This document shows positions 1 to 64,000 of a stretch of DNA of 64,000 nt, piece by piece. The stretch's first letter is position 1, and each line of letters begins with the position of its first letter. The notes under the pieces are model-generated. The model did not search any database and was not told the origin of the DNA. It was given only the letters and a program-made list of their open reading frames with translations. The DNA is taken from contig JAUVYB010000002.1 in NCBI GenBank assembly GCA_030603275.1, forward strand, positions 1 to 64,000, in the 5' to 3' direction. Position numbers and translations under genes: made by a program. The stretch is from Deltaproteobacteria bacterium (GTDB lineage: Bacteria > Chloroflexota > Dehalococcoidia > Dehalococcoidales > BS750m-G39).

Positions 1-1
1 G

Positions 2-805
2 CTCAAGCGCATCGTGGAGTACCCCGACTTTGCTAAATACGACCTTTCCAGCGTGCGGGTGATAACCTACGGCGCCGCCGCCTGTCCCTACGAGGTATTA
101 AAGAAAACCATCGAGCGCTTCCCGGGGCGGGCCTTGATAAATGCCTTCGGCGGGACGGAGACCTCTTCAACCATAGCGGCACTGAGAGCCGAAGACCAGA
201 TAATCACCGGCAGAGAAACCGAGGTGGAGAGGGAGAAGAAGTTAAAGCGGCTGGCCACCTCCATCGGCCTGCCCATGGAGGATGTGGAAATCCAGGTCCG
301 GGACGAAAAAGGAAAAGAGCTGCCCGCCGGGCAGATGGGGGAAATCGTCGTCCGCGGGCCGAGAATAATGAAGGGCTACTGGAAGGACGAGGAGAGGACG
401 GAGAAGGCCTTTACCGCCGACGGCTGGTACCGCACCGGCGACCTGGGCTATAAGGACGACGAGGGCTATATCTATCTTACCGGGCGGGGTGACGATGTCA
501 TCGTCCGGGGTGGGGAGAACATCGGCCCCGATGAGGTGGAGAGCGTCCTTTCCACTCACCCCAAAATCGAGGAGGCGGCGGTGATTGGGGTCAAGGATGA
601 GGAGTGGGGGCAGCAGGTCAGGGCGATAGTCAGGCTCAAAAAGGGGCAGACCGCCAGCGAACAGGAAATAATTGATTTTTGCCGGCCCCGCCTGGCCGGC
701 TTCAAGCGGCCTACATCAGTAGTTCTGGTCACCGGGGAGCTGCCCAAGACCTCCACCGGCAAAATTCTGCGGCGAAAGCTCCGCGAGCAATACGGCGACG
801 CTTAA
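2..805 (+). CDS. Acyl-CoA synthetase / AMP-dependent ligase, C-terminal part (5' end outside window)
   Basis: This is the C-terminal two thirds of an ANL-superfamily adenylate-forming enzyme, which would activate a carboxylic acid to acyl-AMP and then to acyl-CoA. The frame is open to the left edge, so the true start lies outside the window. Visible motifs are YGAAACP, the adenine-binding FGGTETSS stretch, GWYRTGDLG with its conserved Asp, the hinge region around RGGENIGPDEVE, and LPKTSTGKILRRKLRE, which holds the catalytic lysine. The fold is complete to the end. It converges on the next gene with only three bases between stops. The acyl substrate cannot be read from the sequence. Confidence 0.93.
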   Translation, partial: LKRIVEYPDFAKYDLSSVRVITYGAAACPYEVLKKTIERFPGRALINAFGGTETSSTIAALRAEDQIITGRETEVEREKKLKRLATSIGLPMEDVEIQVRDEKGKELPAGQMGEIVVRGPRIMKGYWKDEERTEKAFTADGWYRTGDLGYKDDEGYIYLTGRGDDVIVRGGENIGPDEVESVLSTHPKIEEAAVIGVKDEEWGQQVRAIVRLKKGQTASEQEIIDFCRPRLAGFKRPTSVVLVTGELPKTSTGKILRRKLREQYGDA

Positions 806-808
806 CCC

Positions 809-1075
809 TTAGGTACGCAGGCGGCGAATTTCAAAGACCACCGGGTTTTCGGCATCGGGGCAGGCCACCGTGGTCATATCCGGGTCTTTTTCCCAGGGGA
901 ACGAGCCGCCGAACATCAGCGGCGTCATCAGGGGGAGCAGGGAACCGAAGGCAAACAGGCATAAACCCTCCGGTGTTTTTTCACCAACCACCCACTCATC
1001 GCCGACCTTGTGCCCCGCCTCACAAGTCCCTTGCTGGCTTATTACCTTGACGCTGACCTTATAGCTTTCTGCCAT
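809..1075 (-). CDS. TIGR04076 family small protein
   Basis: An 88-residue protein matching the TIGR04076 family as I recall it: an N-terminal KVSVKVISQQGTC stretch, then GHKVGDEW, GLCLFAFGSL, FGGSFPWEKDPD and the closing ACPDAENPVVFEIRR. The two conserved cysteines (in QGTCEAGH and VACPDAEN) suggest metal or redox chemistry, but the biochemical role is unknown. An AAAGGAAA ribosome site precedes the ATG. It follows the iron-sulfur oxidoreductase gene by 19 bases on the same strand and is probably cotranscribed, fitting a link to anaerobic redox metabolism. Confidence 0.8.
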   Translation of the reverse strand: MAESYKVSVKVISQQGTCEAGHKVGDEWVVGEKTPEGLCLFAFGSLLPLMTPLMFGGSFPWEKDPDMTTVACPDAENPVVFEIRRLRT

Positions 1076-1094
1076 TTTCCTTTGCTCCGGGCTT

Positions 1095-3125
1095 TTATTC
1101 TTCTATCCGGGCGGCCAGCAGCTCGGCGATATCCATCACCTTGAGCTGTTCTTCGGCCGCCTTGGCTTTAATACCGTCTTCAAACATCTGCAGGCAGAGG
1201 GGGCAGGCGGTAATTACGGTTTGAGCTTTAGTCTCCATCGCCTGCTCGGTGCGCATCTCGTTGATGCGGTTGCCCTCTTGCTCCTCCAGCCACATGTGCC
1301 CGCCGCCTCCTCCACAGCAGAACCCCCGCCGCTTGTTCCTCTCCATCTCCACCATCTTGATACCGGGGACGGCTTTTATAATCTGCCGCGGCGGCTGGTA
1401 GATATTATTATATCGCCCCAGGTAGCAGGCGTCGTGGTAGGTCACCACCTCGTTTAAGCCCTTTTTAATTTTTAGCTTGCCCTCTTTGATTAGCTGGGCG
1501 ATGAGCTCGGTATGGTGAATAACCTCAAAATTACCGCCGAACTGGGGGTACTCGTTCTTGAGCATGTTATAGCCGTGGGGGCAGGCGGTGACTATCCGCT
1601 TCACCCCGTAGTTCTTTAGTATCTCAATGTTTTTCTCTGCCTGCATCTGGAAGAGGTATTCGTTGCCCAGGCGCCGGGCCGGCTCGCCGCAGCAGCTTTC
1701 CTCCGCCCCCAGTATGCCGAAGTTGACCCCGGCCGCTTTGAGCAGCTTGGCTGTTGCCTGAGCTACTTTAGTGCTCCTTTCCTCCAGTGCCCCGGTGCAA
1801 CCGACCCAGAAGAGGATGTCTACATCCTGGTCATCGGCCAGGACCTTGATATCCAGCCCCTCGGCCCAGTCCGTCCGCGACAGGGTAGTTCCACGCCAGG
1901 GGTGGCCCCTATCCTCAATACTGCGCAGCGCTCCTTCGGCTGTTTCCGGCATGGACGACTGCTCCATCACCAGGTTTCGCCTCAGGTCTACTATTTTGTC
2001 AATGTGGTCTACCCACACCGGGCAGACTTCATCACAGGCACCACAGGTAGTGCACGCCCAGATTTCATCCAGCAGGATGACATTGTCCGCCAGAGCAACA
2101 TTGGGGTTGGCCGGGGCCGGTTCTCCCTTAGCCTTGGCCGCCACCAGTTCGGGGCCTACCTTGAGGAGATGGTTCTTCAGGTCCTGTATCAGCTTCTTGG
2201 GGTTAAGCTGTTTGCCGCTGATGGTAGCCGGACAAAGCTCCTGGCAGTTACCGCAGACCACGCAGGCGTACAGGTCCAGGTTCTGTTTCCAGGTAAATTG
2301 GTCAATGGTAGCGACACCGAAAGATTCCGCCGTCTCCAGGTCGATGGGCTTCAGGGCACTGCGAGGCTGGTTGCGCAGGATGCCGTTGAATATGGAGGCG
2401 ATGATGTGCAGGTACCGGGTGTAAGGGATGATTGCCAGAACGAAGACCACGGTAATCCAGTGTGCCCAGAGGAAGCCGAGGTACCAGCCTTCGGTGCCCG
2501 CACCGGCGGTGAACAGGTTACTGACCCAGGCGCTCACCGGGGGCAGAAGGGTATGCCCCAGCCCCGCCGGCGGGTGTCCCAGCGTAATCTTGGCACCTAT
2601 TTCAAATACGTATGTCACCGGATGGGTGAGCACGGACACGAGGATAATCATGGCCTCGGTGGTCTGTTCCCCCTTGAGCCGGTCGGGCCTGATGATATAG
2701 CGCCTGATAATACCCCATGAGGCACCTACGAAAATGAAGACCGCCATGAAGTCCATTACCCAGACCGAGTAGAAATAAAACTGGGTCTCTTCTATGGCAA
2801 TCAAGCCAAAGCCCTCAGTTAAGATGATGAAGAAGAAGTAGAAAACGACGGAGACAAAGAAACCCCAGACCATCAGGGCATGCCCCAACGGCGCCCAGTC
2901 CTTCACCCGGAAGTTCTTGAGCTGGCAGAGCTGGCTGAAAACATAGACTAGCGTATCCAGTATCTGTTTAATCCAGCTTTTCGAACCGGTCTCCTTCTGT
3001 CCCAGGAACATGTACTGCCAGAGCTGCCTGAGGCGGTAGGCGAACAGCCCGAGGGTGATTAAGAATACTCCCCAGAACAGCACGTAAAAGAGAGGTGTTC
3101 CTGGCATAAAGCTATCCATTGACAT
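1095..3125 (-). CDS. Membrane-bound HdrD-like iron-sulfur oxidoreductase with NarI-like N-terminus
   Basis: A 676-residue respiratory-type protein. Residues about 10-245 hold five to six membrane segments like the NarI/DsrM cytochrome-b-type anchor. Next come two [4Fe-4S] sites (C288, C291, C294, C298 and C358, C361, C364, C368). Then two cysteine-rich CCG domains follow, the first with C443, C478-C479 and C515, the second with C567, C603-C604, C641 and C644. This order is that of membrane-anchored heterodisulfide-reductase-like (Fe-S)-binding proteins, which pass electrons between a quinone or quinol and a thiol or flavoprotein partner. The partner is not encoded beside it. An acyl-CoA dehydrogenase or electron-transfer flavoprotein partner is plausible but is not shown by the sequence. 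Confidence 0.88.
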   Translation of the reverse strand: MSMDSFMPGTPLFYVLFWGVFLITLGLFAYRLRQLWQYMFLGQKETGSKSWIKQILDTLVYVFSQLCQLKNFRVKDWAPLGHALMVWGFFVSVVFYFFFIILTEGFGLIAIEETQFYFYSVWVMDFMAVFIFVGASWGIIRRYIIRPDRLKGEQTTEAMIILVSVLTHPVTYVFEIGAKITLGHPPAGLGHTLLPPVSAWVSNLFTAGAGTEGWYLGFLWAHWITVVFVLAIIPYTRYLHIIASIFNGILRNQPRSALKPIDLETAESFGVATIDQFTWKQNLDLYACVVCGNCQELCPATISGKQLNPKKLIQDLKNHLLKVGPELVAAKAKGEPAPANPNVALADNVILLDEIWACTTCGACDEVCPVWVDHIDKIVDLRRNLVMEQSSMPETAEGALRSIEDRGHPWRGTTLSRTDWAEGLDIKVLADDQDVDILFWVGCTGALEERSTKVAQATAKLLKAAGVNFGILGAEESCCGEPARRLGNEYLFQMQAEKNIEILKNYGVKRIVTACPHGYNMLKNEYPQFGGNFEVIHHTELIAQLIKEGKLKIKKGLNEVVTYHDACYLGRYNNIYQPPRQIIKAVPGIKMVEMERNKRRGFCCGGGGGHMWLEEQEGNRINEMRTEQAMETKAQTVITACPLCLQMFEDGIKAKAAEEQLKVMDIAELLAARIEE

Positions 3126-3163
3126 AGTATCTCCTATCCGGATCCAATTAGGACACTAATATT

Positions 3164-3649
3164 TTAGCGCAACCGGGTAACGGCGATAAAGATACCCAGA
3201 GCCACTGCTATTATATGATAAACGACACTAAATATGCCAAAAGGAAGCGCGCCGGGGAAGAAAAAGGTGACGGCGTAGCTTATGGCAACGGCGATGCCAC
3301 CGACCACGGCCAGCCCGTTGCCCCGCTTGCGGTTGACCGAGATGCTGACTACCTCCCCGATGGCGTAGCCCACCGCCGGCGCCAGCAGCAGATTAAGGGA
3401 GAAGATAGGCACCAGCAATTCAATCACCCCCCAGGCGGCCCCGCAGGCGATAGCCATGCCCAGCGCCGTCCCGGCGGCTATTAGATAATGCCTGGTGGAA
3501 ACGCTGAAGGTGGGCAGTTTATCCAGCCCGGCGCAATCGCGGCAGCGGGCGCCCACCGGTGTCTGCACCATGCATTTGGGGCATATCGGCTTATCGCACT
3601 TGCCGCACCTTAAATTGGTTTCGGTATCAGGATGATAGGCGCATTTCAT
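3164..3649 (-). CDS. B-box zinc-finger membrane protein
   Basis: A 161-residue protein with an N-terminal B-box-like zinc finger (C3, H6, C15, C18, C23, C26, C36, C39), a short linker, and three or four hydrophobic helices from about residue 54 to the end. Family members of this type often sit in membrane proteins with an unknown cytosolic partner. It is the last gene of a minus-strand run starting at recA and begins 9 bases after plsY. An AAGGGG element overlaps the plsY stop. I do not recognise a specific function. The zinc finger may bind a protein or RNA partner at the membrane. Confidence 0.7.
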   Translation of the reverse strand: MKCAYHPDTETNLRCGKCDKPICPKCMVQTPVGARCRDCAGLDKLPTFSVSTRHYLIAAGTALGMAIACGAAWGVIELLVPIFSLNLLLAPAVGYAIGEVVSISVNRKRGNGLAVVGGIAVAISYAVTFFFPGALPFGIFSVVYHIIAVALGIFIAVTRLR

Positions 3650-3658
3650 TTTTTGGGG

Positions 3659-4357
3659 TCACCCCTTCTTCTTTTTTTCGGCCGGTTTCCGGTATATCCA
3701 GGCTTCCTTGTCTCTTATATCGCGGTCGAAAAGCAGCCGGTTAATTACCAGCTCCCCGGTGGGCACCGAGGCGGTAAGCGAGGATTTGGGCACCGTCAGC
3801 CGCCGGATAACCATCAATAAAAACATGGCTAAGAAGCCAAGGGTCAGCGCCAGCGGCTCGCCAGCCAGCCAGCTGACCAGGGGCAAGGCGGCCATGCCGA
3901 CGGCGGTGCCTACGGGCAGGTTGTGGAAGCCGAAGATAAAGATTGTGGCCAGGGCGAGAGAGATAATCAGTGGCCAGGGCACCAGCGGGCCGTTGGCCAG
4001 GGGCAGGAAGAAGGCGACGCCCAGAGTGGTTAACACCCCCCGGCCGCCGTTGAAGCGTAGAAATACCGGCCAGTTATGACCGATAATGGTGGCCAGGCCT
4101 ACCGCTACCTGCTGGGCGATACCCAGACCGGCGGCTTGAGCCGCCCAGACCATCAGTATGCCCTTGCCGATGTCAACGATGATGACCACTATGGCCAGCC
4201 CTTTGCCCGATGACCGGAGCAGGTTGGAGGCGCCGACGTTGCCGCTGCCGTGTTGGCGGATGTCTATCCCCCGCCGCCACCGGCCGGCGATGTAGGCGGT
4301 GGGTATTGAGCCTACAAGGTAGGCACTCACCAGCAGCAAGATAAAGGCAATAGCCAT
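3659..4357 (-). CDS. plsY: Glycerol-3-phosphate acyltransferase PlsY
   Basis: An integral membrane acyltransferase that moves an acyl group from acyl phosphate to sn-glycerol 3-phosphate, giving lysophosphatidate for phospholipid synthesis. The family motifs are present: GSIPTAYI near residue 16, GSGNVGASN at 37-45 (glycerol-phosphate loop), and GHNWPVFLRFNGGRG. The 232 residues exceed the usual length of about 200, with an extra charged C-terminus ending in EKKKKG. It lies between the PHP-domain gene and the B-box membrane gene with 9-base gaps, so it is translationally close-packed. A second, shorter paralogue lies at 43556-44122. Confidence 0.92.
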   Translation of the reverse strand: MAIAFILLLVSAYLVGSIPTAYIAGRWRRGIDIRQHGSGNVGASNLLRSSGKGLAIVVIIVDIGKGILMVWAAQAAGLGIAQQVAVGLATIIGHNWPVFLRFNGGRGVLTTLGVAFFLPLANGPLVPWPLIISLALATIFIFGFHNLPVGTAVGMAALPLVSWLAGEPLALTLGFLAMFLLMVIRRLTVPKSSLTASVPTGELVINRLLFDRDIRDKEAWIYRKPAEKKKKG

Positions 4358-4366
4358 AAGCTCCCC

Positions 4367-5212
4367 TTAAAAATTAAGCTCCGGGTTTATCTTTTTGGCT
4401 TTAGCTATGAGTTTTTCAACCGATGCCAGCGGTAAATCAATGCCGCCGATAGCTGTCTCGCTGGAGTCCAGGCCGTGATAGTCGCTGCCGCCGGTGGCAA
4501 TAAGATTGTGTTTTTTGGCTATAGCTACCAGACGGCCGACATCTTCGGCGGTGTAGTTATTATAATAGGCTTCTATGCCGGCCAGGCCGGCCGCCTTTAG
4601 TTCTATAATTATCGCCTCCGGCTCGTTGATGGTGAAGGGGTGGGCCAGCACCGCCAGTCCCCGGGCTTTGATAATTAGCGCCACCGCCTCGGCGGGGGTT
4701 ATCTTTTCCCGCTCTACGTAGGCGGGGCGGTCGTGGCCGATATAGTCGGTGAAGGCCTGCTTAAAAGAGTCTATATAGCCCTTTTCCAGTATGGCCTGGG
4801 CGATATGGGGACGCCCCATAACGCTGGCGCCGGCTATCTGCTGCACCCGCGGCCAGTTCAGGTGGATGCCAAGCTTGTCCAGCTTGGCCACCATCCCCTG
4901 AGCCCGCTTGAGCCGGGAGTTGCGGAACCGGTCCAGTTTTTTCAACAGTTCCCGGCTGGCATAGTCTATAAAATAGCCGAGGACGTGGGCTTCGCCCTGG
5001 GGAATATCGGTGCTTATTTCAACACCGGGTATCAGCTTTAGCCCGGGGAAGCTTTGTACCGCCGCTTTAGCCGGGGCAATCCCGTCGACGGTATCGTGGT
5101 CAGTAAGGGACATGAATTTTAAGCCCCGCCTGGCCGCCTCCTTTACCACCTCGGCCGGGGTGAGCTGACCATCGGAGGCGGTGGAGTGAATGTGGAGGTC
5201 GGCCTGCCCCAC
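4367..5212 (-). CDS. PHP-domain phosphoesterase (RNase AM/TrpH-like)
   Basis: A 281-residue PHP-fold metal-dependent phosphoesterase. Metal-binding motifs are LHIHSTASDG at the N-terminus, LTDHDTVDG, PGVEIST, AHPFT and GGSDYHG near the end, all as in the YciV/RNase AM (5'-3' oligoribonuclease or 3',5'-nucleotide phosphatase) group. The gene starts with GTG three bases after the ymdB stop. It sits in an operon with rny and ymdB, two genes of RNA and cyclic-nucleotide turnover, which favours a role in degrading short RNA or nucleotide bisphosphates. The exact substrate is inferred. Confidence 0.88.
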   Translation of the reverse strand: MGQADLHIHSTASDGQLTPAEVVKEAARRGLKFMSLTDHDTVDGIAPAKAAVQSFPGLKLIPGVEISTDIPQGEAHVLGYFIDYASRELLKKLDRFRNSRLKRAQGMVAKLDKLGIHLNWPRVQQIAGASVMGRPHIAQAILEKGYIDSFKQAFTDYIGHDRPAYVEREKITPAEAVALIIKARGLAVLAHPFTINEPEAIIIELKAAGLAGIEAYYNNYTAEDVGRLVAIAKKHNLIATGGSDYHGLDSSETAIGGIDLPLASVEKLIAKAKKINPELNF

Positions 5213-5215
5213 TGC

Positions 5216-5977
5216 TTATTCTACCTCCCGGTAGATTCGCTCTATGCTCAGCGCCTTGCCGGTATCGCCGTCCACCTCTACCAGTATGCCGTTTAGGGCG
5301 GCTTTGCCCTTGCCCACCGACAGGCGGTGGGGCATACTGGTCAGGAAGCGCGCAATGGCCGCATCGGCATCGTCACCGATGACTGAATCCAGGGGGCCGG
5401 TCATGCCGATATCGCTGACATAGGCGGTGCCGCCGGGGAGAACCTGGGCGTCGGTGGTGCCGACGTGGGTGTGGGTACCGAGCACGGCGCTGACCCGCCC
5501 GTCCAGATACCTTCCCAGGGCTACCTTTTCCGAGGTGGCCTCGGCGTGGAAGTCAACGATGATAACCCGTTGCTCTAGCTCCGCCAGCAGTTTGTCTACG
5601 GCATGGAAGGGGCAGTCAAAATCGCCGATGAAGACCCGGCCGATTAGATTGACCACGGCTACCTTGCCGATGACTAAATGCCCACGGCCGGGCACGCCGG
5701 CGGGGTAGTTTAACGGGCGCAGGATGGGCATTTCACTATCCAGGTAGGGGTAAATTTCCCGGTGCATCCAGATGTGGTTACCCGATGTCAGCACATCGCC
5801 GCCGGCGTACAGCATCTCCCGGGCTGTAGCCAGGGTCAGCCCGATGCCGCCGGCGGCGTTTTCGCCGTTGACTATAATCAGGTCTATGCCGTATTGCCGG
5901 CGGAGGCCGGGTAAAAGCTGGCTTAAAGCTTTCCTGCCCGGCTTACCGATTACATCGCCTATGGCCAGTATCAGCAC
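5216..5977 (-). CDS. ymdB: YmdB-family metallophosphoesterase
   Basis: A TIGR00282-type calcineurin-like phosphoesterase of 253 residues. The metal-binding residues appear in ILAIGDVIGKPGR, VNGENAAGG, TSGNHIW, VDFHAEATSEK and GTHTHVGTTD, in the family order. In Bacillus the homologue hydrolyses 2',3'-cyclic nucleotides or cAMP and affects RNase Y-dependent processes. The start is GTG with an AGGAA site six bases before. It follows rny by 9 bases, the same pairing seen in many Gram-positive genomes. Confidence 0.92.
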   Translation of the reverse strand: MLILAIGDVIGKPGRKALSQLLPGLRRQYGIDLIIVNGENAAGGIGLTLATAREMLYAGGDVLTSGNHIWMHREIYPYLDSEMPILRPLNYPAGVPGRGHLVIGKVAVVNLIGRVFIGDFDCPFHAVDKLLAELEQRVIIVDFHAEATSEKVALGRYLDGRVSAVLGTHTHVGTTDAQVLPGGTAYVSDIGMTGPLDSVIGDDADAAIARFLTSMPHRLSVGKGKAALNGILVEVDGDTGKALSIERIYREVE

Positions 5978-5986
5978 TGTTCGTTC

Positions 5987-7537
5987 CTATTTGGCATAGT
6001 CCACCGCCCTGGTCTCCCTGAGCACGGTAACCTTAATCTGCCCCGGGTACTGCAGGCTATCTTCTATCTTCTTAACGATGTCCCGGGCCAGCCTCATCGC
6101 CCCCAGGTCGTCAATCTCTTCGGGCTTGACCAGGATGCGGACCTCGCGGCCGGCCTGAATGGCGTAGGATTTTTCCACCCCATTGAAGCTGTTGGAGATG
6201 TCTTCCAGCGCCTTCAGCCGCTTGAGGTAGTGTTCCAGAGACTCGCGCCGGGCGCCGGGGCGGGCGCCGCTGATGGCATCGGCGGCGGCGACTATGAAGC
6301 CCCAGATGCTGATAGAGTCAGTCTCGAAGTGGTGTTCGGCGATGCCCTGGACAACCTCCGGGGATTTATCCCATTGCTTGACCAACTCGGCGCCGAGGGG
6401 GGCGTGGGCGCCTTCTACCTCCCGGTCTACCGCTTTGCCGATATCGTGGAGCAGCCCCGCTTTCTTGGCTAAAGCAACATTGGCCCCCAGCTCCCCGGCG
6501 ATCATGCCGGCCAGGTGGGCGGATTCAATGGAGTGGTTTAACACGTTCTGCCCGTAGCTGGTGCGGTACTTGAGGCGGCCCAGCAGCTTGATTAGCTCGG
6601 GGCGCAGTGCCTGCACCCCTACCTGGTAGGCGGCCTGCTCTCCGGCGGTGAAGATAGCCGCATCTACCTCCTCCTTGGTCTTGTTTACCACCTCCTCGAT
6701 GCGGGCGGGGTGGATGCGACCATCGAGGATGAGCTTGGTTAAAGCCAGGCGGGCTATCTCCCGCCGTACCGGGTCGAAGCTGGAGAGGGTCACCGCTTCC
6801 GGGGTATCGTCAACTATCAGGTCAACCCCGGTGGCCTGCTCCAGGGCCCGGATATTGCGCCCCTCCCGGCCGATGAGCCGGCCCTTCATTTCATCACTGG
6901 GCAGGGGCACGGTGGATACCGTGGTTTCCGATACCACATCCGAGGCGCTGCGCTGGATGGCTATGGCCAGAATATCCTGAGATTTCTTATCGGCTTCCTC
7001 TTTTAGCTTGGTTTCCCATTCCCGGAGGCGCCGCGAGTGCTCATCCTGCAGTTCGGTCTCTACGGCGTCCAGCAGGTTTTGCTTGGCCTCTTCGGTGGAC
7101 ATGCCCGAAATCAGCTCCAGCTGCTTTATCTGCTTGTCCCTGACCTCCTCCAGGCCGCTGCGGATGGACTCCATCTCCTTTTCCCTGTTGGTCAGGTTGC
7201 GCTCGCGCTGCTCCACGCCTTCTATCTTGCGCTCCAGTGATTCCAGCTTTTGCGAAACGCGGTTTTCCTGGCGCTGTAGTTCCCCCCGCCGTTCCTTGTA
7301 TTCGGCGTCGGCGCCTGCCTTGATTTTGTCGGCTTCTTTTTTGGCTTCGTCAAGGGTTTTCTTGTACTCCGCGGTGGCCTCGCTCGTTATCTTGGCCGCT
7401 TTTCGCTGGGCAATGCGGAGCTGGCGGTTTACCATTATCCTCCTGAAGAGGAAGGTGGCCATGCCGCCGAAGACGACACCGATGACGAAAGTGAAGAATA
7501 TACCTAAATATGTTCCGACTGCTCCCGTTATTCCCAT
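5987..7537 (-). CDS. rny: Ribonuclease Y
   Basis: A membrane-anchored endoribonuclease that starts decay of many mRNAs. Domains in order: an N-terminal membrane helix ([20 protein letters not shown]), a long charged coiled coil (about residues 30-190), a KH RNA-binding domain with the GREGRNIR loop, and an HD domain with HDIGK. I chose the ATG at 7537 (516 residues) because an AAGGGAGGAG site lies just before it. An upstream in-frame start at 7573 would overlap recX and add a non-conserved leader. It is 13 bases after recX and 9 before ymdB. Confidence 0.95.
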
Positions 7538-7550
7538 TTTCTCCTCCCTT

Positions 7551-8186
7551 TCACTTATTACATTCCACCCCACGCTCCTGCCACACCCGTTCCACCGTTG
7601 GTTTTATTACTCCGTAGCCAAAACCGCGGCGTTTGAGATGTTCGCCTAACCGGCGGCTAAAGCCTTCGTAGTCAGCCGTGGAGAGACGGCGAGCTTTGCT
7701 CACCGCCGCCCGGTAGGCACAGTCTTCGTCGTCGACCTGAGCGGCTACCCGGTCAATGATTTCTTCAGGCACCCCTTTTTGCCTGAGTTCCAGCCGGGTG
7801 AGCCACTGGCTGCGGGGACGAAATGACTGGCGGTTGTCTTTCCAGAATTGGGCAAAGGCCAGGTCATCCACCAGCCCCCGTTCCTTTAGCCTGGCCAGTA
7901 CCGCCGCCACGTTATCGCCGTCAAAGCCGCGCTGTTGGAGGCGCTGTCTTAGCTCGGCTTGGCTGCGCGGGCGGTAGCTGAGGAGGCGGAAGGCGGCGTT
8001 GAGGCAGCGCTGGAAGAGGTCGGCTTTTTTTAGCGCCTCAATCTCGTCTTCAGAGATTGCCTTCTCTGCCTTTAAGCCCTCTTTGAGAGCTACCTCGGCT
8101 TCCAGGCTGAAGGCAAACTTTTCGTTTAAGAATATATTGACCCGCTTGCCTCGCTTGCCGCTACGGATGGCGGTGACCTTTTTCAT
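7551..8186 (-). CDS. recX: Regulatory protein RecX
   Basis: A 211-residue all-helical RecX protein, which binds RecA filaments and limits their extension or activity. The three tandem RecX helical repeats are visible ([49 protein letters not shown]). A fourth basic stretch is near the C-terminus. Start chosen at ATG 8186, which has AAAGGGA five bases upstream; the in-frame ATG at 8201 has none. It lies 85 bases downstream of recA beyond a hairpin terminator, so it should be made at lower level than RecA. Confidence 0.88.
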
Positions 8187-8200
8187 CCAGTCCCTTTCCA

Positions 8201-8233
8201 AAACAAAAGGCCGAAGCTTAAAGCCCCAGCCTT
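8201..8233 (-). terminator. Intrinsic terminator between recA and recX
   Basis: On the minus strand an AAGGC-GGGG-CTT arm pairs with AAGCTTCGGCCTT, including three G-T wobbles, and is followed by TTGTTTT. It would end or weaken recA transcription before recX, a common way of keeping RecX below RecA. Confidence 0.65.
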
Positions 8234-8271
8234 AATTATCCGCTTATTAACCTGTTCCGTTTAGAGTAGTG

Positions 8272-9276
8272 TTAAGCTGAATTATTATGGTCGGTGTTGG
8301 CTGAGGCTCTAACCTGCTGCTCAATCTCCTGGGCAGGCTCGGGATTTTGCCTCAGGTAGTGTTTGGCATTTTCCCTGCCTTGCCCCAGACGAATGTCACC
8401 ATAGGAGAAGAAAGCGCCGCTCTTTTTTACCAGCCCCAGCTCTACACCAAGGTCTAAGATATTGCCCTCCTTGCTTATGCCGTGGTCAAACATGATGTCA
8501 AACTGAGCAATTCGGAAGGGGGGGGCAGTCTTATTTTTAACCACCTTGGCCCTGACAAGATTGCCTATAGTTCTGTCTCCCTGCTTGATGGCCTCAACGC
8601 GCCGCAGGTCTATCCTTACCGAGCTGTAGAATTTGAGAGCCCTGCCCCCCGGTGTCACCTCGGGATTACCGAAGATGATACCAACCTTTTCTCTTAGCTG
8701 GTTGATGAATATTACCGCTGTGCCCGACTTGCCGATAGCGGCCGCCAGCTTCCTCAGAGCTTGGGACATCAGGCGGGCCTGCAGGCCGACATGGACATCG
8801 CCCATCTCGCCTTCAATCTCAGCCTGGGGTACCAGTGCCGCTACACTGTCAATTACGATAACATCAACCGCCCCGCTCCTGACCAGGGCTTCCGTGATTT
8901 CAAGGGCCTGCTCACCGGTATCGGGTTGAGAGATGAGCAGGTCATCAATATTGACTCCGCAGTTGGCGGCATATTTGGGGTCCAGAGCATGCTCGGCGTC
9001 AATGTAGGCAACCGTGCCTCCCAGTTTTTGCGCTTCAGCAATTATATGTTGGGCCAGGGTGGTTTTCCCCGACGATTCGGGACCGAATATCTCGGTAATC
9101 CGTCCTCTGGGGATGCCACCTATACCTAATGCCAGGTCCAGTGCCAGTGAGCCGCTGGGAATAGCCTGCACGTTGTGGGGTGGGGCTTCCCCCAGCTTCA
9201 TCACTGAGCCTATGCCAAAGCGCTTTTCTATCTGGCTGAGAGCTAATTCCAGCGCCTTAACTTTCTCCGTGGTCAT
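8272..9276 (-). CDS. recA: Recombinase RecA
   Basis: The strand-exchange ATPase of homologous recombination and SOS signalling. The 334-residue chain has Walker [10 protein letters not shown] at 65-73, the Walker [11 protein letters not shown], the L1/L2 DNA-binding loops including [14 protein letters not shown], and the usual C-terminus with [17 protein letters not shown] placed the start at ATG 9276, which has a GAGGCGA site upstream and matches the family N-terminus; the open frame to 9315 adds 13 non-conserved residues. It is the first gene of the recA-recX-rny-ymdB run. Confidence 0.97.
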
Positions 9277-9291
9277 ATTCGCCTCAAGTGA

Positions 9292-9320
9292 ATCATAGCA
9301 CAGATACCCTGCCAAAACAA
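9292..9320 (-). promoter_or_regulatory. Predicted recA promoter
   Basis: On the minus strand TTGTTT, a 17-base spacer and TATGAT lie just upstream of the recA ribosome site. The inferred 5' leader is only about ten bases. I could not identify a recognised LexA box here. Confidence 0.6.
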
Positions 9321-9389
9321 TAAGTTATTTTCGTCCTGGTACCTTGGAGCTGGCTTGAATTGGCCCGTTTGGGGGGTGGGGTAACGACC

Positions 9390-10295
9390 CTAGTCCGGGG
9401 CAAGGGGCAGACCCCTCATATGCCCCGACCGCTTAATCAGCTCTTTGACATATTCTATAGTTTTTGCCTTGGCCCCTATCCCGGCTATCTCTTTTACTGC
9501 CAGCTTTTTCTCAAGTCCCAGCAGGATAAGATCGAGCTTATCATAGGTGATGCCTAAAGCGAACTCGTCGGTGATGCCGGGGATAAGGTCGGGGCTGGGG
9601 GCTTTATCTATAATCTTTTGGGGAACGTTAAGAAACTCAGCCAGCTGTTTTACCTGCGTTTTGTACAGGGGTTGGAGGGGCATGATATCGGCGGCGCTAT
9701 CGCCGTATTTAACGAAAAAGCCGGTCAGCATTTCGGTCTTGTTGGCCGTGCCCAGCACCAGCCGGTTTTCATGCTCGGCGAAAGAATACAGTTCCACCAT
9801 CCGCAGCCGGTGCTTCATCCGGTAGTAGGCATTGGCCCGCCGGATAATCCCGGAACTGGTCCCTTCCAGACCGCTGAGTAAAGGTCTTTCCCCGGTGAGA
9901 GCGGTATAGAGCTTGTAGCTGGCCTTAATAGCCGGGCCGGCAATCTTCTGGTTGGCAAAAAAATTGCGCGGTATGTGGCGGTAGATGCCCATTTCTTCCA
10001 GAATGGGGGTGAGGTCAACCCTTTCCACCCTGACGCCCAGCGTTTCGGCCTGCTGGCGGGCATCTATCTCGCTCTGGGGGCTGCTGTCCCTTTCCGGCAT
10101 AATCAGCCCCAGCACCTTATCGGCGCCGAGGGCGGCCGTCGCCAGCGCCAGTACCACGCTGGAGTCCAGCCCGCCGCTTAAGCCGATGACGGCCCCTTCC
10201 CGGTTGAAATCAGCCAGGCTGGTCTTGATAAAGCTTTGCAGTTTCCGGCTGGCCGCCTCCGGGTCTATGCGGAGTTGTTCTACGGTTAATTTCAT
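9390..10295 (-). CDS. NAD(+) synthase family protein (NadE-like, paralogue 1)
   Basis: A 301-residue N-type ATP pyrophosphatase of the NAD synthase family, which amidates deamido-NAD with ammonia. The PP-loop is GLSGGLDSS, followed by LGLIMPERDSSPQ; TANKTEMLTGFFVKYGD and PLQPLYKTQVKQLA are the acceptor-site motifs. It differs from the second NadE (11182-11922) by an insertion around RNFFANQKIAGPAIKASY and a longer C-terminus. No glutaminase domain is fused. Start chosen at ATG 10295; ATG 10316 is also possible and would overlap the degV stop. A different amidated product cannot be excluded. Confidence 0.82.
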   Translation of the reverse strand: MKLTVEQLRIDPEAASRKLQSFIKTSLADFNREGAVIGLSGGLDSSVVLALATAALGADKVLGLIMPERDSSPQSEIDARQQAETLGVRVERVDLTPILEEMGIYRHIPRNFFANQKIAGPAIKASYKLYTALTGERPLLSGLEGTSSGIIRRANAYYRMKHRLRMVELYSFAEHENRLVLGTANKTEMLTGFFVKYGDSAADIMPLQPLYKTQVKQLAEFLNVPQKIIDKAPSPDLIPGITDEFALGITYDKLDLILLGLEKKLAVKEIAGIGAKAKTIEYVKELIKRSGHMRGLPLAPD

Positions 10296-10305
10296 TGTTT
10301 TACCA

Positions 10306-11178
10306 TTATTTGCCATTGGCGCGCCGCCAGTCCTCTTCGGTGTAGAAAGCCAGCCCCAGCACTCCCGGGCCGGTGTGGGCGCCGAACACCGGGCCCACCT
10401 CGACAACGTCAAGCTCGGTGCAGTCACAGCGGGCACGTACCTCCTGTTCCAGGGCCAGAGCTTCCTCAAGGACGCGGGAGTGGATAACGGCGCCGTGACG
10501 GATAGAACCGCCCCGGCCCACCCGTTTTTCCAGAAGGTTCAGTATATACTCTGCGCCTTTAGCCCGGCTTCTGGCTCTGGCCAGGGGCTTGACCTCGGCA
10601 TTCTCCATGGCTACAATCGGCTTGACGTTAAGCAGCGAGCCGACTAAAGCCTTGGCCGCCCCAATGCGGCCTCCCCGCCAGGCGTATTTAAGGGTATCAA
10701 CCATGGCAAAAATGCTGACGCCGGGGGCAAGCTGGCCGACTTTTGTCTTAATCTGGGTTAGACTCTCGCCGGCCGCGGCGGCCCGGGCGGCCGCCACCAC
10801 CAGCAGTCCCATCCCCATCGAAAGCCAGTCTACCACCTCAATCCGGGCTTTGGGGAATTTCTCTCTGGCGGCCAGCGCCGCGTTAAAGGTGCCGCTGAGC
10901 TTGGCTGAGGGGTGGATAGAGAAAATGGGGTGACCCGAAGAGCTGAGCTGGGAATAGACCTCGGCGAAATCGCTGACGGGGGGTTGGGAGGTGGTGGGGG
11001 GTCGGCTTGATTCCGCCAGCCTCCGGTAGAACTCCTCGTTGGTAATATCCACCCCCTCGGAGAAGACCTCGGTGCCGAAGGCAATCTTGATGGGCACGAC
11101 GCGGATATCGTGTTCGGCCAGTGTCTTGGGGAGGAGGTAGGCGGTGCTATCGGTAACGATTTTGACCTCAGGCTTCAA
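10306..11178 (-). CDS. DegV family fatty-acid-binding protein
   Basis: A 290-residue DegV/FakB-fold protein. Family motifs are VTDSTAYL near the N-terminus, TSQPPVSDF and the fatty-acid-head-group loop HPSAKLSGTFNAA. Characterised FakB proteins present a fatty acid to the kinase FakA for acyl-phosphate formation, the substrate for PlsY. No FakA is encoded in the window. The start is TTG with AAGGGG upstream. It is sandwiched between two NAD synthase genes on the same strand with gaps of a few bases. Confidence 0.88.
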   Translation of the reverse strand: MKPEVKIVTDSTAYLLPKTLAEHDIRVVPIKIAFGTEVFSEGVDITNEEFYRRLAESSRPPTTSQPPVSDFAEVYSQLSSSGHPIFSIHPSAKLSGTFNAALAAREKFPKARIEVVDWLSMGMGLLVVAAARAAAAGESLTQIKTKVGQLAPGVSIFAMVDTLKYAWRGGRIGAAKALVGSLLNVKPIVAMENAEVKPLARARSRAKGAEYILNLLEKRVGRGGSIRHGAVIHSRVLEEALALEQEVRARCDCTELDVVEVGPVFGAHTGPGVLGLAFYTEEDWRRANGK

Positions 11179-11181
11179 CCC

Positions 11182-11922
11182 TTAATCCCCTTCCAGCAGG
11201 TCGGCCACCGGCGGCGGCTGGCGCTTATGCTTGCTTAAGGCTATCATCGACTCAATCCTTTTTTTAAGTGCCCCTGAGGCTTCACCAGAAGCCAGATAAC
11301 GGTCAAGTTCGTCGTAACCCAGCCCGAGCTCCTCTTCATCGGTCTGACCCTCCCATAAGCCAGCTGAGGGGGGCTTGTTGATGATGGCCTGAGGGATGCC
11401 GAAAAATTGAGCCAGTTCTCTTACCTGCCCTTTGAGCAGGTTGCCCAGCGGGAGGATATCCACCCCTCCGTCGCCGTACTTGGTGAAGTAGCCGATTGAA
11501 AGCTCGTCCCGGTTGCTTGAGCCGACCACCAGATAGTTAAGCCGGTTGGCGAAATAATAAAGGGTGAGCATTCTCAATCTGGCTTTGAGGTTGGCTTGAG
11601 CCAGGCGGCTGACCTCGGCGGCTGCCCTGTCGTCGGGCAGTGCCTTGAGCATGGTGTCATAAGTGTCGTCAAGAGTCACCATCTTGACCGGGATAGAGAA
11701 CTGGTCAGCCACCATCCGGGCATGCTCAACATCCTCATCGCTGCTGTGGCAGGGTAAAATCAGTGCCAGCATGTCCTGGGGGAAGGCGTGGTGACAGAGA
11801 GCCGCCGCTACCGAGGAGTCCAGCCCGCCGCTTAAGCCCACCACCACCCCTTTGCTCCCGGCCGCCGCTACCCTTTCTCTTATCCAGGAGACCAGTTTCT
11901 CAGTTATCTGCTGCCAGTTCAT
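11182..11922 (-). CDS. nadE: Ammonia-dependent NAD(+) synthase
   Basis: A 246-residue NadE converting nicotinate adenine dinucleotide, ammonia and ATP to NAD. Visible are the PP-loop GLSGGLDSS, the LPCHSSDEDVEHA segment, VVGSSNRDELSIGYFTKYGDGG, PLGNLLKGQVREL and PSAGLWEGQTDEEELG, the usual nicotinate-site and lid motifs. The length is that of the short ammonia-dependent form. It is the first gene of the nadE-degV-nadE-like run and is divergent from the amidohydrolase at 11994. Confidence 0.93.
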   Translation of the reverse strand: MNWQQITEKLVSWIRERVAAAGSKGVVVGLSGGLDSSVAAALCHHAFPQDMLALILPCHSSDEDVEHARMVADQFSIPVKMVTLDDTYDTMLKALPDDRAAAEVSRLAQANLKARLRMLTLYYFANRLNYLVVGSSNRDELSIGYFTKYGDGGVDILPLGNLLKGQVRELAQFFGIPQAIINKPPSAGLWEGQTDEEELGLGYDELDRYLASGEASGALKKRIESMIALSKHKRQPPPVADLLEGD

Positions 11923-11932
11923 CGCTATCCGG

Positions 11933-11962
11933 TTGTTGCCTTGAGGTTGCCAGTAGTATACT
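11933..11962 (+). promoter_or_regulatory. Predicted promoter of the amidohydrolase gene
   Basis: TTGTTG, an 18-base spacer and TATACT lie 32 bases upstream of the amidohydrolase ATG, in the 71-base divergent gap with nadE. Confidence 0.5.
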
Positions 11963-11993
11963 ACTCTTTAGCTATCCGGTCAAAGGATTTAAA

Positions 11994-13538
11994 ATGTCAG
12001 CCGACATTATTCTGACTAATGCCAATGTAATAACCATGAACCCGGCTAATCCCACAGCTACGCTGGTGGCAATTAAGGGTAATAAGATATTGCTGGTTGG
12101 CGGTAGCGACCGGCTGGGGGAGGCGAGGGGAGCAAAGACTAAAATAATCGACTGCCGGGGCAAGACCGTAGTTCCCGGCTTCAACGACGCCCACTGCCAT
12201 ATCTTTGCCTTCATCAGAAAGCTGGGCAGTATCGACCTCAGCCCGCTGGCGGTCAGCTCTATCGCCGACATAAAGGCGGCTGTCCTTAAGCGCGCCCGTA
12301 GTATTCCAGCAGGTAACTGGGTCACCGGTACCGACTATAACGAGTTCTATCTGGCGGAGAAGCGGCACCCCAACCGCCGCGATTTGGACGAGGCGGCGCC
12401 GGAGCACCCGCTGGTGCTGGCCCACCGCTCGCTGCACGCCTGTGTGCTTAACAGCCTGGCGCTGTCAATGGCGGGTATTACCAGAGAGACGCCGGAGCCG
12501 CCGGGGGCGGTTATCGATAGGGAGCTCGACAGCGGGGAGCCCAGCGGGCTGCTTTTTGAGATGGTGAGCTATATCCGGCAGCAGGTGCTGCCGCCTCTAT
12601 CCGATGAGGAGCTGGCTGAGGGCATGGCCCTGGCCAACCGGCACTACCTGTCTATGGGCATAACCTCGCTGCAGGAGGCTTCGGCTAATAACGATTACTC
12701 CCGCTGGCAGACATTACAGAGGTTTAAAGATAGCAGCGAACTAAAGAGCCGGGTATCGATGATGTCTGGTTTTGACGCTTTACCCCAATTTCAAGAAAGA
12801 GGTCTGGCGTTTGGCTCGGGCGACGAGCAGCTGCGGCTGGGTGGGGTAAAGATAATTCTAACTGAGACCAGGGGACGGCTGCAGCCGCCGCAGGAGGAAT
12901 TAAACCAGCAGGCATTAGAAAGCCACCGGGCGGGCTTTCAGCTGGCTATCCACTGCGTTGAGCCGGGCACGGTGGCGGCGGCTATCACGGCTTTGGAGTA
13001 TATCGCAGGCAAGTCGTCTGTGGCGGGGCGGCGGCACCGCCTGGAGCATTGCTCCGAGTGCCCCCCTCAATTACTGGAGCGGCTAAAGAAACTGGAAGCT
13101 ATGGTGGTCACCCAGCCGCCGTTTCTCTACTACAGCGGGGAGAGATACCTGGCGACCATTCCCACCGAACGGCAGCGGTGGCTATACCGGATTAAGTCTT
13201 TCCTGGATAGCGGCCTAACAGTTGCCGGCAGCTCGGATGCGCCGGTGGCCCCGGATAATCCATTGATGGGAATATACGCCGCCGTCACCCGGCGGGCGGA
13301 ATCGGGGCAGGAATTGTTACCGCAGGAAGCCATTTCACCGCAGCAGGCGCTGGCGATGTATACGACTAATGCCGCTTACGCTTCGTTCGAGGAGGATATA
13401 AAGGGCGCTATCGCTCCCGGTAAGCTGGCCGATATGGCGGTCTTGAGTGACGACCCCTTAAAATCGCCGCCGGAGCTGATTAAAGATATCCGGGTGGAGA
13501 TGACTATCATCGACGGCAGGGTTGCCTGGCAGGATTGA
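11994..13538 (+). CDS. YtcJ-like metal-dependent amidohydrolase
   Basis: A 514-residue amidohydrolase-3 (imidazolonepropionase/YtcJ-like) enzyme. Metal ligands are in DAHCHIF, then LAIHCVEP, HRLEHC and SSDAPVAPDNP, with C-terminal GAIAPGKLADMAVL closing the small beta domain. Family members hydrolyse amides or cyclic ureides; the substrate here is unknown. The open frame extends upstream to 11763 over nadE, but ATG 11994 has AAAGGA upstream and begins the conserved composite domain ADIILTNANVITM. It is monocistronic and followed by a family A repeat. Confidence 0.87.
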   Translation: MSADIILTNANVITMNPANPTATLVAIKGNKILLVGGSDRLGEARGAKTKIIDCRGKTVVPGFNDAHCHIFAFIRKLGSIDLSPLAVSSIADIKAAVLKRARSIPAGNWVTGTDYNEFYLAEKRHPNRRDLDEAAPEHPLVLAHRSLHACVLNSLALSMAGITRETPEPPGAVIDRELDSGEPSGLLFEMVSYIRQQVLPPLSDEELAEGMALANRHYLSMGITSLQEASANNDYSRWQTLQRFKDSSELKSRVSMMSGFDALPQFQERGLAFGSGDEQLRLGGVKIILTETRGRLQPPQEELNQQALESHRAGFQLAIHCVEPGTVAAAITALEYIAGKSSVAGRRHRLEHCSECPPQLLERLKKLEAMVVTQPPFLYYSGERYLATIPTERQRWLYRIKSFLDSGLTVAGSSDAPVAPDNPLMGIYAAVTRRAESGQELLPQEAISPQQALAMYTTNAAYASFEEDIKGAIAPGKLADMAVLSDDPLKSPPELIKDIRVEMTIIDGRVAWQD

Positions 13539-13611
13539 CTTGCCGTTTAAGATAAAAGTAAACTTGGCTTAGCTGAGAAAAACGAGGTGGTAAAGAGGTT
13601 AAACAGGGTGA

Positions 13612-13700
13612 GGGGGTGTCTAAGAGGGGCGAAGCCCCTCTTTTCAAACAATCCTCCCCCTCTCCGAGAGTGGAGAGGGGGATTAAGGGGGTGAGGTTGA
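13612..13700 (+). repeat. Family A double-hairpin repeat, copy 1
   Basis: The element has two stem-loops and a tail. Hairpin 1 is AAGAGGGGCGAAGCCCCTCTT. Hairpin 2 is CCCCCTCTCC paired with GGAGAGGGGG around a six-base loop. The tail is ATTAAGGGGGTGAGGTT. It ends 25 bases before the start of the next gene. Confidence 0.9.
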
Positions 13701-13725
13701 AAAACAATCTCACAAATAAACTCTG

Positions 13726-16622
<2,897 letters not shown>

Positions 16623-16633
16623 AAGGAGATAAA

Positions 16634-17839
16634 ATGCCAAGCAGCTTTAGCAGTTCGCCAGCCTATATGCTTACTTCAGAATCGGTTACCGAGGGGCACC
16701 CCGATAAGCTCTGTGACCAGATATCGGACGCCATCCTCGACACTATCCTGGCCAAAGACCCCTACGCCCGGGTGGCCTGCGAGACGGCGGTAACCAACGG
16801 CCTGGTAATGGTGCTGGGTGAGATTACCACCGACTGCTATGTTGAAATCCCCGGAGTGGTGCGGGAGGTTATCCGCGACGCCGGCTATAGCTACCCCGAA
16901 TACGGCTTTGACTATCAGTCCTGCGGGGTGATGGTATCTATCAAGGAGCAGTCCTCCGACATCGCCCTGGGGGTGGATAAATCGCGGGAAGCCAGGGCGG
17001 CTTCAGGCAACGAACTGGATAAGATAGGCGCCGGTGACCAGGGGATGATGGTCGGCTTTGCCTGTAATGAAACCCCCGAGCTTATGCCCCTGCCTATCTC
17101 CCTGGCCCATAAGCTCTGCCGGCGCCTGGCCCAGGTGAGGAAGGACGGCACCCTTCCCTACCTCCGCCCCGACGGCAAATCGCAGGTAACCGTTGAATAC
17201 AGCAATGGCACCCCCCGGCGCATAGACAGCATCGTGATAGGAGCCCAGCACAACCCTGATGTCAGCCAGCCTAAAATTGAACAGGACATCACTGGGCAGG
17301 TAATCAAAGCTGTCATCCCGGCTTCTTTCATAGATGACAGGACCAAATTCTATGTTAATGCCACCGGGCGCTTCGTGATGGGCGGGCCGGTATCCGATAC
17401 CGGCTTTACCGGCCGCAAGCTGCTGGTCGATACCTACGGCAGCGTGGCCCGCCATGGCGGTGGCGCCTTTTCGGGCAAAGACCCGACCAAGGTCGACCGC
17501 TCGGCGGCTTACATGGCCCGCTATATAGCCAAGAATATCGTCGCCGCCGGTCTGGCCGAGCGGCTGGAAATCCAGATTTCGTATTCTATCGGCGTTGCCC
17601 GCCCGCTATCTATTTCGGTGGAGACCTTCGGCACCGGCAAGGTTGATTACAAGGTCTTGCTCGGGCTGATAGATAAGCACTTCGACCTCAGGCCGGAGGC
17701 TATAATCCGCCACTTCGACCTCCGCCGCCCCATCTACCGGCAGACCGCCTGCTACGGCCACTTCGGCCGCGACGACCTGAATCTGCCCTGGGAAAAGACC
17801 GATAAGGCGGAGGTGTTAAAGAGAGAGGTGGGGAAGTAA
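16634..17839 (+). CDS. metK: S-adenosylmethionine synthetase
   Basis: Makes S-adenosylmethionine from methionine and ATP. The 401 residues include [22 protein letters not shown] (ATP/metal site), [12 protein letters not shown], and [19 protein letters not shown], all intact. An AGAAGGAGAT ribosome site overlaps the ahcY stop, 11 bases before the ATG. With ahcY it forms the SAM-making and SAH-clearing pair. It is followed immediately by family A copy 3, whose hairpin could act as a terminator. Confidence 0.97.
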
Positions 17840-17840
17840 A

Positions 17841-17929
17841 GGGGTGTTTAAGAGGGGCTCCGCCCCTCTTCTAAAGAATAATTTCCCCTTCCCCTTGTTA
17901 AGGGGAAGGGGATAAAGGGGATGGGGTTA
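17841..17929 (+). repeat. Family A double-hairpin repeat, copy 3
   Basis: The element lies between convergent metK and the C_GCAxxG_C_C gene. Hairpin 1 is AAGAGGGGCTCCGCCCCTCTT. Hairpin 2 has changed on both arms to CCCCTTCCCCTT/AAGGGGAAGGGG, keeping full pairing. The tail reads ATAAAGGGGATGGGGTT. Confidence 0.9.
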
Positions 17930-17939
17930 CCTAAATTAC

Positions 17940-18449
17940 CTAAAGCAGTCCCTCTTCCTCTATAAGCTCCGCCATCCATTTAGCGGCTTTGCCTACCACC
18001 ACTGGGCAGCCTTTATCATCATGGCCGCCGATAGCTTCAAATTTCTTGAACTCGTCCGGGTCAATGATGTAGTAGGGCCGTCCCAGGGTTTTGGTCTGGA
18101 TATTGCGGCAGATAACAGAGCCGTATTCCTGGATGTATTTCTCGCGGAACTTCCTCATCAGTTTAAAGGCTCGGGAATCGGGAGCAATACTCTCAAAGTC
18201 GTCAAATTTGTCCCTCTCCCTGCCTAACAGGGAGCTCAGAACCATGATAGCCCCTACATAAGCCCCGCAACTGCCGTCAATAGTCCCACAGCCCCCGCCG
18301 GCCAGGCCGGTGGATGCCTTGAAAATATCATCGTTCCTGATGTCAAGGGCATCCTGGAGCGCGGCTACGCAGCACTGGCTGCAGCCCATGTATTTCTTTT
18401 CGTATTCCTTGCCCAGTTCATAAGCCCTCTCAGCAACATTCTTTGCCAT
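17940..18449 (-). CDS. C_GCAxxG_C_C family redox-active protein
   Basis: A 169-residue member of the family named for the spaced motif C-x-GCAxxG-x-C-x-C. Here MGCSQCCVAALQDAL is followed by GGGCGTIDGSCGAYVGAI, giving clustered cysteines suited to metal or disulfide chemistry. Homologues are common in strict anaerobes and their function is unresolved. I chose the ATG at 18449, preceded by GGGGAG. The longer open frame to 18548 adds 33 residues lacking family character. It is monocistronic. Confidence 0.82.
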   Translation of the reverse strand: MAKNVAERAYELGKEYEKKYMGCSQCCVAALQDALDIRNDDIFKASTGLAGGGCGTIDGSCGAYVGAIMVLSSLLGRERDKFDDFESIAPDSRAFKLMRKFREKYIQEYGSVICRNIQTKTLGRPYYIIDPDEFKKFEAIGGHDDKGCPVVVGKAAKWMAELIEEEGLL

Positions 18450-18630
18450 TATAATCTCCCCTTTCCAACTAACTCCTGCGGTAAGACCCATTATAGAAAC
18501 TCCAGAAGGTAGCGTCAAGGCAATGCGCTCATTGGGGAAAAAGTTCAAGTGCGGGCGGTGGTTTTTCGTGCTAGAATGGGGGTCAAAAGAGGGGGGAGTT
18601 TTAGAGGGACGGAGCCCAAAGATGCATTAC

Positions 18631-18715
18631 GGGGTGTTTAAGAGGGGCCAAGCCCCTCTTCTAAGAAATAATTCCCCCTCCCTTATCTAAGGGAGGGGGA
18701 TACAGGGGGAGGGTT
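18631..18715 (+). repeat. Family A double-hairpin repeat, copy 4
   Basis: Hairpin 1 is AAGAGGGGCCAAGCCCCTCTT. Hairpin 2 is CCCCCTCCCTTA paired with TAAGGGAGGGGG. The tail GGGGGAGGG lies seven bases before the first codons of the phosphohexomutase. A decayed partial copy (GGGGGGAGTTTTAGAGGGACGG) precedes it at about 18590-18617. Confidence 0.88.
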
Positions 18716-18720
18716 CCCAA

Positions 18721-20145
18721 ATAAAAAATCCTATAAAGTTCGGCACCGACGGCTGGCGGGGCATTATCGGCCAGGACTTTACCCTGGATAATGTGCGCGC
18801 CTGCGCCAAAGGTGTGGCCGACTACCTGATAGGGGTGGGGCTGGCCGATAGAGGGCTGATAATCGGCTACGACACCCGCCTTGCCTCGGAGGACTTCGCC
18901 GCCGCCGCTGCCGAGGTCGCCGCTGCCAGTGGTATAAAGGTCTACCTCTGTCCCAAGGCTACCCCCACGCCGGTGGTCAGCTACGGCGTTGTGAGTAAGG
19001 GAGTGGGTGGGGCTATCGTCATAACCGCCAGCCATAACACGGCGATGTGGAACGGCTTTAAGTTCAAGACTGGAGAGGGCGCCAGCGCCTCAACCGAGGT
19101 TACTACCGAGATAGAAAGGCTTATCGCCCGCGCCCTGACCACGGGAGAGGTAGAGCAAGCGCCGTTGTACAGAGCCTTAGAACAGGGGATGGTAGAGTAC
19201 CTCGACCTTGCCCCCGTATATGCCCACCATCTGGACAGGCTCACCGACCTGGAGCGGCTGCGCCAGGCCAGGCTCAAGGTAGTTACCGACCCCATGTACG
19301 GGGCCGGTATTGGCTACTTTAACCGGCTCCTGGGCGGGGAACATCTCCAGCTTATCGAGATAAACGGCGAACGCGACCCTCAATTCGCCGGCATACAGCC
19401 CGAGCCGATTGCGGCTAACCTGGCCAAGCTATCGGCAACCGTCAGGGAGCAAAAGGCGGACGTTGGCCTGGCTACCGACGGCGATGCCGACCGCATCGGC
19501 ATCATCGACGAGAATGGGCAGTTCCTCACCCAGCTCCAGGTCTTTGCCCTGCTCTGCCTCTACCTGCTTGAGATTCGGGGGCAGCGGGGGGCTTTAGTCA
19601 GGACGCTCACCAGCACCACCATGATTGACCGCCTGGGCGAAATATATAAGCTGCCCGTTTATGAGACGCCGGTGGGCTTTAAATACGTCGCACCCGTAAT
19701 GATGGCCGAAAAAGCCCTCATCGGGGGGGAGGAGAGCGGGGGCTACGGCTTCCGCGGGCATATGCCGGAGCGGGACGGCATACTGGCCGGTATCTATTTC
19801 CTGGACTTTATGCGCCAGACCGGCAAGACGCCTTCGCAGCTGCTGGACTACCTCTACAGCCAGGTCGGCCCTCACTACTACCAGCGCCGGGATTTAAGCT
19901 TCCCCGAAGACCAGCGCCAGACGATAATCAAGCGCATCAGCGGTAATTTGCCCCAATCTATTGGTGGGGTTAGGGTGGTAAAGGTAAACACTACCGACGG
20001 CTTTCACCTTACCCTGGCCGATACCAGCTGGCTGCTCATCAGGTTCTCCGGCACCGAGCCGGTGCTCCGTATCTATGCCGAAAGCGACAGCCTGAAAAGG
20101 GTGGAAAAGCTGCTGGAACTGGGCCGGGGGCTGGCCGGGGTCTGA
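18721..20145 (+). CDS. Phosphoglucomutase/phosphomannomutase family protein
   Basis: An alpha-D-phosphohexomutase of about 474 residues interconverting hexose 1- and 6-phosphates. It has the domain-I start NPIKFGTDGWRGIIGQDFT, the phosphoserine loop ITASHNTAMWNG, the metal loop TDGDADRIG, the sugar-binding GGEESGGYGF and the phosphate-binding RFSGTEPVLRI. The conserved N-terminus extends upstream of the first ATG/GTG/TTG in frame (GTG 18793). No canonical start codon exists between the in-frame stop at 18688 and 18793. The best candidate is AUA at 18721, seven bases after the GGGGGAGGG supplied by family A copy 4. A start at 18793 would remove conserved core sequence. Confidence 0.85.
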   Translation: MKNPIKFGTDGWRGIIGQDFTLDNVRACAKGVADYLIGVGLADRGLIIGYDTRLASEDFAAAAAEVAAASGIKVYLCPKATPTPVVSYGVVSKGVGGAIVITASHNTAMWNGFKFKTGEGASASTEVTTEIERLIARALTTGEVEQAPLYRALEQGMVEYLDLAPVYAHHLDRLTDLERLRQARLKVVTDPMYGAGIGYFNRLLGGEHLQLIEINGERDPQFAGIQPEPIAANLAKLSATVREQKADVGLATDGDADRIGIIDENGQFLTQLQVFALLCLYLLEIRGQRGALVRTLTSTTMIDRLGEIYKLPVYETPVGFKYVAPVMMAEKALIGGEESGGYGFRGHMPERDGILAGIYFLDFMRQTGKTPSQLLDYLYSQVGPHYYQRRDLSFPEDQRQTIIKRISGNLPQSIGGVRVVKVNTTDGFHLTLADTSWLLIRFSGTEPVLRIYAESDSLKRVEKLLELGRGLAGV

Positions 20146-20156
20146 TTTAACGCTGC

Positions 20157-20795
20157 TTACTTGAAGCAGAGGGCGCCGGTGGGGCAGGCGGCTACGCAAT
20201 CACCGCAGTTCTGGCATTCTGACTGGCCGATGGGCTGGTCGCCAAAGGTGGTCATTCTGCGGTTAAAGCCGCGGTGGGCGAAACCGAGGGCGCCGATGCC
20301 CAGACGCTGGCGGCAGACCTGGATACACTGGCCGCAGAGGACACACTTGTTGGGGTCGTAGGTAAACAGCGGGCTGCTGGAGTCCACCGGCAGGTGGCGT
20401 AAAATCTTCTTAAAACGTCTTGTTTTAAGCTTGACCTTGAGATGGGCGGCTATCTTTTGCAGCTCGCAGGCGCCGCTCTTGGCACAGCTGGCGCAGTCCA
20501 CCTCGTTGCTGGCCAGAAGCAGCTCAATGGCGGTGCGCGCCAGCCTCAGAGCCGCTTGACCTTTAGTGTTTACCACCATGCCTGCTTCTACCGTTTCGGT
20601 GCAGGCGGTGACCGGCCGGCTCTTGCCCTCTATTTCCACCCAGCACAGTCGGCAGGAGGCATCCGGCGCTGAATTATCATGCCGGGCGCAGAGGTGGGGT
20701 ATATAAATATCATTGTCCAGCGCTGCCCAGAGGACTTTCTCTCCTACAGGGGCTTTTATTTCCTTGCCGTCAATGGTTAAAGATACCGTTTTCAT
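20157..20795 (-). CDS. (2Fe-2S)/(4Fe-4S) electron-transfer subunit, NuoG N-terminal-like
   Basis: A 212-residue iron-sulfur protein like the N-terminus of NuoG, HoxU or HndD. It has a plant-type [2Fe-2S] domain (HLCARH, ASCRLC, TACTETV), a His/Cys cluster segment (LLLASNEVDCASCAKSGAC) and two C-terminal [4Fe-4S] motifs (CVLCGQCIQVC and CQNCGDCVAACP). It should carry electrons from the NuoF-like flavoprotein to a partner such as a dehydrogenase or hydrogenase. The ATG overlaps the stop of the NuoF-like gene in an ATGA. No molybdopterin or H-cluster domain is attached. Confidence 0.9.
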   Translation of the reverse strand: MKTVSLTIDGKEIKAPVGEKVLWAALDNDIYIPHLCARHDNSAPDASCRLCWVEIEGKSRPVTACTETVEAGMVVNTKGQAALRLARTAIELLLASNEVDCASCAKSGACELQKIAAHLKVKLKTRRFKKILRHLPVDSSSPLFTYDPNKCVLCGQCIQVCRQRLGIGALGFAHRGFNRRMTTFGDQPIGQSECQNCGDCVAACPTGALCFK

Positions 20796-22699
20796 TTCGG
20801 CACCTCGGTTGGCGGTGACAGCTTGACTATAGCGTTGTACTGCGGTGGGCAGGCGGTAAGGCAGGTGCCGCACTTGACGCACTTTTCCTGGTCAATGATT
20901 TTATATCTCTTTTTGGGGTGGCTGTATATGGCTTCCACAGTGCAGTTGCCGACACAGGCGTCGCAGGTGAGTTCGCACTTGTCCGGGATAATGTAGAAGG
21001 CGATAAGCTCTTGGCACATCAGCGCCGGGCACCGCCCCTCCCTGATGTGGGCTTCGTACTCATCGCGGAAATAGCGCAGGTTGGTCAGCACCGGGTTGGG
21101 CGCCGTCCTGCCCAGCCCGCAGAGCGAGCCCGCCCTGACGTCCTCGGCCAGCTCGGTGAGGGTATCCAGGTCTTTGATTTTGCCCTTGCCCCGGGTAAAT
21201 TCGGCCAGCATTTCCAGCATCTGCTTCGTCCCCAGGCGGCAGAAGGTGCACTTGCCGCAGGACTCGCGCTGGGTGAACTCCAGAAAATAGCGGGCTATCT
21301 CCACCATGCAGTCGTCTTCGTCAAGGACAATCATGCCGCCGGAACCCATCATCGCCCCGGCTTGAGTCAGGGAGTCAAAGTCAATGGGCAAATCCAGCGC
21401 CGATTCGGGCAGGCAGCCGCCGGAGGGGCCGCCTATCTGCACCGCCTTGAAGGGCTTGCCGCCGGGGATGCCGCTGCCCACATCAAAGATGACCTGGCGC
21501 AATGTGGTGCCCATGGGCACCTCGGTCAGCCCGGTGTTGACCACCTTGCCGGCCAGAGCGAAAACGGCCGTACCGGGGCTATTTTTAGTGCCGATGCCGG
21601 TAAACCATCTGGCTCCCTTATCAATTATGTGGCGGATAAAAGCCAGCGTCTTGACATTGTTGATAAGGGTGGGCTTGCCCTCCAGGCCGCTGACGGCGGG
21701 ATAGGGGGGGCGGTGGCCGGGGGTGCCCGCTTTCCCCTCCAGCGAGGCGATGAGGGCGGTCTCTTCGCCGCAGACGAAGGCGCCCGATCCCTGAAAGAGT
21801 TTAATATCAAAGCTGAAATCGCTGCCCAGTATATTTTTGCCCAGCAGGTTGAGCTTTCTCGCCTGGCTGAGGGCCAGCCGGGTCCTATGCACCGCCAGGG
21901 GGTACTCGGCGCGGACATAGATATAGCCGTGGCCGGCGCCGACGGCGTAGCCGGCAATGAGCATGCCCTCAATTACGGAGTGGGGGTCGCTCTCCAGGAT
22001 AGCCCGGTCCATAAAGGCGCCGGGGTCGCCCTCGTCCCCATTACAGATTACATACCTGGGCTTACCGGGGGCATTACGGCAGGTTGCCCACTTTTCCCCG
22101 GTGGCAAAGCCGGCCCCGCCCCGCCCCCTTAAGCCCGATTTTTTGACCTCGTTAATAATTTGTTCCGGCTTTAGCTGGAGCGCCTTTACAAAAGCCGAAT
22201 AGCCGCCGCCGGCGATATAGTGGTCTATATCTTCCGGGTCTATATGCCCGCAGTTTTTAAGGATGACCTTTTGCTCGAATCGGGCGCGGGGGAAATCAGC
22301 CAGGCCGGGGACCAGCTCATTTTCCTCCAGAGCGCCGAGGACGAACTCAAGGCAGGAGTCATCACCCAGGATAAATTCCCTGACCAGCCTCTGGGCGATG
22401 ACCGGGTTGACCTGCTGGTAGACGATGGAGGGATAGCCCGGCTTGGCTATGATAACTATCGGCTCGGCGTAGCAGTGCCCCATGCAGCCAACCTCGAATA
22501 CGGGACAATCCAGATTTTGCTTTTTAAGCTCGTCCTTGAATGCCCGGAGCACCTTCAGCGCCCCGGCGGCCCTGCCGCAGGTGGCGGCGCCCACCATAAT
22601 CACCGCCCGGCTGTCCTGAAGCTCCTGCCAGCGTGCTCCGGCCTGTCCCTTTATTTTCTGGAAGGTTGAGGCTACACTGGGAAGCCCGGTTGCTTTCAC
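20792..22699 (-). CDS. NuoF-like NADH-binding iron-sulfur flavoprotein
   Basis: A 635-residue diaphorase subunit like HndC/HydB. It has an N-terminal thioredoxin-like [2Fe-2S] segment, the NADH/FMN core with GRGGAGFATGEKW and NGDEGDPGAFMDR, and a [4Fe-4S] domain with ESCGKCTFCRLG plus C at SLCGLG. A C-terminal two-cluster ferredoxin follows, with CDACVGNC and CVKCGTCLTACP. It oxidises or reduces NAD(H) and exchanges electrons with the neighbouring iron-sulfur subunit. ATGA overlaps join it to the NuoE-like gene upstream and the NuoG-like gene downstream, so the three are translationally coupled. Confidence 0.93.
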   Translation of the reverse strand: MKATGLPSVASTFQKIKGQAGARWQELQDSRAVIMVGAATCGRAAGALKVLRAFKDELKKQNLDCPVFEVGCMGHCYAEPIVIIAKPGYPSIVYQQVNPVIAQRLVREFILGDDSCLEFVLGALEENELVPGLADFPRARFEQKVILKNCGHIDPEDIDHYIAGGGYSAFVKALQLKPEQIINEVKKSGLRGRGGAGFATGEKWATCRNAPGKPRYVICNGDEGDPGAFMDRAILESDPHSVIEGMLIAGYAVGAGHGYIYVRAEYPLAVHRTRLALSQARKLNLLGKNILGSDFSFDIKLFQGSGAFVCGEETALIASLEGKAGTPGHRPPYPAVSGLEGKPTLINNVKTLAFIRHIIDKGARWFTGIGTKNSPGTAVFALAGKVVNTGLTEVPMGTTLRQVIFDVGSGIPGGKPFKAVQIGGPSGGCLPESALDLPIDFDSLTQAGAMMGSGGMIVLDEDDCMVEIARYFLEFTQRESCGKCTFCRLGTKQMLEMLAEFTRGKGKIKDLDTLTELAEDVRAGSLCGLGRTAPNPVLTNLRYFRDEYEAHIREGRCPALMCQELIAFYIIPDKCELTCDACVGNCTVEAIYSHPKKRYKIIDQEKCVKCGTCLTACPPQYNAIVKLSPPTEVPK

Positions 22700-23205
22700 C
22701 GTTTCTCTTTGCCCCGTTTCTCCCTCTCCCGCTCGAACGAGAGAAGAATACCATCTACCTTGGTAGGCTCCACCTGACCTGCGGGCTTGTCATCGACCAC
22801 GGTTACCGGCGCCATGACGCAGCAGCCGACGCAGGCCACCGTATCCAGGTCAAACTCGCGGTCGGCGGTGGTCTGTCCCCGGTCAATAGAGAGCCTTCTC
22901 TTCCAGGCGTCCAGTGTTATGTAACCGCCCTTCATATGGCAGGCGGTGCCCAGGCATACTCTTATAGAGTGCTTTCCCGGAGGGTTGAGCCGGAACTGGT
23001 TGTAGAAGGTGACCACGCCGTAGACGTCTATCTCCGGTATATCCAGAAATCGGGCGACCTCCAGCATGGCTTCGCGGGGCAGGTAGCCCAGCTCTTCCTG
23101 TACCTTTTGCAGGGTGGGGATAAGGTTGCCTCTTTTGCGGCTAAAGCGGTTCAGCAGACGCCTGGTCTGCTCTGTGATTTTGGTCTTTTCCTTTGTGTTT
23201 GTCAT
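22696..23205 (-). CDS. NuoE-like (24 kDa) [2Fe-2S] subunit
   Basis: A 169-residue thioredoxin-fold [2Fe-2S] protein of the NuoE/HndA type. The four ligands are in CLGTACHMKGG and CVGCCVMAPV, preceded by the helical bundle with LIPTLQKVQEELGYLPREAM and the GVVTFYNQF motif. It is the first gene of the three-gene module and overlaps the NuoF-like gene by four bases. Three-subunit sets like this feed hydrogenases, formate dehydrogenases or bifurcating enzymes; the catalytic partner must lie elsewhere. Confidence 0.93.
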   Translation of the reverse strand: MTNTKEKTKITEQTRRLLNRFSRKRGNLIPTLQKVQEELGYLPREAMLEVARFLDIPEIDVYGVVTFYNQFRLNPPGKHSIRVCLGTACHMKGGYITLDAWKRRLSIDRGQTTADREFDLDTVACVGCCVMAPVTVVDDKPAGQVEPTKVDGILLSFEREREKRGKEKR

Positions 23206-23280
23206 CGCCGTCAGTGCAAATTATAGGTCAGTGAGCCTGTCTATGCAACCGCTGTACCGCCCGGCACATATAGTTCGGGG

Positions 23281-23310
23281 TTGACAGTCAGGTGCCGCAG
23301 GTTGTATTAT
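23281..23310 (+). promoter_or_regulatory. Predicted trpB2 promoter
   Basis: A perfect TTGACA, an 18-base spacer and TATTAT lie 72 bases upstream of the trpB start. No tryptophan leader peptide or T-box was seen in the leader. Confidence 0.65.
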
Positions 23311-23382
23311 CGGCATCAACTGCCCCTTAAAATGCACGAGGTTTTTTAAATAAACCAGAACCTCAAAATCAAAGGAGGAAAA

Positions 23383-24762
23383 ATGGCCAAAAAATTCAAC
23401 AGAGCAATGTATTTTCTCGACCAGAAGGACATGCCGACCCACTGGTATAATATCCAGGCTGATCTGCCCGAGCCGCTGCCGCCAACCTTGAACCCGATGA
23501 CCAAACAGCCGGCGACCCCGGAGTTCATGCATGCCTTGTTTCCTATGGAGTGTATCCTGCAGGAGGTAAATACCGCCGACCGCTATATTGAAATACCCGA
23601 TGAGGTGCTGGAGATTTACCGCACCTGGCGGCCCACAGTGCTGCACCGGGCCTACCGGTTGGAGAAAGCCCTGGATACGCCCGCCAAGATTTTCTATAAA
23701 TATGAGGGGACTAACCAGGCGGGTAGCCATAAGCCCAATACCGCCGTCGCCCAGGCCTACTATAACAAGCAGGAAGGCATCAAGCGTATTGCCACCGAGA
23801 CCGGCGCCGGGCAGTGGGGCAGTGCCCTGGCCTTCGCCGGCGCCCTCTTCGATATAGAAATTAAGGTCTATATGGTCAGGATTAGCTATGACCAGAAGCC
23901 TTACCGGCGCATCGCCATGGAGGTCTGGGGGGCTAATTGCGTCCCCAGCCCCAGCCCGGATACCAAAACGGGGCGGGATATGCTGGCCAAGTGGCCCGAT
24001 TGCCCCGGCAGTCTTGGTCTGGCTATCAGCGAGGCGGTGGAGGATGCCGTCAGCCGGGAGGACACCCACTACTCCCTGGGCAGTGTGGTTAACCATGTTC
24101 TGCTTCACCAGACCATCATCGGCGAGGAGACCCGCAAGCAGATGGAGATGGCCGATGCCTACCCCGATATTATCGTAGGCTGCATCGGCGGCGGCTCCAA
24201 CTTCGCCGGGCAGTTTCTACCCTGGGTTCCGGATAAGCTCAGCGGCAAGAAGAAAGACCTGCGCATCATCTGCGTCGAGCCGGAAAGCTGTCCCACCGTG
24301 ACCAAGGGGCTGTATGCCTTTGACTATGGCGACGCCGTCGGTCTTGGCCCTATCGTCAAGATGTATACCCTGGGGCATGGTTTTATTCCGCCCCCGATTC
24401 ACGCCGGCGGGCTGCGCTACCACGGCATGGCGCCCATTATTTGCCACCTTCATCGGCTGGGCCTGGTTGAAGCCCAGGCGGTGCCTCAGACCAAGGTCTT
24501 TGATGCCGGGATGCTGTTTGCCCGCACCGAGGGCATTATCTCCGCTCCTGAGCCGTGCCACGACCTGAGGGTAGCTATTGATGAAGCCCTTAAGTGCCGG
24601 GAGGAAGGCAAGTCCAAGACCATCCTCATCGCCCATAGCGGACACGGGCACTTTGATCTGGCCGCCTACGAGAAGTACCTGTCGGGTGAGCTGGTGGATT
24701 ACGCCTATCCCGAGGAAGAAGTCAGGAAAGCCCAGGCGGAGCTACCCCAGGTATCGTTATAA
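23383..24762 (+). CDS. trpB: TrpB2-type tryptophan synthase beta chain
   Basis: A 459-residue PLP enzyme joining indole and serine to make tryptophan. The PLP lysine is K117 in [26 protein letters not shown] and [12 protein letters not shown] bind serine and the phosphate, and [12 protein letters not shown] follows. The length and long N-terminus mark the TrpB2 group, which does not need TrpA and may use free indole or phosphoserine. An AAAGGAGGAAAA ribosome site precedes the ATG. No trpA or other trp gene is adjacent, and a strong terminator follows, so it is a single-gene transcript. Confidence 0.95.
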
Positions 24763-24781
24763 TACCGTTTTAATTAGCCAA

Positions 24782-24816
24782 AAAGGGGCTGGGATAAAAT
24801 CCCAGCCCCTTTATTT
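24782..24816. terminator. Bidirectional intrinsic terminator
   Basis: AAAGGGGCTGGGAT pairs perfectly with ATCCCAGCCCCTTT around an AAA loop, followed by ATTTTT. It lies between convergent trpB and purQ and can stop both. Confidence 0.92.
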
Positions 24817-24826
24817 TTAACCCTTT

Positions 24827-25591
24827 TTAGCTACGTTTGACCCAGTCCACGGCGTTTAAGAAAATGCCAAGGCCATCCCCATGCTGCTTGGGCGCTTCCT
24901 TGGTCCAGCGCGGATGCTGGGTCCAGCGAATGAAGCGCTCCGGGTGGGGCATCAGGGAGAAGATACGCCCGGTGGCGTCGCAGATACCGGCGATGTTATC
25001 CGCCGAGCCGTTGGGGTTGTGGGGATAGCCGGCTTTAGTATCGCCCTTCTCATCGGCGTAGCGCGCCACCACATTCAGTGTCTCCAGCGTTTCTTTTTCC
25101 GCCATTATCTTGCCCTCGCCGTGCGCTATGGGGAGATACATGGCGCTGATTCCTTTAGTAAAGATACAGGGGCTTTCCTGGTTTATTTGCAGGTAGACCC
25201 AGCGGCACTCAAAGCGGTTGGAATCGTTGCCGGACAGGGTCAGCCGCTGGCCGTTCTCTACAGGAGGCAGGATGCCCGCTTTCACTAGCACCTGAAAGCC
25301 ATTGCAAATGCCCAGTATCAGCCCGCCCCGCTCGATGAAACGCTGGATGTCACCGCCCAGCTTTAATTTCAGTTCGTTGGCCAGAATCCTGCCCCCGGAA
25401 ATGTCATCGCCGTAGGTGAAGCCGCCGGGTATGACCAGTATCTGGTAGCCGGAGAGGGATGTATCGCCAGCGACGAGCCGGTTGATATGGGCTGAGTCTA
25501 CGGCCGAGCCGGCCTGCTCGAAGGCAAAAGCCGCCTCGGCATCGCAGTTTGTCCCCGGAGCCCTTATTATCAGCGTTTTTACTTTAGCCAT
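24827..25591 (-). CDS. purQ: Phosphoribosylformylglycinamidine synthase, glutaminase subunit
   Basis: The class-I glutaminase that supplies ammonia to PurL in step four of purine synthesis. The 254 residues show the nucleophile C96 in ILGICNGFQVLV and the N-terminal RAPGTNCDAEAAFAF. AHGEGKIM and MPHPERF supply the catalytic His and substrate loop. It begins 7 bases after the purL stop, so the two subunits are cotranscribed in a purL-purQ operon. Confidence 0.96.
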   Translation of the reverse strand: MAKVKTLIIRAPGTNCDAEAAFAFEQAGSAVDSAHINRLVAGDTSLSGYQILVIPGGFTYGDDISGGRILANELKLKLGGDIQRFIERGGLILGICNGFQVLVKAGILPPVENGQRLTLSGNDSNRFECRWVYLQINQESPCIFTKGISAMYLPIAHGEGKIMAEKETLETLNVVARYADEKGDTKAGYPHNPNGSADNIAGICDATGRIFSLMPHPERFIRWTQHPRWTKEAPKQHGDGLGIFLNAVDWVKRS

Positions 25592-25598
25592 GCTATCG

Positions 25599-28451
25599 CT
25601 ACCAGCCCAGCGGCTTCTGCCAGGCTTCTTTTAGTTCTGCCAGGGGGGCGGCCACTATCTTTTTGCCGTCAGTGCCGTAGATATCAAGCTTGTCGCCCTT
25701 GTTCACCTCGCCGATGGCGGCAAAAGTTACCCCTTTCATAGCCTGCTCAAAGCGTTGCTTATCTTCAGGCGCCACCTCTACCAGGAAGCGGGTGTTTGAT
25801 TCGGAGAAGAGTATAGTGTCGTTGCGGGTGATGGCTTCGCCCAGGGGCGCTTTATCCAGGTGAAGGGTCATGCCCAGTCCTCCGGCGAAGGCCATCTCCG
25901 CCGCCGCCACCCCGATGCCCCCCTCGCTCAAATCGTGGCAGGCCTTTACCAGGCCCTTTTCCATGGCGGCGCTTAAGCTGTCCATCAGCTTTTTACCCTT
26001 TTCCGGATTGACCCTGGGTGCCCTGTTGCCGGTGGCGCCGTGAAGGCCGTAGTAGTGCGAGCCGCCCAGCTCGTCATAGGTCGTTCCGACGATATATATT
26101 AAGTCACCTTCTTTTTTGCAGTCCATCGAGACTGCTTTGGAGACATCTTCCATCACCGCCATGGCCGAGATGAGCAGGGTGGGGGGGATACAGATGCTTT
26201 CCTTTTCCGTTGCATATTCGTTGTAAAGGCTGTCCTTGCCCGAAATAAAGGGCGCCCCGTAGGCCAAAGCTATATCGGCGCAGCCCTGCGCCGCCCGCAC
26301 CAGCCCGCCGAGCCGGTCCGGCTTCTCCGGGTTGCCCCAGCTGAAGTTATCCAGCAAGGCCACCCGGTTAAGATTGCCGCCGACGGCGATAATCTGCCTG
26401 AGCGCCTCGTCTACCGCCGAAGCCGCCATCCAGTAGGGGTCGATGTCCCCGTATTTGGGGTTGATGCCGTTGGCGATAATCACGCCCATATCAGAATCAA
26501 GCAGGGGACGGACAATGGCGGCATCGCCGGGGCCGTCGTTGTTTATCCCCGTCAGGGGTTTTAAAATGCTGCCCCCCTGCACCTCGTGGTCATACTGGCG
26601 GATGACCCACTCCTTGCTGCAGACGTTCCACGAGCCTAGAATTCTTTTAAGGTCTTCGGCCAGGTCGGGCGGTTCGGCAAAGTCGGGCTCAGAATGTTTA
26701 ACCGGCTGCCAGACCGCTTTCCTTTCCGATTGGGGCAGGCCGTGGTGTAAAAATTCCATGTCAAGGTCACAAACCGGGTTATTTTCGTACAGGAGTTTAA
26801 GCCGTCTATCACTGGTAAATTCGCCGATGACGGTGGCTTCCACATCCTCGCTGGCAAAGAGGGAAACAAGTTCCTTAACTGATTCCGGGAGCACCGCCAG
26901 CAGCATCCTCTCCTGCGATTCGGAAAGCCATATCTCCCGGTAAGAGAGGCCGGAGTATTTAAGCGGCACCTTTTCCAGGTTTACTTTAACGCCGGTTTCG
27001 GCGGCCATTTCCCCCACCGCCGACGAAAGTCCGCCGCCGCCGCAGTCGGTGATGCGCCGGTATAATCCCAGCTCCCTGGCTTTGAGCAGGACATCAATCA
27101 TCTTCTTTTCGGTGATGGCGTTGCCAATCTGGACTGAGCTGGCCGAGGTCTCTTCAGATTCTCCGGTGAGCAGTGCCGAGGCGAAGGTTACGCCGTGAAT
27201 GCCGTCCCGCCCCGTCCTGCCCCCGACCACCACCACCAGGTCACCCGGCTTTTGCTGCCCCATCTGGGCGGCTTCCCTGGGCATGATGCCTATAGTTCCG
27301 CACATCACCACCGGGTTGCCTAAATACCTGTCGTCAAAGACGATAGCCCCGTTGACGGTGGGGATGCCCATTCTATTGCCGTAGTCGGCCACGCCGGCCC
27401 GCACCCCTTTGAGAATACGCCGGGGGTGGAGGATGCCGGGGGGTAATTTATCGTGGGGGAAATCGGGAGGGGCAAAGCAGAATACATCGGTGTTGGCAAT
27501 TGGTTTTGACCCCAGGCCGGTGCCCAGGGGGTCGCGGATTACCCCGCCCAGCCCGGTTGACGCCCCGCCGTATGGCTCGATGGCGGAGGGGTGGTTATGG
27601 GTCTCGACCTTAAAACATAAGGCGTAGCGGCCGTCGAAGTCTATGACTCCGGAGTTGTCCTTGAAGGTGGAAAGGCACCAGGGCTTGTTCAGCGTCTCGG
27701 TCACCCGCATCACCGTGCTTTTGAGCAGGTTATCAATGACCTTTTCGCCCAGTCTTATCCTGGAGCGGAAGGTCTTGTGCTTGCAGTGCTCCGACCAGGT
27801 CTGGGCCAGGGTTTCCAGCTCAATATCGGTGGGGTTGCGGCCTATCTTGGCGAAGTAGCCCTGAATTTGCTTTAGCTCGTCTAGATTCAGCTCCAGCTTT
27901 TCCCGTCCCAGCCTGGTTAGGCCGCCGTCATCCAGGGTGAGCAGTTCAACCTTTTCCAGAGAGAAGCTATAGCTGGCCGGGGGCAGCGCCGCCTTTTCCC
28001 CGCTGGTGACCACGTGCTGAATTACGCTGTTGACCAGCAGCTTGGAGGAGATAAGCTCAATATCGCCGGCGGAGAGCTTGCCCGATAGATAATATCTCCT
28101 GGCCGTTTTGACCGAATCAATGTGCTTTACGCCCAGGTCGCGGATGCCCTTGCTGACGCTTTCTTCGACCGGGTCCATCACGCCGGGATTATAGGCAACT
28201 TCAATAGCGTGGGCGTCCTGCGGGGTGGGGGGTGCTTCTCCTATGGAGTAAGCTTCAACTACGGGGTCAGCCAGAAGCTGCCGGCAGATTGTTTCCAGCT
28301 CTTTCCGGCTTAAGTCCCCTTCCAGCAGATAGACATCGCTGACCCTGACTTGTTGGACGGTGCCAATGCCGAGGTCGCGGATATCGGCTTTTAACGCTTC
28401 CCCGCGAGGGTCGGGGAGGCTGGGTTTTACTGAGACTTCAACCCGGGACAA
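25599..28451 (-). CDS. purL: PurS-PurS-PurL fusion, FGAM synthase catalytic subunit
   Basis: The ATP-dependent amidotransferase that makes formylglycinamidine ribonucleotide. The 950 residues have two PurS-like domains in tandem (about 1-75 and 84-155), a linker, and the small-type PurL core with ETHNHPSAIEPYGGA, GGRTGRDGIHG, TDCGGGGLSSAVGEMA and the late SGKDSLYNEY and LSEGGIGVAAAEMA motifs. A PurS dimer normally bridges PurL and PurQ; the duplicated N-terminus would supply both copies in one chain. No separate purS is seen nearby. The start is TTG with AGGGGGG upstream, and purQ follows. Confidence 0.93.
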   Translation of the reverse strand: MSRVEVSVKPSLPDPRGEALKADIRDLGIGTVQQVRVSDVYLLEGDLSRKELETICRQLLADPVVEAYSIGEAPPTPQDAHAIEVAYNPGVMDPVEESVSKGIRDLGVKHIDSVKTARRYYLSGKLSAGDIELISSKLLVNSVIQHVVTSGEKAALPPASYSFSLEKVELLTLDDGGLTRLGREKLELNLDELKQIQGYFAKIGRNPTDIELETLAQTWSEHCKHKTFRSRIRLGEKVIDNLLKSTVMRVTETLNKPWCLSTFKDNSGVIDFDGRYALCFKVETHNHPSAIEPYGGASTGLGGVIRDPLGTGLGSKPIANTDVFCFAPPDFPHDKLPPGILHPRRILKGVRAGVADYGNRMGIPTVNGAIVFDDRYLGNPVVMCGTIGIMPREAAQMGQQKPGDLVVVVGGRTGRDGIHGVTFASALLTGESEETSASSVQIGNAITEKKMIDVLLKARELGLYRRITDCGGGGLSSAVGEMAAETGVKVNLEKVPLKYSGLSYREIWLSESQERMLLAVLPESVKELVSLFASEDVEATVIGEFTSDRRLKLLYENNPVCDLDMEFLHHGLPQSERKAVWQPVKHSEPDFAEPPDLAEDLKRILGSWNVCSKEWVIRQYDHEVQGGSILKPLTGINNDGPGDAAIVRPLLDSDMGVIIANGINPKYGDIDPYWMAASAVDEALRQIIAVGGNLNRVALLDNFSWGNPEKPDRLGGLVRAAQGCADIALAYGAPFISGKDSLYNEYATEKESICIPPTLLISAMAVMEDVSKAVSMDCKKEGDLIYIVGTTYDELGGSHYYGLHGATGNRAPRVNPEKGKKLMDSLSAAMEKGLVKACHDLSEGGIGVAAAEMAFAGGLGMTLHLDKAPLGEAITRNDTILFSESNTRFLVEVAPEDKQRFEQAMKGVTFAAIGEVNKGDKLDIYGTDGKKIVAAPLAELKEAWQKPLGW

Positions 28452-28481
28452 TAACCCCCCTTGCTGGCTTTCCTGGGATAT

Positions 28482-28510
28482 ATTCTACTATTACCGCCGG
28501 ATAATCACAA
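28482..28510 (-). promoter_or_regulatory. Predicted purL-purQ promoter
   Basis: TTGTGA, a 17-base spacer and TAGAAT on the minus strand, about 30 bases before the TTG start. Confidence 0.6.
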
Positions 28511-28603
28511 GTTTTTTTAGCTACGGGGCGGAGGGAATTTTTTAGGGGTAAAGACAAGAGATTGGGGTATTAAAAGGGGGGTCTAGCCTGATTTTTAGAG
28601 TAG

Positions 28604-28665
28604 GTTTTTCTTCCCACCCTCCCACCCTCATAGGCTGTGCTTCTAAACTTTCCTTCCCCATCCCC
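28604..28665 (-). repeat. Family B repeat with G-quadruplex run, copy 1
   Basis: Read on the minus strand it begins GGGATGGGGAAGGAAAG, continues TTTAGAAGCACAGCCTATGA and ends with GGGTGGGAGGGTGGG (28613-28627), a canonical four-run G-quadruplex motif with one-base loops. It aligns along its length with 46292-46356. Confidence 0.8.
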
Positions 28666-28731
28666 CACAAGGGGACAATTCCCCCAAAAATGGGGTGGGG
28701 TAAAAAGATGAAAAAAGGAGGCGACTAATCA

Positions 28732-28825
28732 GGGGTGTTTAAGAGGGGGCTTTGCCCCCCTCTTCTAAAAAAACAATTCCCCTTCCCCTTAGCAAGGGGA
28801 AGGGGATAAAGGGGATAGGGTTTCC
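28732..28825 (+). repeat. Family A double-hairpin repeat, copy 5
   Basis: Hairpin 1 is AAGAGGGGGC with a TTT loop and a matching right arm. Hairpin 2 is CCCCTTCCCCTT/AAGGGGAAGGGG as in copy 3. It lies just downstream of the minus-strand response-regulator gene, in the opposite orientation to it. Confidence 0.9.
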
Positions 28826-28862
28826 TTAAATAAAATTAAGAAATGATTGGGGGGTGGGGAGC

Positions 28863-29576
28863 TTACTTGCCTTTGCGGAAAGAGTAGCCGACACCGGGCT
28901 CGGTAATGACATATTTGGGCTGAGATTGGTCCGGCTCTATCTTCTGGCGCAGGTGCCAGATATAGATACGCACATAGTCTAGGTCGTCAATGTATTCCCA
29001 GCCCCACACCCCCTCCAAGAGCTGCTTGTGGGTGAGAATACGGCCGGCGTTCTGCAGCAGCAGCGCCAGCAGGCGGAACTCAATCGGGGTCAGTCTCACC
29101 CGCTCTCCGTTGATTAAAACCTGGCGCTGGATGATGTCCACCGTCAGGTAGCCGTCGCTGAAGGTGGTCCCTTTCTGCTCCTCCGGGGCGGAAAGCTCGG
29201 CGCGCCGTATTACCGCCTGCACCCTGCCCACCAGCTCCCGCCTGCCCACCGGCTTTATCAGGTAGTTATCCGCCCCGCACTCCAGCCCGCGTACTATGTC
29301 TTCCTCGGTGTTCTTCTGGGCGGTGAGCATGATGACGGGGACATCGGTGATATCCCGGATACGGCTGCAGGTCTGCCAGCCGTCCATCTCGGGCATGACC
29401 ACGTCCAGCAGTACTATATCCGGGCGGTTGGCAAATAAAAGGCGCAGCCCCTCGCCACCGCTGGCGGCGGTGAGCACCTTGAACCCTGCCGGGGTAAGCC
29501 CCTGCTCCACCAGCCTGATAAAGGCGGGGTCATCATCGATTATCAGGATTTTTTTGGCCGTTGCCGTATCTGACAT
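28863..29576 (-). CDS. OmpR-family response regulator (orphan)
   Basis: A 237-residue two-domain regulator. The receiver has acidic DDD near the start, the phosphoacceptor Asp in IVLLDVVMPEMDGW, Thr in VIMLTAQ and Lys in YLIKPVGR. The C-terminal winged helix has LTPIEFRLLALLLQNAGRILT and the closing DLDYVRIYIWHLRQKIEP. No kinase gene is adjacent. I take ATG 29576 as the start; the open frame runs to 29603 but the nine extra residues are not family-like. A -10-like TACAAT ends 8 bases before this ATG, so the mRNA is probably leaderless. Inverted ATGGCA half-sites cover its promoter, suggesting autoregulation. Confidence 0.92.
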   Translation of the reverse strand: MSDTATAKKILIIDDDPAFIRLVEQGLTPAGFKVLTAASGGEGLRLLFANRPDIVLLDVVMPEMDGWQTCSRIRDITDVPVIMLTAQKNTEEDIVRGLECGADNYLIKPVGRRELVGRVQAVIRRAELSAPEEQKGTTFSDGYLTVDIIQRQVLINGERVRLTPIEFRLLALLLQNAGRILTHKQLLEGVWGWEYIDDLDYVRIYIWHLRQKIEPDQSQPKYVITEPGVGYSFRKGK

Positions 29577-29578
29577 AT

Positions 29579-29632
29579 ATGCCAATTGTACCATAAATGG
29601 CACAAAAATGCCACAAGTATGCCTTATGGCAT
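29579..29632 (-). promoter_or_regulatory. Promoter with repeated ATGGCA/TGCCAT half-sites
   Basis: Half-sites of ATGGCA or its complement lie at 29579-29584, 29597-29602, 29608-29613, 29619-29623 and 29626-29632. On the minus strand TGGCAT, 17 bases and TACAAT form a -35/-10 pair within them, directly before the response-regulator start. Confidence 0.55.
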
Positions 29633-29673
29633 CAAAATACAGTAATCCGAAATAAAAAAGGGAGGTAGTGCCT

Positions 29674-29880
29674 CTACCACTCTTCGCGAGGAAGGGTGGC
29701 TATATCAGCCTCATAGTTGAACCAGTAGCCGAAAACCGTATCCTGCGGGGCGTCCTGGAGAATAAGCTCCCTCACCTGCTGATACCACCCCTCGTATTCG
29801 GGGATTTGTTCCTCATCGTCATCAAAGACCAGTACCATATCATTGGGGCATCGGATGACACTTTTAATCATTACAATCAT
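29674..29880 (-). CDS. Small conserved acidic protein, unknown function
   Basis: A 68-residue protein with a hydrophobic-acidic N-terminal stretch (NDMVLVFDDDEEQIPEYEG), a helical middle and an aromatic C-terminus (DTVFGYWFNYEAD). I do not recognise a domain, though short proteins with this MVLVFD...QIPEY...DAP pattern occur in related genomes as far as I recall. A GAGGAG site seven bases before the ATG and good codon use support translation. It stands alone between the orphan response regulator and the copper ATPase. The 218 bases upstream to 30098 contain no other feature that I can support. Confidence 0.7.
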   Translation of the reverse strand: MIVMIKSVIRCPNDMVLVFDDDEEQIPEYEGWYQQVRELILQDAPQDTVFGYWFNYEADIATLPREEW

Positions 29881-30098
29881 GGTCGCTCCTCATTAATAAT
29901 TTCATTTCACAGGTTAATCTTAGAATTTGGGGATTAATTGCCCATAAAATTAGGGTTTAAGTTTCGTTAAAAGGAGCGTTAAGCATGAAATAGGGAAAAA
30001 TGTCAGGTAGCGAATAAGCTATGATTGGGCCAGTTTGCTGACTACGGGGAACTTAAAGAGTAAATCGGGGGTGTGGGGGGCCTGTTTTAAGGCGCCGG

Positions 30099-32579
30099 TC
30101 AGGTCACGGCTGGCTTAAACCTCTTTAAGCGCAGCGAGTTAAATACCACGGTAATAGAGCTGGCGGCCATGGCGGCCGCCGCCAGGATCGGGTTGAGGAA
30201 ACCATACTCGCCCAGTATAAAGTTAAGCCCCGAAGGAACACCGCTATTGCCGAAGGCGAGGTATAAAACTCCGGCGGCTACCGGTATGAGGGCGGTATTG
30301 TAGGCGAAGGCCCAGAAGAGGTTCTGCTTAATGGTGCGCATGGTGCTCTTGCTTAAAGATATGGCGGTGGCAATCCCCTCCAGGTCACCGCTAATCAGGG
30401 TAATGTCACCCGTTTCCATAGCCACGTCGGTGCCGGTGCCGATAGCTATGCCCACGTCCGCCTGAGCCAGGGCCGGGGCATCGTTAATGCCATCGCCGAC
30501 CATAGCTACTACCTTGCCCTTTTTCTGCAGCTTTTTGACCTCCCGGGACTTGTTTTCGGGGAGCACCTCGGCCAGCACCCGGTCAATGCCCACCTCATGA
30601 GCAATCGCCTCGGCGGTGCGCCGGTTGTCCCCGGTAATCATCACCGTCTCAATACCCATCCGATGGAGTTCTTGTAGTGCCTCTTTAGCCCGGGGCTTGA
30701 GGGTATCGGCCAGGGCGATGATGCCCATTACCCGGCTGTCCGCGCCCAGAAACATTACCGTCTTACCCTTTTCCCTGAGGCGCTCAGCTTCTATTCCCAG
30801 TCCGTTCATGGAGAGGCCCGTGTCCTCAATCAATTTAAGGTTGCCTAAAAGCAGCTTTTTGCCGGCTACTGACGCCCTGACTCCCTTTCCCGGGATAGCG
30901 TTAAAGTCCGAGGCGGGCAGCAGCTTCAGCTTTTTATCGGCGGCGGCCTTGACTATAGCCTCGCCCAGCGGGTGCTCCGAGCCGTGCTCCGCCGAGGCTG
31001 CCAGCTGTAGGACTTCTTCCTGAGAAGAAGAGGGGATAGCTAAAATATCGGTTACTTTGGGTTCGCCCCGGGTCAGGGTGCCGGTTTTATCCAGCAGCAC
31101 CGTGTCTATCTGGTGAGACCGCTCCAGCGCCCCGGCACTCTTGATGAGTATGCCGTGCTCGGCGCCCCGGCCGGTGCCGACCATGATAGCCGTCGGCGTG
31201 GCCAGCCCCAGCGCGCAGGGGCAGGCGATGATGAGCACGGCGACAAAGTTAAGCAAGGCATAGGTCAGGGCGGGGGTTGGCCCCACCAAATACCAGATTA
31301 TAAAAGTGATGATGGCGATACCGATGACTATGGGCACGAAATAGCCGGCGATAACATCGGCCAGCCGCTGGACAGGCGCCTTGCTTCCCTGTGCCTCTTC
31401 CACCAGCCGGATAATCCGGGCCAGGGTGGTATCCTTGCCTACCTTGGTCGCCTCAAAGCGGAAGCTGCCGGTCTTGTTGATGGTGGCGCCGATAACCCCG
31501 TCGCCGACCGTTTTTTCCACCGGCAGGCTCTCGCCGGTAATCATAGATTCGTCAATACTGGAATAGCCCTGACGGATAATGCCGTCCACGGGCACGCGCT
31601 CGCCCGGCCGCACCAGGATGAGGTCGCCAAGCTGGACATCTTCAATGGGGATTTCTATCTCTTTGCCGTCACGGATAATCAGGGCGGTCTTCGGCTGCAG
31701 GCCGATGAGATTCTTTATCGCCGCCGAGGTCTGGCCTTTGGCCCTGGCCTCCAGGAAACGGCCGAGCAGAATAAGGGTAACAATCATGGCCGAGGTATCG
31801 AAGTAGAGGTGAGCCTCTTGCCCGCTGGCGGCGAAAAGCCCGGGGGAAATGACGGCTACCACGCTGTAGAAATAGGCGGCCGAGGTGCCGACGGCAATCA
31901 GGGTGTTCATGTCGGCGGTTCGGTGCCGGAGCGCCCCCCATGCCCCCCGGTAGAACCGCCAGCCCGCCCAGAACTGAACCGGCGTCGCCAGCGCCCAGAG
32001 CAGGTAGGGCTTGCCCGCAAAAGAAGGCGTCCACATCAGGGCCATGATGGCGGCGGCCAGAACGGCGGCTACGATAAAGCGGTTTCTGATATTATTTATT
32101 TCTCGCCGGGAGGCGGTGGTGACGTCTTCCAGCGTTTCCGCTTCCGCGCCCAGCTCGTAGCCGGCCTCTTTTACCGCCCGCCGCAGGTCGGCTACCTCGG
32201 TTCCTTCAATATATTCTACGGTGGCTTTTTCCGAAGCCAGGTTGACATTAACCGATATTACCCCGGGCACGCCCGATAGCGCCTGCTCAACGCGGCTGAC
32301 GCAGGAGGCACAGGTCATGCCGCTTACCGGGAAGATAGACTTTCTGGTTGCCGCCTCGTAGCCCAGCCGGGAGATTGCGTTTTTGACTTTGGAGAGGGTT
32401 ACCCGGGCGGGGTCGTATTCTATTGAAGCCTTCTCGGAGGCAAAATTGACCTTGGCCCGCTCTACGCCCGGCATCCGGGACAGGCCCTTCTGGATGGTGG
32501 CGGCACAGGTGGCGCAGGTCATCCCGGTTATGGGGATATGCGCCTTCTTGGCTTTGCTGGCGCTTGGTTTACTGGCCAT
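30099..32579 (-). CDS. copA: Copper-translocating P1B-type ATPase
   Basis: An 826-residue heavy-metal efflux pump. Two N-terminal HMA domains bind Cu(I) (GMTCATC with C22 and C25; GMTCASC with C90 and C93). Membrane helices follow with the A-domain TGES, the transport-site ACPCALG, phosphorylation [15 protein letters not shown] (P1B His-Pro) and the [10 protein letters not shown] hinge. The CPC motif and later membrane residues fit Cu(I). It starts 4 bases after the DJ-1 gene in a zinc-ribbon/DJ-1/copA operon fed by the left 69-bp promoter repeat, suggesting control by the neighbouring two-component system. Confidence 0.95.
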
Positions 32580-32583
32580 TTAT

Positions 32584-33105
32584 TTAGTCCCGCAGGGCTT
32601 CAATTATGGCTTTATTGAACCTGGGCAGGTCGGCGGGCTTGCGCGAGGTGATGAGATTGCCATTGCGGACGACAGCTTCATCGACCCATTCGGCGCCGGC
32701 ATCTTTGAGTTCGGCGGCTACCGAGGGCCAGGAGGTGAGACGGCGTCCCTTGACTATGCCGGCGGCGATGAGTAGCTGCGGGCCGTGGCAGACAGCCGCT
32801 ATTATCTTGCCCAGCTCATCCGCCTTTTTAACCAGGTCGACCATAGACTTATATTTACGCATCCTGGCCGGGGCACGGCCGCCGGGTATGATGATGGCGT
32901 CAAGGTCCTCCGCTTTAACTTTATCGGCGGTGGTATCGACTCTTATAGCCACGCTGCCCCTTTTACCCTGGTAGATTGCTTTGGAGCCGCTGCCTATAAT
33001 CAGCACCTTGGCACCGGCGTTTTTCATGCCCCACATCGGCACGATAAGCTCGGAGTCCTCAAAGTCCTCCTCGACCAGGAGGGCAATCCGCTTTCCGTCA
33101 AGCAT
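32584..33105 (-). CDS. DJ-1/PfpI family protein
   Basis: A 173-residue DJ-1/PfpI-superfamily protein with the nucleophile-elbow cysteine in AAVCHGPQLLIAAG and the glutamate near LVEEDFEDSE. Homologues act as glyoxalases, deglycases, chaperones or proteases; this length and motif fit the stress-induced YraA/YhbO-like group. A GAAGGAAAG site precedes the ATG. It overlaps the zinc-ribbon gene by 8 bases and is followed at 4 bases by copA, tying it to a metal/oxidative-stress operon. Confidence 0.92.
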   Translation of the reverse strand: MLDGKRIALLVEEDFEDSELIVPMWGMKNAGAKVLIIGSGSKAIYQGKRGSVAIRVDTTADKVKAEDLDAIIIPGGRAPARMRKYKSMVDLVKKADELGKIIAAVCHGPQLLIAAGIVKGRRLTSWPSVAAELKDAGAEWVDEAVVRNGNLITSRKPADLPRFNKAIIEALRD

Positions 33106-33331
33106 ACTTTGACTTTCCTTCGTCGGAAATTCCAGACCCTCGCCGGTGTTCCCTGGCCTGGCCGGACTGCTTAAGCTCTATTTCAACCACACCTACCAGG
33201 TCGCGCATGTAACCGCACTGGATGCAGTACTCGTACCAGCCGTAGTGGTCTCTATCAACCCCGACGTCACCCGTTTTGCATCGGGGACAACTCTTCGGTC
33301 TCAGCATTTTGGGGCTACCCCCTTCGTTCAT
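33098..33331 (-). CDS. Small zinc-ribbon protein
   Basis: A 77-residue protein with CPRCKTGD and CIQCGYM, two CxxC knuckles forming a zinc ribbon, and a basic C-terminus. It may bind DNA, RNA or a partner; I recognise no named family. It resembles in layout the ribbon protein at 48690. I chose ATG 33331 (AGAGGAC eight bases upstream); ATG 33307 would also keep the ribbon. It is the first gene of the operon with DJ-1 and copA, and its promoter is the left copy of the 69-bp repeat. Confidence 0.7.
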   Translation of the reverse strand: MNEGGSPKMLRPKSCPRCKTGDVGVDRDHYGWYEYCIQCGYMRDLVGVVEIELKQSGQAREHRRGSGISDEGKSKYA

Positions 33332-33383
33332 TATGACTGTCCTCTTAATCACGCACGTAGTCGACTATAATCACTGTATCTAG

Positions 33384-33452
33384 AATGATAGTGCGCGGGC
33401 GATAACGAAGTCATAAAATAAGGGGGGAAAAAGTTACAAAATTATGACATTG
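33384..33452 (-). promoter_or_regulatory. 69-bp outward promoter repeat, left copy
   Basis: Identical over all 69 bases to the reverse complement of 36194-36262. On the minus strand it has GTCATAA (33442-33448), then TTATGAC (33410-33416) 32 bases on, -35 ATGACT at 33409-33414, an 18-base spacer and -10 TATCAT at 33385-33390, facing the zinc-ribbon gene 53 bases away. Sequence beyond both ends differs from the right copy. Confidence 0.8.
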
Positions 33453-33460
33453 GGGGCAGT

Positions 33461-34159
33461 TCAGGTGGCGGGGTGGTCTATGATGTAGCCGGTCTTGGGG
33501 ACGGTGCGAATCAGCGGGGGGCTGTTGGGGCCGCTCTCCAGCTTGCTCCTGAGGCGGCTTATCCAGGTCCTGAGGATTTGGACGTCGTCACGGTATTCCG
33601 GCCCCCATACCCGGGTGAGCAGTTCCTCGTAGAGCATGAGGCGGCCGGCATTGTTGATAAGCTGGCTGAGTAGAAGCCATTCGGTGCGGGTGAGGTATTT
33701 CTCCTGGCCATTGACCAGCGCGTTGCGCTTCCTGAAGTCAACGGTTATATTGCCTAGTTCAAGGACTTCGGCGGTTTTACGCCTTTCTTCGGGTTCCAGG
33801 CGGCGCCTGATGGCTTCAATCCTGGCTACCAGTTCGTCGGGGTTGAAGGGTTTGGGCAGGTAGTCATCGGCTCCCAGCTGCAGCCCCTTAATCCGATCGG
33901 TATCAGCCCCTTTGGCGGTAAGGATGATAACCGGCACCGGGGAAAAGGTGCGCAGCTGTTTAAGCATCTCCAGGCCGTCCATCTTGGGCATAAGCAGGTC
34001 AAGCACCACCAGGTGGGGTTCTTGAGCTTGAGCCTGCTCCAGTCCCTCGATGCCGTTGCTGGCGGTCAGCACCTCATAGCCGGAGGCTTTTAGCTTGGTG
34101 CTGAGGAAATTCAGAATCCGTTTTTCATCGTCAACTACCAGTATGCGAAATCGCCTCAC
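33461..34159 (-). CDS. OmpR-family response regulator, partner of MASE3 kinase
   Basis: A 232-residue regulator with receiver residues VVDDEKR, phosphoacceptor Asp in LVVLDLLMPKMDGL, Thr in VIILTAKG and Lys in YLPKPFNPDE, and a C-terminal winged helix ending DDVQILRTWISRLRSKLE. Start is GTG 34159. It is divergent from the sensor kinase and lies entirely between the two 69-bp repeats. Its stop is 8 bases from the left repeat. Its likely targets are the TTATGAC-containing palindromes in those repeats and the copy in its own upstream gap. Confidence 0.94.
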   Translation of the reverse strand: MRRFRILVVDDEKRILNFLSTKLKASGYEVLTASNGIEGLEQAQAQEPHLVVLDLLMPKMDGLEMLKQLRTFSPVPVIILTAKGADTDRIKGLQLGADDYLPKPFNPDELVARIEAIRRRLEPEERRKTAEVLELGNITVDFRKRNALVNGQEKYLTRTEWLLLSQLINNAGRLMLYEELLTRVWGPEYRDDVQILRTWISRLRSKLESGPNSPPLIRTVPKTGYIIDHPAT

Positions 34160-34200
34160 CGGCTTTATCTCCGCGCGGATTTGTCTCGGTGGTAATAATA

Positions 34201-34210
34201 GTCTTATGAC
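34201..34210. promoter_or_regulatory. Candidate operator GTCTTATGAC in the divergent RR/kinase gap
   Basis: Contains the TTATGAC half-site seen in both 69-bp repeats, with GTC and GAC forming a short inverted pair. It lies 42 bases upstream of the regulator's GTG and 90 bases upstream of the kinase ATG chosen here. Confidence 0.45.
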
Positions 34211-34300
34211 GGTGGGATGTCAAAGCCGATTCCTGCCCGGATAGAACTGCTCACCTTGACGTTGGGATATTATCGGCGTATCATCACGCCGAGAGCGATT

Positions 34301-36166
34301 ATGAACAAGTTCTTGGCATCGCTGGCGGCGCTTAGAAAGCCGAGCTGGTATCTGGCCATCTTAGCCGGCGCCATGGTTTTCGCCGCCCTGTATTTTTCCA
34401 GCTGGTACAGCTATCTGCTTTTCCATAATATTGCTGAAATATTCAGTATTCTGGTCGCCTTTGGTATTTTTATCATCGCCTGGAACGCGCGCCGCTTTCT
34501 GGATAACAGCTATTTTATCTTTATCGGTATCGCCTTCCTGTTTGTCGGTGCTTTAGACCTGGTGCATACCCTGGCTTACTCGGGGATGGGTGTTTTCCCC
34601 GAATACGGGACTAATCTGGCTACTCAGCTCTGGATTTGTGCCCGCTATATACAAAGCCTTTCTTTCCTCGTTGCGCCGCTGCTCATCGGGCGCAGGCTGC
34701 GCATCAATTTCCTGCTTCTTGGCTACGGCTTGGTTACGGCGCTTCTGCTGGTCTCCATTTTCTACTGGCAGAACTTTCCGGTCTGCTTTGTCGAAGGCGC
34801 TGGTCTGACTACGTTTAAAATAGTCAGCGAGTATGTAATTTCTCTGCTGCTGCTGGGGGCGATTTTTACCATGTGGCAGAAGCGCCGGCAGTTTGATACC
34901 AACGTGTTATGGTTTCTACTTGCCGCTATCATCGTGACCATTGCCTCTGAACTGGCCTTCACCCTCTATCAGAGCCCCTATGGCCTGCCCAACCTCATCG
35001 GGCATTTTTTGAAGATTGTCGCCTTCTATCTCATCTACAAGGCTATTATCGAGACCGGGCTGGTCAAGCCCTATAACCTTCTCTTTAGAAACCTCAAGCA
35101 GAGCGAGGAGCAATATCGTGACCTTTATGAGGAGGCTCCCAACGCCTACTTTTCGGTTGGTGTGGACGGCGTTATTAAGCAGGCCAACCGCAGTGCTGGG
35201 GAGCTGCTGGGCTACAGTGGGGATGAGCTGGTGGGGCGGCCGGTATCCGAACTGTATGCCGATACGCCCAATGGCAAGGCTAAGGCGCAGAAGATATTCC
35301 AGAAATTTCTGGCCGGCGAGGAAATCCGTGATGAAGAGCTGGAGATGCGCCGCGCCGACGGTGGTGAGGTATGGGTCAACCTGTCAGTGCGGCCGATACG
35401 TGACAAGGAAGGCAACGTGGTCGCCAGCCGCTCGGAGATAGTGGATATTACCGAGCACAGGAAGCTGGACCAGCTAAAGGACGATTTTATCGGCCTGGTA
35501 TCCCACGAGCTGCGCAGTCCCCTGACGGTGATTATGGGGGCTATCAATACCGTCTTGAGCGAAGGGGCTAACCTGTCCGAGGAAGAAACCCACCAGTTGC
35601 TCAAGGATGCTGCTCTGGAGTCAGAGACGCTGTCCCACCTGCTGGGCAACCTCCTGGAATTGTCACGAGCTCAGGCGGAGCGCCTTATCCTTCATGCCGA
35701 AGCTATAGATGTTGAGAGAGTGGTTCAGGAAGCCGTTGAGGGAGTGAAGCGCCAGTCTTCGGCGCACCAGTTTGTGGTGAGCGCCCCCCAAAAACTGCCC
35801 CCGGTTTATGCCGACCCGCTGCGGCTGGAACGTATCCTCTATAATCTCCTGGAAAACGCCGTCAAGTATTCACCGCAGGGGGGGGAGATAAAAGTCACCG
35901 TCAAGCCGGATGAGGAGCAGCTGGTTATAGGGGTTAGCGACCGGGGGGTGGGCATATCCCCGGCTGACCAGGCCAGGCTGTTTGCCCCCTTCCAGCGTCT
36001 AGAGGAGTCCCGGCCTGGTGGCACCAGGGGGGTGGGGCTGGGGTTACTGGTATGTCAGCGGCTGGTGGAAGCGCACGGCGGCCGGATATGGGTTGAGTCT
36101 AAGCCCGGCCGTGGTTCCACATTCTTCTTTACCCTGCCCCTGAACCGGCAACAGCAGCCGGCTTAA
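34301..36166 (+). CDS. MASE3-PAS sensor histidine kinase
   Basis: A 621-residue membrane kinase. An N-terminal MASE3 sensor with six to eight helices (FNPET-like region rich in aromatic residues, about residues 15-255) is followed by a PAS domain (about 265-385). The HisKA phosphorylation site LVSHELRSPLTV and an HATPase with NLLENAVKYSP, GVGISPADQARLF and GTRGVGLGLLV complete it. The MASE3 ligand is unknown. I chose ATG 34301, near GAGAG; ATG 34217 adds 28 non-hydrophobic residues and is an alternative. It pairs with the divergent regulator at 33461-34159, and the right 69-bp repeat begins 27 bases after its stop. Confidence 0.92.
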   Translation: MNKFLASLAALRKPSWYLAILAGAMVFAALYFSSWYSYLLFHNIAEIFSILVAFGIFIIAWNARRFLDNSYFIFIGIAFLFVGALDLVHTLAYSGMGVFPEYGTNLATQLWICARYIQSLSFLVAPLLIGRRLRINFLLLGYGLVTALLLVSIFYWQNFPVCFVEGAGLTTFKIVSEYVISLLLLGAIFTMWQKRRQFDTNVLWFLLAAIIVTIASELAFTLYQSPYGLPNLIGHFLKIVAFYLIYKAIIETGLVKPYNLLFRNLKQSEEQYRDLYEEAPNAYFSVGVDGVIKQANRSAGELLGYSGDELVGRPVSELYADTPNGKAKAQKIFQKFLAGEEIRDEELEMRRADGGEVWVNLSVRPIRDKEGNVVASRSEIVDITEHRKLDQLKDDFIGLVSHELRSPLTVIMGAINTVLSEGANLSEEETHQLLKDAALESETLSHLLGNLLELSRAQAERLILHAEAIDVERVVQEAVEGVKRQSSAHQFVVSAPQKLPPVYADPLRLERILYNLLENAVKYSPQGGEIKVTVKPDEEQLVIGVSDRGVGISPADQARLFAPFQRLEESRPGGTRGVGLGLLVCQRLVEAHGGRIWVESKPGRGSTFFFTLPLNRQQQPA

Positions 36167-36193
36167 AGCTGGGTCAATACTTTAGGCGGTCAG

Positions 36194-36262
36194 CAATGTC
36201 ATAATTTTGTAACTTTTTCCCCCCTTATTTTATGACTTCGTTATCGCCCGCGCACTATCATT
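36194..36262 (+). promoter_or_regulatory. 69-bp outward promoter repeat, right copy
   Basis: GTCATAA at 36198-36204 and TTATGAC at 36230-36236, -35 ATGACT at 36232-36237, 18-base spacer, -10 TATCAT at 36256-36261, pointing to sodA 75 bases away. It is a perfect inverted copy of 33384-33452. The palindrome overlapping the -35 box suits a class-II OmpR-type activator. Confidence 0.8.
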
Positions 36263-36336
36263 GTGGTTGAGTACCTCCAGGGTCCGGGAAGCCGGCGCTT
36301 AGGGCTTAATCTAAAACTAAGAGGAGGATCAAAGAA

Positions 36337-36927
36337 ATGGGTTACACGGCTAAGGACTACAGTAAACTTATCGGGATGGAGGGTTTTAGCGAGACCCTGC
36401 TCAAAAATCACTTTACTCTCTACCAGGGCTATGTGAACAACACCAACAAGCTGTGGGATTTGCTGACGGCTATGCTCAAAGAAGGCAGGGCGGGCACCCC
36501 GGAGTACGCCGAGCTTAAACGCCGCTTTGGCTTTGAGTTTAACGGTATGCGCCTCCACGAATACTACTTTGAGAACCTGGGAGGTAAAAAGCCCATGGAT
36601 AAAACGGCGGCCCTGGCTAAAAAGGTGGCCGGCGCCTACGGCAGCTATGATGCCTGGGAGTATGATTTTAAGGCTACCGGGGCTATGCGCGGCATCGGTT
36701 GGGCAGTGCTGTATCAGGATAATGTGAGCGGCTGGTTGTTTAACCAGTGGATTAATGAGCATGAGGTTGGCCATCCCGCGGGATGTGCGCCCATCCTGGT
36801 GATGGATGTCTTTGAGCATGCCTTCATCACCGATTACGGGCTGAAGCGGGCCGACTACATCAACGCTTTTTTTAAGAATATTAACTGGGAGGTGGTGGCT
36901 GGTAGGGTGAAAGAGGTGGAGCTATGA
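36337..36927 (+). CDS. sodA: Fe/Mn superoxide dismutase
   Basis: A 196-residue SodA/SodB enzyme removing superoxide. The four metal ligands are H25, H74, D157 (VMDVFEH) and H161, in the family order, and the core is complete. The metal (Fe or Mn) cannot be fixed from the ligands alone. AGAGGAGG precedes the ATG. metF overlaps its stop in an ATGA. It is driven from the right 69-bp repeat, so regulation by the neighbouring two-component system is likely. An SOD in an otherwise anaerobic-looking gene set indicates exposure to oxygen. Confidence 0.95.
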   Translation: MGYTAKDYSKLIGMEGFSETLLKNHFTLYQGYVNNTNKLWDLLTAMLKEGRAGTPEYAELKRRFGFEFNGMRLHEYYFENLGGKKPMDKTAALAKKVAGAYGSYDAWEYDFKATGAMRGIGWAVLYQDNVSGWLFNQWINEHEVGHPAGCAPILVMDVFEHAFITDYGLKRADYINAFFKNINWEVVAGRVKEVEL

Positions 36928-37817
36928 AAATAGGCGAAATTATAAAAGAGCGTGGGAGCAGCCTCTCTTTTGAGTTCTTCCCCCCCAAGGACGGGGCCGG
37001 CGAGGCCCGGTTGTTCCAGGCTATAGCAAAACTGGAAGCTCTGGCGCCGACTTTTGTTTCGGTAACCTACGGGGCCGGTGGCGGCACCATGAAAAATACC
37101 AGTAACGTGATTGGGCGTATCAAGCGGGAGGCCTCGCTTACTGCTATGCCCCACCTCACCTGCGTCGACCAGAGCAAAGGCGAGCTCAGAAAGATTCTGG
37201 AGGACTATAAAGGACGGGGCATTGATAATGTTTTGGCCCTGAGGGGTGACCCACCCAAGGGCACCGAGGCATTCGTTGCTCCCAAAGACGGCTTCTGTTA
37301 TGCCATAGATATGGTAACGCTGGCTGTCGATGTGGGAGGCTTTTCCATCGGGGTGGCGGTATACCCGGAGGGTCATGCCGAGTCACCGAGCCTGGAAATG
37401 GATATGTACTACACCAAGCAGAAAATCGATGCCGGGGCCGATTTCGCCATTACCCAGATGTTCTTTGATAACCGCTATTTCTACCAGTTTCTGGAGCGGG
37501 CGGAGAAGGCTGGTATAGCTATCCCCATCATTCCGGGGATAATGCCCATTAGTGATATTGACCGAATCAGGCGGTTCAGCCAGATGTGTGGCGCCACCCT
37601 GCCGGACTACATTGTGCAGAGACTTGAAAAGGCGGGGGCCGGTGAGGCTGGTAAGGTTGGTATAGAGGTGGCTACCGAGCAGTGCGCCGACCTGCTGGAG
37701 CACGGCGTCCGTTACTTCCATTTCTACGCTCTTAATCAGTCTGACGCGGTCAGCCAGATAGTGAGTAATCTGGGCCTGGAGCGTCTGGGCCTTGCCCCGC
37801 TGGCGAAAGCACGTTAG
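36924..37817 (+). CDS. metF: Methylenetetrahydrofolate reductase
   Basis: A 297-residue TIM-barrel flavoprotein reducing 5,10-methylene-THF to 5-methyl-THF. SFEFFPPKDGAG starts the barrel, followed by TYGAGGG, HLTCVDQS, LRGDPPKG and ITQMFFDN, and the late PGIMPISD. The length matches the bacterial short form. It overlaps sodA by four bases, an unusual pairing that would place methyl-folate supply under the same control as superoxide defence. Methyl groups may go to the MetE-core protein at 62417 or to the Wood-Ljungdahl pathway. Confidence 0.94.
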   Translation: MKIGEIIKERGSSLSFEFFPPKDGAGEARLFQAIAKLEALAPTFVSVTYGAGGGTMKNTSNVIGRIKREASLTAMPHLTCVDQSKGELRKILEDYKGRGIDNVLALRGDPPKGTEAFVAPKDGFCYAIDMVTLAVDVGGFSIGVAVYPEGHAESPSLEMDMYYTKQKIDAGADFAITQMFFDNRYFYQFLERAEKAGIAIPIIPGIMPISDIDRIRRFSQMCGATLPDYIVQRLEKAGAGEAGKVGIEVATEQCADLLEHGVRYFHFYALNQSDAVSQIVSNLGLERLGLAPLAKAR

Positions 37818-37915
37818 CCACAGATAAAGCCGGATGGCCGCCCCCAGTATTCTCCCTGATGGTAGCGGTGTAGTATCAGTATGCCTTTATTAATGGTAAA
37901 ATATGGGAAGGCATC

Positions 37916-39400
37916 ATGAAAAGGGCGATACTGCTGATAATTATCGGGCTGTGCCTCCAGATTGTCTTGTGTCTTCCGGCACAATCAGCGCCGGAAGGGC
38001 CGGTTAAGGTTAAAGAGTTGAACTTTGTTTTTCTGCATGGTGCCGGCGGCAATGCCTGTAGTATGCAGCTTCTGTCTGATTCCATTACGGAGCAGATACC
38101 GGCCTATATCACCGAGTACGAGCTGGCTAACCCTGACACCGAGGTTCGGGTTAACGCCCTGCTCCGGTGTTATCCCGATGATGTGGATATTGAGACCTGG
38201 GCCGATAATATCGTCGAAAGCGTTGACAACTATCTGCCCGATAAGCAGAATCTGGTTTTTATCGGGCACAGCATGGGGGGTAAGGCCGCCCTTTACGCCG
38301 TAGCCAACGATGTGGGCGGTTTAGCCGACAGGACGGCCATGGTGGTCACTATCAACAGCCCCATAAGGAGTCTGCAGCAGTACTACTTTACCGGCGGCGC
38401 TTCGCTGTTGGATTATTACCAAGCCCTGGGGCTGATTTCCGACAGCGGCGTTTCTGATTCCATAATCTACTATGATAGCGCTGAGGATGGGAGATGGGTG
38501 GCGGCGGTCAAACACTGGCTGGCTTTCGTATCGGGTGAAGCGGCGCCGCTTAGCCGGCAGTTTAATGTCGGCGGCGTCGACGCCATGCCCAGAAACATGG
38601 ATGACAATATTATACCAATCTCAGCCCAGTATACGGATAGGGCTGACGTGGTTTACTACGGAGAGCACAGTCATAACGATTTTGCTAATTTTGATGAAGT
38701 GGCCGGGTCTATGGCGGAGCAAATCCTGCGCTACATCTTTGGCGGAGAGATAGAGTGCTCCGTCCTGGTCAAAGGTGGCGCTCTGGAGCATGCCGCCGGC
38801 TGGCTGCCGGGAACGGACTACTGGGAGGATGTGGTTGGCGAAGTACTGGTCAGCAGTGGCAGTCTGCGGCACACCAATGAGTCCTTTTTCCGCTGGCAGG
38901 ATTGGGAGGACGTGGTTGGGGAGAGCCCCCTAGGGAGTACGCGCAGCAGCTACCGGGTTGCCTTGAAAAGTCATTTCCCCTTTGTTAACAGTATTGAGGA
39001 GGCGCGCTGGTTTGTCCCTGATGATATTAATGATTGCCAGCTTTACCTGAAAACCAGGGCCGCCCCCAGGTGTTCGGTGCAGGTGGACTGGAGTATATAC
39101 CGCCGCGGGCTGTTACCGGAGGGTGTCGTGCGTGACCACTATGAGGTTGAAATAGTCACCGGTACTCCCCTCACCACCGTCAGACATGTGTCATGGCTCG
39201 GTGGTGCCCCCGACGACCTGAGGTTACAGATAAACTCGGAGGCAGAAAGCCCCTTCCGCTGGTTTAAAGCGGAGTGGCGGGTTTATTTTAAAGAGAGCCG
39301 TTACCGGAAGGTCATTGACGAAATGACGGAACAGGCGTCTTTGACAGCTGCTCTGATGAGTCAGGAAGCTATTACTGCCGTAAAAAATTGCTGTGATTAG
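37916..39400 (+). CDS. Secreted alpha/beta hydrolase
   Basis: A 494-residue exported protein. Residues 1-25 are a signal peptide ending AQSA. The alpha/beta-hydrolase core has the oxyanion FLHGAGGN and nucleophile S119 in FIGHSMGGKA; a late EHSHNDF probably supplies the His. From about residue 285 a separate beta-rich domain of unknown type contains two WEDVVGE repeats 31 residues apart, so the C-terminus may be a small repeat or binding module. Lipase or esterase activity is inferred. The gene is single between metF and the convergent protease-like gene. Confidence 0.82.
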   Translation: MKRAILLIIIGLCLQIVLCLPAQSAPEGPVKVKELNFVFLHGAGGNACSMQLLSDSITEQIPAYITEYELANPDTEVRVNALLRCYPDDVDIETWADNIVESVDNYLPDKQNLVFIGHSMGGKAALYAVANDVGGLADRTAMVVTINSPIRSLQQYYFTGGASLLDYYQALGLISDSGVSDSIIYYDSAEDGRWVAAVKHWLAFVSGEAAPLSRQFNVGGVDAMPRNMDDNIIPISAQYTDRADVVYYGEHSHNDFANFDEVAGSMAEQILRYIFGGEIECSVLVKGGALEHAAGWLPGTDYWEDVVGEVLVSSGSLRHTNESFFRWQDWEDVVGESPLGSTRSSYRVALKSHFPFVNSIEEARWFVPDDINDCQLYLKTRAAPRCSVQVDWSIYRRGLLPEGVVRDHYEVEIVTGTPLTTVRHVSWLGGAPDDLRLQINSEAESPFRWFKAEWRVYFKESRYRKVIDEMTEQASLTAALMSQEAITAVKNCCD

Positions 39401-39407
39401 CCCCCGG

Positions 39408-40616
39408 TTACATTCCCAGCTCGACCCGGGTCTTTTTCAAACGGTTCAGGCTGTCCCGGGAGATAACGCCGATTACCCTGTCCTTTTCCAGCACCGGCAT
39501 GCGCTTGATTCCCAGCTCGTCCATCAGCTCCAGCAGGCTGGCGGCTGATTGCTGGGCGCTGGCTGTCCTGAGCTGTCCGGCCGGGGTCATAACCTTGCCT
39601 ATTTTGGTGCGGTTCCAGCGCCTTTTGGGTACGCGCTTTATATCGTGTATGGTTACTACTCCCTGCAGCTTATCCTCCTCGGCGACCACGAAGTAGCGCT
39701 GGCCGGTAACCAGGATGCAATTGCGGACCAGCTGGCCGATGGTTAACTGGGGGGTGGCAATAAACGGGCTTTCCCCACTAAGCATATCCCGGACGGCGAT
39801 ATGCTGCAGGGCTTCCCGCAGGGCTGTCTGACGGCGGCTCTGGACGGCGGCCAGGTATAGAACCCAGCCCACAAATATTAGAGCAAGGCCGTTGAACCAT
39901 TGGCGTGATAGAACCAGCAGCAGAATGCCGCAGACGATGAGTAGGAAGCCCAAACCCTGTCCCGCCCAGCTGGCGATGTTGGTCGCCCGGTCATAATCAC
40001 CGGTTAACTTCCACAGCAGGACGCGCAGGAGCCTGCCCCCATCCAGAGGAAAAACGGGGATGAAGTGGAATAGGGCTAGCAGGAAATACAGGTAAGCTGT
40101 CCATAGTATGATGCCGTCGATTATAACGTGGGTCGTGTTTACCAGTGCCGAGTGAGCGGCGTACAGTATGCCGGCTATCATCAGGTTGAGCAGAAGTCCG
40201 GCCGTAGCCATGAGCAGTTCGATAAGAGGCCGGGTGTCCCCTTTAGGTATTTGCGGTAGTCCGCCAATGGCAAACAGAGTGACCCTCTGCAGCGGGATGC
40301 CTTTATTGATAGCCAGGAAGTTGAGGATAATTTCGCGCAAGCCCACGGCGATGAAAAAGAGCAGGCTGGCGGCTATCCCCAGGATTATCCTCTGCCATAA
40401 GGGGTAGGCTTCGGGGAACTGGGTGACCACCATGGCTATTATCAGGATAAAGGCCACCGCCCAGGTGGGGTGTAACCGCAGGCGAACGCCCAGCATCCAG
40501 TTGATGATGGGGGTAAGCTTTAGGGGGGAGGCAATAGCTGCGGTAAGATATGACCGCAGGCGAGCGCCCATATGGGGCATTGTTTTTATTGGCTCTTTCC
40601 AGGAAAATGAAGCCAC
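39408..40616 (-). CDS. Site-2-protease-like membrane protein with CBS pair; HExxH lost
   Basis: A 402-residue M50-family membrane protein with a C-terminal pair of CBS domains (about 275-390), the usual layout of SREBP/SpoIVFB-type proteases in bacteria. The third-ligand motif survives as VFPLDGGRLLR. The HExxH metal site, expected in GLHELGHAL-like context, reads GLREIILNF (R94-E95-I96-I97-L98), so both histidines are gone. I therefore call it a probable pseudoprotease. The GTG start has GGGGAGG nine bases upstream. It may bind membrane substrates without cutting them. Confidence 0.85.
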   Translation of the reverse strand: MASFSWKEPIKTMPHMGARLRSYLTAAIASPLKLTPIINWMLGVRLRLHPTWAVAFILIIAMVVTQFPEAYPLWQRIILGIAASLLFFIAVGLREIILNFLAINKGIPLQRVTLFAIGGLPQIPKGDTRPLIELLMATAGLLLNLMIAGILYAAHSALVNTTHVIIDGIILWTAYLYFLLALFHFIPVFPLDGGRLLRVLLWKLTGDYDRATNIASWAGQGLGFLLIVCGILLLVLSRQWFNGLALIFVGWVLYLAAVQSRRQTALREALQHIAVRDMLSGESPFIATPQLTIGQLVRNCILVTGQRYFVVAEEDKLQGVVTIHDIKRVPKRRWNRTKIGKVMTPAGQLRTASAQQSAASLLELMDELGIKRMPVLEKDRVIGVISRDSLNRLKKTRVELGM

Positions 40617-40700
40617 TAAAATTTACCTCCCCGCCTGTACTGGCATTTTGGGCGGACAGCCTGTTTTTGTCAAGCTACTCCAGTTCACGGGCTATCTGGC

Positions 40701-40729
40701 TTGAAAGCACCTGGGGAAGAGTGTAAGAT
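40701..40729 (+). promoter_or_regulatory. Predicted promoter of tRNA-Arg
   Basis: TTGAAA, a 17-base spacer and TAAGAT, ending 35 bases before the tRNA. Confidence 0.55.
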
Positions 40730-40764
40730 GTTTTTAAAGCGCGGACGTTCCGTATGGGCGGTGT

Positions 40765-40841
40765 GCCCCTGTAGCTCAGTTGGATAGAGCAACGGTTTCC
40801 TAAACCGTGTGTCGTGCGTTCGAGTCGCACCAGGGGTACCA
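40765..40841 (+). tRNA. tRNA-Arg(CCU)
   Basis: Full cloverleaf with acceptor GCCCCTG/CAGGGGT (one G-T pair), anticodon loop TTCCTAA, T-loop TTCGAGT and encoded CCA. Confidence 0.97.
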
Positions 40842-40883
40842 GTTAATTTTTGCTTAAGTTTATGATAATATAGGCTGTGTTTT

Positions 40884-40956
40884 AGGAGTGTAGCTCAGCT
40901 GGAAGAGCAGCGGTCTCCAAAACCGCAGGTCGCGGGTTCGAATCCTGCCACTCCTG
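40884..40956 (+). tRNA. tRNA-Trp(CCA)
   Basis: Acceptor AGGAGTG/CACTCCT, anticodon loop CTCCAAA in a GCGGT/ACCGC stem, T-loop TTCGAAT. CCA is not encoded. Confidence 0.97.
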
Positions 40957-41109
40957 CTTTATTTTTTGGTTAGGCTACTTCTCCCTTTAGCTTTATTATT
41001 TCCTGCTCGACGTGTTCCGGGTGGGGTTGAAAGGGTGTAGTATAGAGAAATATGGGGTATGACAATATATCGTTGTTTTGAATTGAGTGCAAAAAGTGGT
41101 CTCAGACTA

Positions 41110-41138
41110 TTGACATTACCGCAGGAACGGTATATCCT
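41110..41138 (+). promoter_or_regulatory. Predicted promoter of the DUF5679 gene
   Basis: Perfect TTGACA, 17 bases, TATCCT, 25 bases before the ATG. Confidence 0.65.
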
Positions 41139-41163
41139 TCAAAGCAAAAAGGGAGGTAGTTAA

Positions 41164-41304
41164 ATGCAAGCCTATTGTATGAAGTGTCGGACAAAGAGGG
41201 AAATGAAGGACGCCAAGAGCATAACCATGAAGAATGGTAAGCCGGCGACTCAGGGTGTGTGCCCGGTATGCGGAACCAAGATGTTCAGAATCGGGAAGGC
41301 TTAA
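41164..41304 (+). CDS. DUF5679 family small zinc-ribbon protein
   Basis: A 46-residue protein with CMKC near the N-terminus and CPVCGTKMFRIGKA at the end; together four cysteines form a small zinc ribbon. The middle KREMKDAKSITMKNGKPATQG is typical of DUF5679 as I recall it. GGGAGG lies seven bases before the ATG. It has its own promoter and terminator between tRNA genes, a position often taken by ribosomal protein L33 in other bacteria. The sequence is not L33-like beyond the paired CxxC, so a translation-related role is only a guess. Confidence 0.85.
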   Translation: MQAYCMKCRTKREMKDAKSITMKNGKPATQGVCPVCGTKMFRIGKA

Positions 41305-41334
41305 GACCAGTAGTACGAGTTGAATAATCGGGGG

Positions 41335-41364
41335 GGCTGGGTTTCCCGCTACGGGTGCCCAGCC
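41335..41364 (+). terminator. Terminator after the DUF5679 gene
   Basis: GGCTGGG pairs with CCCAGCC, with an inner CCCG/CGGG stem, followed by TTTCTGCTTTAT. Confidence 0.75.
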
Positions 41365-41522
41365 TTTCTGCTTTATAGACTGTTTAACCCCTGGATAGCT
41401 CCAGGCGGCGTGAAGCGGTTATATTTTTTGAGTCTCCGGGGTGCCGGCCTTATTGTTGGCACGTGTTAGTGGCTGGGGCTTTTATCAAGGCTTGGCCGGG
41501 GTGGCCGAATATTTAATCTGTC

Positions 41523-41552
41523 TTGACGCTTTACGAGACCGGATGTTATGCT
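41523..41552 (+). promoter_or_regulatory. Predicted promoter of the Leu-Gly-Cys tRNA cluster
   Basis: TTGACG, 18 bases, TATGCT, ending 18 bases before tRNA-Leu. Confidence 0.6.
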
Positions 41553-41570
41553 ATTTTTGCCAGGCTTTAA

Positions 41571-41657
41571 GCCGAGGTGGTGGAATCGGTAGACACGCCA
41601 TCTTGAGGGGGTGGTGAGCGTAAGCTCGTAGGAGTTCAAATCTCCTCCTCGGCACCA
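41571..41657 (+). tRNA. tRNA-Leu(GAG)
   Basis: Class-II tRNA with acceptor GCCGAGG/CCTCGGC, anticodon loop TTGAGGG in a CCATC/GGTGG stem, a long variable arm (GAGCGTAAGCTC) and encoded CCA. Confidence 0.96.
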
Positions 41658-41706
41658 TGTTAAAAACTGGTTCCCGCGAAAATCTTTAATTTTTACGGGT
41701 GTTTAA

Positions 41707-41781
41707 GCGGAAGTGGCTCAGCGGTAGAGCATCTCCTTGCCAAGGAGAGGGTCGCGAGTTCGAATCTCGTCTTCCGCTCCA
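41707..41781 (+). tRNA. tRNA-Gly(GCC)
   Basis: Acceptor GCGGAAG/CTTCCGC, anticodon loop TTGCCAA in TCTCC/GGAGA, encoded CCA. Confidence 0.97.
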
Positions 41782-41793
41782 TAAGATATTAGA

Positions 41794-41869
41794 GGCGACG
41801 TGGCCAAGTGGTTAAGGCGGGGGTCTGCAAAACCCCTATTCACCGGTTCGAATCCGGTCGTCGCCTCCA
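41794..41869 (+). tRNA. tRNA-Cys(GCA)
   Basis: Acceptor GGCGACG/CGTCGCC, anticodon loop CTGCAAA in GGGGT/ACCCC, encoded CCA. It is 12 bases from tRNA-Gly. Confidence 0.97.
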
Positions 41870-42078
41870 AATCTCATTTTGACCGCCCGGTAATTCCCCC
41901 TACCTTTCTCCCAGTACTATTTACTACTTGAATTAGCCTATTTGGGTGATTACGTCCCTGTGTTGAGCGTGTTAGGATAGTAAAAATTCGCCAAATGGAG
42001 AAAAGTAGGACCCGGGGAAGTCTTTTTTAGCTAGTCATTTAATACTAAGTTTGACTTAAAGAATAGGGATGTGATGAA

Positions 42079-42156
42079 CCAGAGCCTTTAATGTGGTCAC
42101 CTGGGCTCTGGGGAGCAAGTGGTGAAACCGGCCCTAAATGGGGCCGGTTTTTCTTT
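42079..42156 (+). ncRNA. Candidate structured leader: hairpin, loop pseudoknot and terminator before pilT
   Basis: CCAGAGCC (42079-42086) pairs with GGCTCTGG (42104-42111). Loop bases TCACC (42097-42101) are complementary to GGTGA (42121-42125), a possible five-pair pseudoknot. Directly after it AAACCGGCCC/GGGCCGGTTT (42125-42150) plus T-rich sequence forms a strong terminator, 34 bases before the pilT start. The layout resembles a terminator-controlled riboswitch or attenuator. I match no known class. Otherwise the 320 bases between tRNA-Cys and pilT show nothing I can name. Confidence 0.5.
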
Positions 42157-42189
42157 TACTGTCCCCGGTAGTAAGGAGGGCGTCTTGCC

Positions 42190-43314
42190 GTGAGTAAACT
42201 AAATGGTTTTGGTGAAATTCTGGAGCTGGCGGTTAGCAAGGGGGCTACCGATTTGCACGTAAAGGTGCCCAGCCCGCCGGTGCTGCGTATAGATAGCGCG
42301 CTGGTTGCCCAGGAGGAATGGCCGCCGTTTACCGCCGATGATATAGAGGGGATATTTGAGGAAATCACTACCCAGGAGCAGCGAGAGGCTTTTAGTAGGG
42401 AACATGAGCTGGACTTTGCCTATAGCGTGTCCGGGCTGGCCCGGTTCCGGGTTAACGTACTGCGGCAGAGGGGCACCATGAGCCTTGCCTTCCGCCGGGT
42501 GCCGTCCAGCGTGCCTTCGGTTGATGAGTTAGGGCTGCCCCAGGTTTGTAAAACTCTTATTCTCAAGCCGAGAGGACTGGTCCTGGTCACCGGTCCCTCC
42601 GGCAGCGGCAAGTCAACCACCCTGGCGGCGATGATTGATCACCTTAATGAGAACGCGACCCGGAGTGTAATTACCATCGAAGACCCGATTGAATATCTAT
42701 TCCACGACAAAAAATGTCTCATCCGGCAACGAGACATGGGGGATGACACCAAATCCTTCTCCGCCGCCTTAATCCACGCCCTCCGCCATGACCCGGATGT
42801 AATTGTTATCGGCGAGATGCGTGACCTTGAGACGATAAGTACCGCTATCACCGCTGCTGAGACCGGTCATCTGGTGCTGGCCACGCTGCACACCCTTGAC
42901 GCCGCCCAGTCTATCGATCGTATAATTGATGTTTTCCCCCCTGTCCAGCAACGGCAGATGAGATTGCAGCTATCACAGGTGATAGAGGCCGTGCTTTCGC
43001 AGACCCTGTTGCCCTGTATCGGGGGAGGACGGGTAGCCGCCTTTGAGGTTCTGCTGGCCAATAGCGTCATCAGAAGGCTTATCCGGGAAGAGAAGATACA
43101 TGAAATAGGGCCTAGCTTGGAGATGGGCAAACTGGAGGGGATGCATACCCTGGACCAGGCGCTGGCCGAGCTGGTCAAGAGCGGTATTGTTTCTAAAGAA
43201 GAGGCCATGATGAAAACCAGCAGTCAGGTAAAGCTGGCCAAGCTACTGCAGGCAGACCGGGATACCTTTACGCCCTTGGCAGTTGCCGAACCGGCGCTGA
43301 ATGTTGCCCAGTAG
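42190..43314 (+). CDS. pilT: PilT-like type IV pilus retraction ATPase (orphan)
   Basis: A 374-residue secretion-type AAA ATPase that would drive disassembly of type IV pilus fibres. An N-terminal PilT domain (SDL-like DLHVKVPSPPVLRIDS) precedes Walker A GPSGSGKST at 135-143, the Asp box TIEDPIEYLF, Walker B VIVIGEMRDLET, the His box HTLDAAQSIDRI and a late SVIRRLIREEKIHE resembling the PilT-specific AIRNLIRE motif. The GTG start has AAGGAGG ten bases away. No other pilus gene lies in the window. A strong terminator sits just upstream, implying controlled read-through or an unseen promoter. Confidence 0.92.
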   Translation: MSKLNGFGEILELAVSKGATDLHVKVPSPPVLRIDSALVAQEEWPPFTADDIEGIFEEITTQEQREAFSREHELDFAYSVSGLARFRVNVLRQRGTMSLAFRRVPSSVPSVDELGLPQVCKTLILKPRGLVLVTGPSGSGKSTTLAAMIDHLNENATRSVITIEDPIEYLFHDKKCLIRQRDMGDDTKSFSAALIHALRHDPDVIVIGEMRDLETISTAITAAETGHLVLATLHTLDAAQSIDRIIDVFPPVQQRQMRLQLSQVIEAVLSQTLLPCIGGGRVAAFEVLLANSVIRRLIREEKIHEIGPSLEMGKLEGMHTLDQALAELVKSGIVSKEEAMMKTSSQVKLAKLLQADRDTFTPLAVAEPALNVAQ

Positions 43315-43416
43315 AAGCTCTATTTAAGCGCCAGGAATATACCCCATCTTAGGCGCTGGAAGCCACGGCTGAGGCCATAGCTCAGCAGGAATGCCACGCC
43401 TCAAAATATCATCCGC

Positions 43417-43445
43417 TTGACGCTCACCCCGCCAGCATTTACAAT
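43417..43445 (+). promoter_or_regulatory. Predicted promoter of tRNA-Leu(UAA)
   Basis: TTGACG, 17 bases, TACAAT, ending 9 bases before the tRNA. Confidence 0.65.
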
Positions 43446-43454
43446 AATTTCGGC

Positions 43455-43540
43455 GCCGGGGTGGCGGAATCGGCAGACGCAGCGGACTTAAAATCCGCCG
43501 GACCTAGTCCTTGTGGGTTCGAGTCCCACCCCCGGCACCA
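43455..43540 (+). tRNA. tRNA-Leu(UAA)
   Basis: Class-II tRNA with acceptor GCCGGGG/CCCCGGC, anticodon loop CTTAAAA in GCGGA/TCCGC, long variable arm and encoded CCA. It runs 15 bases ahead of the second plsY and may be cotranscribed with it. Confidence 0.97.
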
Positions 43541-43555
43541 GTTAGAGAGTATGCT

Positions 43556-44122
43556 ATGCCCTGGCTGATAGTAATCTTAGGTTACCTGCTCGGCTCCATC
43601 CCCACCGGCTATATCGCTGGACGGTTTTTTGGGAAGGTTGACATCCGGCAGGTGGGGGATGGCAATGTGGGCGCCCAGAACGCCTTCCGGCAGCTGGGGG
43701 CCGGGGTGGGGGTGGCGGTGGGAATTATCGATGCCGGCAAGGGGGCACTGGCTATTCTCATTGCTCAAGCAGCCAACCTGCCCCAGATAACCGTGCTGCT
43801 GGCCGGGGCGGCCGCCGTCATCGGGCATAACTGGCCGGTTTTTCTCCGCTTTCGGGGAGGGCGGGGGGAGGCGACTACTATCGGCGTGCTGCTGACTACC
43901 ATTACTCAGCCAATGCTTATCCTGGCCATACCGGTGATAGCAACTCTGGTTATCTGGCGCAATGTGACTTTAGCCAGCGCGGTTCTGTTTGTGCCGCTGC
44001 CGCTGGTCTGCTGGTGGCTGGGGGTGCCCGGAGTGCTTGTCGCCTACGGTATTGCCCTGCCCTGCCTGGTGGGCTTTACCCATTTCCTTAGGACGAGGCA
44101 GGCTGTAACCCGCCGAATCTAG
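43556..44122 (+). CDS. PlsY-family acyltransferase, paralogue 2
   Basis: A 188-residue membrane protein with the PlsY signatures GSIPTGYIAGR, GDGNVGAQN (usually GSGNxGATN) and GHNWPVFLRFRGGRGEATT. The first motif has Asp in place of Ser, and the C-terminus is shorter than in the copy at 3659. It may differ in acyl donor, or transfer to another polyol phosphate. I start it at ATG 43556 (GAGAG nearby); the open frame runs upstream through tRNA-Leu, which cannot be coding. Transcription probably continues from the tRNA promoter. Confidence 0.85.
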   Translation: MPWLIVILGYLLGSIPTGYIAGRFFGKVDIRQVGDGNVGAQNAFRQLGAGVGVAVGIIDAGKGALAILIAQAANLPQITVLLAGAAAVIGHNWPVFLRFRGGRGEATTIGVLLTTITQPMLILAIPVIATLVIWRNVTLASAVLFVPLPLVCWWLGVPGVLVAYGIALPCLVGFTHFLRTRQAVTRRI

Positions 44123-44205
44123 CTACCAGTTTAAGACCCATATCGATATATTCAAGATTGAGGCGAAGCTTACCCACGGTATGTAGGGCAGGAGAAGCGC
44201 TTAGG

Positions 44206-45141
44206 TCATTTTCTCTTTATGGCTGACTTTACCGCCTTTTCGATGTTTCTGGCGGTCAGGCCGTATCTCTCCAGGAGCTCGGCCGGTTTGCCTGATTTGG
44301 CGTAGCTGTCCTTAAGTGACACCATTTCCATGGGCACCGGCTGGTTTTGGACAACTACCCTGGCCACCATACTGCCCAGGCCGCCGTGCTCCAGGTGCTC
44401 TTCGGCGGTGACAATGGCGCCGGTCTCGGTTGCCTTGATTATAGCCGCCTGGTCAAGGGGCTTGAGAGTGGGCATATTGAGCACCCGGCAGTCTATGCCC
44501 TCACCTTGCAGGTTTTGCGCCGCTTCCAGGGCCTCTTTGACCATCAGGCCGATGGCGATGATGGTGACATCCTTGCCTTTCTTCAGGGTTACCGCCTTTC
44601 CCAGCTTGAAGCGGTAGTCTTCGTTGTATATCAGCTGAGATTTAGGTCGGCACAGCCTGATGTAGAACGGCCCGTGGGTGGTGACCGCCGCCTCTACCGC
44701 CTGGGCGGTTTCAATGGCATCGGCGGGAACGATAACGGTAAAGCCGGGCAGGGAGCAAATGAGGGCCAGGTCTTCAACAGACTGGTGCGAGCTGCCGTCC
44801 TCGCCGACGGTGATGCCGCCGTGGGTGGCCACGATTTTAACATTGAGCTGGGGCTGGGCGATAGACATGCGGATCTGGTCAAAGCAGCGCCCGGGGGCAA
44901 AGACGGCAAAGGTGCTGGCGAAGGGTATCTTGCCCGAGGCGGCCAGGCCGGCGGCAATGCTAATCATATTCTGCTCGGCGATGCCGCATTCAAAGAAGCG
45001 CTCTGGCAGCTCGCGGGCAAAAAAGTGCGTCATCGTCGAGCGGGACAGGTCGGCGTCCAGCACCACGATATCCTGGTTTTCCATGCCCAGTTCCAGCAGG
45101 GTTTTGCCGTAGGTTTCCCGCAGCGAGACTTCCGGTTTCAG
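44206..45141 (-). CDS. Transketolase, C-terminal subunit
   Basis: The pyrimidine-binding and C-terminal domains of a split transketolase, 311 residues if started at CTG 45141. Motifs are VVLDADLSRST, the catalytic glutamate in FFECGIAEQNMISIAAGLA, HGGITVGEDGSSHQSVEDL and the C-terminal TAEEHLEHGGLGSMVA. The first ATG (45084) would drop the conserved SLRETYGKTLLELG stretch, and no ATG, GTG or TTG lies upstream in frame. CTG 45141 has GGAG four bases before it and sits one base past the stop of the N-terminal subunit gene. The two chains form one enzyme of the pentose phosphate pathway. Confidence 0.88.
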   Translation of the reverse strand: MKPEVSLRETYGKTLLELGMENQDIVVLDADLSRSTMTHFFARELPERFFECGIAEQNMISIAAGLAASGKIPFASTFAVFAPGRCFDQIRMSIAQPQLNVKIVATHGGITVGEDGSSHQSVEDLALICSLPGFTVIVPADAIETAQAVEAAVTTHGPFYIRLCRPKSQLIYNEDYRFKLGKAVTLKKGKDVTIIAIGLMVKEALEAAQNLQGEGIDCRVLNMPTLKPLDQAAIIKATETGAIVTAEEHLEHGGLGSMVARVVVQNQPVPMEMVSLKDSYAKSGKPAELLERYGLTARNIEKAVKSAIKRK

Positions 45142-45142
45142 T

Positions 45143-46027
45143 TTACTCCAGCTCCTTCAGGGCTAAATCCAGCTCAATAGCGTTGGGGGCTGCGCCGTGA
45201 AAATCAGGGTTGTTTTCCATAAAGCTGACCCCTTTGCCCTTTACGGTGTGGGCGATGATGACCGTCGGCTGGCCTTTAATTTGTTTTGCCTTCTTGAAGG
45301 CTTGAGTCAGCTGGGGGATACTGTGCCCGTCAACCTCAATTACCTGCCAGCCGAAGGCCTGCCACTTGGCCGGGAAGGGTTCGAGGTTCATGACATCGCG
45401 GTTCCAGCCGTCTATCTGCTGGCCGTTGTTATCTACTATAGCCACCAGGTTATCCGCCTTAAAGTGGGCCGAGGCCATGGCTGCCTCCCACACCTGTCCT
45501 TCGTCGCACTCCCCGTCGCCGAGTAAGGCATATATCCGGTAGTCCTGCTTGTTAAGCCGGCCGGCTAAAGCCACGCCGAGGGCAAAGGATAGTCCCTGTC
45601 CCAGGGCGCCGGCCGACATCTCCACGCCGGGGGTGATGGTGCAGTCGGTATGACCCTGGAGGAAGCTGTCCATCTGCCGCAGGGTGAGCAGCTCAGAAAC
45701 CGGCAGGTAGCCGCATTCGGCCAGGGTGGCGTAGAGTAGGGGGGCGGCGTGGCCCTTGCTCAGGATAAAGCGGTCCCGGTCCGGCCACTGGGGGTCATGG
45801 GGCTTATGGCGCATCATTTTGAAATAAAGGGTGGTTACAATCTCCACCGCGGAGAGGGAGCCGCCGGGGTGGCCGCTGCCGGCCTTACCGGTCATGGCGA
45901 CGATGTGGCGGCGGAGCTTTTTGGCGGCCGCCTTCAGTTCCGCCGGCGAGGCTGATAACGAAAAAACCTCGGCTTCTACGCTATCAGCCGAGGTTGAAGG
46001 CAAATTGCACTTTTTCGGTGACGACAT
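45143..46027 (-). CDS. Transketolase, N-terminal (thiamine diphosphate-binding) subunit
   Basis: The diphosphate-binding half of a split transketolase, about 294 residues, with KAGSGHPGGSLSAVEI, SKGHAAPLLYA, PGVEMSAGALGQGLSFALG and GDGECDEGQVWEA (the thiamine diphosphate motif ending in DNNGQQIDG). ATG 46027 has GGGGGG five bases upstream. The first roughly 30 residues are not conserved and are encoded over a strong terminator hairpin (45961-45995), so either translation really begins later at a non-standard codon or this region is an attenuator. The C-terminal subunit follows directly. Confidence 0.88.
   Translation of the reverse strand: MSSPKKCNLPSTSADSVEAEVFSLSASPAELKAAAKKLRRHIVAMTGKAGSGHPGGSLSAVEIVTTLYFKMMRHKPHDPQWPDRDRFILSKGHAAPLLYATLAECGYLPVSELLTLRQMDSFLQGHTDCTITPGVEMSAGALGQGLSFALGVALAGRLNKQDYRIYALLGDGECDEGQVWEAAMASAHFKADNLVAIVDNNGQQIDGWNRDVMNLEPFPAKWQAFGWQVIEVDGHSIPQLTQAFKKAKQIKGQPTVIIAHTVKGKGVSFMENNPDFHGAAPNAIELDLALKELE
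45961..45995 (-). terminator. Intrinsic terminator inside the 5' end of the transketolase N-subunit gene
   Basis: On the minus strand AACCTCGGC pairs perfectly with GCCGAGGTT across a 13-base loop, followed by TTTTCG. It lies about 32 bases after the predicted start codon and would give a transcript of roughly 80 bases if used. Confidence 0.75.
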
Positions 46028-46033
46028 TAGCAC

Positions 46034-46450
46034 CCCCCTGCGTATCTATGATTATACTATAATCGGGGATAGCAGGTCTAGGTTGTAAATGGAGGTAGCT
46101 GTTAATCCCGCCACCTCATTTGCCTGGCAACCCACCCCCTGTACCCCCCTCACTCTCAACTTACCATAACGCTAAAAACAAATCCCCGTAGCTAGCCACG
46201 CCTGAATTGTTCCCCCCATTTTTTTAGTGCTGTTTTTATCGCCTCCCCTTCTCCCCCCACCTGATGGGGTAAAAGAGGGACATCACTCTAATGGGGGGTG
46301 GGGAAAGAAAGTTTTAGAAGCGCGGCTTATGAGGGTGGGAGAGTGGGAAATAAAAGTTCTGTTGGAAACTGGGAGGAGAGGGGAAGAAAGAGATTGGTTT
46401 GATTTTTATCTCTATCTCTGCTTTAATTAGCAGGTTAGAGGAGCCGATAG
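46034..46450. other. Gene-free stretch between transketolase and L25
   Basis: Contains a transketolase -10 box (TATAAT on the minus strand at 46051-46056, without a good -35) and a family B repeat at 46292-46356. The rest is AT- and C-rich sequence with no feature I can support. Confidence 0.6.
46292..46356 (+). repeat. Family B repeat, copy 2
   Basis: Aligns with the reverse complement of 28604-28665: GGGGTGGGGAAAGAAAG, then TTTTAGAAGCGCGGCTTATGA, then GGGTGGGAGAGTGGGAA. The third G-run is broken to GAG, so the quadruplex motif is weaker than in copy 1. Confidence 0.78.
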
Positions 46451-47137
46451 ATGACTGATTTGAAGATAAAGGCCAGCACAAGAGATGTGCTGGGCAAAAA
46501 GACCCGGTTTATGCGCCGTGAGGGCACTACCCCCACCCACCTTTTCGGGCACGGCATTGATTCACTGTCCCTGCAGTGTGATACGGCTAAGCTGCAGCGG
46601 ATTATAGCCCGGGCCGGCATGACCCGGCTTATCGCTCTTGAGGTTGAGGGGGATAAAGAACCCCGGAGCGTCTTCATCAAGGAAATCCAGAGAGAGCCCT
46701 GCAGCGGGGGACTGTTTCACGTTGACTTCTACCAGGTAAAAAGGACGGAGAAGATAAGGGTGGATGTGCCTATCATCCTGGTTGGGGAAGCCCCGGCCAT
46801 GAAGGAAAAGGGGCGCACCCTGACTCACAGCCTCACCAGCCTGAGTGTCGAATCCCTGCCCGATAAGCTCCCGCCCCATATAGAGGTTGACCTGAGCTCG
46901 CTGGAGGAAGTAGAGCAGGCCATATTCGTTAGAGATATCACCCTGGGCCCAGACGTCACCGTTGTTACCGACCCCGACCAGATGGTGGTCAGGGTGAGCG
47001 AGGCGCGGGTGGTGGAAGAGGAAGTGGCGGCCGAAGCAGAGGTACCGGAAGAAGAGTTAGCTGAAGAGGCTAAGGCTGAAGCCGGGGCTGAAGGGGCCAA
47101 GGAAGCCGGGGAGAAACCGGAAGAGCCGGCTAAATAA
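46451..47137 (+). CDS. rplY: 50S ribosomal protein L25 (Ctc/TL5 form)
   Basis: A 228-residue long-form L25, which binds 5S rRNA. The N-terminal domain runs from KIKASTRDVLGKKTRFMRREG to about residue 90; a TL5-type beta domain follows (HVDFYQVKRTEKIRVDVPI), then an Ala/Glu-rich acidic tail from about 185. AGAGGAG lies eight bases before the ATG. It is a single gene ahead of the leaderless amidohydrolase. Confidence 0.94.
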   Translation: MTDLKIKASTRDVLGKKTRFMRREGTTPTHLFGHGIDSLSLQCDTAKLQRIIARAGMTRLIALEVEGDKEPRSVFIKEIQREPCSGGLFHVDFYQVKRTEKIRVDVPIILVGEAPAMKEKGRTLTHSLTSLSVESLPDKLPPHIEVDLSSLEEVEQAIFVRDITLGPDVTVVTDPDQMVVRVSEARVVEEEVAAEAEVPEEELAEEAKAEAGAEGAKEAGEKPEEPAK

Positions 47138-47149
47138 GCCCCGCTTATC

Positions 47150-47179
47150 TTGAAGCTAATATAGAACTTCTGATATAAT
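47150..47179 (+). promoter_or_regulatory. Predicted promoter for a leaderless transcript
   Basis: TTGAAG, 18 bases and a perfect TATAAT that ends 6 bases before the GTG start of the hydrolase. The transcription start should coincide with the start codon. Confidence 0.7.
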
Positions 47180-47185
47180 CGGGCT

Positions 47186-48034
47186 GTGATTATCGATTTC
47201 CATACCCACGTCTTCCCGCCTGAGATAAAGAAGAACCGCAATAAATATGTCGAGCGTGACCCCTGTTTCGCTATCCTCTACTCCGACCCAAAGGCTAAAA
47301 TAGCCACCGCCGAAGAGCTCATCGCCGGTATGGATGAAGCCAGCGTTGATATCTCGGTTATCCTCAATATCGGCTGGACGACCCACGAGCTGTGCGTTGA
47401 AACTAACGACTATATCATAGATTCGGTATCTCGTTATCCCCGGCGGCTGGTGGGCTTTTGCGCCGTCCAGCCCCAGTCGCCCAAAGCCGCCGCCGCCGAA
47501 ATTGAACGCTGTGCCGGAGTGGGGATAAGGGGGGTGGGCGAGATGAGGCCGGATTTACAGCTTTTTGACCTCGGGGACGGGATGGTGATGGAGCCTCTGG
47601 TTGAGGTGTTAAAGGAACACCGGCTGGCCCTGCTCCTCCACGCCTCGGAGCCGATAGGGCATGAATATCCGGGGAAGGGGGGTATCACCCCCGATATACT
47701 CTACCCGTTTATCACCAGCTTCCCCGATTTGACCATAGTCTGCGCCCACTGGGGAGGTGGTCTGCCCTTCTACGCCCTGATGCCTGAGGTTAAAAAGGCT
47801 ATTGGCAACGTCTATTTTGACAGTGCCGCTTCGCCTTTTCTCTATACGCCTGAGGTTTACCAGCAGGTTATTAAGCTGGTGGGGGCGGATAAGGTTCTTT
47901 TCGGTAGCGACTATCCACTGTTGACACAAAGGCGCTTGCTTAATGAGATTGAGACGCTGGATTTAGCCGAGGAGACAAAAAACCTGGTGCTGGCGGGTAA
48001 TGCCCTGAAGCTTCTCGGTATAGAAGGTAAATAG
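47186..48034 (+). CDS. Amidohydrolase-2 family TIM-barrel hydrolase
   Basis: A 282-residue metal-dependent hydrolase. The N-terminal IIDFHTHVFP supplies two His, with LLHASEP in the middle, VCAHWGGGLPF and the late FGSDYPLL giving the remaining His and Asp ligands. Family members include decarboxylases and lactonases; this one has no substrate clue. The GTG start has no ribosome site, and a TATAAT ends 6 bases before it, so translation is probably leaderless. thpR begins 2 bases after the stop. Confidence 0.88.
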   Translation: MIIDFHTHVFPPEIKKNRNKYVERDPCFAILYSDPKAKIATAEELIAGMDEASVDISVILNIGWTTHELCVETNDYIIDSVSRYPRRLVGFCAVQPQSPKAAAAEIERCAGVGIRGVGEMRPDLQLFDLGDGMVMEPLVEVLKEHRLALLLHASEPIGHEYPGKGGITPDILYPFITSFPDLTIVCAHWGGGLPFYALMPEVKKAIGNVYFDSAASPFLYTPEVYQQVIKLVGADKVLFGSDYPLLTQRRLLNEIETLDLAEETKNLVLAGNALKLLGIEGK

Positions 48035-48036
48035 CT

Positions 48037-48615
48037 GTGGAGCAGGTGCGCTGTTTTATCGCCGTCGGCCTGCCTGATGAGGTAAAAGCCGGGCTTAAAG
48101 ACCTTCAGGCTCAACTGAAGTCGGGGGGGCAGAGCTCAATAAAGTGGGTTGACCCCTACAGCATTCACCTGACCTTAAAGTTCCTGGGTGGTGTTGATGC
48201 GGCTAAAATTACCCCGATAACCACCGCCATGGAAGAGGCTGCCCAGGGGATAGCCCCCTTCTCCTTGAAGGTGGAGGGCCTGGGGGCTTTCCCCAACCTG
48301 AGGCGGGTTCAGGTGGTCTGGGTGGGGATGGGTGGGGAGGTTGATAAGCTGGCCCGTCTCCAGCAGCGGCTTGAATCCGGCCTGGCGGGGCTGGGCTTTA
48401 CCCCGGAGAACCGGCGTTTTACCCCCCATTTGACCCTGGCCCGTGTGCGCGACCGGGTTGCATTAGATGAGCGGGAAAGACTGGGCGAGCTTATCGCCGG
48501 CACTAAATTTAAGCCAGTTCATAGTTTCCCGGTGGAGGCGGTCAGCCTGATGAGGAGCCAGCTGACCAGGGAGGGGGCTATCTATAGCCGAATCAGCGCC
48601 GCTGAGCTAAAATAA
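48037..48615 (+). CDS. thpR: RNA 2',3'-cyclic phosphodiesterase
   Basis: A 192-residue 2H-phosphoesterase (LigT family) that opens 2',3'-cyclic phosphates on RNA. Both HxTx motifs are intact: HLTLKF with H44 and HLTLAR in the second half. The GTG start is 2 bases past the previous stop, so it is translationally coupled. It could act on products of RNA repair or of RNase cleavage. Confidence 0.93.
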   Translation: MEQVRCFIAVGLPDEVKAGLKDLQAQLKSGGQSSIKWVDPYSIHLTLKFLGGVDAAKITPITTAMEEAAQGIAPFSLKVEGLGAFPNLRRVQVVWVGMGGEVDKLARLQQRLESGLAGLGFTPENRRFTPHLTLARVRDRVALDERERLGELIAGTKFKPVHSFPVEAVSLMRSQLTREGAIYSRISAAELK

Positions 48616-48619
48616 GTCC

Positions 48620-48648
48620 TTGTCAATGGCCGGAGTATGGTGTATACT
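48620..48648 (+). promoter_or_regulatory. Predicted promoter of the zinc-ribbon gene at 48690
   Basis: TTGTCA, 17 bases, TATACT, 41 bases before the ATG. Confidence 0.65.
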
Positions 48649-48689
48649 GCTTAAGATTTAATCTAATTTTTGGTTGGGAGGAGGACCTC

Positions 48690-48902
48690 ATGGAACAATC
48701 CAATTTCCCCAAGTGTCTGAAGTGTAAAACTGGAGACCTGGTGCCCTTATCTGACTTTGGCAGTCAGGGGGCGGCTATTCATTACAAGGCCTGGGTCTGC
48801 ACCAATCCTGATTGCGGTTACAACCTGAAAATCAGGAACGGTGATGTTTATATTAACGAACCCATTATCAGCGGGACGATGCATAGCGCCCGCCCCCGCT
48901 AA
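48690..48902 (+). CDS. Small zinc-ribbon protein, unknown function
   Basis: A 70-residue protein with CLKCKTGD near the start and CTNPDCGYN in the second half, the paired cysteines of a zinc ribbon. A hydrophobic-basic tail follows (LKIRNGDVYINEP). GGGAGGAGGA precedes the ATG and it has a good promoter of its own. I do not recognise the family; the CxKCKTGD N-terminus resembles the ribbon at 33098. It is followed by comF. Confidence 0.75.
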   Translation: MEQSNFPKCLKCKTGDLVPLSDFGSQGAAIHYKAWVCTNPDCGYNLKIRNGDVYINEPIISGTMHSARPR

Positions 48903-48946
48903 AACTTTACCGCTTTACTTCTGAGCTCTAGGTTACGGAGCTGGAT

Positions 48947-49648
48947 GTGCTTCCTCGATTTACCAAAATCAAGGGGATGGCATTAGACCTCTTTTTTCCA
49001 CGCTGGTGTGTTGGCTGTGGGAGGGAAGGGGATTTTATCTGCCCCTCCTGCCTCAAGTCACTGTCCAGAGTTATGCCCCCGCTTTGCCCTAAGTGCGGCC
49101 TGCCGCAGTCCAGCGCTAATCTTTGCTCCAGTTGCCTCGGCTGGCAGGCGGAGATAGACGGTATTCGGGCGCCGTTCCGCTTTGACGGGGTGATGCGCCA
49201 GGCTATCCACGAGTTGAAATATAGAAACCTGAGAGCCCTGGCCGGGCTACTGGCTCAATTACTTAACGGCTATCTGCTCACTAACCCCATGCCCGGTGAG
49301 GTCCTGGTGCCGGTGCCGTTGCACCCCAGGCGGTTGCGGGAACGGGGCTACAACCAGTCCCGCCTGCTGGCTCAAGAACTGGGCAGGCTGGCCCGTTTAC
49401 CTTTAGTTGACGATTGCCTGGTCCGAGAGCGTCATTCGCTGCCCCAGGCCAGGACCTCTACGGTGGGTGAGCGGCGGATCAATGTTGCCGATGCCTTTAC
49501 CTGCCGCAGCCGGAGGCTGGATGACAAGCCGGTTCTGCTCATAGACGATGTCTCTACCTCCGGGGCTACCCTGGATGCCTGCGCCCGGGTGTTAAAGCAG
49601 GCCGGAGCCGCCTCGGTATGGGGGCTGGTGCTGGCCAGGGAGATATGA
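48947..49648 (+). CDS. comF: ComF family phosphoribosyltransferase-like protein
   Basis: A 233-residue ComF protein with an N-terminal zinc ribbon (CVGCGREGDFICPSC, then CPKCGLPQ and CSSCLG) and a type-I phosphoribosyltransferase domain. The PRPP loop is VLLIDDVSTSGATLDACA. Homologues help natural DNA uptake or act as nucleotide-metabolism regulators, although no other competence gene is near. GTG 48947 has GGAG seven bases upstream; ATG 48977 is possible. Its stop overlaps the next ATG. Confidence 0.92.
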   Translation: MLPRFTKIKGMALDLFFPRWCVGCGREGDFICPSCLKSLSRVMPPLCPKCGLPQSSANLCSSCLGWQAEIDGIRAPFRFDGVMRQAIHELKYRNLRALAGLLAQLLNGYLLTNPMPGEVLVPVPLHPRRLRERGYNQSRLLAQELGRLARLPLVDDCLVRERHSLPQARTSTVGERRINVADAFTCRSRRLDDKPVLLIDDVSTSGATLDACARVLKQAGAASVWGLVLAREI

Positions 49649-50169
49649 ACGTGGAGCTAAAATACGCTATTTCTAATATTGGCGCGGGTTGGGTGGGGGT
49701 GTTGGGCTCGAATTCCGGGCTGCTTAGGCTTACTTTGCCTCAAGGTACGGCGCGGGAGGCGGAGTGGCGGCTGGGTGACGGGTTGGGGGAGGCAATGCGG
49801 TCTGACGATTTCTTCGGCAACTTAATTGAGCGCCTGAGGAGCTACTTTGCCGGTCAGCGGGTGACTTTTGCCGATGAGCTTGACCTCTCTGCGGCTACCG
49901 CCTTTCAGCGTGAGGTGTGGCGGCTCACCCGGCTTATCCCTTACGGTGAGACCAGGGGCTACGGCTGGGTGGCCGAGCAGCTGGGTAAAGCCGGGGCGGG
50001 GCGGGCGGTGGGGCAGGCTCTGGGCAGAAACCCTTTGCCCGTTATCGTTCCCTGCCACCGGGTGGTGGCTAAAGACGGTGGGTTAGGTGGTTACAGTGGA
50101 GGGGTGGCCGAAAAGGACTATCTGCTGCGGCTGGAGTCTCCGGCTAATCGGGGCGGCTACTTGACGTAG
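49645..50169 (+). CDS. ogt: Methylated-DNA-protein-cysteine methyltransferase
   Basis: A 174-residue suicide DNA-repair protein that removes O6-alkyl groups from guanine. The acceptor is C137 in VIVPCHRVVAKDG; IPYGETRGYGWVA and the GGYSGGVAEK C-terminus are as in the family. ATGA overlap with comF sets the start. It converges with the lipoprotein gene and the two reading frames overlap by 13 bases at their stops. Confidence 0.94.
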   Translation: MNVELKYAISNIGAGWVGVLGSNSGLLRLTLPQGTAREAEWRLGDGLGEAMRSDDFFGNLIERLRSYFAGQRVTFADELDLSAATAFQREVWRLTRLIPYGETRGYGWVAEQLGKAGAGRAVGQALGRNPLPVIVPCHRVVAKDGGLGGYSGGVAEKDYLLRLESPANRGGYLT

Positions 50170-50531
50170 ACGGTAAATACCTTCTGTTCCAGGATTTCTT
50201 CTTCCCCAAAAGGACGTTGGTAGACCAGGGTTATTTCGGTCTGTCCCGCCTTTACCGCCTTGAAGCGGAAATACTCAATCCCACCGGTACCGACTACACC
50301 CTCCTGGGCCGGTTCTTTGTATACCTTTTCCAAAAGCTCGAGCATGGTCTGGTCGTGGCTTTCCTGCCAGCTGTAGCCGGTGGTGGGGTTAGAACCGAGG
50401 GCGATAACAAACTGCTGGTTTACGCCGATAGTTACCGTCTGGCTAGGGTCGGTATAGGTCTTGGCCACCCCAATACACCCGGCCACCGTAAGGGCAGCCG
50501 CTACCAGCATCAAAATCAGGAGCCTTTTCAC
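50157..50531 (-). CDS. Chagasin-like (I42) protease-inhibitor lipoprotein
   Basis: A 124-residue lipoprotein with lipobox VAGC (cysteine at residue 19) after a hydrophobic signal. The mature part has the chagasin motifs NPTTGYSW, GTGGIEYFRFKAVKAG and YQRPFG, known to block papain-like cysteine proteases. The start is GTG 50531 with AAGGGG upstream; a TTG at 50552 also opens the frame. Its target protease is not in the window. A role against external or self proteases at the envelope is inferred. Confidence 0.9.
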   Translation of the reverse strand: MKRLLILMLVAAALTVAGCIGVAKTYTDPSQTVTIGVNQQFVIALGSNPTTGYSWQESHDQTMLELLEKVYKEPAQEGVVGTGGIEYFRFKAVKAGQTEITLVYQRPFGEEEILEQKVFTVYVK

Positions 50532-50586
50532 TGTTATCCCCTTATCTATCAATCACTATAATTATAACGGAAATGATGGCAAAAGG

Positions 50587-51366
50587 TTAGTTAGAGCTTT
50601 TAAATTGAGATGTGGCTAGGGAGTAATCCATCTGTTTTTCAAAGAGCCCTCTTATTTTCAGGCTCATGAAGCTGTCTTCGTATTTCTCGATCAGTCCCTG
50701 GTCAGCGAAGCTGAAATAGTGGCTGTTGCCTATTATGATGTGGTCCAGTACCTTAATCTGCAGAATGCTGCCCACGAATACCAGGTCCCTGGTTAGCTGT
50801 TTATCTTGCTTGCTGGGGGCGGGATCGCCGGCGGGGTGGTTGTGGGCAAAAATTAGGGCGGTGGCGCGGTGGTTGATGGCACTCTCTATAATATCGCGGG
50901 GGCGGATGGGAATACTGTCCAGCGTGCCTTCAAAGAGGTCGGCGATGTTCATAATCTGGTTGCGGTTATTCAGGTAGATAGCCTTGAATGTCTCATTCTT
51001 TAGGTCTCGCATTGAGTAGTTGAGGTAGTCAAAAACATCCTTGGATGATTTGTAGGAGGGCTGTTCCACAATCTTCTGCCGGAGAACCTCGGCCGGTAAT
51101 TCATGCAGCAGCTTGATATAGAGCATGCAGGGGGGCGTAATCCCAACCTGCTCCAACTCCTGGCGGGACGCCGACAAGAAGCCTCTGAGGTTGTTGAAAC
51201 TTTCTATGCACTCTTTGGCCTTTTTCTTGCCTTCCCGGTTGGGTAGAACCAGGCTTAGTAGTAATTCAATAGTCTCTTGCTCAGTCAGGCTGCCAAAGCC
51301 TGAACTGATAAACCTTTCCTGCAGTAATGTCATATTCCCTTGCCCCTTTGCTATGCCAAATGTCAT
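50587..51366 (-). CDS. radC: RadC/JAB-domain protein, paralogue 1
   Basis: A 259-residue RadC-family protein. The helix-hairpin-helix-like N-terminus (LTEQETIELLLSLVLPNREG) is followed by a JAMM metalloprotease-like domain with HNHPAGDPAPSKQD and the preceding E residues. RadC function is unsettled; its JAMM site is complete here. AGGAG lies eight bases before ATG 51366, and this start aligns with paralogue 2. A strong promoter (51411-51439) and the shared 42-bp block precede it. Confidence 0.88.
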   Translation of the reverse strand: MTFGIAKGQGNMTLLQERFISSGFGSLTEQETIELLLSLVLPNREGKKKAKECIESFNNLRGFLSASRQELEQVGITPPCMLYIKLLHELPAEVLRQKIVEQPSYKSSKDVFDYLNYSMRDLKNETFKAIYLNNRNQIMNIADLFEGTLDSIPIRPRDIIESAINHRATALIFAHNHPAGDPAPSKQDKQLTRDLVFVGSILQIKVLDHIIIGNSHYFSFADQGLIEKYEDSFMSLKIRGLFEKQMDYSLATSQFKSSN

Positions 51367-51410
51367 TTCCTAGTCTCCTGCTACCGCCAGAATATGCAGA
51401 CAAAGGTCAC

Positions 51411-51439
51411 TTTATAATACAATTTTGCACTTTTGTCAA
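51411..51439 (-). promoter_or_regulatory. Predicted radC1 promoter
   Basis: On the minus strand TTGACA, 17 bases and TATAAA. The -35 box overlaps a GACTTT-like half-site. Confidence 0.7.
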
Positions 51440-51472
51440 CTAAAGTCCATTATTTGATACATGTATGTTATC

Positions 51473-51514
51473 TGTCAAGATGATTTATATTAACTTTACT
51501 TAACAATGTCCTAG
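51473..51514 (-). repeat. 42-bp direct repeat, copy at the radC1 promoter
   Basis: Matches 55110-55151 at 34 of 42 positions, with TGTCAAGATG and TTAACTTTA kept exactly. It lies upstream of the radC1 promoter and directly downstream of the multi-PAS kinase stop. Confidence 0.8.
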
Positions 51515-51518
51515 TACA

Positions 51519-54203
51519 TTAGTCCATGCGTACGAGGGGCAGTTCGACAAAGAATGTGGCCCCTTTGCCCGGTTTGCTTTTGGCGTATATCCTGCCGCCG
51601 TGCTCGCTTATAATGCCGTGACAGACGCTTAGGCCCAAACCGGTGCCGCCTTTTTCTCCCTTGGTGCTGAAAAAGGGGTCGAAGACCTTTTCCAGGTTTT
51701 CGGCGGGAATGCCCGGGCCGTTATCAGTAAATGTGGTCCTGATATACGCCTTCCTTTCCTCGGTCTTGATAGTGAGCTTTCCGCCACTGTTGGCATCGGT
51801 CATGGCCTGTTCGGCGTTTAGAATGATGTTTAAAAATACCTCCTGTATCTGGTAAAAATCGAGCATTACCTCGGGGAGTTTGGGAGCAAGGTCGGTTACG
51901 ACTTCGATATTGCTGGTTGTTAGTTCGTAAGCTCTCAGTTCCAGGGCGCTTTCCAAAATTTCATTTATGTCTGAGTATTGCTTTTGGGTCTGGCGGCGGC
52001 GGGCGAAGGTGAGGAGGTTTTGGACCACCTTGGCGGCCCTTTCAGCTTCGGTATAGATTCTTTTTAAATCCTGGTTGGTTTCCTGGTCGGTGCTTTTTCT
52101 CAGCAGCCGCTGGGAGAATCCCAGTACCCCGGTAAGTGGATTATTTAGCTGGTGTGCAACCCCTGCGGCTAGCTCGCCGATAGAGGCAAGACGACTGGAG
52201 AGATAAAGCTCCCGTTGTAACTCCTGCTCCCTCTCCTCCGCCTGCTGGCGCTCAGTGATGTCGACCCAGTTTACCAGGAAGTGAATCAACTTTCCCTCAT
52301 GCATTACCGGTGCCGAGTTTAGCACCACCCAGAAATGTTCCCCGTTCTTCTTCTGGAAAGTCCGCTCGCTTGTTCGGCTGCCAGTTAACAGGGCATTTTT
52401 AAAGGCGGCAGTCGTCTTCTTCCTCAGTTCTTCGGGCCACCATGGGTACGGAGCTTTCAAGCCAGTGATTTCGGCCAGGGTAAAGCCGGTTAGCTTTTCG
52501 AGGGCTGGATTTACATATTTTATTGAGGTATCCGGATTGATAACGAATATCGGGTTCGGTGAGCTTTCCAGCAGGCTGGAGCTGAATTCCTTGCTTTCCC
52601 TGAGTGCCTCCTCCGCCTGCTTGCGGTCGGTGATGTCCTTGTTTACCCCGACATATACCTTGAAATTTCCAGCGTTGTCGAAAGTGGGGATGCCGCTGAT
52701 TTCAAATAGGACGGGAGTGCCATTTTTGTGGAGATGGGTGATTTCAAAGCCGAAGAAGGATTCCTTTTTAGCGTTTATTTCCTTGAAGCGTTTAAGCCAC
52801 TTCTGCATTTCCGCTTTTTTTGTAAGGTCGAGCGTCCTTGTTTTGCCTATTACTTCGCTGGCCTCATATCCCAGGATATCCTTAATCCTGGGGCTGACGA
52901 AGGTGAATGTTCCTTTTTCGTTGGCTTCCCATATCATATCGCTGGTGGCTTCCACCATGTTTTTGTATTTCTTTTCGGACTGCCGAAGTGCTTCCTCTGC
53001 CTGCTTGCGCTCGGTGATATTCCGGGCAATCTCAAGACAGGAAGCAATGTTTCCCCCGGCGTCTCTAATGGGATTAGCCGTAGCTTCCCAGTAGGCAACC
53101 TCCCCCGAAGGTGCTAATAACTTCCTCTCTGAGGTGTGGGACTTGCCGTCCTTAAAGGCCTTTTTTACCGGGCACCCGTCGCACACCGTTTCTCTACCTG
53201 CGTAAACGCGATAGCATTTCTCCCCAAGGCGGGCACCATAAAGTCTCCTTGCCAGCTCATTCTGAAAGATAATGTTATAGTCTTTATCCAGTATATTGAG
53301 GCCGTCTTCCATGGCATCTATTAGTGATTGGAGCTTGTTCTTTTCGGTCTGCAGCGTCTCCTCAGCCTGTTTGCGCTCGGTGATATCCCGGGACACGCAG
53401 AATATGAGCTTCTGACCAGCGCACATGGCCCCGTTGGTGCTTATTTCAACGTCGTAGGTGGTACCATCTTTGCGTCGGTGTTGCGTCTCGAAGCGGTCAC
53501 CAGCCTCATCTACAGTCCGTATCATTTCCAGCACTCGCTCACGTGGGTACAGGTATTCCCAATCCCACACGTGGAGCTGGGCGGTTTCCTCGGGGGTATA
53601 TCCCAGCATCTCGGCAAACTGCTGGTTGGCCTCATATACCTTGCCGTTCTGGTCGAGGACAACGATGCCGTCCCGGGACTGGTCGATAAGGATACACCGC
53701 CGGGTGGCTTCATCGGCTAGCGCCTGCTCGGCCTTTTTGCGCTCGGTGATGTCCAGCGCCACCTCCAATACGCCCGTGACGCGGTCGTATTCATCTAGAA
53801 TCGGATAGCCTCGTATAGACCACATCCTACCGTCGGGTGTGGTTATTTCCGCTTTCTGCGGTTTGCCAGTTTGGCGGGCTTTGGCCACCGGGCAGCCTAC
53901 GCAGGGTGTGTCACGCTGGGGCCATATCTCATAGCAATACTGTCCCACCAGTTGCTCGGGAGGCAGGTTAACCGATTTGCCGGCGGCCTTGTTTGCCCAT
54001 ATCACCCTATGCTCCATATCCTGCAATACCACATGCTCTGATATGCTGTTGAGAATGGTCAGTTTGCCCTCTTCTGCCTTACCAAGCGGCTGCTCGGCCT
54101 GCTTATGGGTGGTGTCTAATTTTTCTAATTCGGCAACTCGCTGGCGCAACTCTGTCCCTTCACTGGTGAGTTTCTCTTCTATCTTCTTGTAAGTCTTCTT
54201 CAT
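51519..54203 (-). CDS. Cytosolic five-PAS sensor histidine kinase
   Basis: An 894-residue kinase with no membrane segment. A short coiled coil is followed by five PAS domains (about 45-155, 165-280, 285-405, 410-530 and 535-655). The first and third carry cysteine motifs CVGCPVAKA and CDGCPVKKA, suited to redox or metal sensing. The HisKA box is LAAGVAHQLNNPLTGVLG and the HATPase has DNGPGIPAENLEKVF and GTGLGLSVC. The ATG has GGAGG upstream. It ends the HTH-receiver/fragment/kinase run, so its output is probably the HTH-receiver protein. Confidence 0.92.
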   Translation of the reverse strand: MKKTYKKIEEKLTSEGTELRQRVAELEKLDTTHKQAEQPLGKAEEGKLTILNSISEHVVLQDMEHRVIWANKAAGKSVNLPPEQLVGQYCYEIWPQRDTPCVGCPVAKARQTGKPQKAEITTPDGRMWSIRGYPILDEYDRVTGVLEVALDITERKKAEQALADEATRRCILIDQSRDGIVVLDQNGKVYEANQQFAEMLGYTPEETAQLHVWDWEYLYPRERVLEMIRTVDEAGDRFETQHRRKDGTTYDVEISTNGAMCAGQKLIFCVSRDITERKQAEETLQTEKNKLQSLIDAMEDGLNILDKDYNIIFQNELARRLYGARLGEKCYRVYAGRETVCDGCPVKKAFKDGKSHTSERKLLAPSGEVAYWEATANPIRDAGGNIASCLEIARNITERKQAEEALRQSEKKYKNMVEATSDMIWEANEKGTFTFVSPRIKDILGYEASEVIGKTRTLDLTKKAEMQKWLKRFKEINAKKESFFGFEITHLHKNGTPVLFEISGIPTFDNAGNFKVYVGVNKDITDRKQAEEALRESKEFSSSLLESSPNPIFVINPDTSIKYVNPALEKLTGFTLAEITGLKAPYPWWPEELRKKTTAAFKNALLTGSRTSERTFQKKNGEHFWVVLNSAPVMHEGKLIHFLVNWVDITERQQAEEREQELQRELYLSSRLASIGELAAGVAHQLNNPLTGVLGFSQRLLRKSTDQETNQDLKRIYTEAERAAKVVQNLLTFARRRQTQKQYSDINEILESALELRAYELTTSNIEVVTDLAPKLPEVMLDFYQIQEVFLNIILNAEQAMTDANSGGKLTIKTEERKAYIRTTFTDNGPGIPAENLEKVFDPFFSTKGEKGGTGLGLSVCHGIISEHGGRIYAKSKPGKGATFFVELPLVRMD

Positions 54204-54238
54204 CCCTCACCTCCGCCGGGGTAAGCCGGTTATGACGG

Positions 54239-54460
54239 TCATTTGTTCTTTGGTTTGCATCGGGTGATACCATCCAAATCAGTAGCTGTTATGCCATCGG
54301 TGACCGACTCAAAGATTTTTCGTAGTACTTGCTGGCTCTCCTGCAGTGCCTCCTCCAGCCGCTTGTGCTCGGTGGCTAGTGTTTTTAGTTCAGCGACTCT
54401 TTGGCGCAACCCTGCCAGTTCACTGGTGGGTTGCTCTTCTGTCTGGTAAGTCTTACTCAT
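54239..54460 (-). pseudogene. Fragment of a duplicated PAS kinase (N-terminal coiled coil)
   Basis: A 73-codon frame whose first 60 residues resemble the coiled-coil N-terminus of the following kinase (MSKTYQTEEQPTSE...LRQRVAELKTL versus MKKTYKKIEEKLTSE...LRQRVAELEKL). It ends abruptly where a PAS domain would begin (SVTDGITATDLDG). Both genes share the GGAGGTGAG ribosome site. I read it as the remnant of a second kinase copy. It may still be translated as a short coiled-coil partner. Confidence 0.65.
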
Positions 54461-54463
54461 GTC

Positions 54464-55003
54464 TCACCTCCGAGTGATATGGAGAAAATTATTGACGGCG
54501 GTAATAATGTCTGATTCACCGAAGGGTTTATTCATAACCCCGAAGGGACCCTGGGCTAAGGCCCGCGCCATCATGTCACTATCGGGATAGCCGGTTATGA
54601 TGGCTACCGGCAACCTGGGCTTGACGGCTTTTATCTGGCGAAAGAGCTCGGCCCCATCCATACCCGGCATTTTCAGGTCAAGAAAGGCCAGGTCTAAATC
54701 CTGCTGGTTCACCACTTCTAGGGCAATTGCCGCAGTCCCGGCGGTTATTACATTGTGTCCTAACTCCTCCAGGGTCTTTTTGAATATTAACCGTATTACT
54801 TCCTCGTCATCGACGACGAGGATGCTCGCCTTTACTTTAGCCGCGTTTTTCTGTAGCCACTTATCAATTAATCTGATGTCGAACCGCCACTGTCGACCTA
54901 CTTTAGTTGCCGGGATTCTGCCTTTTTCCAGCAGCCTGTAGATGGTCTTTTCGGTTACTCGCAGGTAATCAGCTACTTCCCCGACGGTCCTAAGCTTGGC
55001 CAT
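54464..55003 (-). CDS. Excisionase-type HTH fused to a response-regulator receiver
   Basis: A 179-residue regulator of unusual order. Residues 1-50 are a MerR/excisionase HTH_17 domain (LRTVGEVADYLRVTEKTIYRLLEKG with GRQWRF). Residues about 58-175 are a receiver with VVDDEEV, phosphoacceptor Asp in LAFLDLKMPGMDG, Thr in VAIITGYP and Lys in VMNKPFGESD. The DNA-binding domain is usually C-terminal in response regulators. It heads the operon with the multi-PAS kinase. AAAGGA precedes the ATG. It may bind the GACTTT repeats upstream. Confidence 0.88.
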   Translation of the reverse strand: MAKLRTVGEVADYLRVTEKTIYRLLEKGRIPATKVGRQWRFDIRLIDKWLQKNAAKVKASILVVDDEEVIRLIFKKTLEELGHNVITAGTAAIALEVVNQQDLDLAFLDLKMPGMDGAELFRQIKAVKPRLPVAIITGYPDSDMMARALAQGPFGVMNKPFGESDIITAVNNFLHITRR

Positions 55004-55305
55004 TCTTTGTTCCTTTCTTTGACATCAGTAGTGGCTATGGTAAATTTGTACTTTTATTGGGCTATAATGACCATTAATGTACAGTATAGTCTATCATAGT
55101 CTATATTGATGTCAAGATGTATTATCTTAACTTTAGTTCCCAATGTACCAGGCCACATGGAGGGTATTACCGAGACTACTATTGGTGGGAGAAAAGTCAA
55201 TTAAAGTCTAGTAAAGTCTAGTATTAATGCTAGCAGGTTTAAGCAGTCTGTCAAGGAAGTAAGTTCTAGTGAATATGGGGGCTGACTAATGGTTATTGGG
55301 TATAG
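55004..55305 (-). promoter_or_regulatory. Regulatory region of the HTH-receiver operon with iterated GACT sites
   Basis: A 302-base gene-free stretch. On the minus strand it has AGACTTT, AGACTTT and TGACTTT at 11-base steps (about 55193-55220), and a pair of TAGACTAT at 10-base steps (about 55085-55103). A 42-bp block (55110-55151) is shared with the radC1 upstream region. The expected -35 position lacks TTGACA, which suggests an activator. Confidence 0.6.
55110..55151 (-). repeat. 42-bp direct repeat, copy at the HTH-receiver promoter
   Basis: Second copy of the block at 51473-51514, in the same orientation. A further stretch (AATTTGTACTTTT here, AATTTTGCACTTTT there) extends the similarity toward the gene start. 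Confidence 0.8.
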
Positions 55306-56100
55306 TCAATCTTTACCAGTGGTAAACGTATGGGGGAAGGGTGATTTGGCTCTATAGCGGGTTCGTTTGGCCTCAGAGGTTCCTATTGTCCTAAGGTTTA
55401 AGAAGTCCAGTTCGTATTCCTCAATCAGTCCCTCGGCGGCAAAGCTGAAGTATTTGTTGCCGCCGATTATGATATGGTCCAGGAACTTAATCTGCATGAT
55501 GTTACCGGCAAAGACCAGGCCTCTGGTTACTTCTTTATCATATCGGCTGGGCTCGGGGTCGCCGGAGGGGTGGTTGTGGACAAAAATCAGCGAACTGGCG
55601 CTTTGCCTGATGGCCTTTTCCATGACTTCGCGGGGGGAGAAGGAGCTGCTGTCTACCGTGCCTTCAAAGAGGTCGGCGGTGTCAATAATCTGGTTCTGGG
55701 TATTTAAATAGATAACCTTGATTAGCTCTTTCTTGAGGTCCCGCATGGAGTGATAGAGATAGTCAAAAATCTCTTTGGCCGATTTATATACCGGCTTATC
55801 CATAATTTGCTGTCTGAGAAACTCGGTGGCTACCTCCCGCACCAACTTGATGCCGAAGGCGCTGTGAGGGCCAATGCCTTCTACCTGCTGTAGCTCTTCG
55901 GGTGAGGCGGAAAGTGCCCCCCTCAGGGTCTTGAATTTCTTTAAGACCTCTTTGGCCGGCTGTTTGCAGTCTTTGCGGGGGGCGCCCAGGGTCAGGAGCA
56001 GTTCAATGATTTCATAGTCGTGGAATCCAGCAAGCCCCGACTTGAGGAACTTTTCCCTTAATCTTTTTCTATGTCCTGTTGCTGGGTCTTTCTTCGTCAT
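55306..56100 (-). CDS. radC: RadC/JAB-domain protein, paralogue 2
   Basis: A 264-residue RadC-family protein with GHRKRLREKFLKSG, GLAGFHDYEIIELLL and the HhH signature VEGIGPHSAFGIKLV, followed by the JAMM site HNHPSGDPEPSRYD. This copy is closer to typical RadC than paralogue 1, whose HhH is degenerate. It starts inside the end of the DUF2007 gene (32-base overlap) in the dnaE run. Its C-terminus is basic and extended. Confidence 0.92.
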   Translation of the reverse strand: MTKKDPATGHRKRLREKFLKSGLAGFHDYEIIELLLTLGAPRKDCKQPAKEVLKKFKTLRGALSASPEELQQVEGIGPHSAFGIKLVREVATEFLRQQIMDKPVYKSAKEIFDYLYHSMRDLKKELIKVIYLNTQNQIIDTADLFEGTVDSSSFSPREVMEKAIRQSASSLIFVHNHPSGDPEPSRYDKEVTRGLVFAGNIMQIKFLDHIIIGGNKYFSFAAEGLIEEYELDFLNLRTIGTSEAKRTRYRAKSPFPHTFTTGKD

Positions 56101-56335
56101 CAGTCGGCTCCTCGGCTGGCGGTTGCAGACTGTCTAAAATCTCCTGGGCTTTCTGGCGGTAACCATAGGCCACCATTATCCGGCAGGGGAGACTGGAAAC
56201 ACCCATGAATGATATGACGTCCCGGGGGTTAATCATGGCCGGAATGCCGTTTTGAATAAGTATATCCTTCCATATCTCAGCGGTTAGCTGGTCGGGGGCG
56301 GTGGTTAGCAGCAGCCACTGCTCCTTTTTAGCCAT
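56069..56335 (-). CDS. DUF2007 (putative signal-transducing) protein
   Basis: An 88-residue protein with the DUF2007 fold: a LLTTAPDQLTAEIWKDILIQNGIPAMI start like GlnB-type or ACT beta-alpha units, a central SSLPCRIMVAYGYRQKAQEIL and an acidic tail. The family is of unknown role. It overlaps dnaE by 8 bases and radC2 by 32, so it is translationally coupled to both. Confidence 0.82.
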   Translation of the reverse strand: MAKKEQWLLLTTAPDQLTAEIWKDILIQNGIPAMINPRDVISFMGVSSLPCRIMVAYGYRQKAQEILDSLQPPAEEPTDDEERPSNRT

Positions 56336-59300
56336 TGGTCTCTACCTTTAGCCCTTCCTCCCCCACCAATTCTACCAGACGCTGGTGGAGTTCCGGACAG
56401 TAGCTGGTGTATATATTGGACAGCTTGAGGTTGATTATCTTTTCCCCGTTGATGACGCACAGGTTTACCTCGTCCTCGCCGGGGAAGCGCCGCAGGATGT
56501 CAACCAGTTTGTTAAGGTGGGCGGTGTCGCTGGCCTCGTCGCTGGTCTGGCTTAAGTGTATTACCAGCCGGTGCCTTTGGGGTGGTGGTGGTGGTGCTGC
56601 CGGTTCCTCGGGTGGGGACGGCTCCAGCTCATAGCGGCGCACATTGTCACAGCTTAGCTGTACCTGGTCATTCCTCATCCTTACCTTACCTTCGACCAAC
56701 AGGATATTGCCTTCCTGCCAGAGGTCTCTGGTATCGGCGTAGACCTTGGGCCAGACCATTATATCTAATCTGCCGTCCAGGTCTTCCAGCACGGCGCTGG
56801 CAAAGGGACGCTGGTCTCTGGTGAAGGAGTTGTGTACTGAGGCTACCATTCCGGCTACAGGAATGGTCTGTCCTACCAGTTCAGCATCAATATGACCGCA
56901 GAGGAAGGCATTTCCCGCGGCTGCTTTGCCGGCAAAGGCGCTAAAGGGGTGTTCGGACAGGTATACCCCCATCAGCTCCCTCTCCCAGCCTAGCTTTTCC
57001 TTGGTGGTGATGTCAGCGGGGGGGAGGTCAAGGTTGGGGAGGGGGGCTGAAACCTCCTCACCCCACAGGTCAAACATAGTTGATTGGCCGGTCTCTTTTA
57101 GATGCTGTTCCCGCTGGGCTAAAGCCAGGATACGGCCGATATTTTGGAGCAGGGTGCCGCGGTCGCCCAGGCAGTCCAGGGCGCCGGCCTTAATCAGGCT
57201 TTCCATCGCCCGCCGGTTCATGCTCCGCAGGTCAACACGGCGGCAGAGGTCTTCAATAGACTTGAACTGGCCGCCTTTCTGGCGTTCGGCCACCAGCGGC
57301 TCTACCGCTCCCGCCCCCACGTTCTTAATCGCATCCAGCCCGAAGCGAATGGCGGGGGTATTATCCTCGCCGCCGGTCTCGATAGAAAAATTGACCTGGC
57401 TGCGGTTTACATCCGGTGGCAGCACCGTAATGCCCAGCCGGCGGCACTCGACGACGGCGGTGGCCACCTTCTCCAGCTGGTCGGTATGGGTAACCAGGAA
57501 GGCGGTGATATACTCCGCCGGGTAGTTTGCCTTGAGGTAGGCGGTCTGGTAGGCGATAAGGGCGTAGCTGAAGCTGTGCGCCTTGTTGAAGGCGTAGCCG
57601 GCGAAGGGTTCGATGAGGGCGAAGACCTCGTCGGTTACATCAGCGGAATAGCCCAGCTTTTTGGCGCCGCTAACGAAGTTACGCTTCTCCTTTTTCATCA
57701 CCGCCGCAATCTTCTTGCCCATCGCCTTGCGGAAGATATCGGCCTGACCCAGGCTGTAGCCGGCGAAGGCCTGGACGATGAACAGCACCTGGTCCTGGTA
57801 GACAATTACCCCGTAGGTCTCCTCCAGGATGCTGGCCAGCGCCGGGTGGGGATAGCGGATGGGCTCCAGGCCGTGCTTGGCTTTGATAAAGGTGGGGATG
57901 TGCTCCATGGGGCCGGGGCGGTAGAGGGCTATCATGGCGGCGATATCGCTGAAGATGGTGGGCTTGAGCTCCTTGATATAGCGGCGCATGCCGGCCCCCT
58001 CCAGCTGGAAGACGCCCATCGTTTCCCCTGAAGATAGCAGGTCAAAGGTCCTGGCATCGTCCGTGGGGATTTTATGGAGGTCAATATCAACGCCGCGGCT
58101 CTGGCCGATAATCTCCCTGGCCTTGCCCAGGATGGTCAGGTTAGCCAGGCCGAGAAAGTCCATCTTGAGCAGCCCGATGCGGGCGATGTCCTCCATGGTG
58201 AACTGGGTCATCACCCCGCCTTCGCCGTTGCCTTTGCTTACCCTTTGCAGGGGGACATAGTTGGTGAGAGACTCTTTGGCGATGACGACACCGGCGGCGT
58301 GGGTGCTGGCGTGGCGGGCACCACCCTCCAGCTTACGGGCGGAATCAACCAGGTTGCGGATGATTTTATCATCTTCATAGATAGCACGCAGTTCGCTGTT
58401 TTCCTCCAGGGCTCGCTCCAGGGTTATGCCTGGCCGGAAAGGAACCAACTTGGCGACACGGTCGACATCACTGTAGGCCATACCAAGCGCCCGGCCGACA
58501 TCCCTCAGGGCGGCCCTGGCGCCTAAGGTGCCGAAGGTGATAATCTGGGCGACATGGTCCTGGCCGTATTTCTGCGAGACATAGGCGATGACCTCATCGC
58601 GGCGGGCATCCTCAAAGTCCAGATCTATATCGGGCATCTCCTTGCGCTCAAAATTGAGGAAGCGCTCGAAGACCAGCTTATTCTCCAGGGGGTCGACCTC
58701 GGTGATGCCCAGACAGTGCAGGACGATGCTGGCGGCGGCGCTGCCCCTGACCCCGAACAGGATGCCGTGCTCTTTGGAATAGGTGATAATGTCCCAGACC
58801 ACCAGGAAGTAGTTGGCAAACTGGGTCTGTTTTATTACCTCCAACTCGTAGTCCAGTCGCTGTTTTATTTCGGGGGTGGGCTGGGGGTAATACCTGGCCA
58901 GGTTTTGGTGGCAGAGGTCAGCCAGAAACTGGTCGGCGGTCTTATCTTGAGGTAAGTCTACCTCGGGTATGTGGAGGCGGCCGAACTCCAGCTTGAGGTT
59001 GCACATATCGGCGATGCGTTCGGTGTTTTCCAGTGCCTGGGGAATATCCTGGTATAGCTCGGCCATCTCCTGGGGGGTCTTGAGGTCATAGAAATCGCCG
59101 GCCATCTTTATTCTTTTTTCATCATAGATGGAGGAGTTGGTGCCGATGCACAGCAGCAGGTCGTGAGAGGCAGCGTCCTCGCGTTGGAGATAGTGAACGT
59201 CGTTGGTGGCTACCAGCGGTATATCCAGCTCAGCGCTCATGGGGATGAGAGCCTGGTTTACCTGTTCCAGTTCGGCGATGGGATGCCTCTGTATCTCCAG

Positions 59301-59801
59301 ATAGAAATCGCCGAAGGTCTGCTTGTACCAAAGGGCAGTCTGCTTGGCCTCCTCCAGCCTTCCTTCGGTGATGAGGTGGGGAATCTCGCCACCAAGGCAG
59401 GCGCTTAAGGCAATAAGACCCTCGTGATGCTGTTCCAGAAGCTCTTTATCCACCCTGGGCCGGTAGTAGAAGCCTTCAAGATTTGCCTTGGTGGTGAGCT
59501 GAATCAGGTTGTGGTAGCCGGTCTGATTTTTAGCGAGGAGAACCAGGTGGCAGTGGTTTCTATCGCTGGCCTCGCGGCCGAAACGGCTGTTTGGAGCGAC
59601 ATAGACCTCGCAGCCGATAATGGGCTTTATTCCCGCCTCCCTGGCGGCCAGGTAGAACTGGATGGCGCCGTACATAGCGCCGTGGTCGGTTATGGCCATG
59701 CTTTCCATGCCCAGTTCCCTGGCCCTCTCTACCAGTTGCGGGATACGGCACATGCCGTCAAGCAGGCTGTATTCGGTATGAACGTGGAGATGGCTGAACA
59801 T
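56328..59801 (-). CDS. dnaE: DNA polymerase III alpha subunit
   Basis: The replicative polymerase catalytic subunit, 1157 residues. An N-terminal PHP domain (FSHLHVHTEYSLLDG with SMAITDHGAMYG) is followed by the C-family polymerase core with catalytic PDIDLDFED and RPGPMEHIP, a helix-hairpin-helix near GFGLDAIKNVGAGA-like sequence, and a C-terminal OB fold. Many DnaE PHP domains have lost activity; the first metal residues here look intact. A TATAAT ends 11 bases before the ATG, leaving an almost leaderless message. DUF2007 and radC2 follow in overlap. Confidence 0.96.
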   Translation of the reverse strand: MFSHLHVHTEYSLLDGMCRIPQLVERARELGMESMAITDHGAMYGAIQFYLAAREAGIKPIIGCEVYVAPNSRFGREASDRNHCHLVLLAKNQTGYHNLIQLTTKANLEGFYYRPRVDKELLEQHHEGLIALSACLGGEIPHLITEGRLEEAKQTALWYKQTFGDFYLEIQRHPIAELEQVNQALIPMSAELDIPLVATNDVHYLQREDAASHDLLLCIGTNSSIYDEKRIKMAGDFYDLKTPQEMAELYQDIPQALENTERIADMCNLKLEFGRLHIPEVDLPQDKTADQFLADLCHQNLARYYPQPTPEIKQRLDYELEVIKQTQFANYFLVVWDIITYSKEHGILFGVRGSAAASIVLHCLGITEVDPLENKLVFERFLNFERKEMPDIDLDFEDARRDEVIAYVSQKYGQDHVAQIITFGTLGARAALRDVGRALGMAYSDVDRVAKLVPFRPGITLERALEENSELRAIYEDDKIIRNLVDSARKLEGGARHASTHAAGVVIAKESLTNYVPLQRVSKGNGEGGVMTQFTMEDIARIGLLKMDFLGLANLTILGKAREIIGQSRGVDIDLHKIPTDDARTFDLLSSGETMGVFQLEGAGMRRYIKELKPTIFSDIAAMIALYRPGPMEHIPTFIKAKHGLEPIRYPHPALASILEETYGVIVYQDQVLFIVQAFAGYSLGQADIFRKAMGKKIAAVMKKEKRNFVSGAKKLGYSADVTDEVFALIEPFAGYAFNKAHSFSYALIAYQTAYLKANYPAEYITAFLVTHTDQLEKVATAVVECRRLGITVLPPDVNRSQVNFSIETGGEDNTPAIRFGLDAIKNVGAGAVEPLVAERQKGGQFKSIEDLCRRVDLRSMNRRAMESLIKAGALDCLGDRGTLLQNIGRILALAQREQHLKETGQSTMFDLWGEEVSAPLPNLDLPPADITTKEKLGWERELMGVYLSEHPFSAFAGKAAAGNAFLCGHIDAELVGQTIPVAGMVASVHNSFTRDQRPFASAVLEDLDGRLDIMVWPKVYADTRDLWQEGNILLVEGKVRMRNDQVQLSCDNVRRYELEPSPPEEPAAPPPPPQRHRLVIHLSQTSDEASDTAHLNKLVDILRRFPGEDEVNLCVINGEKIINLKLSNIYTSYCPELHQRLVELVGEEGLKVETNG

Positions 59802-59889
59802 GGCTACCGCCTATTATAGCATAGGGTTTGTCTTGGGTGATATGCTTTTAAGCCATAATTTTTTCTTCCCCTCTACCACTTTTGGGGAG

Positions 59890-59936
59890 AATTTAAGAGG
59901 GTGAAACCCTTTTTGGGTGGGTATGGGAAGGAGAAC
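59890..59936 (+). repeat. Family C repeat (short hairpin plus G-rich tail), copy 1
   Basis: AAGAGGG with a TGAA loop and ACCCTTTTT forms the hairpin, then GGGTGGGTATGGGAAGG. It corresponds to 62336-62380. Confidence 0.7.
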
Positions 59937-59947
59937 CAAAGTTAAAA

Positions 59948-60036
59948 AGGGGGTGTTTAAGAGGGGCGAAGCCCCTCTTTCAAAAAAATCTTCCCCCTCT
60001 CCTTTGAAGGAGAGGGGGATTAAGGGGGTGAGGTTA
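59948..60036 (+). repeat. Family A double-hairpin repeat, copy 6
   Basis: Hairpin 1 is AAGAGGGGCGAAGCCCCTCTT. Hairpin 2 is CCCCCTCTCCTT/AAGGAGAGGGGG. The tail is ATTAAGGGGGTGAGGTT. It ends 100 bases before the DUF1461 gene. Confidence 0.9.
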
Positions 60037-60136
60037 CCAAATGAAATTCGGGTTCCCTGAAAAATCCCCGATTTTTTAGGGTGAAAAGAGGGTGAGGTAG
60101 AATAACTGGCTCTAAAAGTGTAAAATCTTAAGGAAA

Positions 60137-60853
60137 ATGAAAATTCTGGGCATTACCGCTAAATGGGTATTTATGCTCTGCCTGCCTTTGTTATTGTTTA
60201 CCGCCAGCCTGAGTTGGGCGATAAACAGCACCTGGCTCTATAACTACGGCTCCCAGGAATACAATGTCAGCGAGGACTTGGCTGATGCAGGACTAGAACT
60301 AACTGATTCGGAGCTAGAGCAGGTATATGCCGGGCTAATCGGCTATTTTAACTCCGATGAGGAGTATATAAGCCTTACCGTGATAAAGGACGGCGAGCCG
60401 TTTGAGCTGTTTAACTACCGTGAGACTATCCACCTTAAGGATGTCAAGGGGTTAATCTGGCTGGATTACTGGGTCATGCTGGGGACACTGGCTTATGTTC
60501 TGGCCTATGCCGGCGTCTGCCTGTTCTGGGGCAGGCCGACCTACCGGCGGCGGCTGGCCCGGGGGGTGGTGGGGGGGAGCGGCATCACCTTAGGTCTGAT
60601 GCTGGCTCTGGGGCTGGGCAGTCTCTTTGGCTTTAACTCGCTCTTCTGGCAGTTTCATGTTATCAGCTTTACCTCTAACGACTTCTGGCTGCTTGACCCG
60701 ACCAGGGACTACCTGAAGATGCTGTTTGCCGACGGCTACTTCTATGATGTTGTCCTGTTTTGTACCCTGGGGGTGGCCGGAGCGGCAGTGATTCTGGGTG
60801 GGGCGAGTGGGGTATGGCTGTGGTTTAGCAAAAGGGGTAAGGCATTGTCCTAA
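60137..60853 (+). CDS. DUF1461/TIGR01906 integral membrane protein
   Basis: A 238-residue membrane protein with four hydrophobic helices (about 8-28, 113-133, 143-167 and 205-230). Between the first and second is an outward loop with YNVSEDLADAGLELTDSELEQVYAGLIGYF. The closing region FTSNDFWLLDPTRDYLKMLF is characteristic of the family. Function unknown. AAGGAAA precedes the ATG. It converges with the DUF5667 gene. Confidence 0.85.
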   Translation: MKILGITAKWVFMLCLPLLLFTASLSWAINSTWLYNYGSQEYNVSEDLADAGLELTDSELEQVYAGLIGYFNSDEEYISLTVIKDGEPFELFNYRETIHLKDVKGLIWLDYWVMLGTLAYVLAYAGVCLFWGRPTYRRRLARGVVGGSGITLGLMLALGLGSLFGFNSLFWQFHVISFTSNDFWLLDPTRDYLKMLFADGYFYDVVLFCTLGVAGAAVILGGASGVWLWFSKRGKALS

Positions 60854-60901
60854 GACGGGTTATACCTTACCCCTGAGTAGACTTAAACCTTAAAAATATT
60901 C

Positions 60902-61612
60902 CTATTTGTTACCGCCAGCATTTTGCTGGCCGTGCCCCTGCTGCGGTGACTCTGTATCAGGGGCTTCGTCAGCTGCCTGGTGCTTCGCTTCTAACCTTTC
61001 CTGAATCTGCAATCGTGTTTCTTCGCCCATATTGCCGAGTTGAAGATTGAGCTTATCCTGGAACTGCTCCATTTGCTGCTGTCCCTGGATTTTTCCCACG
61101 GCGTTCTGCAAGCCGAAACTCGAATTCACCATGGCATTGAGGAACCCCTCCTGGGCCTGTTCCGGCACCGTTTCCAGTAAACCGGCTAAAACTTGTTGCT
61201 GTCGGAGCTGGTTATCCTTCAATTTCTCAACCAATTCCTCGATGTCCCTGCCTTCTTCTTGAGCTCTTTCCATCCGCCAGAGGGCTCCTTGAAACTGCTC
61301 CTGGAACCTCTCACAGTGTCTCTCCGCCAGCTCGTATTGCCCGTTTTCACACAGGGCGTTGATGGCTAGAGCGTCCTCATTGGCGAACCTCAACGCCAGC
61401 TCCGCTTTCTCCTGGTTATTAAAGGTAAAGAAACTGCTAGCAGCTCTTCCCCAGGTCTTCATAAAATAGAAGGGGGAACCGGGTAGAGTACCGGGGTCAG
61501 TAACCTCGCCAATGGCAACGTCCTCTTCTTCCTGAGCCCAGACCGGAGTAGTGGCAAATGCCAGGCTGACCAGCAAAAGACTGGCCAGTAGAACTGATAC
61601 TTTTTTACGCAA
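60902..61612 (-). CDS. Secreted DUF5667 protein
   Basis: A 236-residue exported protein with a signal peptide ending VWAQ, then the family motif LPGSPFYFMKTWGRAA and a long helical region (about 65-205) rich in E, Q and R that should form a coiled-coil bundle. The C-terminus is Gln/Gly-rich. DUF5667 proteins are associated with envelope stress and sigma/anti-sigma loci in other bacteria, but no such gene is here. The TTG start has AAGGAGG upstream. Confidence 0.85.
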   Translation of the reverse strand: MRKKVSVLLASLLLVSLAFATTPVWAQEEEDVAIGEVTDPGTLPGSPFYFMKTWGRAASSFFTFNNQEKAELALRFANEDALAINALCENGQYELAERHCERFQEQFQGALWRMERAQEEGRDIEELVEKLKDNQLRQQQVLAGLLETVPEQAQEGFLNAMVNSSFGLQNAVGKIQGQQQMEQFQDKLNLQLGNMGEETRLQIQERLEAKHQAADEAPDTESPQQGHGQQNAGGNK

Positions 61613-61823
61613 TTTTGTCCTCCTTGTTAATTAATCTGATTTACTTATATAACGGAAAAAAGAGCAATTGGTTAGGCCTCAGATTTGATTTAGGCGGGAA
61701 TTGGCTGCTTTTTACCAGGGAAAAGGCGGCGGCTAAAGCCTAACTGTATCTTTCTTCCTTCTAGGGATCGCCGCGGTTGTGGTAGCCGTGGGATTCCCAG
61801 AATCCGGGGCTATCCTGCTACTG

Positions 61824-62024
61824 TCAGGCCTTTTCCGAGACCAGTTTAGCGAAGCGGGCGAAGGAGCGGTCGTAGGTCTTTTCTACCTCGGGGGGGAAGA
61901 CGCAGGCGGGAAGCTCGTCGAACTTGAGGTGGTAGGCGATGCAGTCGCAGCACTTGCCTTTCCGAGAGCAGGGCTGGTAGGTGCAGGGGCACTTGGCTTT
62001 ATTGATTTCAATCTGGCATTCCAT
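61824..62024 (-). CDS. DUF6485 family cysteine-rich protein
   Basis: A 66-residue protein with a dense cysteine pattern: [26 protein letters not shown] and [10 protein letters not shown], plus the closing [11 protein letters not shown]. This matches DUF6485 as I recall it, found in many anaerobes and probably metal-binding. Start chosen at ATG 62024, where family homology begins; the frame opens to 62063. It is a single gene. Confidence 0.82.
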
Positions 62025-62167
62025 CGGCGACAAACTCCATATTTTATTAATTTGGGGAAACAATTCGAAGCTGGGTAGCTTCGGGGGGTTGTTTTTTCAT
62101 TTATGTTAAGCTAGCTTTGTCCTTGTCGTTTGGCGTTACATTTAACGCCCTTCCCCCTTTTAAAAAG

Positions 62168-62220
62168 TTCTCTTTCTTCCCATACCCACCCGCCTAGAAG
62201 AGTTTTTTCCCCACCCCGTT
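62168..62220 (-). repeat. Family B-related repeat, copy 3
   Basis: On the minus strand it begins GGGGTGGGGAAAAAACTC, continues TTCTAGGCGGGTGGGTATGGG and ends AAGAAAGA, sharing the head with family B and the tail with family C copy 1. Confidence 0.65.
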
Positions 62221-62251
62221 TTATATCTTATCCCGCCCGCCGCCCTTTGCG

Positions 62252-62287
62252 GTAAAGAGGGGGCGTAGCCCCCTCTTAAACACCCCC
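62252..62287 (-). repeat. Family A repeat, partial copy 7 (inverted)
   Basis: Only the first hairpin remains: on the minus strand GGGGTGTTTAAGAGGGGGC, loop TAC, then the matching right arm. The second hairpin and tail are absent. Confidence 0.8.
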
Positions 62288-62335
62288 GGCATGACGCCTG
62301 GGCTTCTCCTTATCCCCACTCCTTAAAAGGGTGTT

Positions 62336-62380
62336 GGTAAAGAGGTAAAACCTCTATTGGGTGGGAGGGTGGGAAGATAA
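62336..62380 (+). repeat. Family C repeat with perfect G-quadruplex run, copy 2
   Basis: AGAGGTAAAACCTCT hairpin, then GGGTGGGAGGGTGGG at 62359-62373, a canonical quadruplex motif, then AAGATAAACC. Confidence 0.75.
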
Positions 62381-62416
62381 ACCTGAGTTAAGGGGGCAGA
62401 TAAACGATTTTATAAA

Positions 62417-63442
62417 TTATAGCCCCTTTCTCATTAGTTGGGAAAGTTGGGCGAGGAGTTCTAAAGCCCGGGCGGCGGCGTCCGGGGTGTCTAAAGAGGC
62501 CAGGGTGCAGCTGGGGGTGAGCAGGCTCTGGCGCAGGAGCTGCTTGAAGGGGACGCCGTTGCGGGTAAAGGGCGCCATGGCCTCTTCCAGGCGGTCCTTG
62601 AGGCTGGATGCCGTCTCTTTTCCCAGCGAGGGGCCGTCGTTGGGGACGATGCCCCAGGCGACGGCGCCGCCTCTATCGAGCAGGGCTTTTACCTCTTTGG
62701 GATAGAGGCTGAGCGACCGGGCGTAGTTGTAGGCGTCGAAGCTGATAATATCAACGCTGGTATTCAGCAGCACCGACCAGTCGGTGTTGCCGCAGCAGTG
62801 GACCCCTTTAAGACCCTCAATGCCCCGGAAGACCTCCTCCAGCAGGCTGACCACCTTCTCCGCCGACAGGGGCACCGAGACCGAGCCGAAGGAAGCCATG
62901 TAGGGCTCGTCGACGAAGATGATGGTGTCGGGCGATATTTTCTTCAGCTCTTTTTCCTGCCAGGCCGCCTTCAGGCGCAGAAATTTGGCCGCGGCGTCGC
63001 CCAGAATGTCGTCGTAGATAATAGCCCTGCCGTCACTATCGGCCACGGTCAGGCCCCAGGTCACCGGGCCGGTCACCTGCCCCTTGACCGCTATCGGCGA
63101 GAGGTTTTTCAACCCCAGAAAGGCGTGCAGGCCGGCGGCGTAGTCGGCGCTTACCGGATATTTATCAACATCGTTATCCAGGTAGGCGGCATAGAGCTTT
63201 TCCAGCGGCCCGTTAATATCTTTAGCGCGGTCGACATAGACCCTGTCACCGGTGACCGTTATGCCGGGGAAGCCCTGGCTGTACTGGGCGTACATATTCT
63301 CCTTGAAGGAGCGCTTGGGCAGCTGCGGCCAGCACGGTATCTCCTTGAGGTATTTTATAACCTGCGCGCAGGCCGCCGACGGGTCGGTCTGGGGCATGCT
63401 GCCGATAGCCGTCGGCAGGCAGTTGAACTCTATTCCGGTCAC
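62417..63442 (-). CDS. MetE-core / UroD-fold methyltransferase
   Basis: A 341-residue protein with the UROD/MetE-like barrel. It has the cobalamin-independent methionine synthase zinc ligands H and C in VHCCGNTDW and C in TPSCTLASL, and TGPVTWGL near the middle. It lacks the large N-terminal domain of MetE, like archaeal core-type methionine synthases that take methyl groups from a protein or corrinoid donor. The GTG start at 63442 follows the MTAP stop by two bases. Making methionine from homocysteine would join metF, metK and ahcY in one cycle. A UroD-like role in another methyl transfer is possible. Confidence 0.8.
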   Translation of the reverse strand: MTGIEFNCLPTAIGSMPQTDPSAACAQVIKYLKEIPCWPQLPKRSFKENMYAQYSQGFPGITVTGDRVYVDRAKDINGPLEKLYAAYLDNDVDKYPVSADYAAGLHAFLGLKNLSPIAVKGQVTGPVTWGLTVADSDGRAIIYDDILGDAAAKFLRLKAAWQEKELKKISPDTIIFVDEPYMASFGSVSVPLSAEKVVSLLEEVFRGIEGLKGVHCCGNTDWSVLLNTSVDIISFDAYNYARSLSLYPKEVKALLDRGGAVAWGIVPNDGPSLGKETASSLKDRLEEAMAPFTRNGVPFKQLLRQSLLTPSCTLASLDTPDAAARALELLAQLSQLMRKGL

Positions 63443-63444
63443 GG

Positions 63445-64000
63445 TTAAGACCTGTCTCCTTTTAGATATTTGCCGATGAGCGGCTCCAGCTTTTTCTTCT
63501 GCCCGTCCGGTATGGACTGGCGGGCGGTGGCGATGGCCGTTTTCATAGCCCGGGCGCATACACAGTCGCGCTCGGGGGGCAGCCAGGCGATGGACAGCTT
63601 GATGATTTTCTGGATGACATCGATGTTCTTGTTAAGGGTTTCTAGGATGACATCAACCGACAGCGGCTCGGCCTGGTCCTGCCAGCTATCGTAGTCGGTA
63701 ACGCCGGCGATACCAGCGTAGCAGATTTCCGCCTCCCGCGCCAGCCTGGCCTCCGGGCTCAAGGTCATGCCGACGATATCGGCATCCCAGGAGCGGTAGA
63801 GCCTTGACTCGGCCCGCGTCGAGAAGGCGGGGCCCTCTATGACCACACAGGTGCCCTTCGGGTGCACCTCCGCCCCCAGCCTCTGCGCCGACTTGAACAG
63901 AATCTGGCTCAATACCGGGCAGAAGGGGTCGGCGAAGGGGATATGGGCGACAACGCCCTCGCCGAAGAAGGTGTTTACCCGGTTGCGGGTGCGGTCTATA
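63445..64000 (-). CDS. mtnP: S-methyl-5'-thioadenosine phosphorylase, C-terminal part (5' end outside window)
   Basis: The visible 184 or so codons belong to a trimeric purine nucleoside phosphorylase of the MTAP type, which splits methylthioadenosine into adenine and methylthioribose 1-phosphate. VNTFFGEGVVAHIPFADPFC at the edge, IEGPAFSTRAESRLYRSW and VGMTLSPEARLAREAEICYAGIAGVTDYDSW are family motifs. The frame is open to the right edge, so the start is outside. A TTG at 63912 is internal. It is cotranscribed with the MetE-core gene in methionine salvage. An inosine-specific variant cannot be excluded. Confidence 0.92.
   Translation of the reverse strand, partial: IDRTRNRVNTFFGEGVVAHIPFADPFCPVLSQILFKSAQRLGAEVHPKGTCVVIEGPAFSTRAESRLYRSWDADIVGMTLSPEARLAREAEICYAGIAGVTDYDSWQDQAEPLSVDVILETLNKNIDVIQKIIKLSIAWLPPERDCVCARAMKTAIATARQSIPDGQKKKLEPLIGKYLKGDRS

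Follow-up and report, generated by a model that had tools for sequence, protein, structure and literature searches.

The locus raises a plain question: what is the structured leader directly ahead of a stand-alone pilT gene in a Dehalococcoidia genome, and what does it respond to? A preliminary description of the 64,000-nucleotide stretch of DNA analysed here (hereafter the window) had proposed a ligand- or protein-controlled attenuator that is not a c-di-GMP-I riboswitch. The exclusion holds, with no match to RF01051 (c-di-GMP-I) in the Rfam scan of the window, as does the notion of a ligand-type device with a pseudoknot and a terminator; what had been overlooked is the other known c-di-GMP class. 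A cmscan search with all Rfam families aligned the leader to RF01786, the c-di-GMP-II riboswitch, at 42058-42142 over the full model (1-84), with 70.7 bits against a gathering threshold of 53.5 and an E-value of 7.4e-14 for the whole window; the alignment shows the conserved blocks of the family, and this is the sole RF01786 site in the 1.52-Mb genome. Its sequence and conserved fold assign the leader to the c-di-GMP-II riboswitches, making it a new representative of an established class; this identity supplies a predicted ligand, and hence a ligand hunt is no longer needed. We regard a c-di-GMP-II riboswitch that acts by transcription attenuation and is predicted to be an ON switch for the stand-alone pilT as the best explanation of the locus, with a probability of about 0.9.

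The architecture bears this out at several levels (Table 1). The hairpin recognized earlier, formed at the DNA level by CCAGAGCC (42079-42086) and GGCTCTGG (42104-42111), and the complementarity of its loop bases TCACC to GGTGA are both where they had been placed. The span first drawn around them, 42079-42189, includes the hairpin, pseudoknot and terminator and cuts off the 5' strands of P1 and P2; hence, the element is properly 42058-42158. The region folds better than 200 of 200 dinucleotide shuffles (z -3.4). Further, we aligned 37 aptamers from the class and wrote out the pairs of P1, P2, P3 and the pseudoknot: 93.3% of the cells are paired, as against 76% upon shuffling and no more than 45% when the partners are slid, and two-sided (compensatory) changes are seen in 18 of the 21 pairs, pseudoknot included. 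The pseudoknot strands themselves vary among these relatives as UCACU/AGUGA, UCGCU/AGCGA and UUACU/AGUAA, compared with UCACC/GGUGA in the window.

Table 1. Features of the pilT leader and its surroundings (window coordinates)
Feature	Position	Strand	Basis or remark
Conserved upstream motif, core 41916-41951 ACTATTTACTACTTGAATTAGCCTATTTGGGTGATT; probable regulator-binding or promoter region	41902-41957	+	also before HTH_17 genes
c-di-GMP-II riboswitch aptamer (RF01786)	42058-42142	+	cmscan, alignment, covariation in 37 relatives
P1 5' strand UAGGG, partner CCCUA 42132-42136	42064-42068	+	two-sided changes in 4 of 5 pairs
P2 5' strand, partner 42115-42117	42070-42072	+	alignment and covariation
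P3 hairpin, 8 bp, CCAGAGCC 42079-42086 / GGCUCUGG 42104-42111	42079-42111	+	two-sided changes in 8 of 8 pairs; 95.9% of cells paired
Pseudoknot 5' strand UCACC, partner GGUGA 42121-42125	42097-42101	+	94.6% of cells paired; two-sided changes in 3 of 5 pairs
Ligand-contacting strand A-A-A-C-C-G-G (3Q3Z 68-74), by mapping	42125-42131	+	contact list of PMC7288161
Intrinsic terminator, 5' arm 42124-42135, 3' arm 42140-42151, then U-rich tail	42124-42158	+	stem of 12 pairs
Shine-Dalgarno-like AAGGAGG, before pilT and outside the terminator	42174-42180	+	read from sequence
PilT/PilU-family type IV pilus ATPase, 374 aa, GTG start	42190-43314	+	TIGR01420, 451 bits (cut-off 319)

The direction of the switch is suggested by the way the aptamer and the terminator are interlaced. 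The terminator had been placed about 34 nucleotides before pilT, immediately downstream of GGTGA: the distance is right, as the first T-run lies about 34 nucleotides 5' of the GTG at 42190, whereas GGTGA shares two bases with the stem and so does not lie wholly ahead of it. The 5' arm of the terminator, GAAACCGGCCCU, comprises the ligand strand and most of the P1 3' strand, such that 42124-42136 is common to the aptamer and the terminator. Since the ligand strand doubles as the terminator 5' arm, the bound aptamer and the terminator are mutually exclusive, and hence a transcriptional ON switch is predicted. In computed energies, the 12-bp terminator stem amounts to -20.6 kcal/mol, and the terminator together with P3 to -35.3 kcal/mol, whereas P1-P3 give -18.0 before a pseudoknot term of about -5 is added; thus, the ligand would be required to act against termination. 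Of the 48 riboswitches of the class that were examined, 44 show this overlap, as against 6% with shuffled downstream sequence, which makes it the usual platform of the c-di-GMP-II riboswitch in this class. As the Shine-Dalgarno-like sequence lies outside the terminator, control is probably exerted at transcription only.

Briefly, we advance the following as the probable mechanism. At low c-di-GMP, the aptamer 3' strand AAACCGGCCC would be captured by GGGGCCGGUU, and RNA polymerase would halt at the U-run. Upon c-di-GMP binding, the strand would instead be locked into the ligand pocket, the pseudoknot and P1, held there by the ligand long enough for the polymerase to pass; the terminator could then not form and pilT would be transcribed. 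The gene is thus probably turned on at high c-di-GMP. The opposite arrangement, an OFF switch in which the ligand promotes termination, has its precedents, for both directions occur in other riboswitch classes and c-di-GMP-I has both ON and OFF members (PMC6366702). Here, it is quite improbable, as the terminator takes up the ligand-contacted strand together with the P1 3' strand and cannot coexist with the bound aptamer, and we saw no anti-terminator that would release the terminator on binding.

The ligand is predicted to be c-di-GMP itself. In the Clostridium acetobutylicum c-di-GMP-II aptamer 3Q3Z, whose helices, pseudoknot and base-contacting residues are the same as those of the window element, the ligand contacts include U37, G39, A61, A69, A70, C71, C72 and G73 (PMC7288161). 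These map, respectively, to U42094, G42096, A42118, A42126, A42127, C42128, C42129 and G42130, all of them identical in the window; the positions of A69, A70, C71 and G73 are invariant in 37 of 37 relatives and that of C72 in 36 of 37. At a single offset, and at no other, the 3Q3Z sequence used for this map is matched by 13 of the 13 residues in the contact list. A13 of 3Q3Z is an A in the window too, and those listed contacts that differ lie in P2, in one pseudoknot base pair and at A74. An aptamer of this fold with a changed ligand, for instance another cyclic dinucleotide, would not be without parallel: a ligand change has happened in c-di-GMP-I/GEMM, and the Rfam variant family RF03169 (c-di-GMP-II-GAG) is matched by some members of the class. 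Against it, the canonical family is the best match within the clan, all the base-contacting residues are canonical, and the genome encodes an enzyme that has both a GGDEF and an RxxD motif, all of which leaves a changed ligand with little to commend it. The latter enzyme, a GAF-GGDEF-HD_5 protein on contig C48, is the one GGDEF protein detected in the genome; its GGDEF motif is intact and accompanied by an RxxD site, making it a putative c-di-GMP maker. One PilZ protein was also found in the genome, and no EAL protein was found. Across the class, GGDEF was found in 14 of the 16 riboswitch genomes tested; it was not found in the 0.8-Mb assembly G393, though this genome has the riboswitch–pilT pair.

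We next consider how far the arrangement extends. Among 393 sampled Dehalococcoidia genomes, 74 have matches to RF01786, with up to 11 in a single genome; 50 are above the cut-off. Conservation of the leader upstream of orthologous pilT genes, which the preliminary description had named as the check on its proposal, was found in part: the riboswitch lies directly before pilT in the window genome and in two further ones, namely G393 (locus L031; pilT 88% identical) and G369 (locus L006; 66%), and it is absent, by both Rfam and a class-built model, at the other orthologous pilT loci searched. No further coincidence of riboswitch and pilT was noted when the class-wide places listed for both were compared by eye. 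Hence, within these loci and listed places the pairing is rare, being limited to three genomes, and what is conserved across the class is the riboswitch family, not a leader of pilT. The PilT proteins of the window and L031 are sisters (100/100), and that of G369 groups with the PilT of G087, whose gene is without a riboswitch at its locus. This led us to reject closest descent as the source of the pairing shared by the window and G369; either loss elsewhere or transfer of the leader is needed, and both are possible as the origin of the patchy distribution. In a separate observation, the L031 record (JAUWGI010000055.1) is labelled Deltaproteobacteria, yet it is syntenic with the window, with the same tRNAs, the riboswitch and the 88% identical pilT; it probably represents a Dehalococcoidia bin that is mixed or carries the wrong label.

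The same comparison bears on whether the riboswitch has decayed and now merely serves as an ordinary terminator behind the tRNA genes, which are indeed its immediate upstream neighbours on the same strand. This we consider hardly probable, for over 100 nucleotides the element is 92% identical between the window and G369, though identity between the PilT proteins is just 66% and a different tRNA lies upstream, and both the 12-bp terminator and the covarying aptamer are intact. An unclassified or protein-controlled attenuator, as suggested at the outset by how compactly the hairpin, pseudoknot and terminator are arranged, can be dismissed for practical purposes given a score far above the cut-off of RF01786.

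What would be gained by placing this particular gene under a c-di-GMP-II ON switch? The translation of the window pilT displays the Walker A motif GPSGSGKST along with the IEDPIEY, GEMRD and HT motifs. It had been termed an orphan, and it does stand alone at its locus; a second PilT of the genome, 47% identical, is encoded on contig C48 within a cluster of pilus genes, so that "orphan" is to be understood as away from the operon and not as the sole copy. The C48 cluster codes for a small HTH_17/MerR-type protein, a LuxR-type response regulator, PilB, PilC, two proteins with pilin-methylation motifs, further proteins and PilT, and no riboswitch was found at this operon. The extra PilT produced from the window gene may supplement the retraction ATPase of the pilus operon or take its place, with a corresponding effect on pilus dynamics. 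In G369, an incomplete genome with the riboswitch–pilT pair, there was no PilB-like match. Pfam assigns an MshEN domain to the PilB of the window genome; we considered direct c-di-GMP sensing by this domain and rejected it, having found no RLGxx-type motif in the protein. Before MshEN and T2SSE, this PilB (L140:6399-8888, contig C48) also has an N-terminal restriction-endonuclease-like domain, Mrr_cat (37 bits).

A further layer of control is hinted at upstream of the aptamer. The pilT gene had been said to have no other visible promoter; our scan for a sigma-70 consensus likewise made none visible for pilT, but the statement has to be qualified by a conserved motif at 41902-41957, which is probably a regulator-binding or promoter region. 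It is kept in L031 and G369, with much of the stretch between it and the aptamer being less so. A degenerate 36-bp pattern was derived from the window and its relatives, and its perfect match at the window is thus built in; it has nine matches in the 393 genomes as against none for a reversed control pattern, and none in shuffled windows. Copies of the motif, 36-50 bp in length (ACTATTTACT...ATTAGCCC.TTTGGGTGATT), are seen at 41902-41957 in the window, on contig C48 (L140:9959-9996, minus strand) and at G000:C35:22232-22267. Most further copies lie just upstream of small HTH_17/MerR-like genes. Such a motif-preceded gene heads the pilus cluster in the window genome and in G351, and a motif-linked one is divergent from a riboswitch in G109, G373, G155, G079 and G094. 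The motif was discarded as a general mark of pilus operons, since only in G351 and the window genome does pilB follow; within the stretch read in G094, no pilB accompanies the corresponding pair of HTH gene and regulator gene. It is possibly an autoregulated regulator site, and we offer as a lead that it may be a putative site for the HTH protein or a partner regulator, common to the pilus operon and the riboswitched pilT. By extension, and as a tentative proposal that we think doubtful, some Dehalococcoidia might hold a second retraction motor behind two gates, the HTH_17/MerR-linked upstream site and the c-di-GMP-II ON riboswitch, such that a rise in c-di-GMP changes pilus dynamics by an added ATPase. 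If true, pilus dynamics would be altered via the existing machine and not by making or stopping pili.

Set beside known systems, the device is familiar and its target unusual. The class II switches of Clostridioides difficile are ON switches, one of which controls type IV pili (PMC6366702, PMC11477304). That one, Cdi2_4 of the pilA1 operon, is a terminator-based ON switch for type IV pilus genes (PMC6366702); it controls a pilin gene and, via read-through, the operon, whereas the window riboswitch precedes only the stand-alone pilT. The use of an aptamer strand as a terminator arm recurs in the fluoride and HMP-PP riboswitches (PMC13273304; PMC6478431), whose aptamers and ligands are unrelated to those of the window element. 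As reported in PMC7096442, c-di-GMP affects the balance of extension and retraction of the Vibrio cholerae MSHA pilus; as described there, control is on the activity of the pilus system, whereas in the window the RNA would switch the gene for a retraction ATPase. The reviews consulted treat the c-di-GMP-II class mainly from clostridia and deinococci (PMC9495176, PMC12564702), whereas the window host belongs to the Dehalococcoidia (Chloroflexota). Within the literature searched, combining c-di-GMP-II with Chloroflexi yielded no paper, and neither the clade nor the gene context of the riboswitch was found there. From the pilT case one would predict that the signal sets the dosage of a retraction motor, in a small genome where just one GGDEF protein was detected.

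More generally, c-di-GMP-II riboswitches are common in the Dehalococcoidia, and their expression platform hardly varies: the strand that contacts the ligand also serves as the terminator arm. Elsewhere in the class, judging from the first residues of the products, the riboswitch often lies before genes with secreted-protein-like starts, and sometimes before regulators or a glmS-like gene. The latter is seen at L029 (G200), where the product of the gene directly downstream of a riboswitch at 1501-1584 (minus strand) starts with MCGIVGYIGNKS; this pairing would connect c-di-GMP to amino-sugar synthesis. We also observed tandem c-di-GMP-II riboswitches at L005, L007, L027, L030, L126 and L130, some of the pairs consisting of one canonical RF01786 and one variant RF03169 member. 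Finally, G149, G181, G203 and G213, all of one family (f63), have 10-11 c-di-GMP-II riboswitches each, amounting to a large regulon.
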